A stretch of 64,000 nucleotides of DNA from positions 992,001 through 1,056,000 of the forward strand of contig JAJYUT010000001.1 in the NCBI GenBank assembly GCA_021792365.1, given 5' to 3'. Below the pieces are notes generated by a model, which saw only the letters and a program-made list of their open reading frames with translations, did no database searches and was not told where the DNA came from. Each line of letters starts with the position of its first letter. Positions within the stretch are counted from its first letter, which is position 1. Position numbers and translations under genes: made by a program. The DNA comes from Pseudomonadota bacterium (GTDB taxonomy: Bacteria; Pseudomonadota; Alphaproteobacteria; Dongiales; Dongiaceae). Of the stretch, positions 1-64,000 are shown piece by piece.

Positions 1-174
1 CGGAGCGCCGCGACGCGGGAACGCGGCCAGCACTCGCCCGCCTGGACGCCCTGCGCACGACTGTCGAGTGCGGACGGCGCGGGGGCGGAACCATTCTTCG
101 GCCAAGCATCTTCACCTTGGGAGGAGCGCGACGGCTCGGTTTGGCGAAACGCCAATCCGCCAGGAGGTGCCGAT
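1..174. other. Window edge and 5' region of the OmpA-like gene
   Basis: No gene can be assigned here. Forward frames are open simply because the GC content is very high, so the tail of a gene starting outside the window cannot be excluded. The strong ribosome binding site AGGAGG at 162-167 lies 7 nt before the ATG at 175 and fixes the start of the next gene. Confidence 0.5.
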
Positions 175-894
175 ATGACAATGTATTTCAGCCTGAAGCG
201 TGCATTCTTGTGTTTGTGCTTTCTTGCAATGCCGGCGCTGGCCGGCTGCCACACCACCGCAGGGTTCGGACGCGATGTCCAGCAGGTGGGCAGCTGGATC
301 GAAGGGGGCGCCAGCAACCTCGCAGCCGGGCTCTACGGCTCGGACGCCCAGGCCGCGGAGGCGCAGCCCGCGGAATCGTCCGACCAGGCGGCGATGACCG
401 ATGATTCCGGCATGAGTCCCGAGGAATCGGTGGTTCCGGCCGCCGGCGGCAACGTGGTCTATTTCAGCACGGGCAGCGCCGAGATCCCGTCGGACGGCAT
501 GGAGATGATCCGCTCCATCGCCGAAGAAGCGCAGCGGACCGGGCAGCAGAGCGTGCAGGACCAGCAGGCGCAGCAGGGCATGCAGAACCAGCAGGGCACG
601 GAGAACCAGCAGGCCGGGCAGAACCAGCAGGCCACGCAGAACCAGCAGGGTCAGGATGGCGCGCCAAGGATCGAGGTTGTGGGCTACGCCGACAGCGCCG
701 GTCCCGCGGAGCTCAACGAGCAGCTTTCGCAACGCAGGGCCGAAGCGGTCGCCGACGCGCTCGCCGCAGAGGGCCTGCCGCGGGAAGCCATCACCGTGCG
801 CTGGCTTGGCGAGGACCAGCTGCCGGTCCAGACTGGAGACGACATGCACGAGCCGGAGAACCGCCGCGTCTCGATCTCCATGATGCGCACGTAA
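175..894 (+). CDS. OmpA-like lipoprotein with entericidin-like N-terminus and Gln-rich repeats
   Basis: This 239-residue protein is probably an outer-membrane lipoprotein that binds peptidoglycan. A short hydrophobic signal ends in a lipobox-like A-L-A-G-C, with Cys at about residue 24. The next stretch (HTTAGFGRDVQQVGSWIEGG) resembles entericidin lipoproteins. Residues from about 100 to the end form an OmpA C-terminal domain: VVYFSTGSAEI at its start, VVGYADSAGPAELNEQLSQRRAEAV later, and ENRRVSI at the end. The domain is interrupted by four 6-residue Gln/Asn-rich repeats (residues 137-160), placed between its first helix and second strand. An AGGAGG site 7 nt upstream supports the start. The assignment to the OmpA family is secure; the role of the insertion is unknown. 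Confidence 0.8.
   Translation: MTMYFSLKRAFLCLCFLAMPALAGCHTTAGFGRDVQQVGSWIEGGASNLAAGLYGSDAQAAEAQPAESSDQAAMTDDSGMSPEESVVPAAGGNVVYFSTGSAEIPSDGMEMIRSIAEEAQRTGQQSVQDQQAQQGMQNQQGTENQQAGQNQQATQNQQGQDGAPRIEVVGYADSAGPAELNEQLSQRRAEAVADALAAEGLPREAITVRWLGEDQLPVQTGDDMHEPENRRVSISMMRT
583..654 (+). repeat. 18-bp tandem repeat inside the OmpA-like gene
   Basis: Four head-to-tail 18-bp units start at 583, 601, 619 and 637, each close to CAGAACCAGCAGGSCASG. They encode Q/E-N-Q-Q-G/A-T/G hexapeptides. The period is a multiple of three, so copy-number change would leave the reading frame intact. The looser CAG-rich stretch from 541 looks like degenerate earlier copies. Confidence 0.85.
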
Positions 895-1556
895 GCCGAG
901 CGGTAGCAGTGGCGGGGCACGTCGCCCCGCTTCCACTGCTCGAAGCGCGGGCCTGCGGCATCGTTCGGTCTGCTTTATCGCTTGTCGCCAAGATGAGCAC
1001 GGCCACCCCCATGACCATGCCGCAGCGGCGCGTCGCGCCGGCGGTCGGATCAACGGCATGTGGGCATCACGCATCGCGCCGCTGTGCTCTACCGCGCGCC
1101 GTGACCGAAACTGAAGGCGCTGCTCATGGATGGAAGGCGGCGAGACGAGGAGAGCCTAGTGCCGCAATGGGGCGCCTCGTTCCGCTTTGACCAGCGCGCC
1201 GCGCTCCCGGCGTACCCGTCCACGTCATCGCCTTCGCCAAGGACGTCGAAGCCCCGCCCCAGGATGGCGACGCTTCCACCTGCTGCAGGGCATGGGCACG
1301 GCTCCTGGTACGGGCACGCGCACGAGGAGATCAATAGGGTGACCAAGGGGATTGTGCGATCCACTGAGTAAACCGCGAACTTGCCGGACCATCTTCCAAG
1401 ACCAGCGTGCTTAATCACGACGGCACCAGGAAGCCAGCCGCATCCGTGCAGTTTGCGCGTGGTTCAAAGGCCGAAGCTAGTAACCCAGAGGACTTGCAAC
1501 CTGTTGTTGCACGGCGCTTAATGATGAGCAAAAGGATGGTGGGAGGCCGACATCCT
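895..1556. other. Intergenic region without a convincing gene
   Basis: About 660 bases with only short reading frames. The frame at 1126-1371 ends in a His/Gly-rich stretch (GHGHGSWYGHAHEEINR) that looks peptide-like, but three frames are open across it and there is no good start or homology I recognise. From about 1370 the base composition shifts to lower GC, marking the left edge of an AT-richer island. Confidence 0.4.
1541..1546 (+). promoter_or_regulatory. Ribosome binding site GGGAGG that decides a start
   Basis: GGGAGG lies 10 nt before the ATG at 1557. The frame is open further upstream to 1407, but no comparable site precedes the earlier start codons, so 1557 is preferred as the start of the following gene. 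Confidence 0.55.
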
Positions 1557-2429
1557 ATGATGGCCAAATCCAAAGAGATAGCCGAGGAGTCAATCCTCGG
1601 TGCGCTCGCGGTGATGCAGGCGATAGATGACGCGCGGCGAACTATCGCGCTTGCCAAAATCCGCTGTCTACCATTCGAAACGCTTCTCAGACGATTGAGC
1701 GATTGTGGTGCACAGGAGTCGGAGCTTGTTTATGTGTTGATAGAAAGTGCCCGAAGTGCAGATGAAGATAGTGCCCTCACAGCTGCGCTTGATGAGATCC
1801 TGAAATCAATAGATGCACCGAACCCTGATCGTGACAGAGGGGAGAGAAATATTGCTCGATTACTTCGTACGGTCCGCCCGGAAATCTCTAAGGCGCTAGC
1901 TATCGACTGCCTTAAGCATCGTCGCAAGTCACGGCGAACTATCGGATTTCGTGCTGCCGCCAATCTAGAGATTGACGGTGACCTAACTCACTTCTGCCTG
2001 CGTCGCTTTTCCGAAACAGACGATGATCGGTTTCTCAAGTTGATTCTTAGTAGGCCGCTCCAGCTTGAGCAGGTTAGTCCGGACGAACTGATTAGAGAAT
2101 TTGCGGACGATGAGTACTGGAAAATGCGTGTGATTGAATCGACGTTGCGCGCCGACCAGAAAGTCGGGTTGCAGCTGTCAAACAACTCTCCTAAGTCGTT
2201 TATTTGGGCTGCAGGCCGGCTGGGATTGAGCAACTTCATTCCGGAGATAAAGGGGTTACTAAGTAGCTCGAACGACGCTCATTCACTGTTGGGCATAGTG
2301 GCTTGGGCATTCGGTCGATTTAGAGCAGCGTCGGAATTAGAAAGCTTGTCCCAGCTAGTAGATGATCTCGCTCAGTCTATGAAGGTACCGGAACTCCAAA
2401 GGTTTGAAGGCGAGTTGAACCAGAGGTGA
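1557..2429 (+). CDS. Orphan alpha-helical repeat-like protein in a low-GC island
   Basis: I do not recognise this 290-residue protein. It has no signal peptide or membrane segment and is predicted by eye to be almost all helical, with repeated amphipathic helices rich in Leu, Arg and acidic residues. This resembles HEAT/ARM-like solenoids or immunity-type proteins, but no family motif is visible. Codon use is unlike its neighbours: many A/T-ending codons and clearly lower GC, suggesting horizontal acquisition. ATG at 1557 is preferred because of GGGAGG at 1541-1546; the frame is open back to 1407. It stands alone, followed by what looks like the tail of another gene. Confidence 0.6.
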   Translation: MMAKSKEIAEESILGALAVMQAIDDARRTIALAKIRCLPFETLLRRLSDCGAQESELVYVLIESARSADEDSALTAALDEILKSIDAPNPDRDRGERNIARLLRTVRPEISKALAIDCLKHRRKSRRTIGFRAAANLEIDGDLTHFCLRRFSETDDDRFLKLILSRPLQLEQVSPDELIREFADDEYWKMRVIESTLRADQKVGLQLSNNSPKSFIWAAGRLGLSNFIPEIKGLLSSSNDAHSLLGIVAWAFGRFRAASELESLSQLVDDLAQSMKVPELQRFEGELNQR

Positions 2430-2476
2430 ACTTCGTCGGGGACAAGCATGGGGAGTTACTGTTCGTTATTGTTTGA

Positions 2477-2740
2477 TCGAACCGAGATTTTCTCGGTCAA
2501 GTCAATCGTTACCTCGGGCGTCACAACCTTCGCGATGTCATGGGAGAAATCTTGCCCGTAAGGTGGGCCGGCTACATTCGGGGCGTGGGGCGATACCAAG
2601 GAGTTATTGAAAGCAAGGCAGAGATTGTTGGGTCATTTGATCGGAACTTGGCCGGAATGACGGCGGCACAGGCGCGCCGGCGTCATCCAGAACTGGTGGC
2701 ATTGTGGCAGATGATCTTCCAAAACCTGGCACTCCCTTGA
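2477..2740 (+). pseudogene. C-terminal fragment of an unrecognised gene
   Basis: One frame is open from just after a TGA at 2474 to the TGA at 2738-2740. The first ATG is at 2540, giving 66 residues, with no ribosome binding site. The peptide-like sequence continues upstream of that ATG (for example QVNRYLGRHNLRDVMGEIL), as expected for the end of a longer, truncated protein rather than a complete small gene. It lies at the right end of the low-GC island. The family is unknown; it could also be a genuine small ORF. Confidence 0.35.
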
Positions 2741-2845
2741 CACTCTGGTCGGCGTCCCCCAATAGTCTCCATCTCATTCCTGCGTTCCGACTTCGTTCCC
2801 GGCGGGCCATTGGCCCGCTGAATTGCTTTTGAGGGGTGCCTTGCG

Positions 2846-4084
2846 ATGAATGCTCCTGCCGCTCCCGTCACCGCCGCGCCGGCTACTGGTGCACCCCAGG
2901 GCGGCGCAGGCTCGGCCGCGCTGATGAACACCTACGCCCGCTCGGAGCTAACCTTTGAGCGCGGGGAGGGGGCTTGGCTCTACGCAGTCGACGGGCGGCG
3001 CTTCCTCGATTTCGCGAGCGGGATCGCGGTCACGGCGCTCGGACATTGCCATCCGCATCTCGTCAAGGCGCTGACGGAGCAGGCGAACCGCGTCTGGCAC
3101 ACCTCCAACCTCTACCGCGTGCCGGGGCAGGAGAAGCTGGCGGAGCGGCTGGTGGCCGCGTCCTTCGCGGGCGCGACCGGCGGGCAAGTGTTCTTCGGCA
3201 ATTCCGGCGTCGAGGCGATCGAGTGCGGCCTCAAGCTGGTGCGCAAGTATCACGACGATTTCGGCGATGCCGGGCGCTACCGCGTCATCGCCTGCGAAGG
3301 CTCGTTCCACGGCCGCACGCTGGCCGGCCTCGCGGCGGCGGGCAATGAGAAATATCTCAAGGGCTACGCGCCCTATGTCGATGGCTTCGACCACGTGCCC
3401 TACGGCAACCTCAACGAGCTGCGCGCCAAGATCGGGCCCGAGACTGCCGCGATCCTCGTCGAGCCGGTGCAGGGCGAAGGCGGCATGCGCGCCGCCCAGG
3501 TCGAGTATCTGAAGGGCCTGCGCGCGGTGTGCGACGAGTTCGGCCTTCTGCTCTTCTTCGACGAGGTGCAATGCGGCATGGGCCGCACCGGCAAGCTGTT
3601 CGCCCACGAATGGGCCGGCATCACGCCGGATATCGTGGCAACGGCCAAGGGCATCGGCGGCGGCTTCCCGCTCGGCGCGTGCCTCGCGACGGGCAAGGTC
3701 GCGGCTGCTTTCAGTCATGGCAGCCACGGCACCACCTTCGGCGGCAACCCGCTCGCCATGGCGGTGGGCAACGCCGTGCTGGACGTGATCCTCGCGCCGG
3801 GCTTCCTGCCCGCGGTGGCGAGAAAGGGCGAGCGCCTTGCAAAAGGCGTGGCGCAGCTCGTCGACAAGCACCAGGGCGTGTTCGCGGATTTCCGGGGCAA
3901 GGGGCTGATGCTCGGCCTCAAATGCGCGGGGTCGAACATCGAGATGGTCGAACGTCTCCGACGATGCGGTCTGCTGACGGTGGGCGCCGGCGAGAATGTC
4001 GTGCGGCTGCTCCCGCCCTTGATCGTCACCGATGCGGAAATCGACCAGGCCCTCGACATGATCGACCGGGCCGCCCAGGCGTGA
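2846..4084 (+). CDS. argD: Acetylornithine aminotransferase
   Basis: Class III PLP-dependent aminotransferase, 412 residues, converting N-acetylglutamate semialdehyde to N-acetylornithine in cytoplasmic arginine synthesis. Typical landmarks are DFASGIAVTALGHCHP near the start, the GNSGVEAIE segment, FDEVQCGMGRTGKLFA, and the PLP-binding Lys268 in TAKGIGGGFPLG. GAGGGG just upstream supports ATG 2846. This gives an Ala/Pro-rich 26-residue leader before the conserved domain, so Met27 (2924) is the alternative start. argF follows about 95 bp downstream in the same direction, which supports ArgD over the related succinylornithine or GABA aminotransferases. Confidence 0.93.
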   Translation: MNAPAAPVTAAPATGAPQGGAGSAALMNTYARSELTFERGEGAWLYAVDGRRFLDFASGIAVTALGHCHPHLVKALTEQANRVWHTSNLYRVPGQEKLAERLVAASFAGATGGQVFFGNSGVEAIECGLKLVRKYHDDFGDAGRYRVIACEGSFHGRTLAGLAAAGNEKYLKGYAPYVDGFDHVPYGNLNELRAKIGPETAAILVEPVQGEGGMRAAQVEYLKGLRAVCDEFGLLLFFDEVQCGMGRTGKLFAHEWAGITPDIVATAKGIGGGFPLGACLATGKVAAAFSHGSHGTTFGGNPLAMAVGNAVLDVILAPGFLPAVARKGERLAKGVAQLVDKHQGVFADFRGKGLMLGLKCAGSNIEMVERLRRCGLLTVGAGENVVRLLPPLIVTDAEIDQALDMIDRAAQA

Positions 4085-4115
4085 TTGGTGGATCACGCCT
4101 TCAGTCACACAGATG

Positions 4116-4164
4116 ATCGCATTTTCTGCGCCGAACCGGCATCCACTTCGGCGGAAAATGCGAT
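4116..4164. repeat. Inverted repeat between argD and argF
   Basis: The left arm (4116-4135, starting ATCGCATTTTC) pairs with the right arm (4147-4164, TTCGGCGGAAAATGCGAT) over 18 bp with a 2-nt bulge and an 11-nt loop. It has no U-tract, so it is not a classic terminator. The CCGGCATCCACTT-type loop resembles dispersed palindromes of alphaproteobacteria. It may stabilise or partly terminate the argD transcript. Confidence 0.75.
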
Positions 4165-4178
4165 GGAAATAGAGTCCA

Positions 4179-5120
4179 ATGCCTGACGCCAACAGATCGC
4201 TGAAACCCAACCTCCGGCACTTCCTCGACCTAGACCGGCTCTCCAAGAAAGACCTGCGCAAGATCATCGACGTCTCGCGCCAGTTGAAGGCCGGCACCCA
4301 TCCCTTCGCCACCTCGAAGCCGCTCGACCGCAAATCGCTGGCGATGATCTTCGAGAAGCCTTCGACCCGCACCCGCGTCTCGTTCGAACTCGGCATGAAG
4401 CGGCTCGGCGGCGATACCGTGGTGCTGGAGCGCGAATCCTCGCAGCTCGGCCGCGGCGAGACGGTGGCGGACACCGCGCGCGTGCTCTCGCGCTACGTCG
4501 ATTGCATCATGGTGCGCACCACCCGGGAGCAGAAGCTGCTGGAGCTGGCGGAATATTCCGCGGTGCCCGTCATCAACGGCCTCACCGACCGCACCCATCC
4601 CTGCCAGCTCATGGCCGACGTGATGACCTTCGAGGAGCATCAAGGGCCCATCCGGGGCAAGCGCATCACCTGGTCCGGCGACGGCAACAACATGGCGACG
4701 TCGTGGATCCATGCGGCGGCGATGTTCGACTTCGAGCTCAACGTTTCCTGCCCGGAGATGCTGATGCCGCCGCAGGACGTGGTGGCCTGGGCGCAGGGCC
4801 GCGGCGCGAAGGTGCGGATCGTCACGGACCCAGCCGCCGCGGTGGCGGGGTCCGATTGCGTGGTGACCGACACCTGGGTCTCGATGGGCGATGCGGACAC
4901 CTCCGACCGCCACAACATGCTGCGCGCCTTCCAGGTCGACGACCGGCTGATGGCGGCGGCGAATCCGGGCGCCGTATTCATGCATTGCCTGCCCGCCCAT
5001 CGCGGGGAGGAGATGACGGCGAGCGTGATCGACGGCCCGCAATCGGTGGTGTGGGACGAGGCCGAGAACCGCCTTCACGCCCAGCAGGGCATCCTGCTCT
5101 GGTGCCTCGGTTTGATTTGA
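4179..5120 (+). CDS. argF: Ornithine carbamoyltransferase
   Basis: This 313-residue cytoplasmic enzyme transfers the carbamoyl group from carbamoyl phosphate to ornithine, giving citrulline. The carbamoyl-phosphate loop S-T-R-T-R is at residues 62-66. The HPCQ motif follows in the middle, and the ornithine-side HCLPAHRGEE motif lies at residues 269-278. Length is standard. It follows argD directly and precedes hslO, an order common in alphaproteobacteria. Full-length and intact. Confidence 0.96.
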   Translation: MPDANRSLKPNLRHFLDLDRLSKKDLRKIIDVSRQLKAGTHPFATSKPLDRKSLAMIFEKPSTRTRVSFELGMKRLGGDTVVLERESSQLGRGETVADTARVLSRYVDCIMVRTTREQKLLELAEYSAVPVINGLTDRTHPCQLMADVMTFEEHQGPIRGKRITWSGDGNNMATSWIHAAAMFDFELNVSCPEMLMPPQDVVAWAQGRGAKVRIVTDPAAAVAGSDCVVTDTWVSMGDADTSDRHNMLRAFQVDDRLMAAANPGAVFMHCLPAHRGEEMTASVIDGPQSVVWDEAENRLHAQQGILLWCLGLI

Positions 5121-5202
5121 GGCGGGTGGGTTCCTATCTAGGAGGCTGAGAGCCATCGCCCGCTTTCCCCACCTTCCCCAGTTTAAGGAGGGGGGAAGCC
5201 GC

Positions 5203-6174
5203 GTGCGCGATGCCAGCAATACGGACCGAGATTCAGATCACATGCGCACAGGATTGCCGGCGGGCGAGCAACGCGACTTCATCCAGCCATTCTCCATCGA
5301 GGGGCACGGCGTGCGCGGGCGCCTGGTGCGGCTCTCGCACGTGGCGGACCGCATCATCAAGCAGCACGCCTATCCCGACAGCATCGCGCGCCTGCTGGCT
5401 GAGATGATGGCGCTGACGGCGGTGCTTGCCGCCGCGCTCAAATACGAGGGCGTCTTCACCCTGCAGACCAAGGGCGACGGGCCGGTGAAGTTGATGGTGG
5501 TGGACCTCACCAGCCAGGGCGCTATGCGCGGCTATGCCCAGTTCGATGCCGCGCAGGTGGCGGCGATCGCGGCAGAGAGTCCCGGCGAGCACGCCTCGCT
5601 GCCACGCCTCCACGGCAAGGGTTATCTCGCCTTCACCGTGGACCAGGGCCAGCACACCGACCGCTACCAGGGGATCGTGGAGCTGGAGGGCGCGACGCTC
5701 AGCGAGTGCGTGCATCACTATTTCCGCCAGTCGGAGCAGTTGCAGGCCGGCTTCAAGATCGCGGCGGCGCGCGACGCGGAGGGCTGGCGCGCCGGCGCCA
5801 TCATGCTCCAGCGCATGCCGCAGGAGGATGCGAGCGAAATGGCCGAGGAGGTCGCGGAGGATGCCTGGCGCCGCGCCTTCATCCTGATGGCGAGCTGCAC
5901 CGACCGCGAGCTGCTGGACGTGGACATGCCGGCGACGGACGTGCTCTACCGCCTGTTCCATGAGGACGGCGTCCGCGCCTTCAAGGCGCAGGGCGTGGAG
6001 GCGAAATGCCGCTGCTCGCGCGAGCGGGTGGAGACCGTCCTGAAGGCGATGGCGCCGGAGGAGCTGGCGGAGCTGCAGATCGACGGCACGCTCGCCGTCA
6101 CCTGCGAGTTCTGCAACGGCCGCTACGATTTCCCGCTGGCCGATTTCCTGCCGGCGCGCACTGAGCGCGCTTGA
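5203..6174 (+). CDS. hslO: Hsp33 redox-regulated chaperonin
   Basis: A 323-residue cytoplasmic holdase chaperone activated by oxidation. The C-terminal zinc switch is present: C269-R-C271, then C301-E-F-C304, the C-X-C...C-X2-C arrangement of the family. The N-terminal domain has the expected pattern (HVADRIIKQHAYPDS, FTLQTKGDGPV). The start is taken as GTG 5203, preceded by AAGGAGG around 5185; the alternative ATG at 5242 would remove 13 non-conserved residues. It lies 80 bp after argF in the same direction. Confidence 0.93.
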   Translation: MRDASNTDRDSDHMRTGLPAGEQRDFIQPFSIEGHGVRGRLVRLSHVADRIIKQHAYPDSIARLLAEMMALTAVLAAALKYEGVFTLQTKGDGPVKLMVVDLTSQGAMRGYAQFDAAQVAAIAAESPGEHASLPRLHGKGYLAFTVDQGQHTDRYQGIVELEGATLSECVHHYFRQSEQLQAGFKIAAARDAEGWRAGAIMLQRMPQEDASEMAEEVAEDAWRRAFILMASCTDRELLDVDMPATDVLYRLFHEDGVRAFKAQGVEAKCRCSRERVETVLKAMAPEELAELQIDGTLAVTCEFCNGRYDFPLADFLPARTERA

Positions 6175-6231
6175 CGCGACCGGCAGGGCGTCGTTCAGTC
6201 TCGCGAAGCCACGGCCGGTCACCGCTCTCAG

Positions 6232-6337
6232 CGTCACCCCGGCCAAGCGCAGCGCGAGCCGGGGTCCATTGCGCCGCTCGCGCCAAGCCCATCCATGGAC
6301 CCCGGATCACGCCGCTGCGCGGCTGTCCGGGGTGACG
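6232..6337. repeat. REP-like nested palindromic element
   Basis: Outer arms CGTCACCCCGG (6232-6242) and CCGGGGTGACG (6327-6337) match perfectly. Inside them CCGGGGTCCAT (6259-6269) pairs perfectly with ATGGACCCCGG (6295-6305). This is the GTCACCCCGG / GGACCCCGG type of dispersed intergenic palindrome common in alphaproteobacterial genomes. It ends about 36 bp before the downstream lipoprotein gene. Confidence 0.8.
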
Positions 6338-6372
6338 ATGGCAATAGTACGACCGTCGGAGTGTCCAGGTCT

Positions 6373-6954
6373 ATGAACCGCCGCAGCTTTCTGCTTGTCG
6401 CCAGCCTCGCGCTGCTCGCCGCTTGCGACACGCCGCCGATGCGGCAGAGCTTCGCAACGCTCACTTTCCAGGACCGACCGCCGATCCGCCTCGACGTGGC
6501 GCAGATCGAGATCGTGCAGGCCTACAAGGCGCCGGGCGCCGCGCCCAATGTCGATCACCTGTTCCCGCAGAAGCCGGCGGAGGTGGCGGCGGCCTGGGGC
6601 CGCGACGTGCTGCGCGCGGTGGGGCAGCGCGGCATGGCGACCTACACCATCGTCGATGCCTCCGCGACTGAGACCGCGCTGCCGCGCTCGGGCGGGCTCA
6701 CCCAGGTGTTCCGCACCGAGCAGTCGGACCGCTACGACCTCCGCATCGCGGTGACGCTCGACATCGGCAACCCGCTGCTCGCCAAGACCGGCCAGGTCAC
6801 CGCCGCCGTCAACCGCAGCCAGACCGTCGCCGAGGACATGACCCTCAATCAGCGCGAGGCGGTCTGGTTCCAGATGACCGAAAGCGCCGTGCGCGAGCTC
6901 AACCAGGAGCTCGAAGCCGCCATCCGCGACAAGCTCGCGCCATTCGTGCGGTAA
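6373..6954 (+). CDS. Predicted outer-membrane lipoprotein
   Basis: A 193-residue lipoprotein of unknown function. The start MNRRSFLL is followed by a hydrophobic stretch and the lipobox L-L-A-A-C, so Cys at about residue 18 would be lipidated. The mature part contains no motif I can name; it has the look of small alphaproteobacterial envelope lipoproteins, with a beta-rich centre (RYDLRIAVTLDIGNPLLAKT) and a helical C-terminus. ATG 6373 is chosen because it puts the signal peptide at the N-terminus; the frame is open further upstream into the palindromic element. It follows hslO. Confidence 0.75.
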   Translation: MNRRSFLLVASLALLAACDTPPMRQSFATLTFQDRPPIRLDVAQIEIVQAYKAPGAAPNVDHLFPQKPAEVAAAWGRDVLRAVGQRGMATYTIVDASATETALPRSGGLTQVFRTEQSDRYDLRIAVTLDIGNPLLAKTGQVTAAVNRSQTVAEDMTLNQREAVWFQMTESAVRELNQELEAAIRDKLAPFVR

Positions 6955-7009
6955 CTCTCGCTCTCGCAACGGCTTTGTCGCCATGACATGGCCGCTGCAG
7001 AAAAGAATC

Positions 7010-7969
7010 TCAGGCGTAGCGCGCCGCAGGGAAGGCCAGCCCCATCCGCCTCTGCCGCAGTGCGCAGAGTTCCAGTCGTGCATCGGGCGAGCGCACCAGG
7101 CCGCGCGCGAGGCTGTTCACCAGGTCCCGTGCGACCGTGCCGGTCTTGTCCAGGGGCGGCTCGAAAATCGTGATGTGGATGCCGATGGCGCGGCCGCTGC
7201 GCATGGCGACGCCGAGGATCGTCTCGAGCTCTTCCCAGGACAGGCCGTCCGGCATGCGATAGGCGACGGCCGGCATGATCGCATCGTCCAGCACGTCGAC
7301 ATCGAGATGGATCCAGAAGCCGTCGAGATCGGGGCGGCAGAGATGCGCGACCGCCGCGCGCGCGGCTTCGCCGGCGCCGACGCGGCGCACCTCCTCAAGA
7401 TCCTGCGCGAAGATCGTGGGCGGCAGGGGTTGGCTGCCGTATTCGCGCGCCTGCGCGGCGTCACGATGGCCGAGCACGGCGACATCGGCGTCGCGGACCA
7501 GCGGGCGCATCCCTTCGAGGTCGGTGAGAATCGCAGGCCCGCGGCCGGTGCCGAGCGCCAGGTCCATGTCCGCGGCCTCGCCGGTGGGCGAGGCTTCCGG
7601 CTGATAGAAATCCGCGTGGCCGTCGAGGAACAGCAATCCATGGCGTCGGCCCGTGCGCCGCAGCGCCAGCAGGTTGCCGAGCAGGATCGAGCAATCGCCG
7701 CCCAGCACCACCGGAAACGAGCCGCGCGCCAGCACAGGGCCGACGATATCCGCCAGCATGATGGAGAAATCGCGGATGCGGGCCGCGTTCAGGATGTTGG
7801 TGCCGGGATCGCGGTGCGCTTCGTAGGGCGGCACCGCCAGCCGCGCATGGCGGCGCGCCTCGAGGCGTTGCGCAAGGCCGGCATCGAGCAGCGCATCGGG
7901 CAGGTGTTCGACACCGCCGGGCTTGAGGCCGAGGTGAGAGGGGGCTTCGATAATCGTGAAGTCCGGCAT
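7010..7969 (-). CDS. Arginase/agmatinase-family ureohydrolase
   Basis: A 319-residue member of the binuclear-manganese ureohydrolase fold (arginase, agmatinase, formimidoylglutamase). Metal-binding motifs are in order: GGDCS (90-94, where many members have GGDHS), DGHADF (116-121) and HLDVDVLD (221-228). The His-to-Cys change in the first motif and the divergent C-terminus mean the substrate cannot be assigned; arginase-type rocF is possible. ATG 7969 is preceded by AGGAGG on the minus strand. The gene is divergent from a MarR regulator with a palindrome between them, suggesting control by that regulator. Confidence 0.85.
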   Translation of the reverse strand: MPDFTIIEAPSHLGLKPGGVEHLPDALLDAGLAQRLEARRHARLAVPPYEAHRDPGTNILNAARIRDFSIMLADIVGPVLARGSFPVVLGGDCSILLGNLLALRRTGRRHGLLFLDGHADFYQPEASPTGEAADMDLALGTGRGPAILTDLEGMRPLVRDADVAVLGHRDAAQAREYGSQPLPPTIFAQDLEEVRRVGAGEAARAAVAHLCRPDLDGFWIHLDVDVLDDAIMPAVAYRMPDGLSWEELETILGVAMRSGRAIGIHITIFEPPLDKTGTVARDLVNSLARGLVRSPDARLELCALRQRRMGLAFPAARYA

Positions 7970-8017
7970 GATTGCCTCCTTCATGGATAAAGCTTTACTT
8001 TTTCGGCCCTCCGCATT

Positions 8018-8038
8018 ATATGTATGCAGTCTACATAT
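8018..8038. promoter_or_regulatory. Probable MarR operator palindrome
   Basis: ATATGTA (8018-8024) and TACATAT (8032-8038) are perfect 7-bp inverted arms with a 7-bp spacer, in the A/T-rich gap between the arginase-family gene and the MarR gene. The size and symmetry fit a MarR-dimer site. That this regulator binds it is an inference from position. Confidence 0.6.
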
Positions 8039-8066
8039 TATGTCAAGGCGAATCGATGGGGCTGGC

Positions 8067-8600
8067 ATGACGGAAGACAAGGCGCTGCAGGAAGGGAGAG
8101 TTCGCGGCCATGCGGCCAATGTTCTCGGCGCGCTCTCATTGCTGATACAGGACCGCGTCGAAAGCGCCTGGCAAGGGGAGCTCGACCTTTCGCCCATGGC
8201 CGCGGCCGCCCTTGTCCAGATCGACAACGACCCGGGCTCCTCGATCGAGCTCATCGCCAGCCATATTGGCCTCACGCATTCGGCAACCGTGCGCCTCATC
8301 GACAAGCTGGCCGAGCGGGGCCTGGTGGAGAAGGACCGCGCCCGCAAGGACGCCCGTGCCCAGAGCCTGACGCTGAGCAGGGCCGGCAAGCGCGTCGCGC
8401 AGCAGCTCCACGCTTTGCGCAATCGGGTCATAGACGGGCTCCTGGGCGGTCTCGATCAGGGCCAGCGCGAAGGGCTCGAGGAGGCGATCCGCGCCATCCT
8501 GCACCGCTGCGTCGAGCCGGGGCGTGAGGCCGATGTCACCTGCCGGGTGTGCGATGACCGCCGCTGCACCCCCGACATCTGCCCGATCCGGGTCGCGTAG
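8067..8600 (+). CDS. MarR-family regulator with a C-terminal four-Cys tail
   Basis: A 177-residue winged-helix transcription factor. The helix-turn-helix core (IELIASHIGLTHSATVRLID) and the basic wing (KDRARKDARAQSLTLS) are typical. The C-terminus carries C-X2-C-X4-C-X4-C in its last 20 residues (CRVCDDRRCTPDIC), unlike classical MarR, suggesting a metal site, iron-sulfur ligand or thiol switch. ATG 8067 is preferred; in-frame ATG 8040 lies in the operator region. It is divergent from the arginase-family gene, its likely target. Confidence 0.88.
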   Translation: MTEDKALQEGRVRGHAANVLGALSLLIQDRVESAWQGELDLSPMAAAALVQIDNDPGSSIELIASHIGLTHSATVRLIDKLAERGLVEKDRARKDARAQSLTLSRAGKRVAQQLHALRNRVIDGLLGGLDQGQREGLEEAIRAILHRCVEPGREADVTCRVCDDRRCTPDICPIRVA

Positions 8601-8627
8601 CCGCGTCCCGGGCCGATCTGCCGCCCG

Positions 8628-8679
8628 CCCGCGATCCCGGCCCGCGATCCCGGCCCGCAATCCCGCCCCGCAATCCCGG
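8628..8679. repeat. 13-bp tandem repeat, four copies
   Basis: Four consecutive copies of CCCGCRATCCCGS start at 8628, 8641, 8654 and 8667. They lie in the gap between the MarR and MaoC genes, immediately after the marR stop. The period is not a multiple of three, as expected for non-coding DNA. Confidence 0.85.
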
Positions 8680-8749
8680 CGCCTTGCCCCCGCCGGTTCC
8701 AGGGCCCTATAGTGCCGGCCGTTTTTGCGCTGCAACAGGACTGCCGGAT

Positions 8750-9205
8750 ATGGACAAGCTGCCGGGACGGCTCGACGAGTTGAGGGGGAAATACGCTGAC
8801 GAGCTTACCGTCGGAATGTCAGCGATTTTCAGCAAGACCGTGACCGATGCCGACATCGTGCTGTTCGCGGGCGTGACCGGGGACACCAACCCCGTTCACC
8901 TGGACGAGGAATTCGCCAAGCCGACCATGTTCAAAGGCCGGATCGCCCACGGCATGCTGACGGCGGGCTTCATCTCCGCGGTTCTTGGCACCAAGCTGCC
9001 CGGTCCGGGCAGCATCTATCTCAGCCAGTCGCTGAAGTTCAAGGCGCCGGTCCGGATTGGCGACACCGTGGTCGCGCGCGTGACGGCGACCACCGTGGAC
9101 CGGGAGAAGGGCCGCTGCACCTTCGCCACCACCGCCCATGTCGGCGAGACGCTGGTGGTGGAGGGCGAGGCGCATATCCTGGTGCCCAAGCGTCCCGCGC
9201 CGTGA
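8750..9205 (+). CDS. MaoC-family (R)-specific enoyl-CoA hydratase-like protein
   Basis: A 151-residue hot-dog-fold protein of the MaoC/PhaJ type, which hydrates trans-2-enoyl-CoA to (R)-3-hydroxyacyl-CoA. The hydratase motif FAGVTGDTNPVHLDEEFA carries the catalytic pair Asp45 and His50, followed by GRIAHGML. PhaJ-like hydratases feed PHA synthesis, but family members also act in other acyl-CoA pathways, and nothing nearby decides this. ATG 8750 places the conserved domain at the expected distance. ribF begins 35 bp downstream in the same direction. Confidence 0.88.
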   Translation: MDKLPGRLDELRGKYADELTVGMSAIFSKTVTDADIVLFAGVTGDTNPVHLDEEFAKPTMFKGRIAHGMLTAGFISAVLGTKLPGPGSIYLSQSLKFKAPVRIGDTVVARVTATTVDREKGRCTFATTAHVGETLVVEGEAHILVPKRPAP

Positions 9206-9239
9206 GGCAGCATCCCGCCCCTGCTATAGTTTGCGAGTG

Positions 9240-10244
9240 ATGCGGCTCTTTCGCCACCCCAACGAACTGACGCCTGAATGCCGCGGCGCCGCCATTGCGC
9301 TCGGCAATTTCGACGGCGTGCATCTCGGCCACCAGGCCGTGATCGCGCGCGCCTTCGACCTCGCGCGGGCCTATGACAGCGCGGTCGGCGTGCTGACCTT
9401 CGAGCCGCATCCGCGCGCCTTCTTCAAGCCGGACCTGCCGCCGTTCCGCCTCACGCCCTTTCGCATCAAGATGCGCGTGCTGCAGGCGCTGGGCCAGGAC
9501 CGCAGCATGGGCCTCGATTTCGTGTGCTGCCTCGCCTTCGATCAGCACCTCGCCGGGATGAGCGCGCCGGAATTCGCGCAAGCCGTTCTGCATGACGGCC
9601 TCCACGCATCGCATATCGTGGTCGGCGAGGATTTCTGCTTCGGCAAGGGGCGCAGCGGCGACGTGAAGACGCTGAAGGTGCTGGGCCAGCAGCTCAAGTT
9701 CGGCGTCGACGCGGTCTCCGCCGCGATCGACGGCAAGGGCGCGGTTCATTCCTCGACCCTTGCGCGCGAGCATCTGCAGGCCGGCCGGCCCCAGGCTGCC
9801 GCCGCCATCCTCGGCCGCGCGTGGGAGATCGCCGGACGCGTCGAGCATGGGCAGAAGCTGGGGCGCAAGCTCGGCTTCCCGACCGCCAACATCATGCTCG
9901 GCGACTACCTGCTGCCCAAGCTCGGCATCTACGCGGTGCGGGCGGCGGTGGACGAAACCGACCACCCGGCCTGGATCGATGGCGTCGCCAGCCTCGGCTA
10001 TCGCCCGACCGTCGGCGGCGAAGAGATCCAGTTCGAAGTCTACTTGTTCGACTATTCCGGCGACCTGTATGGTCGGCACCTGCGTGTGGCGCTGCTGGAA
10101 TTCCTGCGGCCCGAGTTGAAATTCCCCGGCCTTGACGAGCTGAAGGCGCAGATCGCGGCGGATTGCGAGCAGGCGCGCCAGTTCCTGGCTCACTATCAGG
10201 GGCCGAAGCCGGGACCGCTCGGGCGCGGCAATTTCGTGCTTTAG
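9240..10244 (+). CDS. ribF: Bifunctional riboflavin kinase / FAD synthetase
   Basis: A 334-residue enzyme that phosphorylates riboflavin to FMN and adenylates FMN to FAD. The N-terminal FAD synthetase domain has the nucleotidyltransferase motif GNFDGVHLGH (22-31). The C-terminal flavokinase domain has GRVEHGQKLGRKLGFPTAN (199 onward) and the conserved QFEVYLFDYSGDLYG segment. Intact and of normal length. It lies 16 bp ahead of ileS, and the ribF-ileS-lspA order is a classic bacterial arrangement. Confidence 0.95.
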   Translation: MRLFRHPNELTPECRGAAIALGNFDGVHLGHQAVIARAFDLARAYDSAVGVLTFEPHPRAFFKPDLPPFRLTPFRIKMRVLQALGQDRSMGLDFVCCLAFDQHLAGMSAPEFAQAVLHDGLHASHIVVGEDFCFGKGRSGDVKTLKVLGQQLKFGVDAVSAAIDGKGAVHSSTLAREHLQAGRPQAAAAILGRAWEIAGRVEHGQKLGRKLGFPTANIMLGDYLLPKLGIYAVRAAVDETDHPAWIDGVASLGYRPTVGGEEIQFEVYLFDYSGDLYGRHLRVALLEFLRPELKFPGLDELKAQIAADCEQARQFLAHYQGPKPGPLGRGNFVL

Positions 10245-10259
10245 AAGAGGCTCAAGTTC

Positions 10260-13088
10260 GTGGACTACAAGAATACCGTCTTCCTGCCCAAGACCGACTT
10301 CCCGATGCGCGGCGACCTGCCGAAGCGGGAACCGGCGATTCTCGAGACCTGGGCGAACATGAATCTGTTCCGGGAATTGCGGCGCCAGTCGAAGGGGCGG
10401 CCGAAATTCATCCTGCATGACGGCCCGCCCTACGCCAACGGCAACATCCATATCGGCCACGCCCTCAACAAGATCCTGAAGGATGTCATCAACCGCCAGC
10501 AGCAGATGACGGGCAAGGACGCCAACTACGTGCCCGGCTGGGACTGCCACGGCCTGCCGATCGAATGGAAGATCGAGGAGGAATACAGGAAAGCCGGCAA
10601 GGACAAGGACGCGGTGCCGATCGCCGCGTTCCGCAAGCAATGCCGCGACTTCGCCCAGAAGTGGATCGACGTGCAGCGCGAGGAGTTCAAACGCCTCGGC
10701 ATCGAAGGCGACTGGGACAATCCGTATCTCACCATGGCCTATGAGGCCGAGGCGGTGATCGTCGCGGAGATCGGCAAGTTCCTGATGAATGGCGGCCTCT
10801 ATCGCGGGTCCAAGCCGGTGATGTGGTCGGTGGTGGAGAAGACCGCGCTGGCCGAGGCGGAGACCGAGTACCACGACCACACCTCGGACACGATCTGGGT
10901 CACGTTCCCGGTCGTCTCCTCGCCGGTGGCCGCACTCAGCGCCGCCTCGATCGTGATCTGGACCACCACGCCCTGGACCATCCCCGGCAATCGCGCCCTC
11001 GCGACCGGCGCGGCGATCGACTATGTCGTGCTGGACGTGCAGGCAGTCGCCGAGAGCTCGAAGGCAAAGGCTGGCGACAAGCTGGTCGTCGCCGAAGCCC
11101 TGATGAGCGCGTTCCAGAACGAGGTCGGCATTGCCGATTGCAAGGTCGTGTGGCGCGGCAAGGGCGCGGAGCTGGTCGGCACCGTGACACATCATCCGCT
11201 CCACGGGCAGGGCTACGATTTCGACGTCAAGCTCTGGCCGGGCGATTTCGTCACCACCGAGGCCGGTACCGGCTTCGTGCACATCGCGCCGGGCCATGGC
11301 ACCGATGATTACGCGCTCGGAATCGCCAATGGCGTCGAGATGCCGCACACGGTCGGGCCCGACGGGCGCTATTTCGATCACGTGCCGCTGTTCGCCGGCA
11401 AGGCCGTGCTCAACCAGCGCGGCAAGCCGGGCGATGCCAATCCGGCGGTGATCGCGGCCTTGGACGCGGCGGGCAAGCTGCTGAAGAGCGGCAAGCTGGT
11501 GCACTCCTATCCGCATTCCTGGCGGTCGAAGGCGCCGCTCATCTTCCGCAACACGCCGCAATGGTTCATCTCGATGGCAACCAACAAGCTGCGCGACGTG
11601 GCGCTGAAGGCGATCGAGGAGACGCGCTTCGTGCCGCCGCAGGGCAAGACGCGGCTGCATTCCATGATCGCGCAGCGGCCGGATTGGGTCATCTCGCGCC
11701 AGCGCGCCTGGGGCGTGCCGATCGCAATCTTCGTCAACAAGAAGACGGGAGAGCTCCTGCGCGATCCCCAGGTGATGGAGCGCATCGTCGACGCGTTCCG
11801 TCGCGAGGGCGCCGATGCCTGGTTCGATTCGCCAGCCTCGCGCTTCCTCGGCAACGACTACAATCCGGACGATTTCGAGCAGGTGAAGGACATCGTCGAC
11901 GTCTGGTTCGATTCCGGCTCGACTCATGCCTTCTGCCTGGAGCCGCGCAAGGACCAGGACCTCGCCTGGCCGGCGGATGTCTATCTCGAAGGCTCCGACC
12001 AGCATCGCGGTTGGTTCCATTCCTCGCTGCTGGAATCCTGTGGCACGCGGGGCCGCGCACCGTACAAGACGGTCGTGACGCACGGCTTCACGCTCGACGA
12101 GCAGGGCCGCAAGATGTCGAAGTCGCTCGGCAACACCGTCGCGCCGCAGGACGTGATGAAGCAGTACGGCGCGGACATCCTGCGCCTGTGGGTGGTGATC
12201 GGCTGCGACTATGCCGAGGATCAGCGGATCGGCGACACCGCGCTGAAGCTGATCGCCGACCATTATCGCCGGCTGCGCAACACGTTCCGCTATCTGCTGG
12301 GCGCGCTCGATGGCTGGAACGAGGCCGAGCGCCTGGACGCGAAACAGATGCCGGAGCTGGAGCGCTGGGTGCTGCATCGCCTCAGCCAGCTTGACGAGAA
12401 AGTACGCGCGACGGCGGAGAGCTTCGACCTGCACGCGCTCTATATGGAGCTGCACAATTTCTGCGCCGTCGATCTCAGCGCCTTCTATTTTGATATCCGC
12501 AAGGATTCGCTCTATTGCGATGCGCCGGGCGGCACCCGCCGCCGCGGGGTCCGCACCGTCCTGCACGCGGTCCTCTCGCGCCTGACGGCGTGGCTCGCCC
12601 CCGTGCTCGTCTTCACCGCGGAAGAGGCATGGCGGGCGCGCCCCTGGGCGGAGGGCGAAGCCAGCGTGCACCTGCGCACCTATCCCGAGACGCCGGCGGG
12701 CTGGCGCGACGATGCGCTGGCGGCCAAGTGGGATAAGGTGCGCGAGATCCGCCGCGTGGTCACCGGCGCGCTGGAACTGGCGCGCGCCGACAAGAAGATC
12801 GGGGCGAGCCTGCAGGCGCGCCCCATCGTCCATTTGACGCCGGAACGGCGCGCGATGCTGGACGGCGTGGACCTCGCCGAGATCTCCATCACCTCCGGCA
12901 TCACGATCAGCGACACGCCGGCGGCGAACGGCGCCTTCACGCTTTCCGATGTTCCCGGCGTCGCCGTCCTGGTCAGCCCGGCCGAAGGCGCCAAGTGCGA
13001 TCGCTGCTGGCAAGTCCTGCCCGATGTCGGCAGTCATGCCCATCACCCGACGCTGTGCAATCGCTGCGCGGATGTGGTGGGCGCATGA
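10260..13088 (+). CDS. ileS: Isoleucyl-tRNA synthetase
   Basis: A 942-residue class I aminoacyl-tRNA synthetase that charges tRNA-Ile. The HIGH motif is at 64-67, KMSKS at 618-622, and the C-terminal zinc finger has Cys913/916 and Cys933/936. The editing domain between contains the expected WTTTPWTIPGN. The start codon is GTG at 10260. It overlaps lspA by 4 bp (ATGA), suggesting translational coupling. Confidence 0.97.
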   Translation: MDYKNTVFLPKTDFPMRGDLPKREPAILETWANMNLFRELRRQSKGRPKFILHDGPPYANGNIHIGHALNKILKDVINRQQQMTGKDANYVPGWDCHGLPIEWKIEEEYRKAGKDKDAVPIAAFRKQCRDFAQKWIDVQREEFKRLGIEGDWDNPYLTMAYEAEAVIVAEIGKFLMNGGLYRGSKPVMWSVVEKTALAEAETEYHDHTSDTIWVTFPVVSSPVAALSAASIVIWTTTPWTIPGNRALATGAAIDYVVLDVQAVAESSKAKAGDKLVVAEALMSAFQNEVGIADCKVVWRGKGAELVGTVTHHPLHGQGYDFDVKLWPGDFVTTEAGTGFVHIAPGHGTDDYALGIANGVEMPHTVGPDGRYFDHVPLFAGKAVLNQRGKPGDANPAVIAALDAAGKLLKSGKLVHSYPHSWRSKAPLIFRNTPQWFISMATNKLRDVALKAIEETRFVPPQGKTRLHSMIAQRPDWVISRQRAWGVPIAIFVNKKTGELLRDPQVMERIVDAFRREGADAWFDSPASRFLGNDYNPDDFEQVKDIVDVWFDSGSTHAFCLEPRKDQDLAWPADVYLEGSDQHRGWFHSSLLESCGTRGRAPYKTVVTHGFTLDEQGRKMSKSLGNTVAPQDVMKQYGADILRLWVVIGCDYAEDQRIGDTALKLIADHYRRLRNTFRYLLGALDGWNEAERLDAKQMPELERWVLHRLSQLDEKVRATAESFDLHALYMELHNFCAVDLSAFYFDIRKDSLYCDAPGGTRRRGVRTVLHAVLSRLTAWLAPVLVFTAEEAWRARPWAEGEASVHLRTYPETPAGWRDDALAAKWDKVREIRRVVTGALELARADKKIGASLQARPIVHLTPERRAMLDGVDLAEISITSGITISDTPAANGAFTLSDVPGVAVLVSPAEGAKCDRCWQVLPDVGSHAHHPTLCNRCADVVGA

Positions 13089-13573
13089 GGCTGGCGGCCC
13101 CGCGGCTCTTCTACGGGATGTGCGGTTTGAGCGCGGTCGTGGTGCTGCTCGACCAGGTCAGCAAGCTGTGGGTGTTCCGCGTCCTGCTGGAGCAGCGGGA
13201 AGAGATCGTGGTGCTGCCGGTCTTCAGCCTCGTGAAGCGCTACAACACCGGCATCAGCTTCTCGTTCTTCGCCACCGACCATGCGACCGGGCCGTGGATC
13301 TTCGCGCTGCTGGCCGTCGCCATCGCCCTCGGGCTGCTGGTCTGGCTTTCCCAGACGGCGGAGCGACTGCCGGCCCTCGGCCTCGCTCTGGTGGTGGGCG
13401 GGGCGATCGGCAATGTCATAGACCGGCTGCGCGAAGGCGCGGTGATGGACTTCCTGCTGTTCCATTGGAAGGGCTGGGCCTGGCCGGCCTTCAACCTGGC
13501 CGACACGGCGATCACCATCGGGGTCGCGCTGCTCATCTATGACGGCGTGTTCGGCAGCCGGAAACAGGCCTAA
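13085..13573 (+). CDS. lspA: Lipoprotein signal peptidase (signal peptidase II)
   Basis: A 162-residue inner-membrane aspartic peptidase that removes signal peptides from diacylglyceryl-modified prolipoproteins. Four hydrophobic segments are visible. The catalytic aspartates sit in NVIDRLR (Asp113) and FNLADTAI (Asp140), and the early DQVSK and NTGISFSF motifs are present. The start overlaps the ileS stop by 4 bp. The gene just downstream encodes a lipoprotein, a likely substrate. Confidence 0.96.
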   Translation: MRLAAPRLFYGMCGLSAVVVLLDQVSKLWVFRVLLEQREEIVVLPVFSLVKRYNTGISFSFFATDHATGPWIFALLAVAIALGLLVWLSQTAERLPALGLALVVGGAIGNVIDRLREGAVMDFLLFHWKGWAWPAFNLADTAITIGVALLIYDGVFGSRKQA

Positions 13574-13675
13574 AACGCCTTTTCTTTCAATTCTTTGTCG
13601 CACCCGAAGGGGCGGGTTGTTTGGACCCGCGGATCGGGGTAAAAAGCTGGCCTTGGATCAGGAGGGGTTCGTCCC

Positions 13676-14272
13676 ATGCGTCGCACACCGATTCTTCTTG
13701 CGGCCCTGGCCGTGAGCCTGCCGCTGGCGACAGGAGGTTGCTCCAGCGTGAAGGAGACGCTTGGCCTTACCAAGCAATCGCCCGACGAGTTCCGGGTCGT
13801 CTCGCGCGCGCCGCTCTCCATGCCGCCCGATTACAACCTGCGTCCGCCGACGCCCGGCGCGCCGCGGCCGCAGGAAGGAACGCCGCGCGACCAGGCCGCG
13901 GCTGCGGTGTTCCAGTACACCACCACCGGCGGGCTGCCGGCCGACGCGATCCCGCCGATCGGCGAGGGCGAGTCCGAGACCGTGCAATCCTCCGGCGAGT
14001 CCGCACTGCTGCAGAGCGCCGGCGGGTCCGGCGTCGATCCCAACATCCGCCAGCTGGTCGACAGCGAGACGGCGGAGGACGAAGCCAGTTCGCGCACGCT
14101 GGCCGATACGCTTGTCTTCTGGCGCGACCCGGAGCCCTATGGCGAGGTGGTCGATCCGGCCGCCGAACAGAAGCGCCTGCAGGAGAATGCCGCGCTCGGC
14201 AAGCCGGTGACCGAAGGCGAGACGCCGGTGATCGTGCGCAAGGAAAGAGGATTGTTGGAAGGCATCTTCTAG
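13676..14272 (+). CDS. DUF3035 / BamF-like outer-membrane lipoprotein
   Basis: A 198-residue lipoprotein with the lipobox-like A-T-G-G-C at about residues 18-22, followed by the signature SPDEFRVVSRAPLSMPPDY and LRPPTPGAPRPQE. This is the alphaproteobacterial DUF3035 family, described as BamF, an accessory subunit of the beta-barrel assembly machinery that shares a motif with the N-terminus of BamC. After the signature the protein is low-complexity and probably disordered. It lies between lspA and two M16 peptidase genes, all in the same direction. The family match is strong by motif; the role in outer-membrane assembly is from the family. Confidence 0.8.
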   Translation: MRRTPILLAALAVSLPLATGGCSSVKETLGLTKQSPDEFRVVSRAPLSMPPDYNLRPPTPGAPRPQEGTPRDQAAAAVFQYTTTGGLPADAIPPIGEGESETVQSSGESALLQSAGGSGVDPNIRQLVDSETAEDEASSRTLADTLVFWRDPEPYGEVVDPAAEQKRLQENAALGKPVTEGETPVIVRKERGLLEGIF

Positions 14273-14276
14273 GACC

Positions 14277-15668
14277 ATGGCTTTCTCGATGACTGGGGGG
14301 CCGGCGGCGAAGGCTGCCGGCCTTTTGCTTGCAGCGGCGCTGCTGACCATCGCACTGGTCCTGGCGCCGCGCGCGAGTCATGCGGAGATCTTCGAGGCTC
14401 ACGAATTCGCCCTGCCCAACGGGCTCACCGTGGTGGTGGTGCCGAACCACCTGTCGCCCGTGGTCGTGCAGGCGGTGGTCTACAAGGCCGGGGCGGCGGA
14501 CGGGCTGCCGGGCAAGAACGGCATCGCCCATTTCCTGGAGCACCTGATGTTCAAGGGCACCGAGACGCTGGCGCCGGGGCAGTTCAGCCGCGACGTCGAC
14601 AAGCGCGGTGGCAGCGACAACGCCTATACCTCGCAGGACGTCACGGTCTACCACCAGGAGATCGCGAAGGAGCATCTCGAGCTCATTATGCGGATGGAGG
14701 CGGACCGCATGGTCAATCTGCGCCTCACTGACGCGATCGTGCTGCCGGAACGGGACGTAGTCCTGCAGGAGCGTGGCGAGCGTATCGACAACCAGTCGGG
14801 CGCGCGCCTCGGCGAAGCGGTGGACGCGGTGCTCTATCGCAACCACCCCTACCGGCTGCCGGTGATCGGCTGGCGGCACGAGATGGAGGCTTACACCACC
14901 GAGGACGCGCTGGATTTCTACCAGCGCTTCTACGCGCCCAATAATGCCGTGCTGGTGGTCGGCGGCGATGTGACGGTGGAGGAGGTGCGCCGGCTGGCGG
15001 AGAAGCATTTCGCGCCGATCCCGAAAGGCGAGACCGTCACGCGCCAGCGGCTCCAGGAGCCGCCGCCCTCCGCGCTACGCCGCGTCGCGCTCAGCGACGA
15101 GCGTGTGCGCCAGCCTCATCTCATCCGTTCCTACCTGGCGCCGAACCACCGCAATGCGACGGGCAACGAAGGCTATGCCCTGACCGTTCTCTCCGAGATA
15201 CTGACCGGCGGCACGGCCGGCCGACTCTACCTGCGCATGGTGATCGAGCAGCAATCGGCCCTCGGCATCGACACCGGCTATGATGGCGGCGCCCACGATA
15301 TCGGCCGGTTCAATTTCTACGGCACGCCGCGTCAGGGCGGCGATCTCGCCGCCCTGGAGCAGGAGATCGACCGGCAGATTGCAATCCTGCTGAAGGACGG
15401 CGTCACCGGGCAGGAGCTTGCGGACGCCAAGCGCCGATTGCAGATCGCGACGGTCAAGGCGCGGGACAGCGTCAGCGGTCCGGTCTTCATGGTGGCGGAG
15501 GCGCTGGGCAAGGGGCGCACCCTCGCCGACATGCAGGCCTGGCCGGAACGCATCGCGGCGGTGACCGCGGCGGACGTGCTTCAGGCGGCGACGCAGGTCT
15601 TCCAGCCGGAGAATTCCGTCACCGGCACGTTGCTGCCCAGGCCCGCGCAGGAGGCGAGCCAGCCATGA
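14277..15668 (+). CDS. M16-family zinc peptidase, catalytic subunit
   Basis: A 463-residue exported metalloprotease of the pitrilysin/processing-peptidase family. It has an N-terminal signal segment, the core motif ALPNGLTVVVVPNHLSPVV, and the inverted zinc motif H85-F-L-E88-H89 in an intact active site. Members degrade peptides in the periplasm or act as inner-membrane-anchored peptidases. It starts 4 nt after the BamF-like gene and its stop overlaps the next M16 gene by 4 bp, so the two are likely made together as an active/inactive pair. Confidence 0.92.
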   Translation: MAFSMTGGPAAKAAGLLLAAALLTIALVLAPRASHAEIFEAHEFALPNGLTVVVVPNHLSPVVVQAVVYKAGAADGLPGKNGIAHFLEHLMFKGTETLAPGQFSRDVDKRGGSDNAYTSQDVTVYHQEIAKEHLELIMRMEADRMVNLRLTDAIVLPERDVVLQERGERIDNQSGARLGEAVDAVLYRNHPYRLPVIGWRHEMEAYTTEDALDFYQRFYAPNNAVLVVGGDVTVEEVRRLAEKHFAPIPKGETVTRQRLQEPPPSALRRVALSDERVRQPHLIRSYLAPNHRNATGNEGYALTVLSEILTGGTAGRLYLRMVIEQQSALGIDTGYDGGAHDIGRFNFYGTPRQGGDLAALEQEIDRQIAILLKDGVTGQELADAKRRLQIATVKARDSVSGPVFMVAEALGKGRTLADMQAWPERIAAVTAADVLQAATQVFQPENSVTGTLLPRPAQEASQP

Positions 15669-17008
15669 TCATGCGGCTTCTCGTCCTCGCTTGCCTGCTG
15701 GTCCTGCCGCGCTGGGCGCTCGCGCTCGAAATCCAGTCGGTGAGGAGCGACAGCGGCATCGAGATCTGGCTGGTGGAGAGCCACGTCAACCCGATCGTCT
15801 CGGTGGCGTTCGGTTTCAAGGGCGGATCGGGCTTTGACCCCGCGGGCAAGGAAGGGGTCGCGGAGCTGGCGTCTGGCCTGCTCGACGAAGGCGCGGGCGA
15901 TGTCGAATCCGCGGCCTTCCAGAAGCGGCTGACCGATCGCGGCATCGACTTCTCCTTCTCCACCGGGCTCGACGATTTCACCGGCCGGCTGCGCTTCCTG
16001 CGCGACGACCGGGACGAGGCGGCGGAACTGCTGCGCCTTGCGCTCAGCACGCCGCGCTTCGATTCCGAGCCGGTGGAGCGCATCCGGAATGCGCTGCTGA
16101 TCGAGATTGCGCAGGATGAAACCGACCCCAACAGCATCGCGGGCCGGCAGCTCGAAGAGATGATGCTGGGCGAGCATCCCTATGCGAGGCCGAGCAAGGG
16201 CACCGCTCCCACCATGAACGCGATCACGGCCGACGACCTTAGGCAGTTCGCGCGCCAGCGCTTCGTGCGCTCGCGCCTCCTTGTCTCGATCGTCGGCGAC
16301 GTGTCGGTGGAGGACGCCAAAGGCTTCGTCGACCGGGCCTTCGGCTCATTGCCGCAGGATGCGCCGCTGCAGGATGTGCCGCCGATCGCCCCCAGCAAGG
16401 CCGGGCGCACGCGGATCGTGGACTTCCCGGTGCCGCAGGCGATCGTCCACTTCGCACAGCCGGGGATCCCGCGCTCCGATCCCGATTTCTTCCCGGCCTA
16501 TCTGGTCAACTACGTACTGGGCGCGGGCGGGTTCTCCGCGCGCTTGATGACGGAGGTGCGCGAGAAGCGCGGGCTGGTCTATGGAATCGGCTCCGATCTC
16601 TGGACCTTCGATGCGGGCGGTCTCATCGCCGGGCAGTTCCAGACCGACCCCGGCAAGGTCGCCGAGGCGATCGACATCGTCCGCACCGAATGGCGGCGCA
16701 TGGCCGACAAAGGCCCGACGCAACAGGAGCTGGACGACGCCAAAACCTATCTGCTCGGCTATTACCCGCGCAATTTCACCAGCACGATGGAAACCGCGCA
16801 GGTGCTGCGCAGCCTGCAGTTCGAGAGGCTCGGCATCGACTACGTCACGCGCCGGCAGCAGGAGATCGCCGCCGTCACGATCGAGGATGCGCGCCGCGCC
16901 GCCAAGGGCCTGTTCGACGCGTCGCAATTGACCTTTGTGGTGGTCGGGCCGGCGGATCGGATCCAGCTTCCCGGCGCCGAAGTGGTGAAGGCGCCGGCGC
17001 AGAACTAG
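15665..17008 (+). CDS. M16-family protein, non-catalytic partner subunit
   Basis: A 447-residue exported protein with a signal peptide (LLVLACLLVLPRWALA) and the M16 fold. Where the catalytic partner has H-x-x-E-H, this protein has GVAELASGLLDEG, so the zinc ligands are missing. Its C-terminal half keeps the substrate-contacting pattern EKRGLVYGIGSDL. This matches the usual arrangement in which an active subunit pairs with an inactive one of the same fold. The start overlaps the upstream stop by 4 bp. Confidence 0.9.
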   Translation: MIMRLLVLACLLVLPRWALALEIQSVRSDSGIEIWLVESHVNPIVSVAFGFKGGSGFDPAGKEGVAELASGLLDEGAGDVESAAFQKRLTDRGIDFSFSTGLDDFTGRLRFLRDDRDEAAELLRLALSTPRFDSEPVERIRNALLIEIAQDETDPNSIAGRQLEEMMLGEHPYARPSKGTAPTMNAITADDLRQFARQRFVRSRLLVSIVGDVSVEDAKGFVDRAFGSLPQDAPLQDVPPIAPSKAGRTRIVDFPVPQAIVHFAQPGIPRSDPDFFPAYLVNYVLGAGGFSARLMTEVREKRGLVYGIGSDLWTFDAGGLIAGQFQTDPGKVAEAIDIVRTEWRRMADKGPTQQELDDAKTYLLGYYPRNFTSTMETAQVLRSLQFERLGIDYVTRRQQEIAAVTIEDARRAAKGLFDASQLTFVVVGPADRIQLPGAEVVKAPAQN

Positions 17009-17038
17009 AGACCCGCCAAGAGCGCCGCCGAAGGGACG

Positions 17039-19081
17039 CTACTTGTTGTTTCCGCGCAGCGGCGGCAGGCCGGCTTTTTCGCGCAATTTGTCGATCGATG
17101 ATTTCTCCGCCTTCGCGGGCTTGGGCTTAGGCTTGGCCTTGCTTTCGGTTCCGCCTGTGGAACCGGCGCCGGTCAGCAGCTCGGTGAGCCAGGAGGTGTC
17201 GGACTGGCCTTGCGCGGCCACATCGGTGGCGGCCGCGATGACGTCGCCACCCGGCCGCTGCACGTCGGCGATCGGCGTGCCGGCCAGGGCGGGCGCCATG
17301 AAATCATGCCAGATCGTGACCGGGAGCGTGCCGCCGGTCACCTTGTCCATCGGCGCGTTGTCATCGTTGCCGACCCACACGCCCGTCGCCAGGTCGCCGG
17401 TCAGGCCGATGAACCAGGCGTCGCGGAAGTTCTGGCTGGTCCCGGTCTTGCCATAGACCGGCCGGTCCAGCTTCGCCTTGCGCGCGGTTCCGCTCTCGAC
17501 CGTCGCCGCCATCACATCCAGCATCTTGCGGACGGAGGCCGCGCTGGCGACGGGGCCGGGGCCGGAGCCCTGCCGCTGGTACAGCACGGCGCCGTCGCGC
17601 GCCATGATGCGTTCGATGCCGAAGGGCCACACGCCGTTGCCCAGGTTGGCGAAGGCCGCATAGGCGCCGGTCATCTCCAGCAAGGTGGTCTCGCTGACGC
17701 CCAGGGCGATGGCCGCAGTGTCGTCCATCGGCTCGGTGATGCCGAGGCGGTGGGCGGTATCGATCACCTTGCGGCGGCCGACGCGCTCCGACAATTGCAC
17801 CGCCACCGAGTTCAGCGAGCGCGCGAAGGCGTCGCGCAGCGTCACCTCGCCATAGTACTTGTCATTGTAGTTGCCGGGCGACCACTTGCCGATGCGGATG
17901 GGGCCGTCGACGAAGTGGTTGCCGGGCACATAGCCGTTCTCGAACGCGGTCAGGAAAACGAAAGTCTTGAAGGCGGAGCCGGGCTGCCGCAGCGCCTGGG
18001 TCGCGCGGTTGAACTGGCTGCTGCGGTAGTCGGTGCCGCCCACCATGGCGACCACGGCGCCATCGGGCCGCATCGCGACCAGCGCGGCCTGGCTTGCCTT
18101 CATGCTCGCGCCATGCTCGGCCAGCACGCGCACCAGGGTCCGCTCCGCTTCGCGCTGGAGCGCGGTGTCGAGCGTGGTCTGCACCACCACGTCCTGGTCG
18201 GCATAGCCGACATAAGAGGAGACCTGGTCAATGACCCAATCGGCGAAATGCTGGCCGATCTGTTTGCTTCCCTGCGCGATCATCGACGGCGCGGCGGATT
18301 CAGAGATCGCATTCGCCTCCGCTTCGGTCAGCGCCCCGGCCGCCACCATGTTGCGGATGACAAGCTCGGCCCGTGACTTGGCGAGCGCCTTGTCGTTGAA
18401 GGGATTGAAGCGCGACGGCGCCTTCAGCAGGCCCGCCAACATCGCCGCCTGGTAGATCGTGACGTCCCGGGCGGAGCGTCCGAAATACTTCTTGGCCGCC
18501 GCATCGACGCCATAGGTGCCGGCGCCGAAATAGACCCGGTTGAGATACAGCTCCAGGATCTCGTCCTTGGTGAAGGTGCGCTCGAGCCAGAACGCCAGCA
18601 GCATCTCCTGCCCTTTGCGGTGCAGGCTGCGCTCCGGCGTCAGGAACAGGTTCTTCGCCACCTGCTGGGTGATCGTGCTGCCGCCCTGCACCATATCGCC
18701 CGCGTGCAGGTTGACGTAGAGCGCCCGTGCAATGCCGCGCGGATCGATGCCGATGTGATCGTAGAAGCGCCGGTCCTCGGTCGCCAGGACGGCTGCGGGC
18801 AGATAAGGCGGCAGGTCGCGGAGGCGCACAGACTCGCCATAGAGGTCGCCATAGCTCGCAATCAGCGAGCCATCCGCCGCGAGCAGGGAGACGCTGGGCT
18901 GGCGCCTCAGTTCATTGAGCCGCTCCGGCCCCGGCAGGTCGTAGGCGCACCAGGCCAGGAACAACAGCGCGAAGAAGCCGGTCCAGATCGCGCCAACCGT
19001 GCTCCACCTGGCAAGGAACCATAGGCTCGCCCGCCGCCAGGAGCGGCGCGGCGCTGATGCATGCGACTCGGATTCGGCCAT
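17039..19081 (-). CDS. Class A penicillin-binding protein (PBP1A-type)
   Basis: A 680-residue bifunctional peptidoglycan synthase anchored in the inner membrane by one segment (about 29-46). The GT51 glycosyltransferase domain has the catalytic Glu102 in EDRRFYDH and the QGGSTITQQVAKNLF motif (from 132). The transpeptidase has S369-A-F-K372, S422-L-N424 and K545-T-G. The C-terminus is Lys/Pro-rich and probably disordered. It converges on the M16 pair with about 30 bp between the stops. Its product builds the cell wall; it is not obviously co-transcribed with a partner. Confidence 0.94.
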   Translation of the reverse strand: MAESESHASAPRRSWRRASLWFLARWSTVGAIWTGFFALLFLAWCAYDLPGPERLNELRRQPSVSLLAADGSLIASYGDLYGESVRLRDLPPYLPAAVLATEDRRFYDHIGIDPRGIARALYVNLHAGDMVQGGSTITQQVAKNLFLTPERSLHRKGQEMLLAFWLERTFTKDEILELYLNRVYFGAGTYGVDAAAKKYFGRSARDVTIYQAAMLAGLLKAPSRFNPFNDKALAKSRAELVIRNMVAAGALTEAEANAISESAAPSMIAQGSKQIGQHFADWVIDQVSSYVGYADQDVVVQTTLDTALQREAERTLVRVLAEHGASMKASQAALVAMRPDGAVVAMVGGTDYRSSQFNRATQALRQPGSAFKTFVFLTAFENGYVPGNHFVDGPIRIGKWSPGNYNDKYYGEVTLRDAFARSLNSVAVQLSERVGRRKVIDTAHRLGITEPMDDTAAIALGVSETTLLEMTGAYAAFANLGNGVWPFGIERIMARDGAVLYQRQGSGPGPVASAASVRKMLDVMAATVESGTARKAKLDRPVYGKTGTSQNFRDAWFIGLTGDLATGVWVGNDDNAPMDKVTGGTLPVTIWHDFMAPALAGTPIADVQRPGGDVIAAATDVAAQGQSDTSWLTELLTGAGSTGGTESKAKPKPKPAKAEKSSIDKLREKAGLPPLRGNNK

Positions 19082-19226
19082 GGCTCGTGTTTAGCAGATC
19101 GAAAGGACCGCCCATAGTAATCAGACCGTGACCGGGATAGTCGCGGGACATGGCCGTTTTGTGGCGCGGATTGGGCGTCTACCGGCGGATTCGCCGCCCT
19201 ACGCGGCTTGATGTGGCGAATGGAGG

Positions 19227-20402
19227 TTAACGGCCGGCTTTGTCGGCCCAGTTGCGCCCGCGGAGCGAGCTAGGGCCCGCGGATGAGCCCGCGGCACGCT
19301 CCTCTTCGATCTCGATGAGGGCCTCGGTCACGATTTGCTCCAGCGACCAGTCGGGATCGAAGTTCTGCAGCCGGTTGCGCAGGATCGGCATCGCCAGATC
19401 CAGCCAGCCCGGAGGCGCCTTGCCGTCGCGGGTCGCCGGGAAGTTACGGGCGGCATAGGCGAGGTCGACGAACAGCGGACGATAGACGGGGTCCAGCCCG
19501 CAATGCTCGAACAGCTCGGCCTGGCCGCGGCCGCCTTCGTCCGCCATCAGCCGGCGGACATTGCTGATCGGCACGTTGGCCTTGATCGACAGGGCCTGCA
19601 GCAGGAAGCCGAACTGGCCTATGGCGATCGCGCGCATGATCAGGGTCGGCCCGAGCAGTCGGTTGTCATCGAGACGCTGGGCGAAGGCGCGCAACTCCTC
19701 CGCCGGCTCGCCGGCAATGCTCTGCAGCAGGAAGTGCTCGCGCGAATGATGCAGGATCATCGCGACACGGTGCGCCGGCACCGCATAGCGGCCGATCAGG
19801 CGCTCCAGCGTGCGGCCGGTGACTAGGCTCGCCATGCGCTCGACGATGGCGAGCGGCAGGGCCGGGCGGTTGCTGACGGCCTCGGCGATGCGCGCATGGT
19901 CGCCGAACCGGTCCAGGATGTGATGCAGGCCGCCGGCGGAGATGCGCGCATTGTTGTTGGCGGCAACCCGCACCACGACGATCTCGTCATCGGTGCGGAT
20001 CAGCGCGTCGGTGACCGTGACGTTGAGGACGGGACGCATCGCGACGGCCCGCGCGTGATCCACCGAGCAGTGCTGGATCACCTGCACCAGATCCTCGTCG
20101 GTCAGGACAGTCGAATGCACCAGGATCGGCGTCGCGACATCGAGCACGTCCTCCGCCAACTGACGCGCAAGGCCGTGATCCAGATGCGGCGTCGATTTCA
20201 GCGCTTCGGAAAGACGGCGACGGAACTCGAGTTCGGCTTCGGGCAGCACGGCCTGCACGATCGCCAGCGCGATCTGGCGCTCGGCCTGGGTCAGCGGCTC
20301 CGCGCTGTAGAGTTCCGCGACGCGCAGCATCGCATCCTGGCGGTTGGCCGGATTGGGATCCGCCGCCAGAAGCTCCACATCGCGCTGCGATAGCCGAGCC
20401 AC
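19227..20402 (-). CDS. DUF2336 protein
   Basis: A 391-residue cytoplasmic protein of the DUF2336 family, restricted largely to alphaproteobacteria. The N-terminal half is built from helical repeats with the typical VATPILVHSTVLTDEDLV and VRVAANNNARIS segments. The family is often linked by context to signalling or cell-cycle control, but no biochemical role is established that I can name. The region upstream of its start (20403 onward) is A/T-rich with a perfect palindrome at 20521-20538. It stands alone on this strand. Confidence 0.85.
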   Translation of the reverse strand: MARLSQRDVELLAADPNPANRQDAMLRVAELYSAEPLTQAERQIALAIVQAVLPEAELEFRRRLSEALKSTPHLDHGLARQLAEDVLDVATPILVHSTVLTDEDLVQVIQHCSVDHARAVAMRPVLNVTVTDALIRTDDEIVVVRVAANNNARISAGGLHHILDRFGDHARIAEAVSNRPALPLAIVERMASLVTGRTLERLIGRYAVPAHRVAMILHHSREHFLLQSIAGEPAEELRAFAQRLDDNRLLGPTLIMRAIAIGQFGFLLQALSIKANVPISNVRRLMADEGGRGQAELFEHCGLDPVYRPLFVDLAYAARNFPATRDGKAPPGWLDLAMPILRNRLQNFDPDWSLEQIVTEALIEIEEERAAGSSAGPSSLRGRNWADKAGR

Positions 20403-20754
20403 TTTATCGTCCGTCCTTATTCATTCGACGCGTCCGCAATACGATAGGCGTCAAATCTTTCAATTACAATAATAAGATACGTTTACATTAGCAGACGGAA
20501 GTAAAGGAAATCTTAACCATCCAATTCGTTCGAATTGGTCTCACATTTGATGTGAATTGCCGCAATGCAACATGGGCGAATCTGGCGCCTCTCGAGGGGT
20601 GTTTAGACACCGCCGCGGCCCGCCCCTATGCCGCACCTAGGTCCATCGCCGACTTTAACCCTAGTCTTGCCTAAGCCCCAATCTTATCTATGATGCCCGC
20701 CGCTTTTCGGCCGACCGGTCCTTCCAGAGGGAGGGTCCAGAGAAACGGCCCGAG
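20403..20754. other. A/T-rich regulatory gap before DUF2336 gene and tRNA-Leu
   Basis: About 350 bases with no open frame. The part 20403-20580 is clearly A/T-rich for this genome and should hold the promoter of the DUF2336 gene. It contains a perfect palindrome (20521-20538). The part next to the tRNA (20600-20754) is GC-rich again and should carry the tRNA promoter. Confidence 0.5.
20521..20538. promoter_or_regulatory. Perfect palindrome, possible operator
   Basis: CCAATTCG (20521-20528) and CGAATTGG (20531-20538) are perfect 8-bp arms around TT. It lies about 120 bp before the DUF2336 start in an A/T-rich gap, the position of a dimeric-regulator site. The regulator is unknown. Confidence 0.5.
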
Positions 20755-20841
20755 GCCCCTGTGGCGGAATTGGTAGACGCGCCTGACTCAAAATCAGGTG
20801 GATTCACATCCGTGCTGGTTCGAGTCCGGCCAGGGGCACCA
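20755..20841 (+). tRNA. tRNA-Leu (anticodon CAA)
   Basis: An 87-nt class II tRNA. Acceptor arms GCCCCTG and CAGGGGC pair, the anticodon stem CCTGA/TCAGG encloses the loop CTCAAAA with anticodon CAA (reads UUG), and the T-loop GGTTCGAGTCC is present. The long variable arm is typical of tRNA-Leu. The 3' ACCA is encoded (20838-20841). Confidence 0.95.
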
Positions 20842-21019
20842 AAGGCACCAAAGCAGGGGCACCAGCGCTCCAGCGCCAGATGAGGTGCCACTCCGAAATC
20901 CGCAGACAACCTAGGCTCGATATCATTGAGACTGCCTCTCTACTGGAAGTCCGTTGCGGAACTAGGACGTATTTCATTCTATTATGCGTGGAGTTGAGCA
21001 GAACGCCGGGCGAGCGAGC

Positions 21020-21679
21020 ATGACTGCAGAAATCCTGATCGCCGACGACCATGCCCTTTTTCGCAAGGGCTTCGGCCTGCTGCTGCGGGACACCCTGCCG
21101 GGAATAAGCATCAAGGAGGTCGCGGGGTTCGACGCGGCGCTGGACCTGCTGGCTGGCAGTCCACAGGTGACCGGCGCTTTCTTCGACCTCATGATGCCCG
21201 GCATGGCCGGGCCGGACAGCATCCGCGCCGTGCGTGAAGCCTATCCCGGGCTGCATTTCGCGGCGGTCACCGGGCTCGAGGACCGAGCCCTGGCCTTGCA
21301 GGTGATCGCTGCGGGGGCCAACGGCTATATTCTCAAGTCCTCGGCGGAGGATGAAATCGTGCGAGCGGTCAAAAGGGTCATGGCCGGCGAGACCTATCTC
21401 CCCAGCGTCCTGCCGCCGGTGGTGGATTCCAAGTCGGCCTGGGCCCCGCCCGAAATCGCACTGAAGTCGGAAAAGATCGCCGACCTGCCGCTGACCCACC
21501 GCCAGCGCGACGTGATCAGCCAACTCGCCAACGGCCTTTCGAACAAAGAGATCGCGCGCCAGCTCGGCCTGGCGGAAGGGACCGTGAAGGTGCACCTCGC
21601 CGCGATCTTCCGCGTGCTGGCTGCTCGCAACCGCACCGATGCGGTGCTGAAAGCGGCGAAGCTCGTCACCCATCATTAG
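21020..21679 (+). CDS. NarL/FixJ-type response regulator
   Basis: A 219-residue two-component response regulator. The receiver domain has the acidic pair at Asp9/Asp10, the phospho-acceptor Asp56 and Lys106. The C-terminal LuxR-type helix-turn-helix contains LTHRQRDVISQLANGLSNKE and GTVKVHLAAIF. ATG 21020 puts the receiver at the N-terminus. The nearby convergent histidine kinase (22077-24446) lacks a receiver and is the likely partner. Target genes are not evident. Confidence 0.92.
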   Translation: MTAEILIADDHALFRKGFGLLLRDTLPGISIKEVAGFDAALDLLAGSPQVTGAFFDLMMPGMAGPDSIRAVREAYPGLHFAAVTGLEDRALALQVIAAGANGYILKSSAEDEIVRAVKRVMAGETYLPSVLPPVVDSKSAWAPPEIALKSEKIADLPLTHRQRDVISQLANGLSNKEIARQLGLAEGTVKVHLAAIFRVLAARNRTDAVLKAAKLVTHH

Positions 21680-21687
21680 TGCCGTCG

Positions 21688-22072
21688 ATGGGCAGCCCGG
21701 TCGGGTTCGAGGAGACGATTCCCATCCTGCGCGTCTTCTCGGTCGAGAAGGCGAAGGAGTTCTACCTAGGCTTCCTCGGCTTCGCGCTCGATTGGGAGCA
21801 TCGCTTCGGCGACGACTTCCCGCTCTACATGCAGGTCTCGCGCGGGCATCTTCGCCTGCATTTGAGCGAGCATCACGGCGATGCCTGCCCGGGCTCCACG
21901 ATCTTCGTACGTATGCACGGCATCGAGGCGCTGCAGCGCGAAACTGGCCACCAGGAACTACCGCTATCTGAGGCCCGGAATCGAGCGGGCGCCGTGGAAT
22001 GCGCGCGTGATGGAGGTCACCGATCCGTTCGGCAACCGCATCCGCTTCAGCGAATACCATACACCCGCCTGA
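21688..22072 (+). pseudogene. Frameshifted glyoxalase/bleomycin-resistance-like (VOC) gene
   Basis: A VOC-superfamily protein split by one extra base. The first part reads EETIPILRVFSVEKAKEFYL through HGIEALQRE. An AAA run at 21941-21943 then throws the frame. Removing one A restores LATRNYRYLRPGIE and the family-typical ending VMEVTDPFGNRIRFSE. Both halves join into one domain of about 127 residues. It is either a real recent pseudogene or a sequencing error. GTG 21679, sharing its first base with the end of the upstream regulator's stop codon, is an alternative start. Confidence 0.8.
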
Positions 22073-22076
22073 ACTC

Positions 22077-24446
22077 TCACCTGCTGAGCGGCACGTCGAT
22101 CCAGAACTGCGATCCCTTGCCGAGGATCGAGCGCACGCCGATCCGCCAGCCGGCGTTTTCGGCCAGCCTGCGCGCGATCGCGAGCCCAAGGCCGAGCCCG
22201 CCGGCCTCCCGCCCGGAATCGAGCTGAGCGTAAGCCTCGAAAACCGCGTCCAACTGGTCAGCGGGAATGCCGGGGCCGGTATCGGCCACCACCAGGCGCA
22301 GCACCGCGCCGCGCCGCCGTGCGCCGAGCAGGACCTTGCCCTGCGGCGCGAACCGCATCGCGTTGTCAAGGAACTGCCGCAGGATGCGCCGCAGCAGCGC
22401 GGGATCGCAGGCGATGGTCGCGCTTGATGAAACCCGGCGGAGCGCGATCCTGTGCCGGGCCGCCTCGACGTCGAATTCCTCCGCCGCGGCGGTCAGGATG
22501 TCGCCGGCCTGTACGTCAACGATGGCAACGTCCATCGGGCCGCTGTCCAGGCGCGCCCATTCGGCCATGTTCTCGAAGCTCGCCTGGAGGGACCGCACGA
22601 TGCTGGACAGATCCTCGACCAGGCCGCGCGACTCTGGGTCCGTGACCCGGCGCTCCAGGGCGCCCGTCATCAGGCTCAGGGCATGCAGCGGCTGGCGCAG
22701 GTCGTGGGTGATCCTGGACAGGAAACCGGCGCTCCCGGGATCGGATTGCAGCGCGGGGCCGGCCGCCGCCTGCACGGACGGCTGCGCGGAGAGGTCGCGC
22801 ACCATGCCGGCGAAGATGCGCTTTCCGTTGCGCCAGGCCTCGCTGATGGTGACCTCGGCCGGGAACGTGCTGCCATCCTTGCGGCGGGCGGTGACCTGAC
22901 GATTGGTTCCGATCGTGCGTGCCACACCGGTCTCGCGATCGCGCTGCGGATGGCCCTCGCGCCGGCTGTCGTCCGGTTCGGACATCAGCGTCTGGAGGTT
23001 GCGGCCGATGACCTCCGCGGCCGAATAGCCGAACACCGCTTCCGCCGCGCGGCTGAAGCCGGTGATCGTCCCGTCCTCGTCGCTGGTGATGATCGGGTCC
23101 GCGATCGCATCAAGGATCGCGGCGAGCTTCGCCTGCTGTTCATTGCGGCTGGCCTCCAGCCGGCGGCGATCCGTCACGTCCTCCATCACGGTGATGGTCC
23201 CGGTGATCGCGCCGTCGGGATCGCGCTGCGGGCCCGCGCGGACCACCAGCTCGCGGACCGCGCCATCCTTGTCGCGCCGCTGCGCCGGCTGGTTCTCGAT
23301 CTCGTTGCCGGCGAGCACGCGCTGGCGCAGGGAGGCCTCCTTCTCTGAATCCTCCGGTGTGGCGAAGGGGGCCGCCGCGCCTTCGACCTCGCGCCGGCGC
23401 CAGCCGAAGATCCGCTCCGCCCCGCGGCTCCACAATGTGATATTGCCGTCCCGCGCGGCGGTGACGACCGCGAGCGGCAGCGAATCCACGAGGGCACGGA
23501 GCGCGTGCATGCTCGTCCGCCGGGTCCGTTCGCCGGCCCGTTCCTCCTGGGTCAGCAGGCTGGCGAACAGGGCGGGGACGACGATCGCCAGCAGGAACGC
23601 CTGCCGCCCCGCGGCTGCGGTCAGGGCATCGCTCATCTGCCCGTAGGGGGCGGCAGGGGCGGCGCTCGCCATGACCGCCAACGCCAGCACGACGCAGAGC
23701 AGGGACGTGATGCGGAAGTCCAGGCGCAGGGCGGACCACAGCACCACCGGCACTCCGAGGAACAGAGGAAGGTCCTGCTGCGCCTCGCGCGCCACAGCGG
23801 CGATCACGACCACGAAGGCGAGCACGAGCATCCCGTCGCGCCAGCGGCGCGCCAGGAGGCCTGGATCGGGGTGCCCCGAATGGACGAGGGACAGGATGAA
23901 CGGCAGCAGGATTGCGGTGCCGATGCCGCTGGCGATCCACCAGGCGACAAAGGCCTGCATCGATGAAATGGACCCGTCTCCGGTCAGCGGCGCACCCGAC
24001 ATGATCGCGGCGCCGAGGATTGGCGAGGAGAGGGCGCTCCACAGCAGCAGGTGAGCCAAGGCGCCGGCGGTCTCGAGGCGCGGCGCGCCCGGCGCGTATC
24101 GCAACAGCAGAAAGCGCGCCAGCGCGACATGCAGGATGCTGGCCGCCGCGAGCAGTACCGCCGTCCCGTTGACTGCGCCACCGGCCGGGAGCGTGGCGAA
24201 CACAATCCCGATGGCGCCGGCCGCCAGCATGGCGCCCAAGGCGCGGCCCGACCGGTCCATCGCGAGATGGATCAGCAGCGCGTCGGGAAGCCACAGGAGC
24301 ATGCCGCCGGTGGGGGAGGCGAGCCACAGGCTGAGCCAGGCGAGCAGGAAGCAGCCAAATCCCGCCAGCAGGACGCGACCCCATTCCGGCACCGGCTCAC
24401 CTCCGTTTGGTTTTGCCTCCGCCACCATAACGCAAGCTGGCGCCAT
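22077..24446 (-). CDS. MASE1-PAS-PAS sensor histidine kinase
   Basis: A 789-residue membrane histidine kinase. The N-terminal 300 residues are a multi-pass, MASE1-like sensor region. Two PAS domains follow (VDSLPLAVVTAARDGNITLW and AILDAIADPIITSDEDGTIT), each ending in a PAC-type segment. The dimerisation domain carries the phospho-acceptor His581 in THDLRQPLHAL. The ATPase has FLDNAMRFAPQG, VVADTGPGIP and GGLGLGLAIARRL. There is no receiver. It converges on the response regulator gene with the broken VOC gene between, so the two form a plausible pair. Met7 (24428) is an alternative start. Confidence 0.92.
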   Translation of the reverse strand: MAPACVMVAEAKPNGGEPVPEWGRVLLAGFGCFLLAWLSLWLASPTGGMLLWLPDALLIHLAMDRSGRALGAMLAAGAIGIVFATLPAGGAVNGTAVLLAAASILHVALARFLLLRYAPGAPRLETAGALAHLLLWSALSSPILGAAIMSGAPLTGDGSISSMQAFVAWWIASGIGTAILLPFILSLVHSGHPDPGLLARRWRDGMLVLAFVVVIAAVAREAQQDLPLFLGVPVVLWSALRLDFRITSLLCVVLALAVMASAAPAAPYGQMSDALTAAAGRQAFLLAIVVPALFASLLTQEERAGERTRRTSMHALRALVDSLPLAVVTAARDGNITLWSRGAERIFGWRRREVEGAAAPFATPEDSEKEASLRQRVLAGNEIENQPAQRRDKDGAVRELVVRAGPQRDPDGAITGTITVMEDVTDRRRLEASRNEQQAKLAAILDAIADPIITSDEDGTITGFSRAAEAVFGYSAAEVIGRNLQTLMSEPDDSRREGHPQRDRETGVARTIGTNRQVTARRKDGSTFPAEVTISEAWRNGKRIFAGMVRDLSAQPSVQAAAGPALQSDPGSAGFLSRITHDLRQPLHALSLMTGALERRVTDPESRGLVEDLSSIVRSLQASFENMAEWARLDSGPMDVAIVDVQAGDILTAAAEEFDVEAARHRIALRRVSSSATIACDPALLRRILRQFLDNAMRFAPQGKVLLGARRRGAVLRLVVADTGPGIPADQLDAVFEAYAQLDSGREAGGLGLGLAIARRLAENAGWRIGVRSILGKGSQFWIDVPLSR

Positions 24447-24550
24447 GCCACGCGATGATCTCCGCCGCCATCGCTGCGGGAAGGCAGGGCGCGCTGCCGC
24501 TTCAGGGATCGAGCCGCCCGCCCGCCTAGTCTAGGCGCGGGCCTGGGGTG

Positions 24551-25021
24551 CTAGGGTCGGGGCGGCAGGTCGGCGTAGATGCAGGCCAGGACCGCGTCGA
24601 CGCTGGTGCCTTCGCTGGACAGCGGCAGGATCAGCTTGCGCTGGGGAACGACGCCGCGCCGGGTGAGTTCGACCTCGGTTTCGTAATAGGCTGGCAGGCC
24701 GGTATCGATCACCACGCGATACTGAGGAAGGACGCTGCTGCGCTCCCCCTCCGATGCCATGGCTTCGATGCCGGTCCCGGCGCGCGGCGTGCCGAACATG
24801 GCCGCGATCTCGGCGCCGAGCCAGCGGATGCGGAACGACAGCATGTCGCCGGGCACGTCGATGAACATGAGATGCTTCGACCAGCGCGCCATGTCCACAG
24901 GGTCGAGATCGTCCGGCCGCGGCATCCGCCGGCCGTTGAGCTTGCCTTGCCAGAAATGGAACAGCGCCAGCAGCCTGTGATCCCGGATCGCTGTCGGATG
25001 TTCGAGGTCGACCAGGGCCAT
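24551..25021 (-). CDS. PAS_5-family (DUF1457) protein
   Basis: A 156-residue single-domain protein of the alphaproteobacterial PAS_5 family, recognised by LLALFHFWQGKLNGRRMPRP, the DLDPVDMARWSKHLMFIDV segment and the FRIRWLGAEIAAMFG strand. These are free-standing PAS domains thought to be sensory, with no output domain. ATG 25021 is the start. A second member lies at 26872-27372, on the other side of the DapA/GntR pair. Confidence 0.8.
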   Translation of the reverse strand: MALVDLEHPTAIRDHRLLALFHFWQGKLNGRRMPRPDDLDPVDMARWSKHLMFIDVPGDMLSFRIRWLGAEIAAMFGTPRAGTGIEAMASEGERSSVLPQYRVVIDTGLPAYYETEVELTRRGVVPQRKLILPLSSEGTSVDAVLACIYADLPPRP

Positions 25022-25110
25022 TTCCGCTGCCGATGATTGCGACGATGGGGGGACGAGGGGCGAAGCGCCCTGTGCCGCTCCGCCCCCGGGACGTCAGGCG
25101 AACACGCCGG

Positions 25111-26037
25111 TCAGGCCACCGCGCTCCTGGGCCCGCTGCCGAGCTTCGGCCGGGTCGCCAGCGCCTTTTCGTAGAGCGCGATGATCTGCGCGCGCTCGTC
25201 GCCCGCCAGTTCCAGGCGCGGTGCGCGCACCTTCTCGCTGCCGAGACCCACCACCTGCTGGCCGAGCTTGATGTACTGCACCAGCTTGGTGGAGGTATCG
25301 AGGTGCAGCAGCGGCGTGAACCAGCGATAGATCGCCCGCGCCTCCGCGAAGCGGCCCGCCTGGCACAGGCTCCACAGCTCGACCGATTCCTCCGGGAACA
25401 CGTCAGTCAGGCCGCTGACCCAGCCTTCGATGCCGAGCGCGCAGCTCTCCAGCAGCAGGTCATCCACGCCGCAGAACAGGATGAAGCGGTCGCCGTGCAG
25501 GTTGTGCAAATCGGTGATGCGGCGCGGATCGTCGGAGCTTTCCTTGATGGCGACGATGGTCTTTTCGGATGCCAGCTCGCCGAACGTCTCAGGCTTCACG
25601 TCCACACCGTAAACCGGCGGGTTGTTGTAGATCATGATCGGCAGATCGCTGGCCCGCGCGACGGCGCGGAAGTGCTGCAGCGTCTCGCGGGTGTCCGACT
25701 TGTAGACCATGCCCGGCAGGGCCATCAGCCCGTCGATGCCGATCTTCGCCGCGTCCTTCGCGTATTGCGCGGCTTCGGCCGTGGTGAATTCGGCGACGCC
25801 GGACAGGACCGGAATGCGGCCGTTCACCACCTCCTTGGCGGCGCTGAGGACCTTGCGCTTCTCCTCGGGGCGCAGCGAGCAGTTCTCGCCCACCGTGCCC
25901 AGCATGATGAAGCCATGCACGCCGCCCTGGATCAGGCGCTCCATGAGCTTCTGGGTGGCCGGGATGTTCAGGCTCTCATCGGCATTGAATTGGGTCGTTA
26001 CGGCGGGGAAGACGCCGTTCCATTGGGGTCGCGCCAT
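25111..26037 (-). CDS. DapA-family (NAL superfamily) aldolase/dehydratase
   Basis: A 308-residue TIM-barrel enzyme that forms a Schiff base with a 2-oxo acid. The catalytic Lys165 lies in IVAIKESSDD and the proton-relay Tyr137 in MIYNNPP; GTVGEN is the substrate-carboxylate loop. Family members include DapA, N-acetylneuraminate lyase, 5-dehydro-4-deoxyglucarate dehydratase and hydroxyproline-pathway enzymes. Divergence from an FCD-type GntR regulator points to a catabolic inducible enzyme rather than lysine biosynthesis. ATG 26037 has GGAGA upstream. Confidence 0.85.
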   Translation of the reverse strand: MARPQWNGVFPAVTTQFNADESLNIPATQKLMERLIQGGVHGFIMLGTVGENCSLRPEEKRKVLSAAKEVVNGRIPVLSGVAEFTTAEAAQYAKDAAKIGIDGLMALPGMVYKSDTRETLQHFRAVARASDLPIMIYNNPPVYGVDVKPETFGELASEKTIVAIKESSDDPRRITDLHNLHGDRFILFCGVDDLLLESCALGIEGWVSGLTDVFPEESVELWSLCQAGRFAEARAIYRWFTPLLHLDTSTKLVQYIKLGQQVVGLGSEKVRAPRLELAGDERAQIIALYEKALATRPKLGSGPRSAVA

Positions 26038-26073
26038 TCTCTGGTCTCCACAAGCTGAAAGAAGCGGATGTAT

Positions 26074-26085
26074 ATTGTATCCAAT
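26074..26085. promoter_or_regulatory. Probable GntR operator
   Basis: ATTGTATCCAAT, an inverted repeat with one mismatch from ATTGTATACAAT, a type of site bound by FCD-class GntR regulators. It sits in the gap between the divergent DapA-family and GntR genes, placed to control both. Confidence 0.6.
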
Positions 26086-26128
26086 TCCATTCCGTGTCAA
26101 TATCGTTGCATGATAGAGGAAGGCCGGG

Positions 26129-26779
26129 ATGGATTCAGGACTCCCCGTAAAGCGCACGATCGCTGACCAAGTGGCGGAACTGGTGCGCCAGCGCATTCTG
26201 ACCGGCCAGCTCAAGGGCGGTCAGCCGATCCGGCAGGAGCACTTGGCGGCGGAGCTGGGTGTCAGCCGCATCCCCCTGCGCGAGGCGTTGAAGCAACTGG
26301 CGGCGGAGGGCTTCGTCACGATCGCCTCCCACAAGGGGGCGGTGGTGGCGGAGCTGTCGATCGCCGAGGTGGGAGAGCTGTTCGACATCCGCCTGAAGCT
26401 GGAAAGCTGGCTGCTGCAGCTAGCCATTCCGGCGCTGACGGAGCGCGACCTGACCGCGCTGGAGAAGAACCTGGAGGAGCAGCGCCGGCCGGACATCCTG
26501 CCGCGCTGGGGGGATGTCAACTGGCGCTTTCACGAGATCATGTATCTGCCCGCCAACCGGCCGATCACGCTGAAGCTCCTCAAGAACATCCACGACAAGA
26601 TCGACCGCTACCTGCGGCTCGAAGTCACCATGCGCTCCGGCTTCCACCGCGCCCTGCGCGAGCATGACGGCCTGATCGCCTTCTGCCGCTCGCGCGACGT
26701 GCCCGCGGCAGTCTCCTTACTCGAGCGTCATATCCGCGACACCGCGCGCGGGCTGATCGCGTCGCTGAAGGTGCAGTAG
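26129..26779 (+). CDS. GntR-family regulator (FCD/FadR subfamily)
   Basis: A 216-residue transcription factor. The N-terminal winged helix has LRQRILTG-like spacing (VRQRILTGQLKGGQPI, then AAELGVSRIPLREALKQLAAEG). The C-terminal FCD effector domain is all helical with the metal/ligand pattern FDIRLKLES, NWRFHEIMY and REHDGLI. Divergent from the DapA-family enzyme with a palindromic site between, so it probably represses that gene until a catabolite binds. Confidence 0.92.
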   Translation: MDSGLPVKRTIADQVAELVRQRILTGQLKGGQPIRQEHLAAELGVSRIPLREALKQLAAEGFVTIASHKGAVVAELSIAEVGELFDIRLKLESWLLQLAIPALTERDLTALEKNLEEQRRPDILPRWGDVNWRFHEIMYLPANRPITLKLLKNIHDKIDRYLRLEVTMRSGFHRALREHDGLIAFCRSRDVPAAVSLLERHIRDTARGLIASLKVQ

Positions 26780-26871
26780 CGCGATCCGCAAGCCGCCCGC
26801 TCGCACATTGCGGCGAAGCATTCCGCCGACGTCTATCCGCCAAACCTTCCCCTTGGGCGATGCGCCGGATG

Positions 26872-27372
26872 CTAGCGCGGCTTCGCGCGCCAGGGCTCGA
26901 TCTGGTCGATCGTTCCGACCAGATCGAAATAGTCTTCCAGGGCGATGAACTGCTCGATCATCTCTCCGCCGCGTCGCAAGGGAAAGATCCCGAATTCGTA
27001 ATCCACGGTGCCGCCGGCGCTGCGCGGGACGGTCGTGCGGCCGAACAGCGGCTTCCGCGTCCGGTAGACTCGCAGGTAGTGCTCCTGCCAGGGCTGATCG
27101 GGCTCGGCGCTCAGGAGCTCGTCGAGATAATGCCCGGTGATGTCGATCCCGGTGATCTCCGTGACCTTGGTCCCTTGCAACCGATACTTGATCCGGAAGG
27201 GATCGTGCTCCGCCTCGGCCAGGATGATGTTGGGAAGCAGCGATTTCAGCTCCAGCGGATCGACCGCGCTGCGGTCCGGCACGATGTCCGGCCCGCCCTT
27301 GCGGTGCCACCAGTCATTCAGCGCCGGCACCAGGGTTGATCCGCATTGCGCAACATCTGTCCAGACGGGCAT
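26872..27372 (-). CDS. PAS_5-family (DUF1457) protein
   Basis: A 166-residue relative of the 24551-25021 protein, with PFRIKYRLQGTKVTEITG and DITGHYLDELL marking the PAS fold, followed by VDYEFGIFPLRRGGEMIEQF. ATG 27372 is preferred; the frame extends to a TTG at 27423. The two copies flank the DapA/GntR unit and may be old paralogues. Confidence 0.75.
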   Translation of the reverse strand: MPVWTDVAQCGSTLVPALNDWWHRKGGPDIVPDRSAVDPLELKSLLPNIILAEAEHDPFRIKYRLQGTKVTEITGIDITGHYLDELLSAEPDQPWQEHYLRVYRTRKPLFGRTTVPRSAGGTVDYEFGIFPLRRGGEMIEQFIALEDYFDLVGTIDQIEPWRAKPR

Positions 27373-27499
27373 TCGGGGCTCTTCGCTGTGGCACGGCGGC
27401 AGGACAGGTTCCTGCTGGCGCAATCTTATGCCAGACAGCCCCTGCCTCCAACCCGTGGCGGATGAAAGCGGGGCGATCCGCGCGGCTTGCGCGCCGTGT

Positions 27500-27708
27500 C
27501 GCTCCCGGCCTGATCAAGCGCCTGCCGCAGATCGAGCTGCAAGGCGGAGGACCCGGAGGGTAGCGGCTGGTAGTCAGCTGCTTCAGGGTCTTCGGCCCTT
27601 GGAACATGCCGCATCCACGGCGATGCGCGCACCGGGCGCCTCGAGCAGGTAGTGCGAGCTCGTGACGGTGCCGGCGGTGGCGCCGTGGAACGTCAGAGTG
27701 ACGGTCAT
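27500..27708 (-). pseudogene. Decayed MBL-fold beta-CASP nuclease gene, N-terminal remnant
   Basis: An ATG at 27708 with AGGTGAG upstream opens MTVTLTFHGATAGTVTSSHY, the start of a metallo-beta-lactamase-fold RNA-processing (beta-CASP) protein. Near 27615 a one-base deletion moves into the frame reading GMFQGPKTLKQL, the next family motif. A second one-base deletion then gives DYQPLPSG and LRQALDQAG, where an intact member has L-T-H-A-H-I-D-H-A-G: the metal-binding histidines are Gln or lost. Nothing recognisable follows. It is a dead gene fragment of about 70 codons. Confidence 0.7.
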
Positions 27709-27855
27709 CGTTATGCTCACCTGAATGGCTGTGCTATGACCTGCCGACGCATCTCCCGCCGACCCGGATGCCGGTCCAGCCCGGAAATGCGACCAGAAGC
27801 GAAACCATGGCCGCGACCATAGGTCGGCGCGGTATCCACGATAGGCTTGATCGGA

Positions 27856-28602
27856 ATGCAGTTGAAAGAGATGACGGTCGCATCGCTGGGCGATCGCTCC
27901 TCCCTGGCCCTCTTCCTCGACATCGATGGCACCCTGGTGCCGACCGCGCCGACGCCGACGGAAGTTCGGCCATCGCCCCGATTGCCCGATCTGCTGCGGC
28001 GTGCCGTCGCGGGTCTGGGCAATGCGCTCGCCGTCGTGTCGGGGCGTGAAATCACCTCGATCGACCAGGTGACGCATGGCGTGGTGCCGTATGTCGCCGG
28101 CAGCCATGGCGCGGAGTTCCGCCTCGGCCTAGGACAGCCCGTCCTGCGTCCCGGTCCGCAGCCGGATATCGCGGGCCTCGAAGCGGCCGTGCTGGAGTCC
28201 ATGAAGGACTGGCCGGGGTTGCTGGTCGAGCCGAAGCGCGCCGGACTGGCGGTGCATTACCGCAAGGCACCGCATTTGGGCCCGCGCGTGCGGGACGCGC
28301 TGGAGGCGTTGCTTGCGCGCCGCGGGCAACAGGGCCTCGCGCTCCTGAACGGCGACCACGTGGTGGAGGTCCGCTCCCCCGCCCACACCAAGGGCGAGGC
28401 GGTGCACCGGATCATGCAGGAGGCGGCATTCCAGGGGCGCCGCCCGGTCTTCATCGGCGATGACGTGACGGACGAGGACGGCTTCCTGGCGGTCCAGGAA
28501 CTGGGCGGGATGGCCGTCATCGTCGGGATGCGACGCCCGACCCTGGCCACCCACCAGCTCGATTCCGTGGCTGCGGTCCTGGATCTGCTGGCGCAGTTCT
28601 AA
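27856..28602 (+). CDS. otsB: Trehalose-6-phosphate phosphatase
   Basis: A 248-residue HAD-superfamily phosphatase releasing trehalose from trehalose-6-phosphate. The catalytic motif LDIDGTLVP carries Asp22 (nucleophile) and Asp24. SGREI and the C-terminal GDDVTDEDGF complete the active site. ATG 27856 is used; ATG 27871 is a possible later start and the upstream sites are weak. The gene converges on otsA, with the two stop codons overlapping by 4 bp. Confidence 0.93.
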   Translation: MQLKEMTVASLGDRSSLALFLDIDGTLVPTAPTPTEVRPSPRLPDLLRRAVAGLGNALAVVSGREITSIDQVTHGVVPYVAGSHGAEFRLGLGQPVLRPGPQPDIAGLEAAVLESMKDWPGLLVEPKRAGLAVHYRKAPHLGPRVRDALEALLARRGQQGLALLNGDHVVEVRSPAHTKGEAVHRIMQEAAFQGRRPVFIGDDVTDEDGFLAVQELGGMAVIVGMRRPTLATHQLDSVAAVLDLLAQF

Positions 28603-29987
28603 GCGGCGGCGCGCGTCTGGCCGGCCCGCAGGCGCGTGGTGAAGCTGGTCCACCAGGCCTTCACGTCGTTGCGGGTGATGGTGTCCATGGCGGTCCGCCA
28701 GCGCGCCTGCCGCTCATCCAGCGGCATGACGAGGGCGCGGTGCATGGCATCGGCGCATTGATCGACGTCGAACGGGTTGACGATGAGCGCGCTGCCCAGC
28801 TCCGCCGCAGCGCCGGCGAAGCGGGAGAGCACGAGCACGCCGGGATCATCCGGGTCCTGCGCGGCGATGTATTCCTTCGCCACCATGTTCATGCCGTCGC
28901 GCAGCGGCGTCACCACGCCGACCGCGGCCATGCGACAGAAGCCGGCCAGCGACTGGCGCGGATAGGTGCGGTTGATGTAGCGGATCGGGGTCCAATGGAT
29001 CTCCGAGAAGGCGCCGTTGATGCGTCCGCTCAGCCGGTCGATCTCGCGCCTCAGGTCGCGATAGCTCGCAACGTCGGTGCGGCTGGGCGAGGCGATCTGC
29101 ACCAGCTCGAATTGCCCGCGGTGCTCCGGATGCGCGCGCAGCAGCTCCTCGCACGCCTCAAAGCGGCTGGGGATGCCTTTGCTGTAGTCCAGCCGGTCGA
29201 TCGAGATCATCAGCTTGCGCGATCCCAGCCCTTCCTTGAGCTGCTGGCATTCCGGCTTGTCCAGGGCCCTGGCGGCGAGCGTCGCGAAGGCGCGGGTGTC
29301 GATGCCGATGGGAAAGGCGCCGGCTTCGATGGTGCGGTCGAAGCAGGTGATCGCACCGTTGCCGCTGATCGTCCCGCCGGCCTCCTGCCGGACATAATCC
29401 TTGAAGCTCTGCAGGTCGCGCTCGGTCTGGAAGCCGATCAGGTCGGCGGCCGCGAGCCCGCGCATCAGCGGGCCGAGTCCGGGCAGGACCGCCAGCGTAT
29501 CGACTCCCGGCAACGGGATGTGCAGGAAGAAGCCGATCTTGTTGGTGACGCCGCGCTTGCGCAGCTCGCCAGCCATCGGAAGCAACTGGTAATCATGGAT
29601 CCAGATCGTATCGTCGGGCTTGAGATGCGGGATCAGCATCTCCGCGAATCGCGCATTGACCGCGAAATAGGTCTCCAGGGCGGAGCGCGAGAACTTGACC
29701 AGGCCGATGCGATAATGGAAGAGCGGCCAGAGCGTGCTGTTGGCGAACTGGTTGTAGAACCCGTCGAACTCGGCCGGGGTCAGGTCGAAGACCGCAAATT
29801 CCATCTTGCCCTTGGTGGCGGTCTGGCATCTCGGCTCGGGCGTTTCGGTCAGCTCGCCGCTCCAGCCGAACCACAATCCGCCGCTGCTGCTGAGAGCCTC
29901 GCGGATCGCGACCGCCAATCCGCCGGCGCGCTGGACTCGCTCGCTGGGCAGGATGACGCGGTTGGAGACGACGACGAGGCGGCTCAC
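28599..29987 (-). CDS. otsA: Trehalose-6-phosphate synthase
   Basis: A 462-residue GT20 glycosyltransferase that joins UDP- (or other NDP-) glucose to glucose-6-phosphate. Family motifs include VVVSNRV at the start, [30 protein letters not shown] and [13 protein letters not shown], with the sugar-nucleotide loop intact. It starts with GTG at 29987, overlapping the stop of the upstream GH15 gene as GTGA, so the two are probably translationally coupled. It supplies the substrate for OtsB. Confidence 0.95.
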
Positions 29988-31771
29988 GAGGCCACCTCCC
30001 AGCTCATGCTGAGCTTGATGGCCGAGTTGATGAGGCCGACCAGCGAATAGGTCTGCGGGTAGTTGCCCCAGAGCTCGCCGGTCGCCATCGCGATGTCCTC
30101 CGACAGCAGGCCGTGCCGGTTGCGCCGCGCCAGCATGGTCTCGAACAGGGCGCGGGCCTCCTCGCGCCGCCCCAGCGCCACCAGGGCGTCGATGTACCAG
30201 AAGGTGCAGATGGTGAAGGCGGTTTCGGGCCGGCCGAAATCGTCCGGCACGACATAGCGGAACAGGAAGTCGCCGCGCTTCAGCTCTCTGCCGATCGCAT
30301 CGACCGTCATGCGAAAGCGCGGATCCTCGGCCTCGAGGAAGCCGAGCGGTTCGACGAGGAGCATGCTGGCATCAAGATCATTTCCGTCGAAGGTGGAAAC
30401 GAGCGACTTGCGGCTTTCGTTCCAGGCGCGTTGCAGAATGATCCCGCGCAACCGGTCCGCCGCGGCCCGCCAGTAATTGACGCGGTCGGTCCGGCCCATC
30501 ACGGCCGCGATCTTGGCCAGGCGGTCGCACGCCGCCCAGCTCATGATGGCCGAGAAGGTGTGGATCGCGGCGGTGTTACGCAGCTCCCATGGCCCGGAAT
30601 CGGGCTGGTCGAACACCGCCTCCGCCTTGCGGCCGATGGCTTCGAGCTGCTCGAACAGCGCGGCGTTCGCGCTCTGGCGGAGCAGGCGCTTGTCGAAGAA
30701 TACGTGCGTGCAGGCCAGGACCAAACCGCCATAGACGTCGTTCTGCACCTGGACATAGGCCTGGTTGCCGATCCGCACCGGGCCCATGCCGCGATAGCCG
30801 CTAAGGTCCGGGCTGATCACTTCTTCCAGGTTCTGCTGCCGCGTGATGCCGTACACCGGCTGGATGCTGCCGTCGCGCGCGTCGTCGACGATATCGGTGA
30901 TGTAGCGGATGTAGTCTTCCATGGTGCGCGTGACGCCGATCGCGTTCAGCACGCGGATCACGAAGAACGAATCGCGGAGCCAGCAATAGCGGTAATCCCA
31001 GTTGCGCTCCGTGTTCGGGGCCTCCGGGATCGAGGTGGTGAGCGCGGCGACGATGGCGCCGGTCTCCTCGAAGTTGCACAGCTTGAGCGTGATCGCCGCG
31101 CGGATCACCGCCTCCTGCCACTCGAATGGGATGGAGAGGCCACGTACCCAGCCATGCCACCAGTCGAGCGTTGCCTCCAGCTGGTTGCGCCCGACATCGC
31201 GCACGTCCTCCAGGACGCTCTCATCGGGGCCCAGCACGAACCACAGGTCATCACCCAGGCGGAAGCTGCGCTCGTCCAGCAGGTAGGAGATCGGCGCGTT
31301 GGTCGTCACGCGCAGGACCTGACGCGGCCCGACGAAGCGCATGTGGTTGCTGCCGCGCGTGGTCTCCGGGATCACGGCCCCATTGGCCATGCGCGGCTTG
31401 ATGCGGACCGTGATGATCGGCCGGCCGGAGACCGGGCGGATGCGCCGCATGATGGTGGGCGGCCGGAACATGCGCCCGAAGCGCAGGAAGCGGGGACAAT
31501 AATCGAGGATCTCGATCGTATTGCCGCCGCTGTCGGTTACCAGGGTCTCGAGGACCGCGGAATTGTCGATATAGCGCTGCGTCGTGCTGGCGACGTCCTT
31601 CATCTCGACCGTGAAGGATCCTTCGTGGCCGTTGTCGTGCAGCAGGGCGCAGAAGACCGGATCCCCGTCCAGGCGGGGAAAGCAGGACCAGACGATGGAG
31701 CCCTGGGGGTCGATGAGCGCCGAGATGGCGCAATTGCCGATGACGCCGAGTTCGAGATTTCGATCAGCCAT
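29984..31771 (-). CDS. GH15-family glycoside hydrolase (trehalase/glucoamylase-like)
   Basis: A 595-residue cytoplasmic (no signal) enzyme with an N-terminal beta-rich domain (LGVIGNCAISALIDPQGSIV) and an alpha/alpha-barrel GH15 catalytic domain. Diagnostic segments are ERNWDYRYCWLRDS and the C-terminal SEDIAMATGELWGNYPQTYS, which contains a conserved active-site Glu. Relatives hydrolyse alpha-glucans or trehalose. The GTGA overlap with otsA suggests a trehalose-cycle role, but the substrate is inference. ATG 31771 is preferred over the TTG at 31786. Confidence 0.87.
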   Translation of the reverse strand: MADRNLELGVIGNCAISALIDPQGSIVWSCFPRLDGDPVFCALLHDNGHEGSFTVEMKDVASTTQRYIDNSAVLETLVTDSGGNTIEILDYCPRFLRFGRMFRPPTIMRRIRPVSGRPIITVRIKPRMANGAVIPETTRGSNHMRFVGPRQVLRVTTNAPISYLLDERSFRLGDDLWFVLGPDESVLEDVRDVGRNQLEATLDWWHGWVRGLSIPFEWQEAVIRAAITLKLCNFEETGAIVAALTTSIPEAPNTERNWDYRYCWLRDSFFVIRVLNAIGVTRTMEDYIRYITDIVDDARDGSIQPVYGITRQQNLEEVISPDLSGYRGMGPVRIGNQAYVQVQNDVYGGLVLACTHVFFDKRLLRQSANAALFEQLEAIGRKAEAVFDQPDSGPWELRNTAAIHTFSAIMSWAACDRLAKIAAVMGRTDRVNYWRAAADRLRGIILQRAWNESRKSLVSTFDGNDLDASMLLVEPLGFLEAEDPRFRMTVDAIGRELKRGDFLFRYVVPDDFGRPETAFTICTFWYIDALVALGRREEARALFETMLARRNRHGLLSEDIAMATGELWGNYPQTYSLVGLINSAIKLSMSWEVAS

Positions 31772-31966
31772 TCCACTCGCTTGCAAGATTGTTATCTGGG
31801 GCGGTTCTTAGCCGAACCGCGAAGCTCGATGCCACCCTATGGTCATCATCGCGGTCGATCAACCCTGCACCCGCATTTCGACGCGCGGCTACCCGATGGC
31901 TGCAAGATGGTGTGAGGCGAAGGCCGCATCACCGCAGATGCGGCGCATAAAGGTCACACTGTGGCG

Positions 31967-33505
31967 TCAGCGCACCGCGTCGGGCAGGCCAGCCTTCTTG
32001 CGTGCGATGAAATCAAGCAGGGCCTCGTCGATCGCCGGGTCCAGCGGCGGCGGCTCGTATTGCGCCAGCAGCTTGCGGGCGCGCTCGGCGGCGCGCTGGC
32101 CGGCGTCCCTGGCGCCTTCCGCCTCCCACTGCTCGAAGCTGTTATTGTCCGCGATAGTGGAGGTGTAGAACGCCGTTTTGAAATTGCGCTGCGTGTGTGC
32201 GCAGCCGAGATAGTGCCCTCCGGGGCCGACTTCGCGCACCGCCTCCAGCGCCAGCGCCTCGTCCGAGAGGTCCGGCCCCTCGGCGAGGATCTGCAGCGAG
32301 GCAAGCTGGTCGGCGTCCATCACGAACTTGGCGTAGCCGGCGCTGAGGCCTGCCTCCAGCCAGCCCGCCGTGTGCATCACGAAATTGGCTCCCGCCATCA
32401 GCGTCGGGATCATGGTCTGAGCCGATTCGTAGGCCGCCTGTGCGTCCGCGATCTTCGAGCCGTTCAGCATGCCGCCGGTGCGGACCGGCAGCTTGTAGCG
32501 CCGCGCCAGCTGGCAGCAGGCATAGATCATCATCGCCGGCTCGGCCGTCCCCATCATCGGCGCGCCCGATTGCATCGAGACGGTGGTAACGAAGCTGCCA
32601 TAGACCATGGGCGAGCCCGGCCGCTCCAACTGCCCATAGGCGATGCCGGCGAGCGCCTCGGCATTCAACTGCGCGATCGCGCCTGCCGTGCTCGCCGGCG
32701 CCATCGCGCCCGCCATGATGAAGGGCGTCACCAGCACCGCTTGGTTGGCGCGGGCATAGACGCGCAGGGCGGAGAGCATGCTCTCGTCCCACACCATCGG
32801 CGAGTTGCAGTTGACGATCGAGGTCATGACGGTGTTGCCGGCGTCGATGAACGCGTCGCCGAACAGGATGCGCGCCATGGCGACGCAATCCTCGGCGCGC
32901 TCCGGCGCGGTCACGATTCCCATGTAGGGCTTGTCGGAATACTTGATGTGGCTGTAGACGATGTCGAGATGCCGCTTCGGCACCGGCACATCCACCGGCT
33001 CGCAGATGACGCCTCCGGAATGATGGATGTTCGGCGTCATGTAGCCGAGCTTCACGAAGTTCTGCAGATCCTCCAGCGTGCCGTAGCGCCGCTTGTTGTC
33101 GAGGTCCCGTACGAAGGGCGAGCCATAGGTCGGTACGAAGATGGTATTGCGCCCGCCGACCGTGACGCCGCGCTCCGGGTTGCGGGCGTGCTGCACGAAT
33201 TCCGAGGGTGCCTGCGCCAGGATCTCCAGGAGCAGGCCGCGATCGATATGCACGCGCTCGCCGACCACCTTCGCGCCCGCCTTGCGCCAGGCCTCGAGCG
33301 CGATGGCGTCGCGGAAGTCGATCCCGACCTCCTCCAGGATGGTCATGGAGGCCTGGTGGATGCGCTCCAGCCCTTCCTCGGTGAAATATTCGTAATCGGG
33401 AATGCGCCGGACCACCGGCCGGCGCTGGATGACGGGGGCGGAGCCGCGCTCCTGGTGGCGGCCCTGCGTGCCGCCGCGCCGTCTGATGATCGCGTCCGCG
33501 CCCAT
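31967..33505 (-). CDS. MttB-family methyltransferase, non-pyrrolysine type
   Basis: A 512-residue TIM-barrel protein of the trimethylamine/glycine-betaine methyltransferase family. Signature segments are IHQASMTILEEVGIDF, GSPFVRDLDNKRRYGTLEDL and GAMAPASTAGAIAQLNAEAL. The gene has no in-frame amber codon and ends in TGA, so it is not the pyrrolysine-containing MttB but the broader class, which includes demethylases of betaines and other quaternary amines. No corrinoid protein gene is adjacent, so its methyl acceptor is unknown. It is divergent from the DUF2062 and glutamine-synthetase-like genes. Confidence 0.87.
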   Translation of the reverse strand: MGADAIIRRRGGTQGRHQERGSAPVIQRRPVVRRIPDYEYFTEEGLERIHQASMTILEEVGIDFRDAIALEAWRKAGAKVVGERVHIDRGLLLEILAQAPSEFVQHARNPERGVTVGGRNTIFVPTYGSPFVRDLDNKRRYGTLEDLQNFVKLGYMTPNIHHSGGVICEPVDVPVPKRHLDIVYSHIKYSDKPYMGIVTAPERAEDCVAMARILFGDAFIDAGNTVMTSIVNCNSPMVWDESMLSALRVYARANQAVLVTPFIMAGAMAPASTAGAIAQLNAEALAGIAYGQLERPGSPMVYGSFVTTVSMQSGAPMMGTAEPAMMIYACCQLARRYKLPVRTGGMLNGSKIADAQAAYESAQTMIPTLMAGANFVMHTAGWLEAGLSAGYAKFVMDADQLASLQILAEGPDLSDEALALEAVREVGPGGHYLGCAHTQRNFKTAFYTSTIADNNSFEQWEAEGARDAGQRAAERARKLLAQYEPPPLDPAIDEALLDFIARKKAGLPDAVR

Positions 33506-33859
33506 GGTGCCCCCGGTCCCTGACCTGATCTCGATGAGCGCGATGCTAGCCCAGCCCGATGCGCCGGTTAAGACACGGAAAGCTCCGGCCTCGCGTGAGT
33601 TCTGCGCAAGCTGCCGGGCCGCGGGTCGGGCATCGGCCGCAAGCGCGGATGCGACGGCTGGTCGCGGGCTGGCCGATCCTGGCGCGGCCCGCACGCTTGA
33701 AATGCAATCTGCGGTCGCGCGGCGATTCGAATGCGGTCGGGATGTCGCGGCGCTCCGCCGGCCCGGGTTCACCGCTCTTTAACTCACACCATTGTCCTTT
33801 GACGATTGCGTCGGTTGGAAGCGATAACCATCTTGGGGACACGGTTGAGAGTCGAGGGC
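33506..33859. other. Divergent intergenic region with a sigma70-like promoter
   Basis: About 350 GC-rich bases between the MttB-family gene and the DUF2062 gene. No gene seen. TTGACG (33799-33804) and GATAAC (33823-33828), 18 bp apart, form a credible promoter for the rightward gene. Confidence 0.5.
33799..33828 (+). promoter_or_regulatory. Candidate sigma70 promoter for the DUF2062 gene
   Basis: TTGACG and GATAAC separated by 18 bp. Transcription would begin near 33835, which rules out the TTG at 33806 as the start and supports a start at 33845-33866. Confidence 0.45.
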
Positions 33860-34489
33860 GTGGATTTGGCCTGGAGCAGGAGGAAGGAGCCGCCGGAGCG
33901 GTCGGAGTTACGGCGGCCGGCAGGGCTGTGGCACCGCTTGGTGCGCGCCGTCCGCTTCCGCCTGATCGTGCCCATCCTGCGCAGCCGCCACTCGCCGGAG
34001 CACACCGCGCGCGGGGTCATGGTGGGGTTGGTCTGCGCCTGTCTGCCCTCGCCGGTCGGGCAGATGGGAATCGCCATCGGGGCCTGGGTGGTGGCGCGCC
34101 GCCTCTTCAATTGGGATTTCAGCCTCATCCAGGGCGTCGCCTGGACCTGGACCACCAATGTCTTCACCGCGGCGCCGATCTATTATTTCTTTTTTCTGAC
34201 GGGCCAGATCCTGCTCGGGCGCTGGGACGATCTCAGCGGCTACGGGGCCTTCGTCCAGACCTTCACCACCACGATGTCCAACGAGACGGGCTTCGTCGAC
34301 ACGCTGCTGGCGGTCGGCAAGCTGATCGTGCTGCAATGGGGCTTCGCCATGTGGGTCGGCTCCATTCCATGGGCCGCTTTGCTCGGCTGGATTGGATACC
34401 GCCTCTCCCTGCGCTTCGTGATCGCATACCGTCTTGCCCGCGCGCGGCGGCTGGAGAAGCGCCTGGCCAGCCAGCAGCAGGCAGTGTAG
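33860..34489 (+). CDS. DUF2062 membrane protein
   Basis: About 209 residues, a DUF2062 inner-membrane protein. Features are the basic N-terminus, the conserved HSPEHTARGVMVGLVCACLPSP, then GQMGIAIGAW, and three or four hydrophobic segments. Function is not established. The start is uncertain: GTG 33860 is used, but TTG 33866 sits 7 nt after GAGGG (33854-33858) and TTG 33845 is also possible. It precedes the glutamine-synthetase-like gene by about 70 bp. Confidence 0.75.
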   Translation: MDLAWSRRKEPPERSELRRPAGLWHRLVRAVRFRLIVPILRSRHSPEHTARGVMVGLVCACLPSPVGQMGIAIGAWVVARRLFNWDFSLIQGVAWTWTTNVFTAAPIYYFFFLTGQILLGRWDDLSGYGAFVQTFTTTMSNETGFVDTLLAVGKLIVLQWGFAMWVGSIPWAALLGWIGYRLSLRFVIAYRLARARRLEKRLASQQQAV

Positions 34490-34562
34490 CCAATCCGGGT
34501 TGCTTGTCTCGCCGGGCGCGCTTCAGTAGCGTGCCGGCGGTCGAGGCATGAGGGGGACGAGC

Positions 34563-35939
34563 ATGGCGCGCAAGGGGATGTCCGCGGGCGGGGCCGCCGG
34601 TGAGCTTGCGCGTTTTCTGAGGGCCAATCCGGGCGTCACGCAGGTGGACGCCTTCCTGGCCGACATGAATGGCGTTCCGCGCGGCAAGCGCTTTCCGGTG
34701 CACGAGGCGGCGAAGATTTGGTCCGGCGGCGTGCAATTGCCCTTCTGTCTCTATTTTCTCGACGTGACCGGCGAAGATCTCGATCCCGGCGGGCGGTCCG
34801 AGGCGCGCGGCGACCCGGACGGCAATGCCTGGCCGGTCGCGGGCACGCTGGCGCTGATCCCGTGGGCGAACGAGCCGACGGCGCAGGTCCTGCTCACAAT
34901 GCCGGATCAGAGGAACCAGCCTTGTCTGGTCGATCCGCGCCAGGTCCTGGCGCGGCTGCTCGCCCGCTTCGCCAAGCGCGGCCTCATCCCCGTGGTTGCG
35001 GTTGAGATGGAATTCTACCTGACGGATCGCAAGCGCGGTCCGCAGGGCGAGCCGCTGCCGCCGATCTCGCCCGCCACCGGCGAGCCCGATTCGACCCGGC
35101 AGCTCTACAGCATCGGCGGGCTCGACATCTATGCCGATTTCGTGCGCGACGTCGCCGCGGCGGCGAAGCTGCAGAATGTCCCGGCCTCCACCGCCATCGC
35201 GGAGAATTCGCCGGGCCAGTTCGAGATCAACCTCTATCATGACAACGATGCGGTCAGGGCCTGCGATCACGCCATGCTCCTGCGGCGCATCATCAAGTCG
35301 GTGGCGGCGCGCCATGGCTTTGCCGCCAGCTTCATGGCCAAGCCCTATCTCGACCGCGCCGGCAGTGGCATGCATGTGCATTGCAGCCTGGTGGATGCGA
35401 AGGGCCGCAACCTGTTCGACGACGGCGGCGAGGCGGGTACGAAGCTCCTGCGCCATGCGATCGGCGGATTGGCCGCGACCACGGCGGAGGCGATAGCCCT
35501 GCTGGCGCCCAACATCAATTCGTATCGCCGCTACCGGCCTGGCTCCCTCGTGCCGATGGGAACCGCCTGGGGCTACAACAACCGCTCCGTCGCGTTCCGC
35601 ATCCCGACCGGCTCGCCGCAGGCGCGGCGCATCGAGCATCGCATCGCCGGCGCCGACGCCAATCCGTATCTGGCAGTCGCCGCCGTCCTCGCCGGCATGC
35701 TGCACGGCATCGAGCGCAGGATCGATCCCGGTGCGCCGGCCACGACCGATGTCAGCGCCCGCATCGATCCCAGGATCCCGTTCCAGTGGAACGAGGCCAT
35801 CGCCAGGCTGCGCAAGGCGAAGATCCTGCCCGACTACATCGGCGCCGACTACCTGGCGCTCTATGCCGATGCGAAGGCGGCCGAGCTGGCGAAGTTCAAC
35901 ACTGCCATCTCGCCGCAGGAGCACACGTGGTACCTGTGA
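34563..35939 (+). CDS. Glutamine synthetase-family (PuuA-like) ligase
   Basis: A 458-residue ATP-dependent ligase of the GlnA superfamily. The catalytic domain has the family signatures AENSPGQFEINLYHDND, AKPYLDRAGSGMHVH and LVPMGTAWGYNNRSVAFRIP. Relatives glutamylate amines (gamma-glutamylputrescine synthetase) rather than ammonia. The gene for an FAD amine oxidase starts 4 nt after its stop, as in the Puu pathway, so the amine role is likely; the substrate is unknown. ATG 34563 has AGGGGG upstream; ATG 34548 is less likely. Confidence 0.88.
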   Translation: MARKGMSAGGAAGELARFLRANPGVTQVDAFLADMNGVPRGKRFPVHEAAKIWSGGVQLPFCLYFLDVTGEDLDPGGRSEARGDPDGNAWPVAGTLALIPWANEPTAQVLLTMPDQRNQPCLVDPRQVLARLLARFAKRGLIPVVAVEMEFYLTDRKRGPQGEPLPPISPATGEPDSTRQLYSIGGLDIYADFVRDVAAAAKLQNVPASTAIAENSPGQFEINLYHDNDAVRACDHAMLLRRIIKSVAARHGFAASFMAKPYLDRAGSGMHVHCSLVDAKGRNLFDDGGEAGTKLLRHAIGGLAATTAEAIALLAPNINSYRRYRPGSLVPMGTAWGYNNRSVAFRIPTGSPQARRIEHRIAGADANPYLAVAAVLAGMLHGIERRIDPGAPATTDVSARIDPRIPFQWNEAIARLRKAKILPDYIGADYLALYADAKAAELAKFNTAISPQEHTWYL

Positions 35940-35943
35940 CGAT

Positions 35944-37239
35944 ATGACCGGCATCTCCGACATCCTCATCGTCGGCGCGGGACTTGCGGGCGCCTCGGCG
36001 GCCGAAACGCTGGCCGCACGCGGTTTCTCGGTCACCGTGCTCGAGGCCCGCGATCGGGTGGGCGGGCGCGGCTTCGCGCGGCAGTTCGGCGCCGGCGGCG
36101 AATCGCTGGAGTTCGGTGGCGCCTGGATCACGCCGTGGCATCAGCACATCCGGGACGCATGCGCGCGGCACCACATTGCGCTGCGTCCGCGCGCGCCGGT
36201 CGTGGAGCGGCGCTGGTTCCGCGACGGCGCGCTGCATGACGACGCGGCCGCCTCTGCGGCCGATCTGGCGGCGCATGAGCGCTGCCTCGGCCGCATCGCC
36301 ACCGATGCGCTGCTGCTCAAGAAGGGCGAGACGCAGGACGAGGCTGGCCGCACGCTGGTCGATATCAGCTTCGCCGGCTATCTCTCGCGCATCGGTGCGC
36401 CGCGCGCCACCCGCGATCTCTGCGGCGCGTGGTGGACGGTCAGCGGCAATGGCGATCACGCGCGGGTCCCCGCTTCGGAGTTCCTGTCGAGTTGCGCCTA
36501 TGGCGACGGCGCGCCGGACGGCATGATCGAGGTCTGGGCCGACACGCTGGCGGGCGGCGTCACGCGCCTGGCGCAACGCATGATCGCTGCGTCCCGCGCG
36601 ACCCTGGTCGAGGGCGTCGGAGTGACGAAGATCGCGCACGCGCCCGGCGGAGTGACCGCCGAGACCGCCGACGGCCGCGCTTGGCGCGCCAAGGCGGCCC
36701 TGCTCGCGACCGGCATCAACCCGCTGGCGGCGATCGCCTTCGCTCCGCCTTTGCCGGCGCCGCAGGCCAGCGCGCTCGCGGCCGGCCATATCGGCGCGTC
36801 GGTCAAGATCTGGGCCAAGGTCGCGGGCGTTGCCGTGGGCGTGCTGGCGACGGGCGGCGGCGACGGCATCGAATGGATGTTCTCCGAGCGGGCTACGGCG
36901 GACGGCGCAACCATGATCGTTGGCTTCGGCCTTGCCGCGCGTTTCGATCCGGCGGCTCCCGGCGCGGTGGAGCAGGCGGTCGCGCGCTTCTTCCCGGAGG
37001 CGAGGCTGCTCGCCTATGACTGGCACGATTGGGTCGGCGATCCGTTCGCGCGCGGCACCTGGATCGCACCGGTGCTGGGCGCGGAGGAGGCGCTGGCGCC
37101 GGCCACCTGGCGCGGGATGGGCGCGCTGGCCTTCGCGTCCTCCGACATCGCGATGGACAGCGCCGGCTGGTTCGAAGGTGCGATGGTTTCCGGCCTGCGG
37201 GCGGCAGACGAGATCGCGCAGGTCATCGAAGGGCGCTAG
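35944..37239 (+). CDS. FAD-dependent amine oxidase
   Basis: A 431-residue flavoprotein of the flavin monoamine oxidase family. The dinucleotide-binding motif VGAGLAGASAAETLA begins at about residue 9, followed by the GGR loop (VLEARDRVGGRG) and GGAWITP. The C-terminal FAD contact is SDIAMDSAGWFEGAM. It follows the PuuA-like ligase after 4 nt, so it may oxidise the glutamylated amine. Its tail is convergent with the next gene, with a 4-bp overlap. Confidence 0.88.
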   Translation: MTGISDILIVGAGLAGASAAETLAARGFSVTVLEARDRVGGRGFARQFGAGGESLEFGGAWITPWHQHIRDACARHHIALRPRAPVVERRWFRDGALHDDAAASAADLAAHERCLGRIATDALLLKKGETQDEAGRTLVDISFAGYLSRIGAPRATRDLCGAWWTVSGNGDHARVPASEFLSSCAYGDGAPDGMIEVWADTLAGGVTRLAQRMIAASRATLVEGVGVTKIAHAPGGVTAETADGRAWRAKAALLATGINPLAAIAFAPPLPAPQASALAAGHIGASVKIWAKVAGVAVGVLATGGGDGIEWMFSERATADGATMIVGFGLAARFDPAAPGAVEQAVARFFPEARLLAYDWHDWVGDPFARGTWIAPVLGAEEALAPATWRGMGALAFASSDIAMDSAGWFEGAMVSGLRAADEIAQVIEGR

Positions 37240-37949
37240 CGCCGCACCACGGTCGCTGTGCGCCCGGCCGCGCCGGGCCGCCCCGGAACGACGACCGCGT
37301 TGGCGATGAATCCAGCCGGAACCTGAACGGGTTCATGCGCGGAGAGGCGGTTATCCACCGCCAGCGCGCGTAATTCATTGAGCCAGGTCGCGAGGTCCAG
37401 CGCATCCTGCTCGGCATCCTTAGCGCCGTATTCGTTGGCGTCGATGCGCAGCACTTCGCGCGTGTGGGTGGCGCCGACCTCCATGCCCGGCTCCAGCGGG
37501 GCGTTCTCGATGGACACGGTGTACCAATAGGTCCGAGTGCCGTTCTTGGTCTTGCGCCGGTGCTCGAGCCGCTCGAAAGCCGGCAGCGCGCGCCACGGGA
37601 AGCGCCGTTGCTTGAACAGCGTGCGGATGACGAGGCCCTCTGCACTGATCTCGAGATGATGATAGGGGCTGCCCGGCATCGTCTTGAGCAGCGCGCCGGC
37701 GATGCCGCACAGCCCGCCGATGGCGAAGGGCAGCGCAAGCAGGCTGAACGCAGCATCGGCCCAGCCGCCCGGCGGCGGGAAGTGGATGGTGCCCTCGTCC
37801 AGGTCAAGCACGCCGGACGCGCCGGCCATCCAGAAGAGCGCGAAACCCAGAAAGAATCCGAAGACCACAATCGGCAGAATCTGTGCGCCCCGCCGCGGCA
37901 ACAGGCGAACGGGCAGCCGAGTATCGTACCGGTGGTCCATGGCGGTCAC
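37236..37949 (-). CDS. Membrane protein with a PH-like domain
   Basis: A 237-residue protein with a basic N-terminus, two hydrophobic segments (about 24-44 and 66-88), then a soluble domain that by its ISAEGLVIRTLFKQRRFPW pattern resembles a bacterial PH-like fold. Function unknown. GTG 37949 overlaps the stop of the upstream small membrane protein gene; ATG 37940 is the alternative. It is the last gene of a four-gene operon starting at 38854. Confidence 0.7.
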   Translation of the reverse strand: MTAMDHRYDTRLPVRLLPRRGAQILPIVVFGFFLGFALFWMAGASGVLDLDEGTIHFPPPGGWADAAFSLLALPFAIGGLCGIAGALLKTMPGSPYHHLEISAEGLVIRTLFKQRRFPWRALPAFERLEHRRKTKNGTRTYWYTVSIENAPLEPGMEVGATHTREVLRIDANEYGAKDAEQDALDLATWLNELRALAVDNRLSAHEPVQVPAGFIANAVVVPGRPGAAGRTATVVRR

Positions 37950-38218
37950 GCGCCGCTTCTGGGGCGGTTCTTGCGGATGATCGCGATGATGATGAGGCAG
38001 AACGTGACGAGGCGCGCCAGATAGATGATCGGCTGCGTCTCTTCCGACAGGTCGGCGAAGCCCAGGACGAAGCGCGCCACTGCGTCAAGGCCGAACGCCG
38101 CCGCGAAGAACAGGAAGAAGCTGTCCCTGGTCTGCCGCCAGAAACGCAGGAAGAACAAGGCCGCCACCCCCGAGGCCATGGCAACCGCACCCAGCAGGAC
38201 TGCGCTGACCTGTTCCAT
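37946..38218 (-). CDS. DUF5985-like small membrane protein (second copy)
   Basis: A 90-residue protein with three hydrophobic segments (AVAMASGVAALFFLRFW, FLFFAAAFGLDAVARFVL, YLARLVTFCLIIIAII) and a basic tail. It matches the general pattern of DUF5985 proteins. The start at 38218 overlaps the stop of the preceding, related gene by ATGA, and its stop overlaps the next start as GTGA. Function unknown; the tight coupling suggests a complex. Confidence 0.75.
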   Translation of the reverse strand: MEQVSAVLLGAVAMASGVAALFFLRFWRQTRDSFFLFFAAAFGLDAVARFVLGFADLSEETQPIIYLARLVTFCLIIIAIIRKNRPRSGA

Positions 38219-38475
38219 CATTCGGCATCCCAGATGAGGCCGTAGAGCAGCACGGCCATGGCCATGACGGCGACAGAGGTGCGCCAGATCGAGAGGTCTG
38301 CTCCGACCATCACGACCTTGTCGAGCACAAGGATGAGATTGTTGAGCGTCAGTCCCGCGAAGCACAGGCCGCTCCATAGCAGCAGCCGGTACCGGCTGCG
38401 GAAATAAGCCCTGAGCAGCAAGACGGCGCAAATGAAGGCGGCCACCGCGCACAGGAGATAGATGATCTGTGCCAT
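38218..38475 (-). CDS. DUF5985 small membrane protein (first copy)
   Basis: An 85-residue protein with three hydrophobic segments and the family-like pattern LLLRAYFRSRYRLLLWSGLCFAG and LNNLILVLD. It is a diverged paralogue of the gene after it. ATG 38475 starts 1 nt after the end of the winged-helix gene. Function unknown. Confidence 0.78.
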   Translation of the reverse strand: MAQIIYLLCAVAAFICAVLLLRAYFRSRYRLLLWSGLCFAGLTLNNLILVLDKVVMVGADLSIWRTSVAVMAMAVLLYGLIWDAE

Positions 38476-38476
38476 T

Positions 38477-38854
38477 CTAGCGGTCCTTCCGGATTTTGAA
38501 TGCGTCGGCGAATTGCCGGATCCGACGCGGCTTGCCATGGATCAGGTTGGTAATGGGGATGAGCTGCTTGGAATAGAACTCCGCCAGCCGGTCGATCATC
38601 ACCAGGGTCTCCGCGGATTGGCCGGCATAGCGGTAGAGATCGTTCTCGCGCGCAATCAATCCCTCCGTGAAAAGCTGGGCCAGCACTTCCTCGGCCTGAC
38701 TTTCCGATGTGTAGAGCCGGCGGGCGATGGCGGCGATGTCCCAGGAGTTCTGCGGACTGGCGCGCAGCAGGAGCAGCGCCTCCAGATGCGCCACGGAATC
38801 GATGTACCTCAGGATGAAGTCCCGCAGATCGGCGGGGATCGGATCATCCGCCAT
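38477..38854 (-). CDS. Small winged-helix protein heading the DUF5985 operon
   Basis: A 125-residue soluble protein that I read as a winged-helix regulator: helices IDSVAHLEALLLLRA and WDIAAIARRLYTSESQAEEV, then LFTEGLIARE and a beta-wing. A C-terminal helix follows (LAEFYSKQLIPITNLIHG). It is the first gene of the operon with two DUF5985 proteins and a PH-like membrane protein. It may regulate the operon or respond to the membrane proteins; neither is shown. Confidence 0.7.
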   Translation of the reverse strand: MADDPIPADLRDFILRYIDSVAHLEALLLLRASPQNSWDIAAIARRLYTSESQAEEVLAQLFTEGLIARENDLYRYAGQSAETLVMIDRLAEFYSKQLIPITNLIHGKPRRIRQFADAFKIRKDR

Positions 38855-39157
38855 TCGTTTCCATTGTCAGTGCTGTGAACCCCGTGCCGTGAGCCGCGCG
38901 TTCGGCTGGCTGCTCGGAAATGCACAACAAGACGGATCGAAATGCAACCCAGGTAAAAGTGGTGGCGGAGATTGGGGCACGGCACGGGTGTCCGCGTCAC
39001 CGGCACGAAAATGCGGAGCGGTCGCCACGTGACGGCCGTTTATTCTTGGCCGGGCTCGTCCGATCACGCTAAAAAGGCATCCGACGGGCGTTCCGGAGCC
39101 TGGAGCCAGTGCTCCAAGCTATTGGGCCGGTTACAAAAACCCGATTCGAGGGGGCGT
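38855..39157. other. Divergent gap between the DUF5985 operon and the mrp operon
   Basis: About 300 bases without a gene. An imperfect inverted repeat at 39097-39120 (TGGAGC / GCTCCA core) lies 38 bp before mrpE. Both operons read outward from here, so shared regulation is possible but no promoter is clear. Confidence 0.5.
39097..39120. promoter_or_regulatory. Inverted repeat upstream of mrpE
   Basis: AGC-C-TGGAGC (39097-39106) and GCTCCA-A-GCT (39111-39120) pair as 9 bp with one mismatch and a CAGT loop. It could be an operator or a 5'-leader hairpin of the mrp operon. Confidence 0.4.
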
Positions 39158-39631
39158 ATGCGACTCATCGGCCTGGCGACATTCCTGTTCGCCTTCTGGC
39201 TGGCCTTGTCGGGCCACTACACCGCCTTTCTGGTCGGCGCGGGTTTGGCGAGCGCCATATTGTGCGCGATCGCGGCGCGGCGCGTGCTACCGGCCGACTC
39301 GGAAAGCCAGCCGCTTCGGCTGCTGGTCGGAACGGTGACCTATTATCCGTGGCTGCTGTGGGAGATCGTGAAATCCGCCTGGTCCGTAACCAAAATCATC
39401 ATTGATCCCAGGCTGCCGATCTCTCCCACCATGACGCGCGTGTCGGCGAGCCAGCGCACCGCCGCCGGCATTGCGACCTATGGCAATTCCATCACCCTGA
39501 CGCCGGGCACGCTGACCGTCGGCGTCGCGGGCAACCAGTTGCTCGTGCATGCGCTGACCAGGGACGGCGCGCTGGACCTCGAATCGGGGCGCATGGACCG
39601 GCGCGTCGCGCGCTTCGAGGGCACGGCCTGA
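39158..39631 (+). CDS. mrpE: Mrp-type Na+/H+ antiporter subunit E
   Basis: A 157-residue subunit with two N-terminal hydrophobic segments (LATFLFAFWLALSG, FLVGAGLASAILC), then the family motif TYYPWLLWEIVKSAW and NSITLTPGTLTVGV. MrpE is needed for assembly of the Mrp complex in the inner membrane. First gene of the operon; it overlaps mrpF by one base (TGATG). Confidence 0.93.
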   Translation: MRLIGLATFLFAFWLALSGHYTAFLVGAGLASAILCAIAARRVLPADSESQPLRLLVGTVTYYPWLLWEIVKSAWSVTKIIIDPRLPISPTMTRVSASQRTAAGIATYGNSITLTPGTLTVGVAGNQLLVHALTRDGALDLESGRMDRRVARFEGTA

Positions 39632-39912
39632 TGTTCACCGGGGCCGCCGCAGCGCTGCTGGTCGCCCTCGCGCTCGCGATTCTGCGCGCGATCAAGGGGC
39701 CGACCGTGTTCGACCGCGCGCTTGCCGGCAACACCGTGGGCTCGCTCGCGATCCTGCTGCTCGCGGTGGTCGGGTTCCTGACCGGTCGGCCGGAATTCCT
39801 TGACATCGCGCTGACCTATGGGCTGCTCAACCTGATCGGCACCCTCGCGGTCCTGAAGTTCTTCCGCCATGGCGACCTCGCCTATGATCCGGAGGAGGGA
39901 AGGGAGCGCTGA
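39631..39912 (+). CDS. mrpF: Mrp-type antiporter subunit F
   Basis: A 93-residue protein with three hydrophobic helices and the conserved RAIKGPTVFDRALAGNTVG loop after the first helix, then LDIALTYGLLNLIGTLAV. Fits MrpF/MbhB in length and topology. Its first and last bases overlap its neighbours. Confidence 0.93.
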   Translation: MFTGAAAALLVALALAILRAIKGPTVFDRALAGNTVGSLAILLLAVVGFLTGRPEFLDIALTYGLLNLIGTLAVLKFFRHGDLAYDPEEGRER

Positions 39913-40274
39913 TGGCGTTGCTGATCGACATCGCGAGCGGCGCACTGATCGCCGGAGGCTGCTTCTTCATCCTGGTGGGCGCCATCGGCTTGGTGCGCAT
40001 GCCGGATCTCTACACCCGCGCTCACGGCACCAGCGTCATCGACACGTTGGGGGCGGGGCTCCTGATCCTCGGCCTCATGCTGCAGGCGGGCTGGACGCTG
40101 GTCACGCTCAAGCTGCTGTTCGTCCTGGCGATCTCCTTCTTCACCCTGCCTGTCGTGGCGCATGCGCTGGCCCAGGCCGCCTTGCACGAGAATGTCGCGC
40201 CCAGGCTGGCGGAGGACCGCCGGCAGCGGGCGCTGACCGACGGCGCGCCGGTTGGAAAGGACGGAGAGCCCTAG
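39912..40274 (+). CDS. mrpG: Mrp-type antiporter subunit G
   Basis: A 120-residue subunit with three helices and the MrpG signature GAIGLVRMPDLYTRAHG, then DTLGAGLLILGLML. Its last 30 residues are polar and cytoplasmic. Next gene starts 2 nt downstream. Confidence 0.93.
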   Translation: MALLIDIASGALIAGGCFFILVGAIGLVRMPDLYTRAHGTSVIDTLGAGLLILGLMLQAGWTLVTLKLLFVLAISFFTLPVVAHALAQAALHENVAPRLAEDRRQRALTDGAPVGKDGEP

Positions 40275-40276
40275 AG

Positions 40277-40837
40277 ATGGAAGCGATCATCAACATGGCG
40301 CTGCTGACGCTCCTGGGCGTGGTGACGCTGGCGATCGTCGTTCAGCGCAGCCTGCTCAGCGTCGTGATCCTCACCTCCATCTATTCCTTCCTGATGGCGA
40401 GCGTGATGATCGTGCTGGACGCGGTCGACGTGGCGATGACCGAGGCGTCGGTCGGCGCCGCCGTATCCACCGTCCTGTTGCTCGGCGCGCTTTATCTCAC
40501 CAAGTCGCGGGAAGAGACGCCACGCCGCAGCCGGGCTTTGCCCCTGCTGCTGTCGCTGGCGGTGGGCGCGATGCTGGTCTGGGGCACACTGGTGCTGCCG
40601 CCCTTCGGCACGGCCGACACGCCGATCCACCAGCATGTCGCGCCGCGCTATATCAACGACGTCATGGGTGAAGTCGGCATTCCGAACATCGTGACGGCGA
40701 TCCTGGCGGATTACCGGGGGTTCGATACGCTGGGCGAGACCACCGTCATCTTCGTTGCCGGCATCGGCGTGCTGCTGCTGCTGGGCGGGCTGCGGCGGCA
40801 GGATCCGGAGGAAGGCACGCCGGAGGATCCGTCATGA
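40277..40837 (+). CDS. MrpA C-terminal-like (MbhD/MbhE-type) subunit
   Basis: A 186-residue membrane protein that corresponds to the C-terminal part of MrpA. It has a DUF4040-type region (LAIVVQRSLLSVVILTSIYS, DVAMTEASVGAAVST) joined to an MbhE-like region ending in NIVTAILADYRGFDTLGE and TTVIFVAGIGVLLLLGG. In the Mbh hydrogenases these are the separate subunits D and E. It lies between G and B, where Mbh has D-E, and overlaps mrpB by ATGA. Confidence 0.9.
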   Translation: MEAIINMALLTLLGVVTLAIVVQRSLLSVVILTSIYSFLMASVMIVLDAVDVAMTEASVGAAVSTVLLLGALYLTKSREETPRRSRALPLLLSLAVGAMLVWGTLVLPPFGTADTPIHQHVAPRYINDVMGEVGIPNIVTAILADYRGFDTLGETTVIFVAGIGVLLLLGGLRRQDPEEGTPEDPS

Positions 40838-41250
40838 ACTCCGACGTCATCCTCAGGGTCGGCACCAAGCTGATCCTGCCCTTCATCCTGCTGTTCGCCA
40901 TCTATGTGCAATTCCACGGCGAGTACGGGCCGGGTGGCGGGTTCCAGGCCGGCGTCATCGCCGCCGCCGCCGTGATCCTGGTCGCGATCACCTTCGGGCA
41001 CAGCGCCGCCAAGCGGATCGCGCCGCGCGGCCTGGTGGAGCACATGGTGCCGCTGGGCGTGCTGATCTATGCCGGCACGGGCGTCGCATGCTTCTTTCTC
41101 GGCGGCAATTACCTGGATTACGGCGTGCTGGCGCACGATCCGATTCACGGTCGGCACCTGGGCATCTTCCTCGTGGAGATCGGCGTGGCGGTGACCGTCA
41201 GCGGCACGATGGTCGCCTTGTTCTACGCCTTCGTGGAGCGAGGGCGTTGA
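40834..41250 (+). CDS. mrpB: Mrp-type antiporter subunit B
   Basis: A 138-residue MnhB-type subunit with four helices and the family motif YVQFHGEYGPGGGFQAGV followed by AAAVILVAITFG, and later HLGIFLVEIGVAVTVSG. Coupled by overlaps to both neighbours. Confidence 0.93.
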   Translation: MNSDVILRVGTKLILPFILLFAIYVQFHGEYGPGGGFQAGVIAAAAVILVAITFGHSAAKRIAPRGLVEHMVPLGVLIYAGTGVACFFLGGNYLDYGVLAHDPIHGRHLGIFLVEIGVAVTVSGTMVALFYAFVERGR

Positions 41251-41612
41251 TGCAGGCATTCCTCGCCTTCGCCGATCACTACAGTTACGTGATCACCATC
41301 CTGCTGATGGTGGGCGGCCTCTACATCGTGGTGTCGCGCAGCAACATGGTGAAGAAGCTGGTCGGCCTCTCGATCTTCCAGACTTCGGTCTACCTGCTCT
41401 ATCTCGAGCCGGCGAAGATCGTCGGCGGCACCGCGCCGATCCTCGCTCCCGATTTCACGGTCTATTCGAATCCACTGCCGCATGTGCTGATCCTGACCGC
41501 CATCGTGGTCGGCGTCGGCACGCTGGCCCTGGGCCTCGCGCTTGTCGTTCGCATCCACGAAGCCTACGGCACGATCGACGACGACGAGATCAAGCCCCAG
41601 GACGGCGGCTGA
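41250..41612 (+). CDS. mrpC: Mrp-type antiporter subunit C (NuoK-like)
   Basis: A 120-residue NuoK-like protein with three helices. The motif VKKLVGLSIFQTSVYLLYLE contains a conserved Glu, and PLPHVLILTAIVVGVGTLAL follows. Overlaps mrpD by one base. Confidence 0.93.
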   Translation: MQAFLAFADHYSYVITILLMVGGLYIVVSRSNMVKKLVGLSIFQTSVYLLYLEPAKIVGGTAPILAPDFTVYSNPLPHVLILTAIVVGVGTLALGLALVVRIHEAYGTIDDDEIKPQDGG

Positions 41613-43105
41613 TGGAGGCGCTCTGGTCGCACCTTCCCGCCCTGCAGATCGTCATCCCCCTGCTCGGCGGTGTTCTCGTGGCGCTGGTGCGGCGCGGCTC
41701 CCTGGCATTCGCGCTCACGCTGGTAGTGAGCTGGGTCCTGCCCGTCGTCTCGGGACTCCTGCTGTATCAGGTGCTGAGCACCGGCCCGATCTCCTACGCG
41801 CTGGGCGGCTGGCCGCCGCCCTGGGGCATCGAATACCGGGTGGACGTGCTCAACGCCTTCGTGCTGATGCTGGTCTCGGCGATCGGCGCAATCATCATGC
41901 CTTTCGCCCGGCGCAGCGTCGCGCTCGAGGTGGGAGAGCGGCGGTCGGCCTGGTTCTATTGCATGTATCTGATGTGCCTGGCCGGGCTGCTCGGCGTCGC
42001 CATTACCGGCGACGCGTTCAACGCCTTCGTGTTCCTCGAGATCTCCTCGCTCTCCACCTATGTGCTGATCGCCCTCGGGCGCGACCGGCGCGCGCTGGTC
42101 GCCGCCTTCCGCTACCTCATCATGGGCACGATCGGTGCGACCTTCTATGTGATCGGCGTCGGCTTGCTGTATGTTCTGACCGGCAGCCTCAACATGGTGG
42201 ATATCGCGCAGCGCCTGGCGGTCGCGCCGCCGGAGCAGGCGCGCGCCATGGTGGCGGCGCTCGCCTTCCTGACCGTCGGGATCAGCCTCAAGCTCGCTTT
42301 GTTTCCGCTGCATTCCTGGCTGCCCGGCGCCTATGCCTACGCGCCGTCCTGGGCGACCGTGTTCCTGTCGGCGACCGCGACCAAGGTCGCCATCTATCTG
42401 CTGGTGCGCTTCCTGTTCTCCATCTTCGGCGGCGCGCTCGACCTGCGCAGCCTGCCGGTCGCGGAGATCCTGATCGCGCTGTCGGTCGCCGCGATGTTCA
42501 TCGCCTCATTCATCGCGGTCTACCAGAGCAACCTCAAACGGATGCTCGCCTATTCCTCGCTGGCGCAGATCGGCTACATGATGCTCGGCATCGGCATCGC
42601 CAACCAGGCCGCGCTGACCGGCGGGCTCGTCCATCTCGTGAACCACGCGATCATGAAGGCCGCCTTGTTCATGGCGATGGGATCACTGTTCTACCGCGTC
42701 GGCACGGTCCGCCTGACGGAGATCGCCGGCATCGGCCGCAAGATGCCGCTCACGATGGGCGCGTTCGTGGTCGCCGGCCTGGGCATCATCGGGACGCCGG
42801 GAACCGCCGGCTTCATCTCGAAATGGTATCTCGCCGTCGGCGCGCTCGATCGCGGCTGGTGGGTGCTGGTGTTCCTCCTGGTGGCAAGCTCGCTGATCTC
42901 CGTGCTCTATATCGGTCGCGTGATCGAGATGGCGTGGTTCCGCCCCGCTGCGGATGGGCTGGCGGAGGCCAAGGATCCGCCCCTCTCCATGTTGCTGCCG
43001 TTGCTGTTGTTGGCCGCCGCCACGATCTATTTCGGCATCGATACCAGGCTGACGGCCGGCATCGCAGGCGAGGCGGCCCAGTTCCTGCTGGGAGGCCTGC
43101 GATGA
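41612..43105 (+). CDS. mrpD: Mrp-type antiporter subunit D
   Basis: A 497-residue, 14-helix proton-translocating subunit of the NuoL/M/N family. The conserved Glu of the fifth helix sits in FVFLEISSLSTYVLI, and the Lys helix is in SLKLALFPLHSWLPGAYAYAP. Another conserved segment is NHAIMKAALFMAMG. It keeps the charged residues expected of a working channel. Overlaps the next antiporter-like gene by 4 bp. Confidence 0.93.
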   Translation: MEALWSHLPALQIVIPLLGGVLVALVRRGSLAFALTLVVSWVLPVVSGLLLYQVLSTGPISYALGGWPPPWGIEYRVDVLNAFVLMLVSAIGAIIMPFARRSVALEVGERRSAWFYCMYLMCLAGLLGVAITGDAFNAFVFLEISSLSTYVLIALGRDRRALVAAFRYLIMGTIGATFYVIGVGLLYVLTGSLNMVDIAQRLAVAPPEQARAMVAALAFLTVGISLKLALFPLHSWLPGAYAYAPSWATVFLSATATKVAIYLLVRFLFSIFGGALDLRSLPVAEILIALSVAAMFIASFIAVYQSNLKRMLAYSSLAQIGYMMLGIGIANQAALTGGLVHLVNHAIMKAALFMAMGSLFYRVGTVRLTEIAGIGRKMPLTMGAFVVAGLGIIGTPGTAGFISKWYLAVGALDRGWWVLVFLLVASSLISVLYIGRVIEMAWFRPAADGLAEAKDPPLSMLLPLLLLAAATIYFGIDTRLTAGIAGEAAQFLLGGLR

Positions 43106-44676
43106 CGGCCTTCGCCGCTTCGGACACTCTCCCGCTGCTCGCGGTGCTGGTCCCGCTTCTGGGTGCGCTGCTGATCCCGCTGTTTCACCGCGCGCCGAAC
43201 CTGCGGGAGGCCGTGACGTTGCTGACGGCCGCCATCCTGCTCGTCATCGTGGTCCAGTTGCTGCCGCCGGTCATGGACGGCGCGCGTCCGGGCGCGATGC
43301 TGATCGAGGCGGCGCCGGGCCTTTCCATCGCGCTCAGGGTCGAGCCGCTGGGCATGCTGTTCGCGCTCGTCGCATCGGTGCTGTGGATCGTGAACTCGAT
43401 CTATTCCATCGGCTACATGCGCGCCCACGACGAGCCGCGCCAGACCAGCTTCTATGTCTGCTTCGCGATCGCCCTCGGCAGCACCATGGGCATCGCCTTC
43501 GCCGACAATCTCTTCACCCTGTTCCTGTTCTACGAGGCGCTCACCCTCTGCACTTTCCCGCTGGTCACGCACAAGCAGAGCCCGGAGGCGATGCGCGCCG
43601 GCCGGCTCTACCTGCTGCTGCTGCTCGGCACCTCGATGCTGCTGCTGCTGCCGGCGATCATCGGAACCTGGGTCCTCGCCGGCACGACCACCTTCACGCC
43701 CGGCGGCATCCTGGCCGGCAAGGCGAGCCCGCTGGCGATCGGCTTCCTGCTCGCGCTCTATGCCTTCGGCATCGGCAAGGCGGCGCTGATGCCTGTGCAT
43801 TTCTGGCTGCCGGCGGCAATGGTGGCGCCGACGCCGGTCAGCGCCCTGCTGCACGCGGTCGCTGTGGTGAAGGCTGGGGTCTTCTCCGTGGTGAAGGTCA
43901 TCGTCTACGTCTTCGGGCTGGAGACGCTGACGCTCAGCGGCGGTAACGAATGGCTGATCTATGTCGGCTGTGCCAGCCTGCTGCTGGCCTCCCTGATCGC
44001 GCTGACGCGCGACAATCTCAAGGCGCGGCTCGCCTTCTCGACCGTCAGCCAGCTCGCCTATGTCGTGGTCGGCGCGGCGCTGGCCGGGCCGGCGGGCGTG
44101 ATCGGCAGCGGGCTTCAGATCGCGACCCATGCCGCGGGCAAGATCACCTTGTTCTTTTGCGCCGGGGCAATCTATGTCGCCAGCCATAAGACCGAGGTTT
44201 CCGAAATGGCGGGACTCGGCCGCAAGATGCCGATCACCATGATCGCCTTCCTGATCGGCTCGCTCAGCATTATCGGGCTGCCACCCTTCGGCGGCATGTG
44301 GAGCAAATGGGCGCTGGCGATGGGGGCGCTCGATGCCGGGTATGCAACGGTCGTCGCCGTGCTGATGATCAGCTCGCTGCTGAGCGTCGCCTACCTGCTG
44401 CCCGTCGTGGCGCGCGCCTTCTTCCTGCCGCCGCCCGCCGAGCCGGAGGCGCACGGCGAGCTTGGCGAGCACGGCATGCACCAGGGCGCACACTCGGGCG
44501 AACACTCGGGCGAACACTCTGGCGAACATGCGGCCGCCGCCGCGAAGTCCGGCCTGCAGGAGGCGCCGGTGGCCTGCCTGATCGCGCTCTGCGCCACCGC
44601 CCTGTTGTGCCTGGTCCTGTTCTTCCAGGCGGACCGGATCGAGGCCCTGCTGCAGGGCATCTTCATCGCTCCCTGA
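43102..44676 (+). CDS. Second antiporter-like subunit (MrpA-N/NuoL type) with a His-rich loop
   Basis: A 524-residue NuoL/MrpA-N-like membrane protein. The key charges are in LFLFYEALTLCTFPLVTH and GIGKAALMPVHFWLP, and HAAGKITLFFCAGAI follows. In the Mrp order this may stand in for the N-terminal half of MrpA, missing from the front of the operon. Unusually, residues 451-477 form a soluble loop rich in His with three exact H-S-G-E repeats, just before the last helix. ATG 43102 overlaps mrpD; the same frame is open far upstream, but that part is out of frame with mrpC and mrpD. Confidence 0.88.
   Translation: MTAFAASDTLPLLAVLVPLLGALLIPLFHRAPNLREAVTLLTAAILLVIVVQLLPPVMDGARPGAMLIEAAPGLSIALRVEPLGMLFALVASVLWIVNSIYSIGYMRAHDEPRQTSFYVCFAIALGSTMGIAFADNLFTLFLFYEALTLCTFPLVTHKQSPEAMRAGRLYLLLLLGTSMLLLLPAIIGTWVLAGTTTFTPGGILAGKASPLAIGFLLALYAFGIGKAALMPVHFWLPAAMVAPTPVSALLHAVAVVKAGVFSVVKVIVYVFGLETLTLSGGNEWLIYVGCASLLLASLIALTRDNLKARLAFSTVSQLAYVVVGAALAGPAGVIGSGLQIATHAAGKITLFFCAGAIYVASHKTEVSEMAGLGRKMPITMIAFLIGSLSIIGLPPFGGMWSKWALAMGALDAGYATVVAVLMISSLLSVAYLLPVVARAFFLPPPAEPEAHGELGEHGMHQGAHSGEHSGEHSGEHAAAAAKSGLQEAPVACLIALCATALLCLVLFFQADRIEALLQGIFIAP
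44491..44526 (+). repeat. 12-bp tandem repeat encoding H-S-G-E
   Basis: Three units of CACTCKGGCGAA start at 44491, 44503 and 44515. They encode His-Ser-Gly-Glu inside the His-rich loop of the antiporter-like protein. Period of 12 bp keeps the frame. Confidence 0.88.
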
Positions 44677-44690
44677 CGGAGAGACGCGTC

Positions 44691-44951
44691 ATGTCGGCAT
44701 CCGATCCACGAGAGAAGCGCTACTGGCTGGATGACCCGGCCAATGTGACGCGGCTGGTGCGGGTCTTCTATGCGGTCTGCGCCGTGCTGATCGCGATCGA
44801 TGTGTTCGTGCCCAAGCACGGGCCGTTCGCCATCGAGCACTGGTTCGGCTTCTACGGCTTCTACGGCTTCATCGCGTGCGTGGCGCTGGTCCTCATTGCC
44901 AAGCAGTTGCGCAAGATCCTGATGCGGCCGGAGGACTATTATGACCGGTGA
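44691..44951 (+). CDS. Small membrane protein within the mrp operon
   Basis: An 86-residue protein with two hydrophobic helices (LVRVFYAVCAVLIAIDVFV and FYGFIACVALVLIAKQLRKI) separated by a short loop with HGPFAIEHWFGFYGF. It begins 14 nt after the antiporter-like gene and overlaps the next by 11 bp. It has no match among MrpA-G that I recognise, so it may be an accessory subunit of this complex. Confidence 0.78.
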   Translation: MSASDPREKRYWLDDPANVTRLVRVFYAVCAVLIAIDVFVPKHGPFAIEHWFGFYGFYGFIACVALVLIAKQLRKILMRPEDYYDR

Positions 44952-46632
44952 GTTCTCCCCCGGCCTGATCCTGATCCTTGGCGCCCTTCTGGTGCCTCTG
45001 CTGCGGGGACGGCTGCGCGCGATCTATATGCTGGCTCTGCCGGTTGCCGCCTTCGCGTATCTCCTGACGTTGCCGCAAGGCGACCTGGGAATCGTCAATA
45101 TTGGCGGCCTGTCGCTGAACACGCTGCGCGTCGACAAGTTGAGTTTGCTGTTCTGCTATGTGTTCCTGATCGCGACGTTGATCTGCGTCGTCTATGCCCT
45201 GCATCTGCGCGATACCGTGCAGCACGTGGCAGCGCTCATCTACGCCGGCAGCGCCATCGGTGCGATCTTCGCCGGCGATCTGGCGACCCTCTTCATCTAC
45301 TGGGAAGGCATCGCGATCGCTTCCGTCTTCCTCATCTGGTCGTCGCGCACGGAGGAATCCTACCGCGCCGGCATGCGCTATCTCATCATCCAGGTGGGAT
45401 CGGGCGTCCTGCTCCTTGCCGGCCTCCTCATCCACTACCGGCAGACCGGATCGCTCGCCTTCGGGGTGCTGGCGCTGGACGCGCCGGGCGGGCTGCTGAT
45501 CTTCCTCGCCTTCGGCATCAAGGCCGCCTTCCCGATCCTGCATGCCTGGCTGCCCGATGCCTATCCACGCGGAACGCCAACCGGCACGGTGCTGCTCTCG
45601 GCCTTCACCACCAAGGTCGCGATCTATGCCCTGGCGCGCGGTTTCGCCGGCACGGATATCCTGATCCCCATCGGCACCGTCATGGCGGCCTTCCCGATCT
45701 TCTACGCGGTGATCGAGAACGACCTCCGGCGCGTGCTGGCGTACAGCCTCAATAACCAGCTCGGCTTCATGGTGGTCGGGATCGGGCTCGGCACCGAGCT
45801 GGCGCTCAATGGCGCGGTCGCCCACGCGTTCGCCGACATCCTGTTCAAGGGCCTGCTCTTCATGTCCATGGGCGCGGTCCTGTTCCGCGTCGGGACGGTG
45901 AAAGGCTCGGAACTGGGCGGCCTCTACAAATCCATGCCCTGGACCACCGGCTTCTGCATCGTCGGCGCGGCCTCAATCTCGGCATTTCCGCTGTTCAGCG
46001 GCTTCGTCACCAAATCGATGATCATGACGGCCGCGATGGAGGAGGGGCATTTCTGGGTCTGGATCGTGCTGCTGTTCGCCAGCGCCGGCGTGTTCCATCA
46101 CGCAGGGATCAAGATTCCCTATTTCGCCTTCTTCGCCCATGATTCCGGCAAGCGCTGCCAGGAGGCGCCGCTCAACATGCTGGTGGCGATGGCGATCTCC
46201 GCGGCGCTGTGCATCGGCATCGGCTGCTTCCCAGGCCTCTTCTACGGCCTGCTGCCGTTCGAGACCGCCTACCGGCCCTACACGCTGGACCACGTGGTTG
46301 CCCAGGTGCAGTTGCTGTTCCTGTCCGCCCTGGCTTTCACCATCCTGATGCGCACCGGCATCTACCCGCCGGAGCTGCGTTCGGTGAACCTGGATGCCGA
46401 ATGGCTCTATCGCCGGTTGGGGCGTTCGTTGCTGGAGGGCGCCCGCGCGGCCGGTGAGGCTGCCTGGAAGTTGCTGACGCGCGGATTCGGCCACGGCGTT
46501 TCGTTCGCGATCGCGTATGTGCGCCGCCACCATGGGCCCGAGGGCCTGCTCGCAAGGCCGTGGCCCATCGGCACGATGGCGGTCTGGACCACCATCATGC
46601 TCGCGGCCTATCTCGTCTTCTTCTATCTGTAG
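44941..46632 (+). CDS. Third antiporter-like subunit (MrpD/NuoM type)
   Basis: A 563-residue NuoL/M/N-family membrane protein. The Glu helix is in LFIYWEGIAIASVFLIW and the Lys helix in FGIKAAFPILHAWLPDAYP; NDLRRVLAYSLNNQLGFM is the discontinuous-helix region. A basic C-terminal extension of about 80 residues ends in one more helix. It overlaps the 86-residue gene by 11 bp. With MrpD and the 43102 protein this gives three potential proton channels in the operon. Confidence 0.88.
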   Translation: MTGEFSPGLILILGALLVPLLRGRLRAIYMLALPVAAFAYLLTLPQGDLGIVNIGGLSLNTLRVDKLSLLFCYVFLIATLICVVYALHLRDTVQHVAALIYAGSAIGAIFAGDLATLFIYWEGIAIASVFLIWSSRTEESYRAGMRYLIIQVGSGVLLLAGLLIHYRQTGSLAFGVLALDAPGGLLIFLAFGIKAAFPILHAWLPDAYPRGTPTGTVLLSAFTTKVAIYALARGFAGTDILIPIGTVMAAFPIFYAVIENDLRRVLAYSLNNQLGFMVVGIGLGTELALNGAVAHAFADILFKGLLFMSMGAVLFRVGTVKGSELGGLYKSMPWTTGFCIVGAASISAFPLFSGFVTKSMIMTAAMEEGHFWVWIVLLFASAGVFHHAGIKIPYFAFFAHDSGKRCQEAPLNMLVAMAISAALCIGIGCFPGLFYGLLPFETAYRPYTLDHVVAQVQLLFLSALAFTILMRTGIYPPELRSVNLDAEWLYRRLGRSLLEGARAAGEAAWKLLTRGFGHGVSFAIAYVRRHHGPEGLLARPWPIGTMAVWTTIMLAAYLVFFYL

Positions 46633-46646
46633 CTTCGCGCGGCCGC

Positions 46647-47645
46647 TCACTGGACGGGCGCGAGATTGGCGAGGAACTGCCGCGTCGCCGCTTCCCAGGA
46701 GAAGCCCTGCGCATAGAGCCGGCAGGCGGCGCGGGGCAGGGTGATCGCGCGCTCGACCGCCTTGGCCAGATCCCAATCCAGCGCGCCGACCTCGCCCTCG
46801 CGCACCACGTCCTTCGGCCCGGCGACGGGGAAGGCGGCCACCGGCAGCCCGCAGGCCATGGCCTCCAGCATCACCAGCCCGAACGTGTCGGTGAGGCTGG
46901 GAAAGACGAACACATCCGCCGCCGCCACGTGCCGCGCCAGGTCGGTCCCGAACTTCGCGCCCAGAAAATGGACGTCGGAATGCTGCGCCTTGAGCGCGGC
47001 AAGCTGCGGCCCGTCGCCGATCACCACCTTCGAGCCCGGCAGCTTCAGCGCGAGGAAGGCGCCGATGTTCTTTTCCACCGCGACCCGTCCGACATAGAGA
47101 TGGATCGGCCGCGGCAGATCGAGATCGGCACGCTCATCTGGGCGGAACAGCTCCAGGTCCACCCCGCGGCTCCAGCGGGTGATATTGGCGAAGCCGCGCT
47201 GGATGAGCTCGGTCTCGATCGACTGGGTGGCGACCATGATGCGCGTCGCCGGCGCATGGAACCGCCGCACGATCGCGTAGGTCCAGCCGAGCGGGACCGC
47301 GAAGCGCGCGGCGACGTATTCCGGAAACCGCGTGTGATAGGCGGTGGTGAAGGGCAGGCGCCGCTTCAGGCACCAGGCGCGGGCGGCGCGGCCCAGCGGC
47401 CCTTCGGTCGCGATGTGGATCGCATCGGGGGTCAGCGCAGCGAGCATCCCGGCGAGCCTGGCGGCGGGCCACAGCGCGAGGCGGATCTCGGGATAGGTCG
47501 GGCAGGGAATTGTGCGGAACTGGTCGGGTGAGATCACCGCAATCTGGTGACCGAGCCGCTCCATCTCCGCCTTGGTGCGCTGCAGTGTCCGCACGACGCC
47601 ATTGACCTGCGGCGCCCACGCATCGGTGACGAGGACCAGGCGCAA
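46647..47645 (-). CDS. GT4-family glycosyltransferase
   Basis: A 332-residue retaining glycosyltransferase of GT-B fold, similar to the MgtA/PimB-type alpha-mannosyltransferases. Motifs are TDAWAPQVNGVVRTLQ near the start, then GRVAVEKN in the donor domain and FPSLTDTFGLVMLEAMACG, the E-x7-E-type donor signature. Donor and acceptor are unknown; the LpxH-like gene 6 bp upstream suggests envelope lipid or glycan modification. Confidence 0.88.
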   Translation of the reverse strand: MRLVLVTDAWAPQVNGVVRTLQRTKAEMERLGHQIAVISPDQFRTIPCPTYPEIRLALWPAARLAGMLAALTPDAIHIATEGPLGRAARAWCLKRRLPFTTAYHTRFPEYVAARFAVPLGWTYAIVRRFHAPATRIMVATQSIETELIQRGFANITRWSRGVDLELFRPDERADLDLPRPIHLYVGRVAVEKNIGAFLALKLPGSKVVIGDGPQLAALKAQHSDVHFLGAKFGTDLARHVAAADVFVFPSLTDTFGLVMLEAMACGLPVAAFPVAGPKDVVREGEVGALDWDLAKAVERAITLPRAACRLYAQGFSWEAATRQFLANLAPVQ

Positions 47646-47651
47646 GGACCC

Positions 47652-48452
47652 TCAGCGCGCCGCGGTGAGGCTGAGCTCGGGCGTGAGCATGGAGAACTGC
47701 CGCGTCGTCGCCCATTCGATGATCTCCAGCCTGCCGTCGCGATGCTCGACCAGGGCGGTGCAGCTCTCCACCCAGTCGCCGTCATTGCAGTAGAGGATGC
47801 CGTCGATCTCCTTGATCTCGGCCTTGTGGATGTGGCCGCAGATGACGCCATCGAGCCCGCGGCGCCTCGCCTCCGCCGCCATCGCATGCTCGAAGTCGCT
47901 GATGAACTTGACCGCGTCCTTGACCCGTGTCTTCAGGAACGCCGAGAGCGACCAGTAGGGGTAGCCGAGCGCGACCCGCGCCGTGTTGTACCAGTGGTTG
48001 ATCTGCAGGCACCAGGCATAGGCATGGTCGCCGAGCTTGGCCAGCCAGCGCGCATACTTGACGATGCCGTCGAACGCGTCGCCATGCGCGACCAGCAGGC
48101 GCTTGCCGTCGGCGGTGACGTGGATAGTCTCGTTCATCATCATCACGCCGCCGAACGCCATGCCGTCATAGTCGCGCAGCGGCTCGTCATGGTTGCCCGG
48201 CACATAGGTGACGCGCGTGCCCTTGCGCGCCTTGCGCAGCAGCTTCTGCACCACGTCGTTGTGGCTCTGCATCCAGAACCAACTGCGCTTCAGGCGCCAG
48301 CAATCGATGATGTCGCCGATCAGGTAGATCTCGTCGGCGTCATTGTGCTTCAGGAAATCGAGGAGGAACTCCGCTTTGCATCCGCGCGTGCCCAGATGGA
48401 TATCGGAAATGAAGATCGCGCGGTAATGGTTGGTCGGCGGCGTCGCCTGCAT
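47652..48452 (-). CDS. LpxH-like UDP-2,3-diacylglucosamine diphosphatase / metallophosphoesterase
   Basis: A 266-residue calcineurin-type phosphoesterase. Metal motifs in order are SDIHLG (near residue 16), IGDIID, GNHDE and, toward the C-terminus, GHIHKAE. The length and spacing are LpxH/LpxH2-like, cleaving UDP-diacylglucosamine in lipid A synthesis. Alphaproteobacteria often use LpxI, so this may be a paralogue acting on another lipid or nucleotide. It is co-directional with the glycosyltransferase, 6 bp apart. Confidence 0.82.
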   Translation of the reverse strand: MQATPPTNHYRAIFISDIHLGTRGCKAEFLLDFLKHNDADEIYLIGDIIDCWRLKRSWFWMQSHNDVVQKLLRKARKGTRVTYVPGNHDEPLRDYDGMAFGGVMMMNETIHVTADGKRLLVAHGDAFDGIVKYARWLAKLGDHAYAWCLQINHWYNTARVALGYPYWSLSAFLKTRVKDAVKFISDFEHAMAAEARRRGLDGVICGHIHKAEIKEIDGILYCNDGDWVESCTALVEHRDGRLEIIEWATTRQFSMLTPELSLTAAR

Positions 48453-48743
48453 CTCTCCGCTTCCTGGCCGTTGAGCCGGTGCGCGAGTCGCCGTTTCGCG
48501 CAGGCGTAGAGCTAGTGCAAAGCGGCAACGGGACCATGACAGAGACGTGACGGATTTAAGTCATGGTCAAAGGAAAGGCGGCCGAAGCCGTCCTTTGGAT
48601 GGAGTGAACACCGCGGTCGTCAATTAGCGCGCATTCGGCGGAGCCGCCGCTTCCTCGCCCTCGCCGCATTCGGTCGCGCTGCCTGGGTCTGCGCCGAAGT
48701 CCATGTCGGGCGCGATCCAGCGACCAGAGGGTGGCAGTATGGC

Positions 48744-49094
48744 CTAGTCGCTCAGCCCGCCGCGATTTCCGCCCAGGCCGCCGTCATTGACCCCGCCGCG
48801 AATCGAATCGCCGCCGCTGAGGCCGCCATTGCCGCTGCGCGGCTGGGTCGGCCTGACCAGCGGGCCGCTGTCCTCGTCCTCGCCGTATTCGTCGGCGCTG
48901 CGCGATTCAAAGCGTTCGCCGGCCTCGGCGCATCCGCCCGGCTCGCCGCATTCATGCTGGAAGCCGCCATGCGGATCGAGGTCATTGTCCTGGGAGCTGC
49001 CTTGCTCCGCCAAGACAACAGGCGGCGGCAGGCTTACCGCGCCCAGCAAGGCGAAGGCGCTGACTCCAAGCCAGAGTTGCAGGCGTCGATTCAT
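48744..49094 (-). CDS. Secreted Gly-rich acidic protein, stop-codon variant
   Basis: A 116-residue protein with a clear signal peptide (LWLGVSAFALLGAVSLPPPVVLA) and a polar mature part containing a Cys pair (HECGEPGGCAE), an acidic patch (ADEYGEDEDSGP) and Gly/Asn repeats. AGGTGAG supports ATG 49094. It ends at a TAG; the same frame continues without interruption for 39 codons to a TAA at 48624-48626, with similar composition (ATECGEGEEAAAPPN). Function unknown. Confidence 0.6.
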   Translation of the reverse strand: MNRRLQLWLGVSAFALLGAVSLPPPVVLAEQGSSQDNDLDPHGGFQHECGEPGGCAEAGERFESRSADEYGEDEDSGPLVRPTQPRSGNGGLSGGDSIRGGVNDGGLGGNRGGLSD

Positions 49095-49238
49095 GGCTCA
49101 CCTCTCGATCCGCTCTCTAAGAGAACGCGCGAGCGGTCGTACGGTTGCGCGCACGTGTCACAAGGTGGTGAGGCAGAAGACGGCGCGCCAGCCCCGATCA
49201 CGCAAGCGTGCGACGGCTTTCCGCGTCCGGCGCCTGCC

Positions 49239-50594
49239 TCAAGCGCCGGCCTGCGCGCCGGCCAGGGTCATGCCTTCGATCCGCACGGTCGGCGAATCGG
49301 TGCCGTACCGGAACAGCAGGTCGTTGGCAGGCGTCAGGTTCCGGAACATGTCCTTGAGATTGCCCGCCACGGTAACCTCCGAGACGGGATACGTCAGCTT
49401 CCCATTCTCGATCCAATAGCCCGCCGCGCCGCGGCTATAGTCGCCGGTCACGCCGTTGACGCCGTGGCCGATCAACTCGGTGACGTAGAAGCCTTGGCGG
49501 ATGTCCGCCATCAGATCCTCCGGCGTCATCCTGCCCGGCTCCAGATAGAGGTTGGTGGCGGAGGGCGATGGCGGCCCGGACGTGCCGCGCGCCGCATGGC
49601 CGGTGGTGGTGAGGCCGAGCTGCCGTGCCGAGCGGCAGTCCAGCAGCCAGGTGGTGAGCGCGCCATCCTCGATCAGGGCGCGCTTCTGGTTGGCGACGCC
49701 TTCGCCGTCGAACGGCTTGGAGCGCAGGCCGCGCGGGCGATGCGGATCGTCGATGATGCGAATGCCGGGCGCGAAGATTTGCTGCCCCATCTTGTCCTTG
49801 AGGAAGCTGGTGCCGCGGGCGATCGATGCGCCGTTGATCGCGCCGACGAAATGGCCGATCAGGCCGTTCGCGACGCGCGGGTCATAGATGATGGGCAGCT
49901 TCGCGGTCGCCGGCTTGCGCGGGTTGAGGCGCCGCACGGCGCGCTCGCCGGCCGACTTTCCGATCGTCTCGGGCGCCGGCAGGGTGCCGCCGAACACCGC
50001 GGTCGCATAATCGTAGTCGCGCTCCATCGCGGTGCCTTCGCCGGCTAGCACCGAGACGCTGAGGCCCCAGCGCGTGCCGGCATAGGAGCCGCTGAATCCG
50101 TTGCTGGCCGCCAGCGCGACCTCCGCGCGACCCCAGCCCGCTTCGGCGCCTTCGGAATTGGTGACGCCGGGAACGGCCCGCGCCGCATCCTCCGCGCGCG
50201 CGATCATCTCGGTAAGCTCCGCCTCGCTCGGCTCGCGCTTGTCGTCGAGGTCGAGCGCGACCAGCGCCTTCACCAGAAGCCCCTGATCGGCGAGGCCGCA
50301 GAACTCATCCTCCGGCACGACGCGGGCCATCGCCACCGCGCGCTCGGCCAGCTCATCCAGCATCTTGGGATCGAGGTCGCTGGTGGAAACGATCGCCTGG
50401 CGCTTGCCCACGAACACGCGCAGGCCGAGATCCTGCGCCTCGGACCGTTCCAGCTTCTCGCGCTTGCCGAGGCGCTGCGCGACGTCGAGCGATACGTTGC
50501 GCACCAGCAGGCAATCGGCCGCCTCCGCACCCTTTGCCTTGGCGCGCTTCAGCAAATCTTCCAATATCTGCAGGGATTCTGGCTTTGCGGTCAT
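49239..50594 (-). CDS. pmbA: PmbA/TldE-type metalloprotease subunit
   Basis: A 451-residue member of the TldD/PmbA family. The central SYAGTRWGLSVSVLA and the C-terminal GPPSPSATNLYLEPG, LIGHGVNGVTGDYSRGAAGYWIENG and PVSEVTVAGNLKDMF segments are family marks. TldD-PmbA complexes are zinc proteases that process microcin-like peptides and antitoxins; this subunit lacks the TldD zinc motif. No tldD partner lies in the window. Confidence 0.92.
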   Translation of the reverse strand: MTAKPESLQILEDLLKRAKAKGAEAADCLLVRNVSLDVAQRLGKREKLERSEAQDLGLRVFVGKRQAIVSTSDLDPKMLDELAERAVAMARVVPEDEFCGLADQGLLVKALVALDLDDKREPSEAELTEMIARAEDAARAVPGVTNSEGAEAGWGRAEVALAASNGFSGSYAGTRWGLSVSVLAGEGTAMERDYDYATAVFGGTLPAPETIGKSAGERAVRRLNPRKPATAKLPIIYDPRVANGLIGHFVGAINGASIARGTSFLKDKMGQQIFAPGIRIIDDPHRPRGLRSKPFDGEGVANQKRALIEDGALTTWLLDCRSARQLGLTTTGHAARGTSGPPSPSATNLYLEPGRMTPEDLMADIRQGFYVTELIGHGVNGVTGDYSRGAAGYWIENGKLTYPVSEVTVAGNLKDMFRNLTPANDLLFRYGTDSPTVRIEGMTLAGAQAGA

Positions 50595-50671
50595 GTCGGG
50601 CTCTCTCAGCTTGAGGCGGCCAAACTAGGCTGGGCGATGGGTGGTGGCAAGCGTCCCGGCAGGATGAACAG

Positions 50672-51010
50672 ATGAACCTGAAACACGTTCTGCTCGGCGC
50701 CGCGCTCCTGGCCATCCTCCTGCTCGGCGGGCTGTGGTTGTTCCTGCGCCAGGTCCCGCCCAGCGAGACGCTCGACAGCTTCCAGAACACCTGCATCGAG
50801 GGGCAGCGGCGCGGCATCTCCGGCGACACGCGGCCGCTCGACGAGCTCACAGAGGCGCGGCTGCTGGCCTTCTGCGACTGCGTGGCGCGCGGGGTGGGCA
50901 GCCGCCTCTCGCGACAGGACATCGCCGCCATCGGCCTCGACCAGGGCAACCCCGCGCTCGACGCCAGGCTCGACGCGATCTTCGTATCCTGCGCGCGGTC
51001 AAATCCCTAG
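50672..51010 (+). CDS. Small single-pass membrane or exported protein
   Basis: A 112-residue protein with an N-terminal hydrophobic segment (VLLGAALLAILLLGGLWLFL) and a polar domain containing three Cys (CIEGQRR, CDCVARGVG) and a fourth near the end (FVSCARS). The Cys pattern suggests disulfides in the periplasm. Function unknown. Its stop overlaps the convergent murI stop within one CTAG. Confidence 0.7.
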   Translation: MNLKHVLLGAALLAILLLGGLWLFLRQVPPSETLDSFQNTCIEGQRRGISGDTRPLDELTEARLLAFCDCVARGVGSRLSRQDIAAIGLDQGNPALDARLDAIFVSCARSNP

Positions 51011-51834
51011 GTGGGCAAGGTTTCGATGGCGGCAAGGCCGAACTGCGCCAAGGCGTGCCGCATCGTTTCCTCGCACGCGGCTGAGGTGAGGGCGAGGTCG
51101 GCGGCAAGGGCGCTCGCGCGCGGCGGCGGCAACACCTCGACCACGCGCCGCGCGACCGCCGTGCCGGAATCGATCCAGGTGGTATCCGCGGGACCGACGG
51201 ACTGCAACTCTATCCGGAGCAGCGGGAAATGCGTGCAGGCCAGCACGATTACGTCCGGCTGCGCGTCGGCGGGGCGGTCGAAGAAGGGCGCGAGGATGCC
51301 TCGCACGCGCGCGCGATCCGCGGCCCGGCCCAGCAGCTTGGCCTCCGCGATTTCCACCAGCTCCGCCGAGCCGATCTTGAGCACGGTGCAATCGGCCGCG
51401 TAGCGCTGGATGAGGGCGTCGGTGTAGGGCCGGTTGATGGTCGCTGGCGTTGCCAGCAGGCCGATGATCTTGCGCCTGCTCTGCTGCGCCGCCGGCTTGA
51501 TCGCAGGCACCACGCCTACCACCGGGATGCTGGTGGCGGCGCGCAATTGCGGCAGGCAGATGGTGCTGATGGTGTTGCAGGCGGTGACGATGAGGTCCGG
51601 CTGCACGCGTCGGATGGCGCGCTCCATTACGTCGAGAAAATGCGCCAGCAGCGACGCATCCGGCCGCGTGCCGTACGGGAAGAACGCGTTGTCGCACAGA
51701 TAGGCGAGCCGCGCCTGCGGCAGGGCCTTGCGGATCTCGGCAAGGATGGTGAGGCCGCCCAGGCCGGAATCGGCCGCGAGAATCGTCGGCCCGGAATCGG
51801 CGGCCAGGATGACCGGCGCGGCCATCGCGCTCAT
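51007..51834 (-). CDS. murI: Glutamate racemase with a duplicated active-site loop
   Basis: A 275-residue cofactor-independent racemase supplying D-glutamate for peptidoglycan. The two catalytic cysteines are in TACNTIS and ACTHFPL. The N-terminal motif D-S-G-x-G-G, which holds the first active-site residues, is preceded by a near-exact 9-residue duplicate (ILAADSGP then ILAADSGL), from a 27-bp tandem repeat at 51764-51817. Only the second copy is followed by GGLTIL. ATG 51825 is an alternative start, within the same N-terminus. Confidence 0.9.
   Translation of the reverse strand: MSAMAAPVILAADSGPTILAADSGLGGLTILAEIRKALPQARLAYLCDNAFFPYGTRPDASLLAHFLDVMERAIRRVQPDLIVTACNTISTICLPQLRAATSIPVVGVVPAIKPAAQQSRRKIIGLLATPATINRPYTDALIQRYAADCTVLKIGSAELVEIAEAKLLGRAADRARVRGILAPFFDRPADAQPDVIVLACTHFPLLRIELQSVGPADTTWIDSGTAVARRVVEVLPPPRASALAADLALTSAACEETMRHALAQFGLAAIETLPT
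51764..51817. repeat. 27-bp tandem duplication at the start of murI
   Basis: Copies at 51764-51790 and 51791-51817 both start CCGGAATCGGC. They differ at a few positions and encode nine residues each (TILAADSGL and VILAADSGP in protein order). The repeat keeps the frame. Confidence 0.75.
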
Positions 51835-51838
51835 CGGG

Positions 51839-53428
51839 CTATTCGGCCGCCAGCCCCGTCGGCGATGCCAGCGCCTTGCGGATCAGGTCCGCCGTCTCCT
51901 TGCGCCCATACAGCGCGATGAAGGAGCCGAAGCGCGGGCCCTGATCCTGCCCCAGCAGCACCTCGTAGAGCGCCTTGAACCAGGCGCGCAGCTCCGGGAA
52001 GGGATGCGCCTTGCCGATCTCGTAGACCTGGGTCTGCATGTCCTCACCCGTCGCTTCGGCCGGCGCGGTCTCCAGGTAAGTCAGCAGCTCGCCAAGGGCC
52101 GTGCGCTCCATCTCGGTCGGCGCGCGATACTTCTTCGCCGGCTTCACGAAGTCGCGGTAGTAGTTGATCGCGTAGCCGACCAGCTTGTCGAGGAAGGGCG
52201 CGCTCTGCGGCGTCGCCTCCGGGCGGTAGCGCGTGATGAAGCCCCAGAGCTGCGACTTCTCCTCCGCATTCGCCACGCTGGCGAGGTTGAGCAGGATGCC
52301 GTAGCTGAGGTCGGAGACCGCCTTGGGCGGCTGGCCGTTATGGATGTGCCAGACGGGATTCTCCAGCCTCTGCGCCGGCGCCTCTTCTTCGAACTTCGCG
52401 TTGAAGGTGAGGTAATCGTCGACCGCCCGCGGGATTACGTCGAAATAGAGCCGCTTCGCCGCGCGCGGCTTCTGGTACATGAAAAGCGCCAGGCTCTCGG
52501 GCGGCGCATAGGCCAGCCATTCCTCGACGCTGAGGCCGTTGCCCTTGGACTTGGAGATCTTCTGTCCCTTGTCGTCCAGGAACAGCTCGTAGTTGAAGCC
52601 TTCGGGCGGCTTGCTGCCGAGGATCCGGCAGATCTTCCCGGCCAGCTCCACCGACGGAATCAGGTCCTTGCCCGACATCTCGTAGTCGACGCCGAGCGCG
52701 TGCCAGCGCATGCCCCAATCCGGCTTCCATTGCAGCTTGCAGCGGCCGCCGGTGACCGGCGTCTCCACTTCGCTGCCGTCCTCGTCGGTGTAGGTGATGG
52801 TGCCGGCGGTGATGTCGTATTTGGTGACCGGCACCTGCAGCACGCAGCCGGTCTTCTCGGAGATCGGCAGGAACGGAGAATAGGTCGCGGCCCGCTCTTC
52901 GCGCAGCGAGGGCAGCATCACTTCCATGACCTTCGCGTAGTGCTTGAGCACCTCGAGCAAGGCGGCGTCGAACCGGCCGGAGGTGTAGAACTCCGTGGAG
53001 GACTGGAACTCGTATTCGAAGCCGAAGGAATCCAGGAAGCGCCGCAGCATCGCGTTGTTGTGATGGCCGAAGCTCTCGTATTCGCCGAACGGGTCCGGCA
53101 CCTTGGTGAGCGGCTTGCCCAGATGCTTGGCCAGCATGTCCTGGTTGGGCACGTTGGTCGGCACCTTGCGCAGGCCGTCCATGTCGTCGGAGAAGGCGAA
53201 CAGGCGCGTCGGCATGTCGCTCAGCCGGTGGAACGCGCGCCGCACCATGGTGGTGCGCACCACCTCGCCGAAGGTGCCGATATGCGGCAGGCCGGAGGGG
53301 CCGTAGCCGGTCTCGAACAGCACATAGCCCTTGGCCGGCGGCGCATCCTTGTAGCGCTCGACCAGCTTGCGCGCCTCCTCGAATGGCCAGGCGCGCGCCG
53401 CTTGGGCATATTGCCGTTCGGAACTCAT
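51839..53428 (-). CDS. lysK: Lysyl-tRNA synthetase, class I
   Basis: A 529-residue class I LysRS, the archaeal-type enzyme that many alphaproteobacteria use instead of the common class II LysS. The HIGH-type motif is in [15 protein letters not shown] and the KMSKS-type motif is [10 protein letters not shown]. The central anticodon and substrate segments match the family length. The start MSSERQ at 53428 has GAGGA just upstream; the frame is open 4 codons further. It lies 4 bp upstream of murI on the same strand. Confidence 0.95.
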
Positions 53429-53505
53429 CTCTTTCCTCAAAAAGCAGGTAACAGCCGGCCCCGAACCTAGTGATTGCAGCCGGGGGGAGCAAGCAGGATC
53501 GCGCC

Positions 53506-53534
53506 CGAAAACGGCGGAATCCGGGCGATTCCGC
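53506..53534 (-). terminator. Possible rho-independent terminator after the phosphatase-fold gene
   Basis: Arms GCGGAATC (53514-53521) and GATTCCGC (53527-53534) form an 8-bp stem with a 5-nt loop. On the minus strand it is followed by CGTTTTC. The short T run makes it a weak terminator between the 53537 gene and lysK. Confidence 0.4.
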
Positions 53535-53536
53535 GC

Positions 53537-54550
53537 CTATTCGGCGCGCCAGCCGATCTCCGCGACCAGCGGCAGGTGGTCGGAGCCGAGCCGGGGGCCG
53601 AGCGCCGCACGCAGCAGCGTCACGCGCCCGCGCACCCAGACATGGTCGAGCGGCAGGCGCACGAGCGGCGGCAGCCAGACCGGCCAGGAGGGACGCAGCT
53701 TGCGGTCGTTCGCGAGTCCCGTCTTGCGCTCCAGATCCCGGAGATAGGACGACCAGCCCGCCGCGTTGCAGTCGCCGGCCAGGATGAGGTCGCTGGGCGC
53801 GGCGCGGACCAGGTCGGCGACGGACTCGAACTCCACCGGGATGCGATGCGCGTCGCGCAGGCGCAACGGATTGGTGGGATGGATCGCGACCAGGGTGATG
53901 GCGCGCCCGTCGACCGCGAAATCGGCCGCTAGATGGCGCGGCAGGACATCGTCCCCGATGCCGCCGCTGCGCCGCGCCAGGGGAAAGCGCGACAGGATGA
54001 CGATGCCATAGGGGTTGTCCGGCGCGCAGGTGTCCAGCGCGTGCGGGAAGCGCGTCTCGAGGCCGCGCAGATGCTTGCGCGCCTCCGGCGTCACCTCGCA
54101 CAAAGCGAGCACGTCGGCATCGAGGTCGCTCAATCCGTCGATCATGCGCGCGAAGCCGGTGTTCTTGTGCAGCAGATTGGCGGCCGCGAGGCGCAGCAGC
54201 GGCCCGCCCTCCGCCAGTCTGTCCTCCGCCAGTTTGCCCTCCGCCGGTTTGTCCTCCGCCAGTTTGCTCTCCGGCAGTTTGCTCTCCGGCAGTGCCGGCG
54301 CGGCCTTGCGCGGCCACAGGCGCCAGCTCCAATAGGCCGCGACGGCGAGGGAGAGCGCGGCCGCGATCCAGTCGCCCCGCAAAATGGCGCCGATCAGGGC
54401 GACGAGGCCAAGCTGCCAAAGCTGCAGCCCCCAATGCTGCGGCACGCCAAGCAGCGGCCGGCGCGGAAACAGGATCGCCAGTAGGCTCGCGATGGCCAGG
54501 AACGCGACCAGCAGGTGCAGGAGCAGCAGGAGGGCGGGAGAATTCATCAT
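53537..54550 (-). CDS. Membrane-anchored endonuclease/exonuclease/phosphatase-fold protein
   Basis: A 337-residue protein with three N-terminal hydrophobic helices (about 7-90), then a linker made of five-residue repeats, then an EEP-superfamily domain: RLAAANLLHKNTG, ALCEVTPEARKHL, DNPYGIVILSRFPL, HPTNPL, LAGDCNAAGWSS and SDHLPLVAEI at the end. The metal-binding residues are intact. Such proteins act as phosphodiesterases; here the active domain probably faces the periplasm. The repeat linker is variable-looking. Confidence 0.85.
   Translation of the reverse strand: MMNSPALLLLLHLLVAFLAIASLLAILFPRRPLLGVPQHWGLQLWQLGLVALIGAILRGDWIAAALSLAVAAYWSWRLWPRKAAPALPESKLPESKLAEDKPAEGKLAEDRLAEGGPLLRLAAANLLHKNTGFARMIDGLSDLDADVLALCEVTPEARKHLRGLETRFPHALDTCAPDNPYGIVILSRFPLARRSGGIGDDVLPRHLAADFAVDGRAITLVAIHPTNPLRLRDAHRIPVEFESVADLVRAAPSDLILAGDCNAAGWSSYLRDLERKTGLANDRKLRPSWPVWLPPLVRLPLDHVWVRGRVTLLRAALGPRLGSDHLPLVAEIGWRAE
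54219..54308 (-). repeat. 15-bp tandem repeat encoding a Lys/Glu-rich linker
   Basis: Six 15-bp units close to CTCCGCCAGTTTGTC start at 54219 and repeat to about 54308, the last diverged. They encode K/R-L-A/P-E-D/S/G pentapeptides linking the membrane part to the catalytic domain of the EEP protein. The period preserves the frame. Confidence 0.85.
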
Positions 54551-54659
54551 GTCCTCGTCGGGCGGGCCGCAGGATCGCCGCGCGGCCGGTTGCCGTCAAT
54601 CCGCGCCGCTCGCTCAAATGCCGGCCTTTTCTTCACGACCCCTTCACCATTTCTCCGCC

Positions 54660-55127
54660 ATGCTCAAGGGCGGACCGCGGCCTTCCATGCCGCGGGACCG
54701 GAGCGACGGCCTGGAACGAGGGCTCGAAACGAGAGCCTGGAACGAGGGATCGCCTCATTTGAGCGGACCAAGTCCTCTTCTGCGGATCGCCTGGATCAGC
54801 GCGGCGATCGTCATCGGCGCGGTCGTCGTCGGCTCGCAGCTCTCGACCGGCAGCCTCTCCCGATTGCTCCCCCCGCGCCACGGCGACATGGACACTGACC
54901 CGGAGGAAGTCAGTCTGGACGAGCCGACCGCCGACGAATACGGCGCGGAGGATAGCGGGGACGACACCGAAGCCGAAGAGGCGTTCCTCGACGAATCCGC
55001 CGATGAAACCGCCGGAGACGACGCGGAGGTGTCCGCCGACGAGGAGGAATTCGCACCCGAAGATGAGTTCGCGTCCGAAGAGGACGATGGCGATGAAGCG
55101 GAAGAAGGCGATCCGGACGAGTTGTGA
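54660..55127 (+). CDS. Membrane protein with a highly acidic C-terminal tail
   Basis: A 155-residue protein: an Arg/Gly-rich N-terminal stretch, one transmembrane helix (IAWISAAIVIGAVVVGSQL) and a C-terminal tail of some 75 residues that is mostly Glu, Asp and Ala. The orientation puts the tail outside the cytoplasm if the positive-inside rule holds. Function unknown. The start is uncertain: ATG 54660 or 54687, neither with a strong binding site. It is divergent from the EEP gene. Confidence 0.6.
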   Translation: MLKGGPRPSMPRDRSDGLERGLETRAWNEGSPHLSGPSPLLRIAWISAAIVIGAVVVGSQLSTGSLSRLLPPRHGDMDTDPEEVSLDEPTADEYGAEDSGDDTEAEEAFLDESADETAGDDAEVSADEEEFAPEDEFASEEDDGDEAEEGDPDEL

Positions 55128-55186
55128 TCCGCCAGCATCCTAAATCGGCTCTTGGCTGAGAGCCGTCCGGATCGACCCACGCGCCC

Positions 55187-56272
55187 CTACGCGTAGTACC
55201 GCCCGAACCGGTTGCCCAGGAAGTCGCCGAGGGCGCATTGCTCCTGGCGGATGAAGCCCTGTTTCGGCAGCTTGCCGTCGAAGAACAGGTCGACCATCGC
55301 GGTGATGCCGGCGGCGGTGGTGATCTGGATCGCGCTCATCAGCTTGCCCCCGGTCGGACCACCAACCTCCTGTGCGTAGATCTTCTTGGCATAGCTCTCC
55401 TGCGTCAGGCGCCCCTCGCGCATGCCGGTGACGACGACGAAGATCAGCACCACGTCCTGATGCGTGATGGGCACGGAGGTCTCGAGGATGTCCTTGAGGA
55501 GACCGCGCCGATCCTTGAGGCGCAGATCCTCCAGCAGCATCTTCATGATCCCGCAATGGCCGGGATAGCGCACGGTCTTGTAGTTGAGGCTCTCGACCTT
55601 GCCTTCCAGGGTCTCGCACAAGGTGCCGAGGCCGCCGGAGGTGTTGAAGCATTCGTAGTCGATGCCGTCGAGCGAGAAATGCTCCAGCCCTTCCATCGGC
55701 ATCACCTCGGTGAGCTTGCCCTCGTGGATCGCCTCGCAGGGATTGCAGTATTCGTTGATAAGGCCGTCGGTCGACCAGGTGAGATTGTATTTGAGCGCAT
55801 TGGCCGGGAATTCCGGCAGCGCGCCGACGCGCATGTGCACCTCGCGCAGGCTGTCGAAGCGGCTGGCAAGATCGTTGGCGACGATGGAAATGAAGCCGGG
55901 CGCCAGCCCGCATTGCGGCGCGAAGGCCACTTTCGCGGTCTTTGCGATTGCCTTCACGGCGCGCGTTGTCTCGACATCTTCGGTGAGATCGAAATAGTGC
56001 GCCTCGACCTCCGCGCAGGTCCGGGCCACCCCGGGATTGAGGAAGAAGGGCAGCGCGGAGAGCACCGCATCCTGGCCCGCCGCGATCTTCGCCAGCGCGG
56101 CGCTGTCGCTGACATCGATCTCGTGCGTCTTCGCGCGCGCGCCGGCCGCCTGCCGCAGGAACGTGGCGTCGCTGTCGGCGATGGAGATGTCATAGCCGCC
56201 GCTGCCATGCAGCAGGTCGACGATGGCGCCGCCGATCTTGCCGGCGCCGAGAATCAGGACTTTGCGGGTCAT
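55187..56272 (-). CDS. Saccharopine/lysine dehydrogenase-family oxidoreductase
   Basis: A 361-residue NAD(P)-dependent enzyme with the Rossmann start VLILGAGKIGGAIVDLL, then SALPFFLNPGVARTCAE and QCGLAPGFISIVAND. These match the saccharopine dehydrogenase family and lysine 6-dehydrogenase (EC 1.4.1.18)-like proteins, which oxidise lysine or its derivatives. Divergence from an Lrp-type regulator supports an amino-acid catabolic role; which substrate is inference. Confidence 0.83.
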   Translation of the reverse strand: MTRKVLILGAGKIGGAIVDLLHGSGGYDISIADSDATFLRQAAGARAKTHEIDVSDSAALAKIAAGQDAVLSALPFFLNPGVARTCAEVEAHYFDLTEDVETTRAVKAIAKTAKVAFAPQCGLAPGFISIVANDLASRFDSLREVHMRVGALPEFPANALKYNLTWSTDGLINEYCNPCEAIHEGKLTEVMPMEGLEHFSLDGIDYECFNTSGGLGTLCETLEGKVESLNYKTVRYPGHCGIMKMLLEDLRLKDRRGLLKDILETSVPITHQDVVLIFVVVTGMREGRLTQESYAKKIYAQEVGGPTGGKLMSAIQITTAAGITAMVDLFFDGKLPKQGFIRQEQCALGDFLGNRFGRYYA

Positions 56273-56397
56273 CAGGGAGTTTCCTTTGCGATGCGGCGGG
56301 CTTGCTTGTCCCGCGATGGTAAGACCTTGGCAGGGGTTGCTTTAAGCCTGCGAAAGGTGAAAAAAGAGGCGGCAGACCGGCGAATCGACGGGGAATT

Positions 56398-56841
56398 ATG
56401 GCAAAGCGCAATTTGGATGACACCGACCGCCGCTTGATCTCCTTGCTGCGGGCGAATGCGCGCATGCCGACCGCCGCGCTGGGCCGCCATCTCGGCCTCT
56501 CGCGCAGCGCCGTGCAGGAGCGGTTGAAACGGCTGGAGCGCGACGGCGTCATCACCGGCTACACCATCGTGCTGGGCGAGACGGCGGAGCATCCCGGCGT
56601 CTCCGCCCACGTCCTGCTGACCCTCGATCCCAAGTTCCAGGACCGTGCCATGGCCGCGCTCAAGGGCCTGCCGGAGGTTTCGAGCTGCTATACGGTGAGC
56701 GGCGTCTATGACGCGGTGGCCATGGTCCGGGCCTCCACCTCGTCGCATCTGGACGAAGTGCTCACGCGCATCGGCCGCCTGCCCGGCATCACGCGCACCA
56801 CCTCCGCAATCCTGCTCTCGACGATGTTCGAGCGCGGGTAG
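56398..56841 (+). CDS. Lrp/AsnC-family transcriptional regulator
   Basis: A 147-residue regulator. The N-terminal helix-turn-helix reads LDDTDRRLISLLRANARMPT and LGRHLGLSRSAVQERLKRLE. The C-terminal RAM/ligand domain has GVSAHVLLTLDP and VSSCYTVSGVYDAVAMV. Divergent from the saccharopine/lysine dehydrogenase-family gene, which it most likely controls in response to an amino acid. Confidence 0.93.
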   Translation: MAKRNLDDTDRRLISLLRANARMPTAALGRHLGLSRSAVQERLKRLERDGVITGYTIVLGETAEHPGVSAHVLLTLDPKFQDRAMAALKGLPEVSSCYTVSGVYDAVAMVRASTSSHLDEVLTRIGRLPGITRTTSAILLSTMFERG

Positions 56842-56847
56842 CGCGCT

Positions 56848-57657
56848 TCAGAAATCTCCGAACGCCGCGATTGCGGCAGGGTCGTAGCCGCGGCTGGCGA
56901 TCAGGAGCTGGCGTGAATAGGCGTGCAACAGGCGGCCTTCGCTGAGATCGTCGGCGCTAGCGGTCTCCACCACCTCGCCGGTGCGCATGATGGAGAGTCG
57001 CGCGCACATATGCGCGACGACGCCGAGGTCGTGGCTCACCAGCACATAGGTGAGGCCGAGCTGCTGGCGCAGGTCGGTCAGCAGGTTGAGCACTTCCGCC
57101 TGGATCGACACGTCGAGCGCCGAGGTCGGCTCGTCGAGCAGCACCACTTTGGGCTCGAGGATGAGCGCGCGCGCGATGGCGACGCGCTGCCGCTGGCCGC
57201 CGGACAATTGGTGGGGATAGCGGAAGCGGAACTCCGGGCCGAGGCCCACGCGGTCCAGCGCCGCGCGCACCCGCGTCTCGACATCCTCGACTCCATGGAT
57301 GGCGAGCGGCTCGCTGAGGATGTGGTCCACCGTGTGCTTGGGATGCAGCGAGCCGTAGGGGTCCTGGAACACCATCTGCACCAGCCGGCGCAGGGCGCGC
57401 GGACGCTTGGCCGCGAGCTTCTGCCCCGCGATTGCCATGTGGCCGGACCAGAACGGGTTGAGTCCCGCCAGCGCGCGCAGGATGGTGGACTTGCCGGAGC
57501 CCGATTCGCCGACCAGCCCGTAGCTCTCGCCGGGCGCCACGGTGAAGCTGACGTTCTTCACCGCATCGACGCGGTCCGCGCCCTGGCCGAAGCTGATCGA
57601 GAGATCCCGGATCTCGATCATCGGCTGTGCCGCGCTCTCGGTCACGATCTCGGTCAC
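56848..57657 (-). CDS. Peptide ABC transporter ATP-binding protein (DppF/OppF-like)
   Basis: A 269-residue ATPase. Walker A is GESGSGKST, the signature LSGGQRQRVAIARAL, Walker B VVLLDEPTSALD, and the switch His is in VSHDLGVV. GTG 57657 overlaps the stop of the preceding ATPase gene as GTGA. Last gene of a five-gene transporter operon in the A-B-C-D-F order. Confidence 0.93.
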   Translation of the reverse strand: MTEIVTESAAQPMIEIRDLSISFGQGADRVDAVKNVSFTVAPGESYGLVGESGSGKSTILRALAGLNPFWSGHMAIAGQKLAAKRPRALRRLVQMVFQDPYGSLHPKHTVDHILSEPLAIHGVEDVETRVRAALDRVGLGPEFRFRYPHQLSGGQRQRVAIARALILEPKVVLLDEPTSALDVSIQAEVLNLLTDLRQQLGLTYVLVSHDLGVVAHMCARLSIMRTGEVVETASADDLSEGRLLHAYSRQLLIASRGYDPAAIAAFGDF

Positions 57658-58505
57658 GGGCGCACCGGCTCCATCCAGGATGGATCGCGCTGCAGCACCG
57701 GCAGGCGCGCCCGGCGCTGGTCGATCTCCGGCGGACAGGCGAGCAGGCCGCGCGTATAGGGGTGCCTCGCCTCGGCGAGTTCGCTGGCGGTCAGCTTCTC
57801 CAGCACCTGCCCCGCATACATGACAAGCACGCGGTCGCAAAAGGTGCGCACCAGGTTGAGGTCGTGGCTGATGAAGATGAGGCCCATGTGCCGCGTCTTC
57901 ACCAGGTCGTCGAGGATGGCCAGCACCTGCAGCCGCACGGTCACGTCGAGCGCTGAGGTTGGCTCGTCGGCGATCAGCAGCTCCGGCTCGGCCATCAGCA
58001 TCATGGCGATCATGGCGCGCTGGCCCATGCCGCCGGACAGCTCATGCGGCCAGGCGCGGAACACGCGCTCCGGGTCGCGGATGCGCACCGCCGCCAGCAT
58101 GCCGAGCGCGTGCTGGCGCGCTGCCGCGCCCTCCTTGATCTCGCGCGCCGCTTCCAGCAATTGCTCGCCGATGGTCATGACGGGGTTGAGCGAGTATTTC
58201 GGGTCCTGCATCACCATGGCGATGCGTTTGCCGCGGATGGTACGCCATTGCTGCTCCGACAGGCCGATGAGGGTCTGGCCGTGAAAGGCAAGCTTCTCCG
58301 CCGTCACCTTGCCGGGCGTGAGTCCCAGGATGGCCCGGCCGGTCTGCGACTTGCCCGATCCGGATTCGCCGACGATGGCGAGCTTCTCGCGCCCCATGGC
58401 GAAGCTGACATCGCGTACCGCGTGCACCACGCCAACCGGCGTGTTGAAGCGGATATTGAGCTTCTCGACTTCCAGGATGGGGCCTTTCTCCATCAGCCCT
58501 CTCAT
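57654..58505 (-). CDS. Peptide ABC transporter ATP-binding protein (DppD/OppD-like)
   Basis: A 283-residue ATPase with Walker A GESGSGKSQ, signature LSGGMGQRAMIAMMLM, Walker B LLIADEPTSALD and ISHDLNLV. The C-terminal extension (HPYTRGLLACPPEID) is the Opp-type domain. The signature departs slightly from the LSGGQ form, as is common in this subunit. ATG 58505 overlaps the DppC stop by ATGA. Confidence 0.93.
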   Translation of the reverse strand: MRGLMEKGPILEVEKLNIRFNTPVGVVHAVRDVSFAMGREKLAIVGESGSGKSQTGRAILGLTPGKVTAEKLAFHGQTLIGLSEQQWRTIRGKRIAMVMQDPKYSLNPVMTIGEQLLEAAREIKEGAAARQHALGMLAAVRIRDPERVFRAWPHELSGGMGQRAMIAMMLMAEPELLIADEPTSALDVTVRLQVLAILDDLVKTRHMGLIFISHDLNLVRTFCDRVLVMYAGQVLEKLTASELAEARHPYTRGLLACPPEIDQRRARLPVLQRDPSWMEPVRP

Positions 58506-59425
58506 CCTTCCCTGGGATCAAGCACGTCGCGCAGGCCGTCGCCGATCAGGTTGAAGCCGAGGCTGACGATGAAGATGGCGACACCGGGATAGGTGCAGAC
58601 CCACCATTGCTCCAGGATCTGGCTGCGGCCTTCAGAGACCATCGCGCCCCATTCCGGCTGCGGCGGCGCGACGCCCAGGCCGAGAAAGCCGAGGCCCGCC
58701 GCGATCAGGATGACGCCCGCCATGTCCAGCGAGACGCGCACGATCAGCGAAGGCATGCACATCGGCATGATATGGCCGATCAGGATGCGCATGCCGGATG
58801 CACCGCTGATCCGCGCCGCCGCGATGTAGTCGGTGCCGCGGACAGTCAGCGTCTCGGCGCGTGCGATGCGCGCATAGGGCGGCCAGCTGGTGAGCGCGAT
58901 CGCCAGCACGGCGTTCTCGATGCCCGGGCCCAAGGCCGCGGCGAAGGCGAGGGCGAGCACCAGCTTGGGAAAAGCGAGGAAGGCGTCGGTCAGGCGCATC
59001 AGCACCGCTTCGACCTTCCCGCCCAGGTAGCCGGCGGTGGCGCCGATCACGATGCCGACCGGGGCCGCGGTGATCGCCACCATGAAAATGATGAGCAAGG
59101 TGGTGCGAGAGCCGTAGACGATGCGGCTCCAGATGTCGCGGCCCTGCTGGTCGGTGCCGAGCCAATGCTCGCCGCCCGGCGCCACCAGCCGGTTGCCGAG
59201 ATCGCCGGCAATCGGGTTGTGCGGCGCCACCCAGGGCGCGAACACGGCGCAGAACACGAGGATCGCGACGATCACCAGTCCCAGCATGGCGAGCGGATTG
59301 CGCGCGAACGCGACCCAGCTCAGATAGGCGCGGCTCAGCCGCGCCTGCAGCCGCGATTGCGGCGTCTCCGCCAGCAGCCATTTTCGCCACCGCGGCGGCG
59401 TGACGGCGATGGCCCAGTCGGTCAT
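58502..59425 (-). CDS. Peptide ABC transporter permease (DppC/OppC-like)
   Basis: A 307-residue inner-membrane permease with six helices. It has the OppC-type N-terminal region (HNPIAGDLGNRLVAPGGEHWLGTDQQGRD) and the EAA-loop region RAETLTVRGTDYIAAARISG. Partner of the permease 10 bp upstream. Confidence 0.93.
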   Translation of the reverse strand: MTDWAIAVTPPRWRKWLLAETPQSRLQARLSRAYLSWVAFARNPLAMLGLVIVAILVFCAVFAPWVAPHNPIAGDLGNRLVAPGGEHWLGTDQQGRDIWSRIVYGSRTTLLIIFMVAITAAPVGIVIGATAGYLGGKVEAVLMRLTDAFLAFPKLVLALAFAAALGPGIENAVLAIALTSWPPYARIARAETLTVRGTDYIAAARISGASGMRILIGHIMPMCMPSLIVRVSLDMAGVILIAAGLGFLGLGVAPPQPEWGAMVSEGRSQILEQWWVCTYPGVAIFIVSLGFNLIGDGLRDVLDPREG

Positions 59426-59435
59426 GCGATGCTCC

Positions 59436-60437
59436 TCATCGCGCCCTCGGATCCAGGACGCGATAGGCCACGTCGGTCAGCATGTTGATGACGATGAAGA
59501 TCGCGCCCACGACAATGGTGCCGCCGAGCACCGCCGGCATGTCCTGGCCGAAGATCGAATCGGTGATGTAGAGCCCGAGGCCGCGCCAGGCGAACACCGT
59601 CTCGGTCAGCACCGAGCCTTCCAGCAGGTTGCCGTAGGACAGCGCGATGACCGTCAGCAGCGGCACCAGGATGTTGCCCATCGCATGCTTCCAGATGATG
59701 CGCCGCTCCGGCACGCCTTTGACGCGCGCGGTCAGGATGTATTCCTGGCGCAACTGTCCCAACATCAGCGAGCGCGTCATGCGGCTGATATAGGCGAGCG
59801 AGAAGTAGCCGAGCAGCGAAGCCGGCAGGATGAGGTGGGCGAGCGCGTTCCTGAAGAGATCGAAGTCGCCGGCGATCAGCGTGTCGATGGTCATGACGCC
59901 GGTCACCGGCGTGACGATCTCCTCATAGCCGAAATCGAGCCGCCCCGGTCCCGGCAGCCAGTCGAGCTTGGCATAGAAGACCAGCAGCCCCATCAGGCCC
60001 AGCCAGAAGATCGGCACCGAATAGCCGATGAGGCCGAAGAAGCGCACCATGTGGTCGATCCAGGTGTCCTTGCGCACGGCGGCCCAGACGCCGAGCGGCA
60101 CGCCGAGCACGACTCCGATCAGCGTGCCGAGCGTCGCCAGCTCCAGGGTCGCCGGAAAGACGCGGGCGAGCTCGGAGGCGATCGGCCGCCCAGTGCGCAC
60201 CGATTCGCCCAGGTCGCCCTGCAGCACGTTGGTGAGATAGATCCAGAACTGTACCAGGATCGGCTTGTCGAGGCCGAGCCGGATGCGCGCCGCTTCGATG
60301 GTGGATTCGGAGGCATGGTCGCCCACCACCGCCAGCACCGGATCGGCCGGCAGGAGCCGCGCGATGATGAAGGTCACCAGCAGCAATCCCAGCAGCGTCG
60401 TCGCGACCGAGAGGATGAGGCGAAGGGCGGCTTTCAT
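59436..60437 (-). CDS. Peptide ABC transporter permease (DppB/OppB-like)
   Basis: A 333-residue inner-membrane permease with a typical DppB N-terminus (VATTLLGLLLVTFIIARLLPADP) and the EAA-loop YILTARVKGVPERRIIWKHA. ATG 60437 is chosen; the frame is open 16 codons further into the upstream stem-loop. It is separated from the binding-protein gene by a perfect hairpin. Confidence 0.93.
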   Translation of the reverse strand: MKAALRLILSVATTLLGLLLVTFIIARLLPADPVLAVVGDHASESTIEAARIRLGLDKPILVQFWIYLTNVLQGDLGESVRTGRPIASELARVFPATLELATLGTLIGVVLGVPLGVWAAVRKDTWIDHMVRFFGLIGYSVPIFWLGLMGLLVFYAKLDWLPGPGRLDFGYEEIVTPVTGVMTIDTLIAGDFDLFRNALAHLILPASLLGYFSLAYISRMTRSLMLGQLRQEYILTARVKGVPERRIIWKHAMGNILVPLLTVIALSYGNLLEGSVLTETVFAWRGLGLYITDSIFGQDMPAVLGGTIVVGAIFIVINMLTDVAYRVLDPRAR

Positions 60438-60456
60438 GCTCTCCCTGAAAACCAAT

Positions 60457-60492
60457 CGGCGGGATGCGTTCCCTGAAGAACGCATCCCGCCG
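60457..60492 (-). terminator. Perfect 15-bp stem-loop between binding-protein and permease genes
   Basis: CGGCGGGATGCGTTC (60457-60471) and GAACGCATCCCGCCG (60478-60492) are perfect arms with a 6-nt loop. There is no T run on the minus strand after it, so it is more likely an RNA-stabilising or attenuating hairpin that lets the binding protein be made in excess over the permease. Confidence 0.7.
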
Positions 60493-60506
60493 GGAGAAGG
60501 TGCCGT

Positions 60507-62075
60507 CTAGTTCTTGACGACGTCGCGATAGAGATCGAGATCGAAGGTCGGGCCGACGATGAACCCGTCCACGTTCTTGCGCAGGGCGATGGTCTCGACC
60601 TGCTGGAACAGAATGACGTACGGCCCTTCGTCGAGCTGCAGCTTCTGCAGGTCCATATACATCTGGGCCCGCTTGGTCGCATCCTTCTCGTCGCGCGCGG
60701 CCATCACCCTGGCTTCCATCTCCGGCGTGGCCCACTGGTTGCGCTTGGCAAGCGGCGCGTTCAGGAAGCCGTCGGCGTTGGAGTGGGGGTCCTGGTAGTC
60801 GGAGCCCCACTGGCCGAGATAGATGTCATGCTCGCTGGCGCGGTACTTGGTCAGCGTCGTCTTGTTGTCGGCCATCTTGATGACGAGATTGATGCCGGCC
60901 TGCGCCATCGTGTTCTGCAGCGAGGCGGAGAGCTCGCGCGCCTCCGACTTGTTGGTGACGTCGATCGTGACGTTGAAGCCGTTCGGATAGCCGGCCTTGG
61001 TGAGCAGCTCCTTGGCCTTGGCAACGTCCAGCGTATAGGGCGTGGAATTGTCGGCGCCGAGCTGCCCGTCAGGCAGGAAAGTCTGGTGCTTGATGCCGGT
61101 GCCGTTGAACATCGTCTCCTGCAGCCCGTCGTAATCCACCAGGTAGCGCATGGCCCGACGCACATCCGGGTTGCCCAGATGCTGGTTCGTCACGTTCAGG
61201 CCCATGTACCACAGGGTCGCCTTGGGATAGGACTGCAGCTTGATGTTGGGGTCCTTCTTGACGGCGGCGAGCTGGTCGCCGGTCAGGTTGCGCGCGATGT
61301 CGATGTCGCCCTTCTGCAGCAGCAATTGCTGGGTGGCGCTCTCGGTCACGTTGCGGACCAGCACGCGCTTGATCTCCGGCGCGCCGTCCCAATAGTTCTC
61401 GTTGGCCTCGAGGACGAGCGACTCGTTCGGCTGCCAGCTTCGCAGCGTGAAGGGGCCCGAGCCGGCGCCGTTGGTCTTCAGCCATTCATGGCCCCAATCG
61501 CCGTTCGCCTCATTGGCGGCGACGAGATCCTTGTCGACCACGACGCTGGTGAAGGAGAGGCAGTTGAGGAAGAAACTCGGTGCATAGGCGGCGTCCAGCT
61601 CGACCTCGAGGGTCATTGGATCCTTCACCCGCACCTTGTCCTTCACGTTCTCCTTGGTGAGGCCGAACTGCGTCATGATGAAAGCCGGGTTGAGATCGAG
61701 CGAGACGAAGCGCTCCATCGAGAACTCGACATCCTCGGCCGTCAGGTCGTTGCCGGAGTGGAACTTGATCCCCGGACGGATCTTGAAAGTGAAGGTCCTG
61801 CCGTCATCGCTGACCGACCAGCTTTCGGCCGCCTGGAGCTTCAGTTGCGAGGGGTTGGCCGGATCGATCACCACCAGGCGGTCATAGGTGTTCGCCATGT
61901 ATTCCGACGCGGTGAACTCGTAGATCTCCGCCGGGTCGAGCGAGATCATGTCATCGATCACATAGGCCATGACCAGCGTGTCCGCCGGGGTCTTCGCGTG
62001 CGCCGCGGCCGACGAAGCCAGGATCGCGACCGCCGCCAGAGAGCCCTGCAGCGCGGATCGCAGGAACGGTTTCAT
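60507..62075 (-). CDS. Peptide ABC transporter substrate-binding protein (DppA/OppA-like)
   Basis: A 522-residue periplasmic SBP_bac_5 protein. A signal peptide (LAAVAILASSAAAHA) is followed by the ligand-binding domain: MISLDPAEIYEFTASEYMAN, WSVSDDGRTFTFKIRPGIKF, and the second lobe with YLVDYDGLQETM. GAGGAGG precedes ATG 62075. It binds peptides or small peptide-like compounds; the sequence does not fix the ligand. First gene of the transporter operon. Confidence 0.93.
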   Translation of the reverse strand: MKPFLRSALQGSLAAVAILASSAAAHAKTPADTLVMAYVIDDMISLDPAEIYEFTASEYMANTYDRLVVIDPANPSQLKLQAAESWSVSDDGRTFTFKIRPGIKFHSGNDLTAEDVEFSMERFVSLDLNPAFIMTQFGLTKENVKDKVRVKDPMTLEVELDAAYAPSFFLNCLSFTSVVVDKDLVAANEANGDWGHEWLKTNGAGSGPFTLRSWQPNESLVLEANENYWDGAPEIKRVLVRNVTESATQQLLLQKGDIDIARNLTGDQLAAVKKDPNIKLQSYPKATLWYMGLNVTNQHLGNPDVRRAMRYLVDYDGLQETMFNGTGIKHQTFLPDGQLGADNSTPYTLDVAKAKELLTKAGYPNGFNVTIDVTNKSEARELSASLQNTMAQAGINLVIKMADNKTTLTKYRASEHDIYLGQWGSDYQDPHSNADGFLNAPLAKRNQWATPEMEARVMAARDEKDATKRAQMYMDLQKLQLDEGPYVILFQQVETIALRKNVDGFIVGPTFDLDLYRDVVKN

Positions 62076-62287
62076 AAGTTGCCTCCTCGAAGTTTTTCGT
62101 TATTGCCCGCCGAATTTCCAGCCGATCGGTCAGTTTGTCCAGCAGGAACGGCCGAAAGCCCAGGCTGAAGGCCCACTTAGCGGTGTTTACCGGCCCGAGC
62201 TCAAGGCCCGGGACCAGGACCGCGCCCTGTGGAACCCGCCCTGCGCTCACGGGGTTGTATGTTGCAGAAGGATGACAGCCCCGTCAT

Positions 62288-62299
62288 TTTCACGTGAAA
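62288..62299. promoter_or_regulatory. 12-bp perfect palindrome upstream of the LTA-synthase-like gene
   Basis: TTTCACGTGAAA, about 36 bp before ATG 62336, in the 260-bp gap that also holds the promoter of the leftward transporter operon. A candidate operator; the regulator is unknown. Confidence 0.45.
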
Positions 62300-62335
62300 T
62301 TTCAGCGGCGTACGGGGCGGGCGAAACCCGGTTTC

Positions 62336-64000
62336 ATGACAACAGAACAGGTGCAAGACCGGGGGGTTTTGGCCCGCTCGCGATGGGCCGTGCCGGTCTT
62401 TTCGACCCTCCTGCTCTATGGCGTCGCCTATTACGCCTGCTGGGCGGCGTTCGGGATCAAGATCGTCGAGTCGCGCGCGCTCTATGATCTCGGCGTCAAC
62501 CTGGCGCTGGCGCTCCTGGTGTTCTCGGTCTCACGGCGGATCTGGCCGTTCGTGCTGCTGCAGGCCCTCTATTTCGCCGTGTTCTACGTGGCGAGCGCGC
62601 TCAAGGTCGCGGTGCTCGGCCGGCCGATCATGCCGGAGGATGTTCACAACCTGTCTGCGCTGATCGAGATTCTCGGGACCGTGGGGTGGGTGGCGGTCGC
62701 CCTGCCGCTCGCCTTGCTGGCCTGCATGCTGGTGTTCAACCTGAGATTCCGGGCCGGGCCCGCCCGCGCCGGCTGGGCGTTGCTGATCGCTGTGCCGCTC
62801 GGCGCCGCCGGAACCCCGGTCGCGCTCAGCACGAGCCTGGATGCGTTCTTTGGCAACACGCCCTGGGATCAGCGGGAGAATTTCATCTGGCGCGGCGGGG
62901 CCGTGCATCTCGCGCAGGAATCGCTGCGCGCCCTGGCTGTACGCCGTCCGGCGCCCACCGAGCAGGAAGTGCTGGCGGCCATCCGGCGCCGGGCGGAGGC
63001 GGCTGGTGGCGTGGTGGAGCCGCTGATACCGCTCGGCCATCGGCGGAACCTGCACCTCATCCTGGAAGAGAGCTTCTGGGATCCCACCGTTCTCGGCGCG
63101 GCAGGCTACAGCGCCGATCCGATCGACCCGCGCTTTCGCGATCTCTGGCGGCAATCCAATCACACGCAGGGCCTTAGCCCGGCTTTCGGCGGACAGACCG
63201 CCAATGCCGAGTTCGAGGTCCTCTGCGGCTTTCCGGTCAACCAGATCGCGGTCAAGTTCGAGTTCAGCCTGCTGCGCGACGTGCCGTGCCTGCCGCGCAT
63301 CCTCAGCGAGCTTGGCTATCGCACGGTGGCCTCGCACCCGAACGTCGCCGGCTTCTGGAACCGCTACGCTGCGTATGGGCGTTTGGGCTTCGAGACCTTC
63401 TGGGCCGAGGACGCGCTGGACATGAGCGACCGCAACGGCCCCTTCCTGGCCGACCGCTCTTTGCATCGCCAGGTCCGCGAGAAGCTGCAGGCAACCGACG
63501 ATGGGCGGCCGGTCTTGGACTACATCGTCACCATCGACGGCCACTGGATGTATGACGCGGGGGATCAGCGCCCGCCAGCCCTCACCAGCACGTCCAGGAT
63601 CAAGGAAGTCGGCGATTACGGGAACATGCTGCACTACAAGACGCGGCAGATGATGGACGCGATCGAGGCCATCCGGCGCGACGATCCGGATTCGCTGATC
63701 GTGGTGTTCGGCGATCATCTGCCGATGCTTGGCCGCAAATTCGCGGGCTATGCCGAATCCGGTCTGCTGCCCGACAATCTCGGCGCCTTCACCGGCGAGC
63801 AATACGATCTCGCCGCGGCCACGCCGCTGCTGGTGATCGATGGCCGCAACGGCCCGCTCGATCTCGGCCGCATCCCGATGTACCGGCTGCCCGGCATCAT
63901 CCTGCGCCTGCTGGGCGAGGACGAGCGGAGGACCATCTTCGACCTGGCGCAGGTGCCGTCCGCGACCATTCCCCGGCCGCTTCCCGATGTGATGATGACC
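62336..64000 (+). CDS. LTA-synthase-like phosphoglycerol transferase (truncated by window)
   Basis: At least 555 residues, open to the window edge. Four or five N-terminal helices (VPVFSTLLLYGVAYYACWA onward) precede a sulfatase-fold domain. Metal and catalytic motifs are LILEESFWDP (Glu245), the nucleophile Thr288 in GGQTANAEFE, and GDHLP (Asp460, His461), the LtaS/OpgB pattern. In a Gram-negative cell this class transfers phosphoglycerol or related groups to periplasmic glucans or other envelope glycans, not teichoic acid. ATG 62336 is the first credible start. Confidence 0.87.
   Translation, partial: MTTEQVQDRGVLARSRWAVPVFSTLLLYGVAYYACWAAFGIKIVESRALYDLGVNLALALLVFSVSRRIWPFVLLQALYFAVFYVASALKVAVLGRPIMPEDVHNLSALIEILGTVGWVAVALPLALLACMLVFNLRFRAGPARAGWALLIAVPLGAAGTPVALSTSLDAFFGNTPWDQRENFIWRGGAVHLAQESLRALAVRRPAPTEQEVLAAIRRRAEAAGGVVEPLIPLGHRRNLHLILEESFWDPTVLGAAGYSADPIDPRFRDLWRQSNHTQGLSPAFGGQTANAEFEVLCGFPVNQIAVKFEFSLLRDVPCLPRILSELGYRTVASHPNVAGFWNRYAAYGRLGFETFWAEDALDMSDRNGPFLADRSLHRQVREKLQATDDGRPVLDYIVTIDGHWMYDAGDQRPPALTSTSRIKEVGDYGNMLHYKTRQMMDAIEAIRRDDPDSLIVVFGDHLPMLGRKFAGYAESGLLPDNLGAFTGEQYDLAAATPLLVIDGRNGPLDLGRIPMYRLPGIILRLLGEDERRTIFDLAQVPSATIPRPLPDVMMT

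Follow-up and report, generated by a model that had tools for sequence, protein, structure and literature searches.

What does a MarR-type regulator with a cysteine-rich tail control when its gene lies back to back with that of an arginase-like enzyme carrying an altered metal motif, and does the short sequence between the two genes tie them together? The question arises from a window of 64,000 nucleotides (the whole stretch of DNA that was analyzed) of a bacterium related to Dongia, in whose genome such a switch protein is paired with an arginase-like enzyme twice, in two different arrangements. The divergent pair of the window has the following features:

7010-7969, minus strand: P0001, an arginase-fold protein (319 aa) in which Cys93 replaces the first His of the metal ligands
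8067-8600, plus strand: P0002, a MarR-family regulator of 177 aa
8541-8585, plus strand: four-Cys tail of P0002, C-X2-C-X4-C-X4-C-P (Cys159, Cys162, Cys167 and Cys172), a likely metal site

The start codon of P0001 (ATG at 7969) has AAGGAGG just before it; a 473-aa frame proposed for this gene in the list of open reading frames was rejected as an upstream extension running across the neighboring gene. P0002 has an alternative in-frame ATG at 8040, which would give nine extra residues. The spacer between the two genes is 97 bp. Second from the pair is a gene for an Hsp33-like (hslO-like) protein (5203-6174, plus strand) with CXC and CXXC motifs near its end, Hsp33 being a redox-regulated chaperone; before it come an argD-like (2846-4084) and an argF-like gene (4179-5120), all three named by eye.

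The PF00491 score of P0001 (87.1 bits, cut-off 22) places it in the arginase family, and its structural model (pLDDT 93.7) supports with good confidence an arginase-like fold, the best solved match being the arginase 2cev (TM 0.82/0.88). The metal motifs read GGDCS, in place of the usual GGDHS, DGHADFY and DVDVLDD. The preliminary description had noted the Cys for His in the first motif, correctly, and the replacement turned out to be clade-wide: the His was absent and Cys present in 60/60 aligned proteins, as well as in all 69 loci with a match across the motif (70 rows, of which L055 does not reach it). The aligned set comprised P0001, 50 of 64 sufficiently long clade loci and 9 of 10 enzymes of the operon type described below; it did not include L120 (motif GGCCS), L052 (early stop) or short matches. 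Among the other metal ligands, D116, D120, D223 and D225 were found in all 60 proteins and H118 in 57. P0001 itself keeps five of the six, and its predicted metal site is present with a Cys at one ligand position. Two members of the clade, L038 and L043, replace the motif II His with Asn (DGNADFF) or Gln (DGQADFF), and their metal sites are possibly altered or inactive.

The residues that would handle the substrate told a different story from the fold. Arginases bind the guanidinium group through a Glu that we take to be E277 of the rat enzyme, and N139 and H141 are presumably substrate residues as well, the latter as the His of the proton relay. Profile alignments with three solved arginase chains, of which two from Thermus are nearly identical, were free of gaps in the Glu region and set EVNP opposite the TIYNP of the clade. 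At the Glu position the 60 aligned proteins had Ile (45), Cys (9) or Val (6), and none had an acid. Further, the arginase stretch SPSGNIHGM reads SPTGEAADM in P0001, which puts Glu at the N139 position and Ala at that of H141. The guanidinium Glu was retained in L122, in two further Cys-type arginase-fold proteins of the bacterial family (L128 and L129) and in three high-scoring PF00491 proteins of the host genome (L173, L174 and L175) that, unlike P0001, keep both GGDH and EV.P. L129 (positions 1489-2421 of its locus, genome G248) combines a motif I Cys with DFDTD where DAHAD is expected; it thus lacks the motif II His too, yet has the Glu. The absence of the guanidinium Glu and the proton-relay His from the clade makes the label "ureohydrolase" of the preliminary description doubtful, and suggests that P0001 probably acts on a substrate other than arginine, and perhaps on no guanidino compound at all. 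Instead of an unusual ureohydrolase, P0001 should be called an arginase-fold hydrolase with its substrate unassigned.

These residues also bear on a conventional explanation of the locus, in which an ordinary ligand-responsive MarR protein would control a true ureohydrolase whose guanidino substrate doubles as the inducer. Membership of PF00491, arginases as the nearest solved structures and five of six metal ligands would all fit this explanation, as would the nearby argD- and argF-like genes, whose order with the hslO-like gene is maintained in two related species (L003 and L004); as a hint to the substrate, however, such arginine-biosynthesis neighbors are weak. We regard it as unlikely, given that an acid at the Glu position is missing from the whole aligned set while L173-L175, L128 and L129 keep it, that the N139 and H141 positions are changed in P0001, and that the protein scored 95.9 bits with the arginase equivalog model TIGR01229, well below the cut-off of 227.6.

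The motif I Cys also fits the conventional explanation, being compatible with arginase activity. The available excerpt of the report on zmARG, the arginase of Zymomonas mobilis (PDB 6ksy), describes a GGDCL motif with Cys for the first metal-ligand His, a crystal structure with two zinc ions of which the first is five-coordinate, and an active arginase in the presence of Mn, with a Km of 6.8 mM and a kcat of 302 per s (PMC6988801). The same Cys is visible in a sequence alignment. What the preliminary description took to be the unusual feature is thus already known from an active enzyme. zmARG has the arginase fold and the motif I Cys in common with P0001, along with a two-metal site of its own according to that excerpt, which makes no mention of a linked MarR gene (PMC6988801). 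The two are nevertheless distant: 6ksy was not found at E 0.001, and only a 67-residue piece matched, at E 0.05. A closer match (E 1.3e-9) was the arginase-fold protein DcsB (PDB 6lug), an N(omega)-hydroxy-L-arginine amidinohydrolase. DcsB acts on a guanidino substrate in the D-cycloserine pathway, and we take it to have a Cys in place of the first His as well. The best fold and sequence matches of P0001, the arginases of Bacillus caldovelox (1cev/2cev) and Thermus (2ef4), have the motif I His, the guanidinium Glu and the proton-relay His, whereas P0001 has none of them. As far as alignments can tell, it is the missing guanidino-recognition residues, and not the already known Cys, that set the clade of P0001 apart.

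The clade without the guanidinium Glu is spread over Pseudomonadota, Actinomycetota, Nitrososphaerota, Methanosarcina, Nostoc, Gemmatimonadota and other groups. Its conserved neighbors were considered as a clue to the substrate and rejected, as even the largest cluster of neighboring genes extended over just 5 of the loci L003-L070. Such a wide range of taxa without a recurring neighbor suggests wide horizontal spread. Nor was a P0002-like gene detected in the flanks (up to 4 kb) of 65 of 68 enzyme loci, or within about 1.5 kb of L112-L115, four P0001 relatives that come from other genera of the same family, so the enzyme exists elsewhere without this regulator. In the flank search, tblastn with P0002 matched only L001-L005, and matches to the tail pattern in unrelated frames were discarded by eye.

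Is the regulator then linked to the enzyme in the window at all? MarR proteins usually have a palindromic operator laid over a promoter. The spacer contains these elements:

8015-8038, minus strand: conserved operator block, ATATGTAGACTGCATACATATAAT on the enzyme strand, which holds the 7-bp palindrome (8018-8038)
8015-8020, minus strand: TATAAT, probable -10 box of the enzyme gene, at the end of the operator in 4/4 species
8041-8046, minus strand: TTGACA, possible -35 box of the enzyme gene

The inverted repeat consists of ATATGTA (8018-8024) and TACATAT (8032-8038) with 7 nt between them, and extends to 11-nt arms (8014-8024 and 8032-8042) with one mismatch. When the 97-bp spacer was dinucleotide-shuffled 2000 times, 7.4% of the shuffles had exact arms of at least 7 bp and 0.75% had 11-nt arms with one mismatch; taken by themselves, the exact 7-bp arms do not decide against chance. 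Conservation was more telling. The block ATATG(T/C)AGACTGCATACATATAAT had 23 of its 24 columns identical in the four species of the genus amid a spacer that had otherwise drifted, which argues that the palindrome is more than chance, and it was the only long conserved intergenic block in the four window-type spacers. A chance palindrome was ruled out on these grounds, even though 7-bp arms alone would fit one. The perfect 7-bp palindrome of the preliminary description was therefore real and lies inside a conserved operator, but its exact arms were kept in only two of the four species; the other two (ATATGCA) have TATGCAG-A-CTGCATA, a perfect 15-bp palindrome. With this site, P0002 has the conserved palindrome-like sequence beside its own gene that is a trait of the MarR family. 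Use of the -35 box is uncertain, because its spacing to TATAAT (20 nt) is poor, and a consensus promoter scan called no promoter at the TTGACA/TATAAT site. The overlap of the operator with the -10 box, in the only long conserved block, makes repression the best explanation.

Additional evidence came from the second pair. When the host's own genome was searched with P0001, one more match at E <=0.01 was returned (31% identity; G000:C21, locus L002), an enzyme with GGCCT as motif I. In this locus the enzyme gene is followed by a MarR gene with the four-Cys tail in one operon, with a four-base overlap, whereas the window pair is divergent. The site before the second pair has 15 of 16 bases in common with the window operator over its first half. 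Across 17 genomes of the family, 16 MarR proteins matched at E < 1e-30, and 14 of these adjoin an arginase-fold gene (in loci of about 1.5 kb on each side). Four pairs are of the window type and come from all four genomes of the window's genus; the ten of the operon type are divided between that genus (four) and a second one (six). Loci L003/L004/L005 and L109/L110/L111 apparently belong to the same genomes, having the same identities, and are not independent.

The operator was present in all 14 pairs. In nine of the ten operon-type loci it fills the gap between the two promoter boxes, a -35 of the TTG type and a -10 resembling TATAAT, the position expected of a steric repressor; the boxes are 17 nt apart in seven loci and, by choice of box, 17 or 19 nt apart in two. 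The L002 operon is without a TTG-type -35 box. The shared pattern gave two zero-mismatch sites in the host genome, one per pair, and two sites with 3 mismatches, while the reversed control gave none. Because the pattern was derived from the pair sites, matches there are expected and the informative part is the absence of other sites. A regulon beyond the two pairs was considered and rejected, the two 3-mismatch sites lying inside long reading frames and being taken as chance. That every pair found in the family has the operator, and that the host genome contains another pair whose operator is closely similar, bears out the earlier proposal that regulator, palindrome and enzyme form one control unit, and comparison across genomes indicates that the window pair is part of a recurrent regulatory unit. 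The same two results make it very improbable that P0001 and P0002 are unrelated neighbors flanking a fortuitous palindrome, an interpretation that can draw on the frequency of 7-bp arms in shuffled spacers and on the enzyme's relatives, most of which have no such neighbor, with no other gene recurring in more than 5 of L003-L070.

Phylogenetic placement of the enzymes suggests that the unit was assembled more than once. A tree of the 60 aligned enzymes and nine other arginase-fold proteins of the family, built by a quick method without bootstrap, nested the window-type enzymes in a 51-row clade from many phyla (SH-aLRT 97) and left the nine operon-type enzymes outside it (SH-aLRT 100). A single duplication of the whole pair was rejected, since the tree, at the support of 97, places the operon type outside the window-type clade, and two separate pairings are favored. 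Operon-type enzymes were matched in 4 of 289 genomes of the class (E 1e-20), all four inside the family and none outside it. In the MarR tree, a joint 14-row clade of both MarR groups was not rejected (p-AU 0.2). The same kind of regulator with a closely similar operator would so have been linked to two arginase-fold clades, or the link would have been lost many times.

What could the regulator sense? P0002 is a winged-helix protein of the MarR type by its PF12802 score (43.2 bits against a cut-off of 27). Its model (pLDDT 88.3) had 2rdp as best structural match (Z 15.4, rmsd 2.5 over 140 residues) and matched solved MarR proteins mainly over residues 6-152; for 5e1z and 5e1w (RdhR-CbdbA1625) the aligned range reached model residue 170, a range that gives end points only. 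P0002 has the winged-helix fold in common with the family of SlyA, MexR, MepR and FabT, whereas the four-Cys tail is its own. The C-X2-C-X4-C-X4-C spacing had been read correctly at the outset, and comparison with other proteins gave the consensus C-R-x-C-x4-C-x4(or x2)-C-P. The four Cys and the Pro were invariant in 16 aligned members, rows that had been picked for having the tail; those other than the window-type orthologues are 30 to 38% identical to P0002. Less biased counts, for which the queries still included the tail, were 16/16 in the family, 14/17 in the class and 7/14 in the phylum. No solved MarR protein aligned over the tail among the best 60 rows of each of two sequence searches, and within these rows the tail is without structural precedent. 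In the tail there is most likely a single metal site (Zn or Fe-S), located behind the last helices. With the model for zinc-dependent MarR proteins of the AdcR type (NF038251), P0002 scored 17.1 bits, below the cut-off of 175.

A metal site in this position invites comparison with known sensors. SoxR, a DNA-binding regulator of the MerR family, has a Cys cluster near its C-terminus in a layout comparable to that of the P0002 tail. The accessible part of the report on ArnR describes a winged-helix regulator reminiscent of MarR and ArsR proteins that contains Fe-S, with three Cys far apart (179, 193 and 223), in contrast to the four of P0002, all in the tail (PMC12343034). Both belong to families other than that of P0002 and differ from it in Cys spacing, and a cluster in P0002 is only putative. 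No paper on this pair or on such a Cys-tailed MarR protein was found among the matches listed in a search of open-licence literature.

As the preliminary description suggested, P0002 could be a redox or metal switch: the tail would bind Fe-S or Zn, loss or oxidation of the site would free the operator, and the thiolate-ligated enzyme would be produced only in a certain metal or redox state. The Fe-S precedent of ArnR, as far as the accessible part of that report goes, makes a redox reading possible (PMC12343034). The tail itself behaves as a ligand set might, its Cys and Pro being fixed and the gap between the last two Cys changing (X4 or X2) among rows picked for the tail; one signal could suit both the tail and a Cys-ligated enzyme, and two separate enzyme clades with the motif I Cys are linked to such regulators. 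We nonetheless consider this switch rather doubtful as an account of the locus, as a structural Zn site would have the same look in sequence, the tail also occurs on MarR proteins beside unrelated enzymes, solved MarR structures offered no counterpart in the searches described above, and most loci of the Cys-type enzyme (65 of 68, in flanks of up to 4 kb) showed no such regulator.

Local repression by P0002 is, by comparison, very likely on the evidence of the operator; the reading that we prefer, and judge to be reasonably probable, adds to this a tail that binds metal and a substrate outside the guanidino compounds. According to this preferred reading, P0002 would act as a local MarR-type repressor, a dimer of which would bind the operator at 8015-8038, cover the -10 box and shut off the enzyme gene; it would probably curb its own transcription too. 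Release could come from a small molecule tied to the substrate of the enzyme or from a change at the four-Cys tail, where the metal site may be structural or a sensor. The enzyme would be a metallohydrolase of the arginase fold whose first metal has a thiolate ligand. The locus offers a handle on two unknowns, a widespread arginase-fold clade without the guanidino-binding residue and the four-Cys-tailed subfamily of MarR proteins; the inducer of the regulator would point to the substrate of the enzyme.

Cys-tailed MarR proteins also occur away from arginase-fold enzymes. In the class, the three matches to the operon-type MarR without the tail were the weakest of the 17. In the phylum, matches were found in 39 of 398 drawn genomes; among the 14 loci examined of the 30 returned, the tail was present in the 7 strongest and absent from the 7 weaker, and none of these 14 had an arginase-fold neighbor. 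By eye, the neighbors of other Cys-tailed MarR genes encode alpha/beta hydrolases of the dehalogenase kind, a short-chain dehydrogenase and a hydrolase of the metallo-beta-lactamase fold. An operator matrix was built from the 14 pair sites, on which matches are expected (L111 and L118 were taken on the opposite strand, and the window-type register is slightly off that of the operon type). Applied to 12 unpaired loci, among which L075, L077, L078 and L079 are close relatives, its best score exceeded all 60 shuffles in 10, clearly so in 8 and narrowly in L076 and L085, while L080 and L107 did not beat theirs. These matches suggest that the Cys-tailed MarR group shares an operator type whatever it controls, which makes the subfamily traceable in genomes.

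A broader proposal would be that the Cys-tailed MarR proteins form a metal- or Fe-S-sensing family with an operator code near ATATGYRYGC-N-GCRYRCATAT, which in the Dongia-like family has twice captured arginase-fold enzymes with a thiolate-ligated metal and a non-guanidino substrate. If true, one redox or metal signal would govern both a sensor and a matching enzyme; as it stands, we hold the proposal to be speculative and improbable.

Two Cys-tailed MarR proteins of the family, L098 (G243) and L107 (G246), were without an arginase-fold neighbor within about 1.5 kb; L098 has the operator by the matrix, and L107 is without it. A variant palindrome near TATGTGYGC-N-GCRCACATA was seen upstream of L076 and L080 and, in looser form, of L081 and L085, and the latter two are divergent to a dehalogenase-like alpha/beta hydrolase, as judged by eye.
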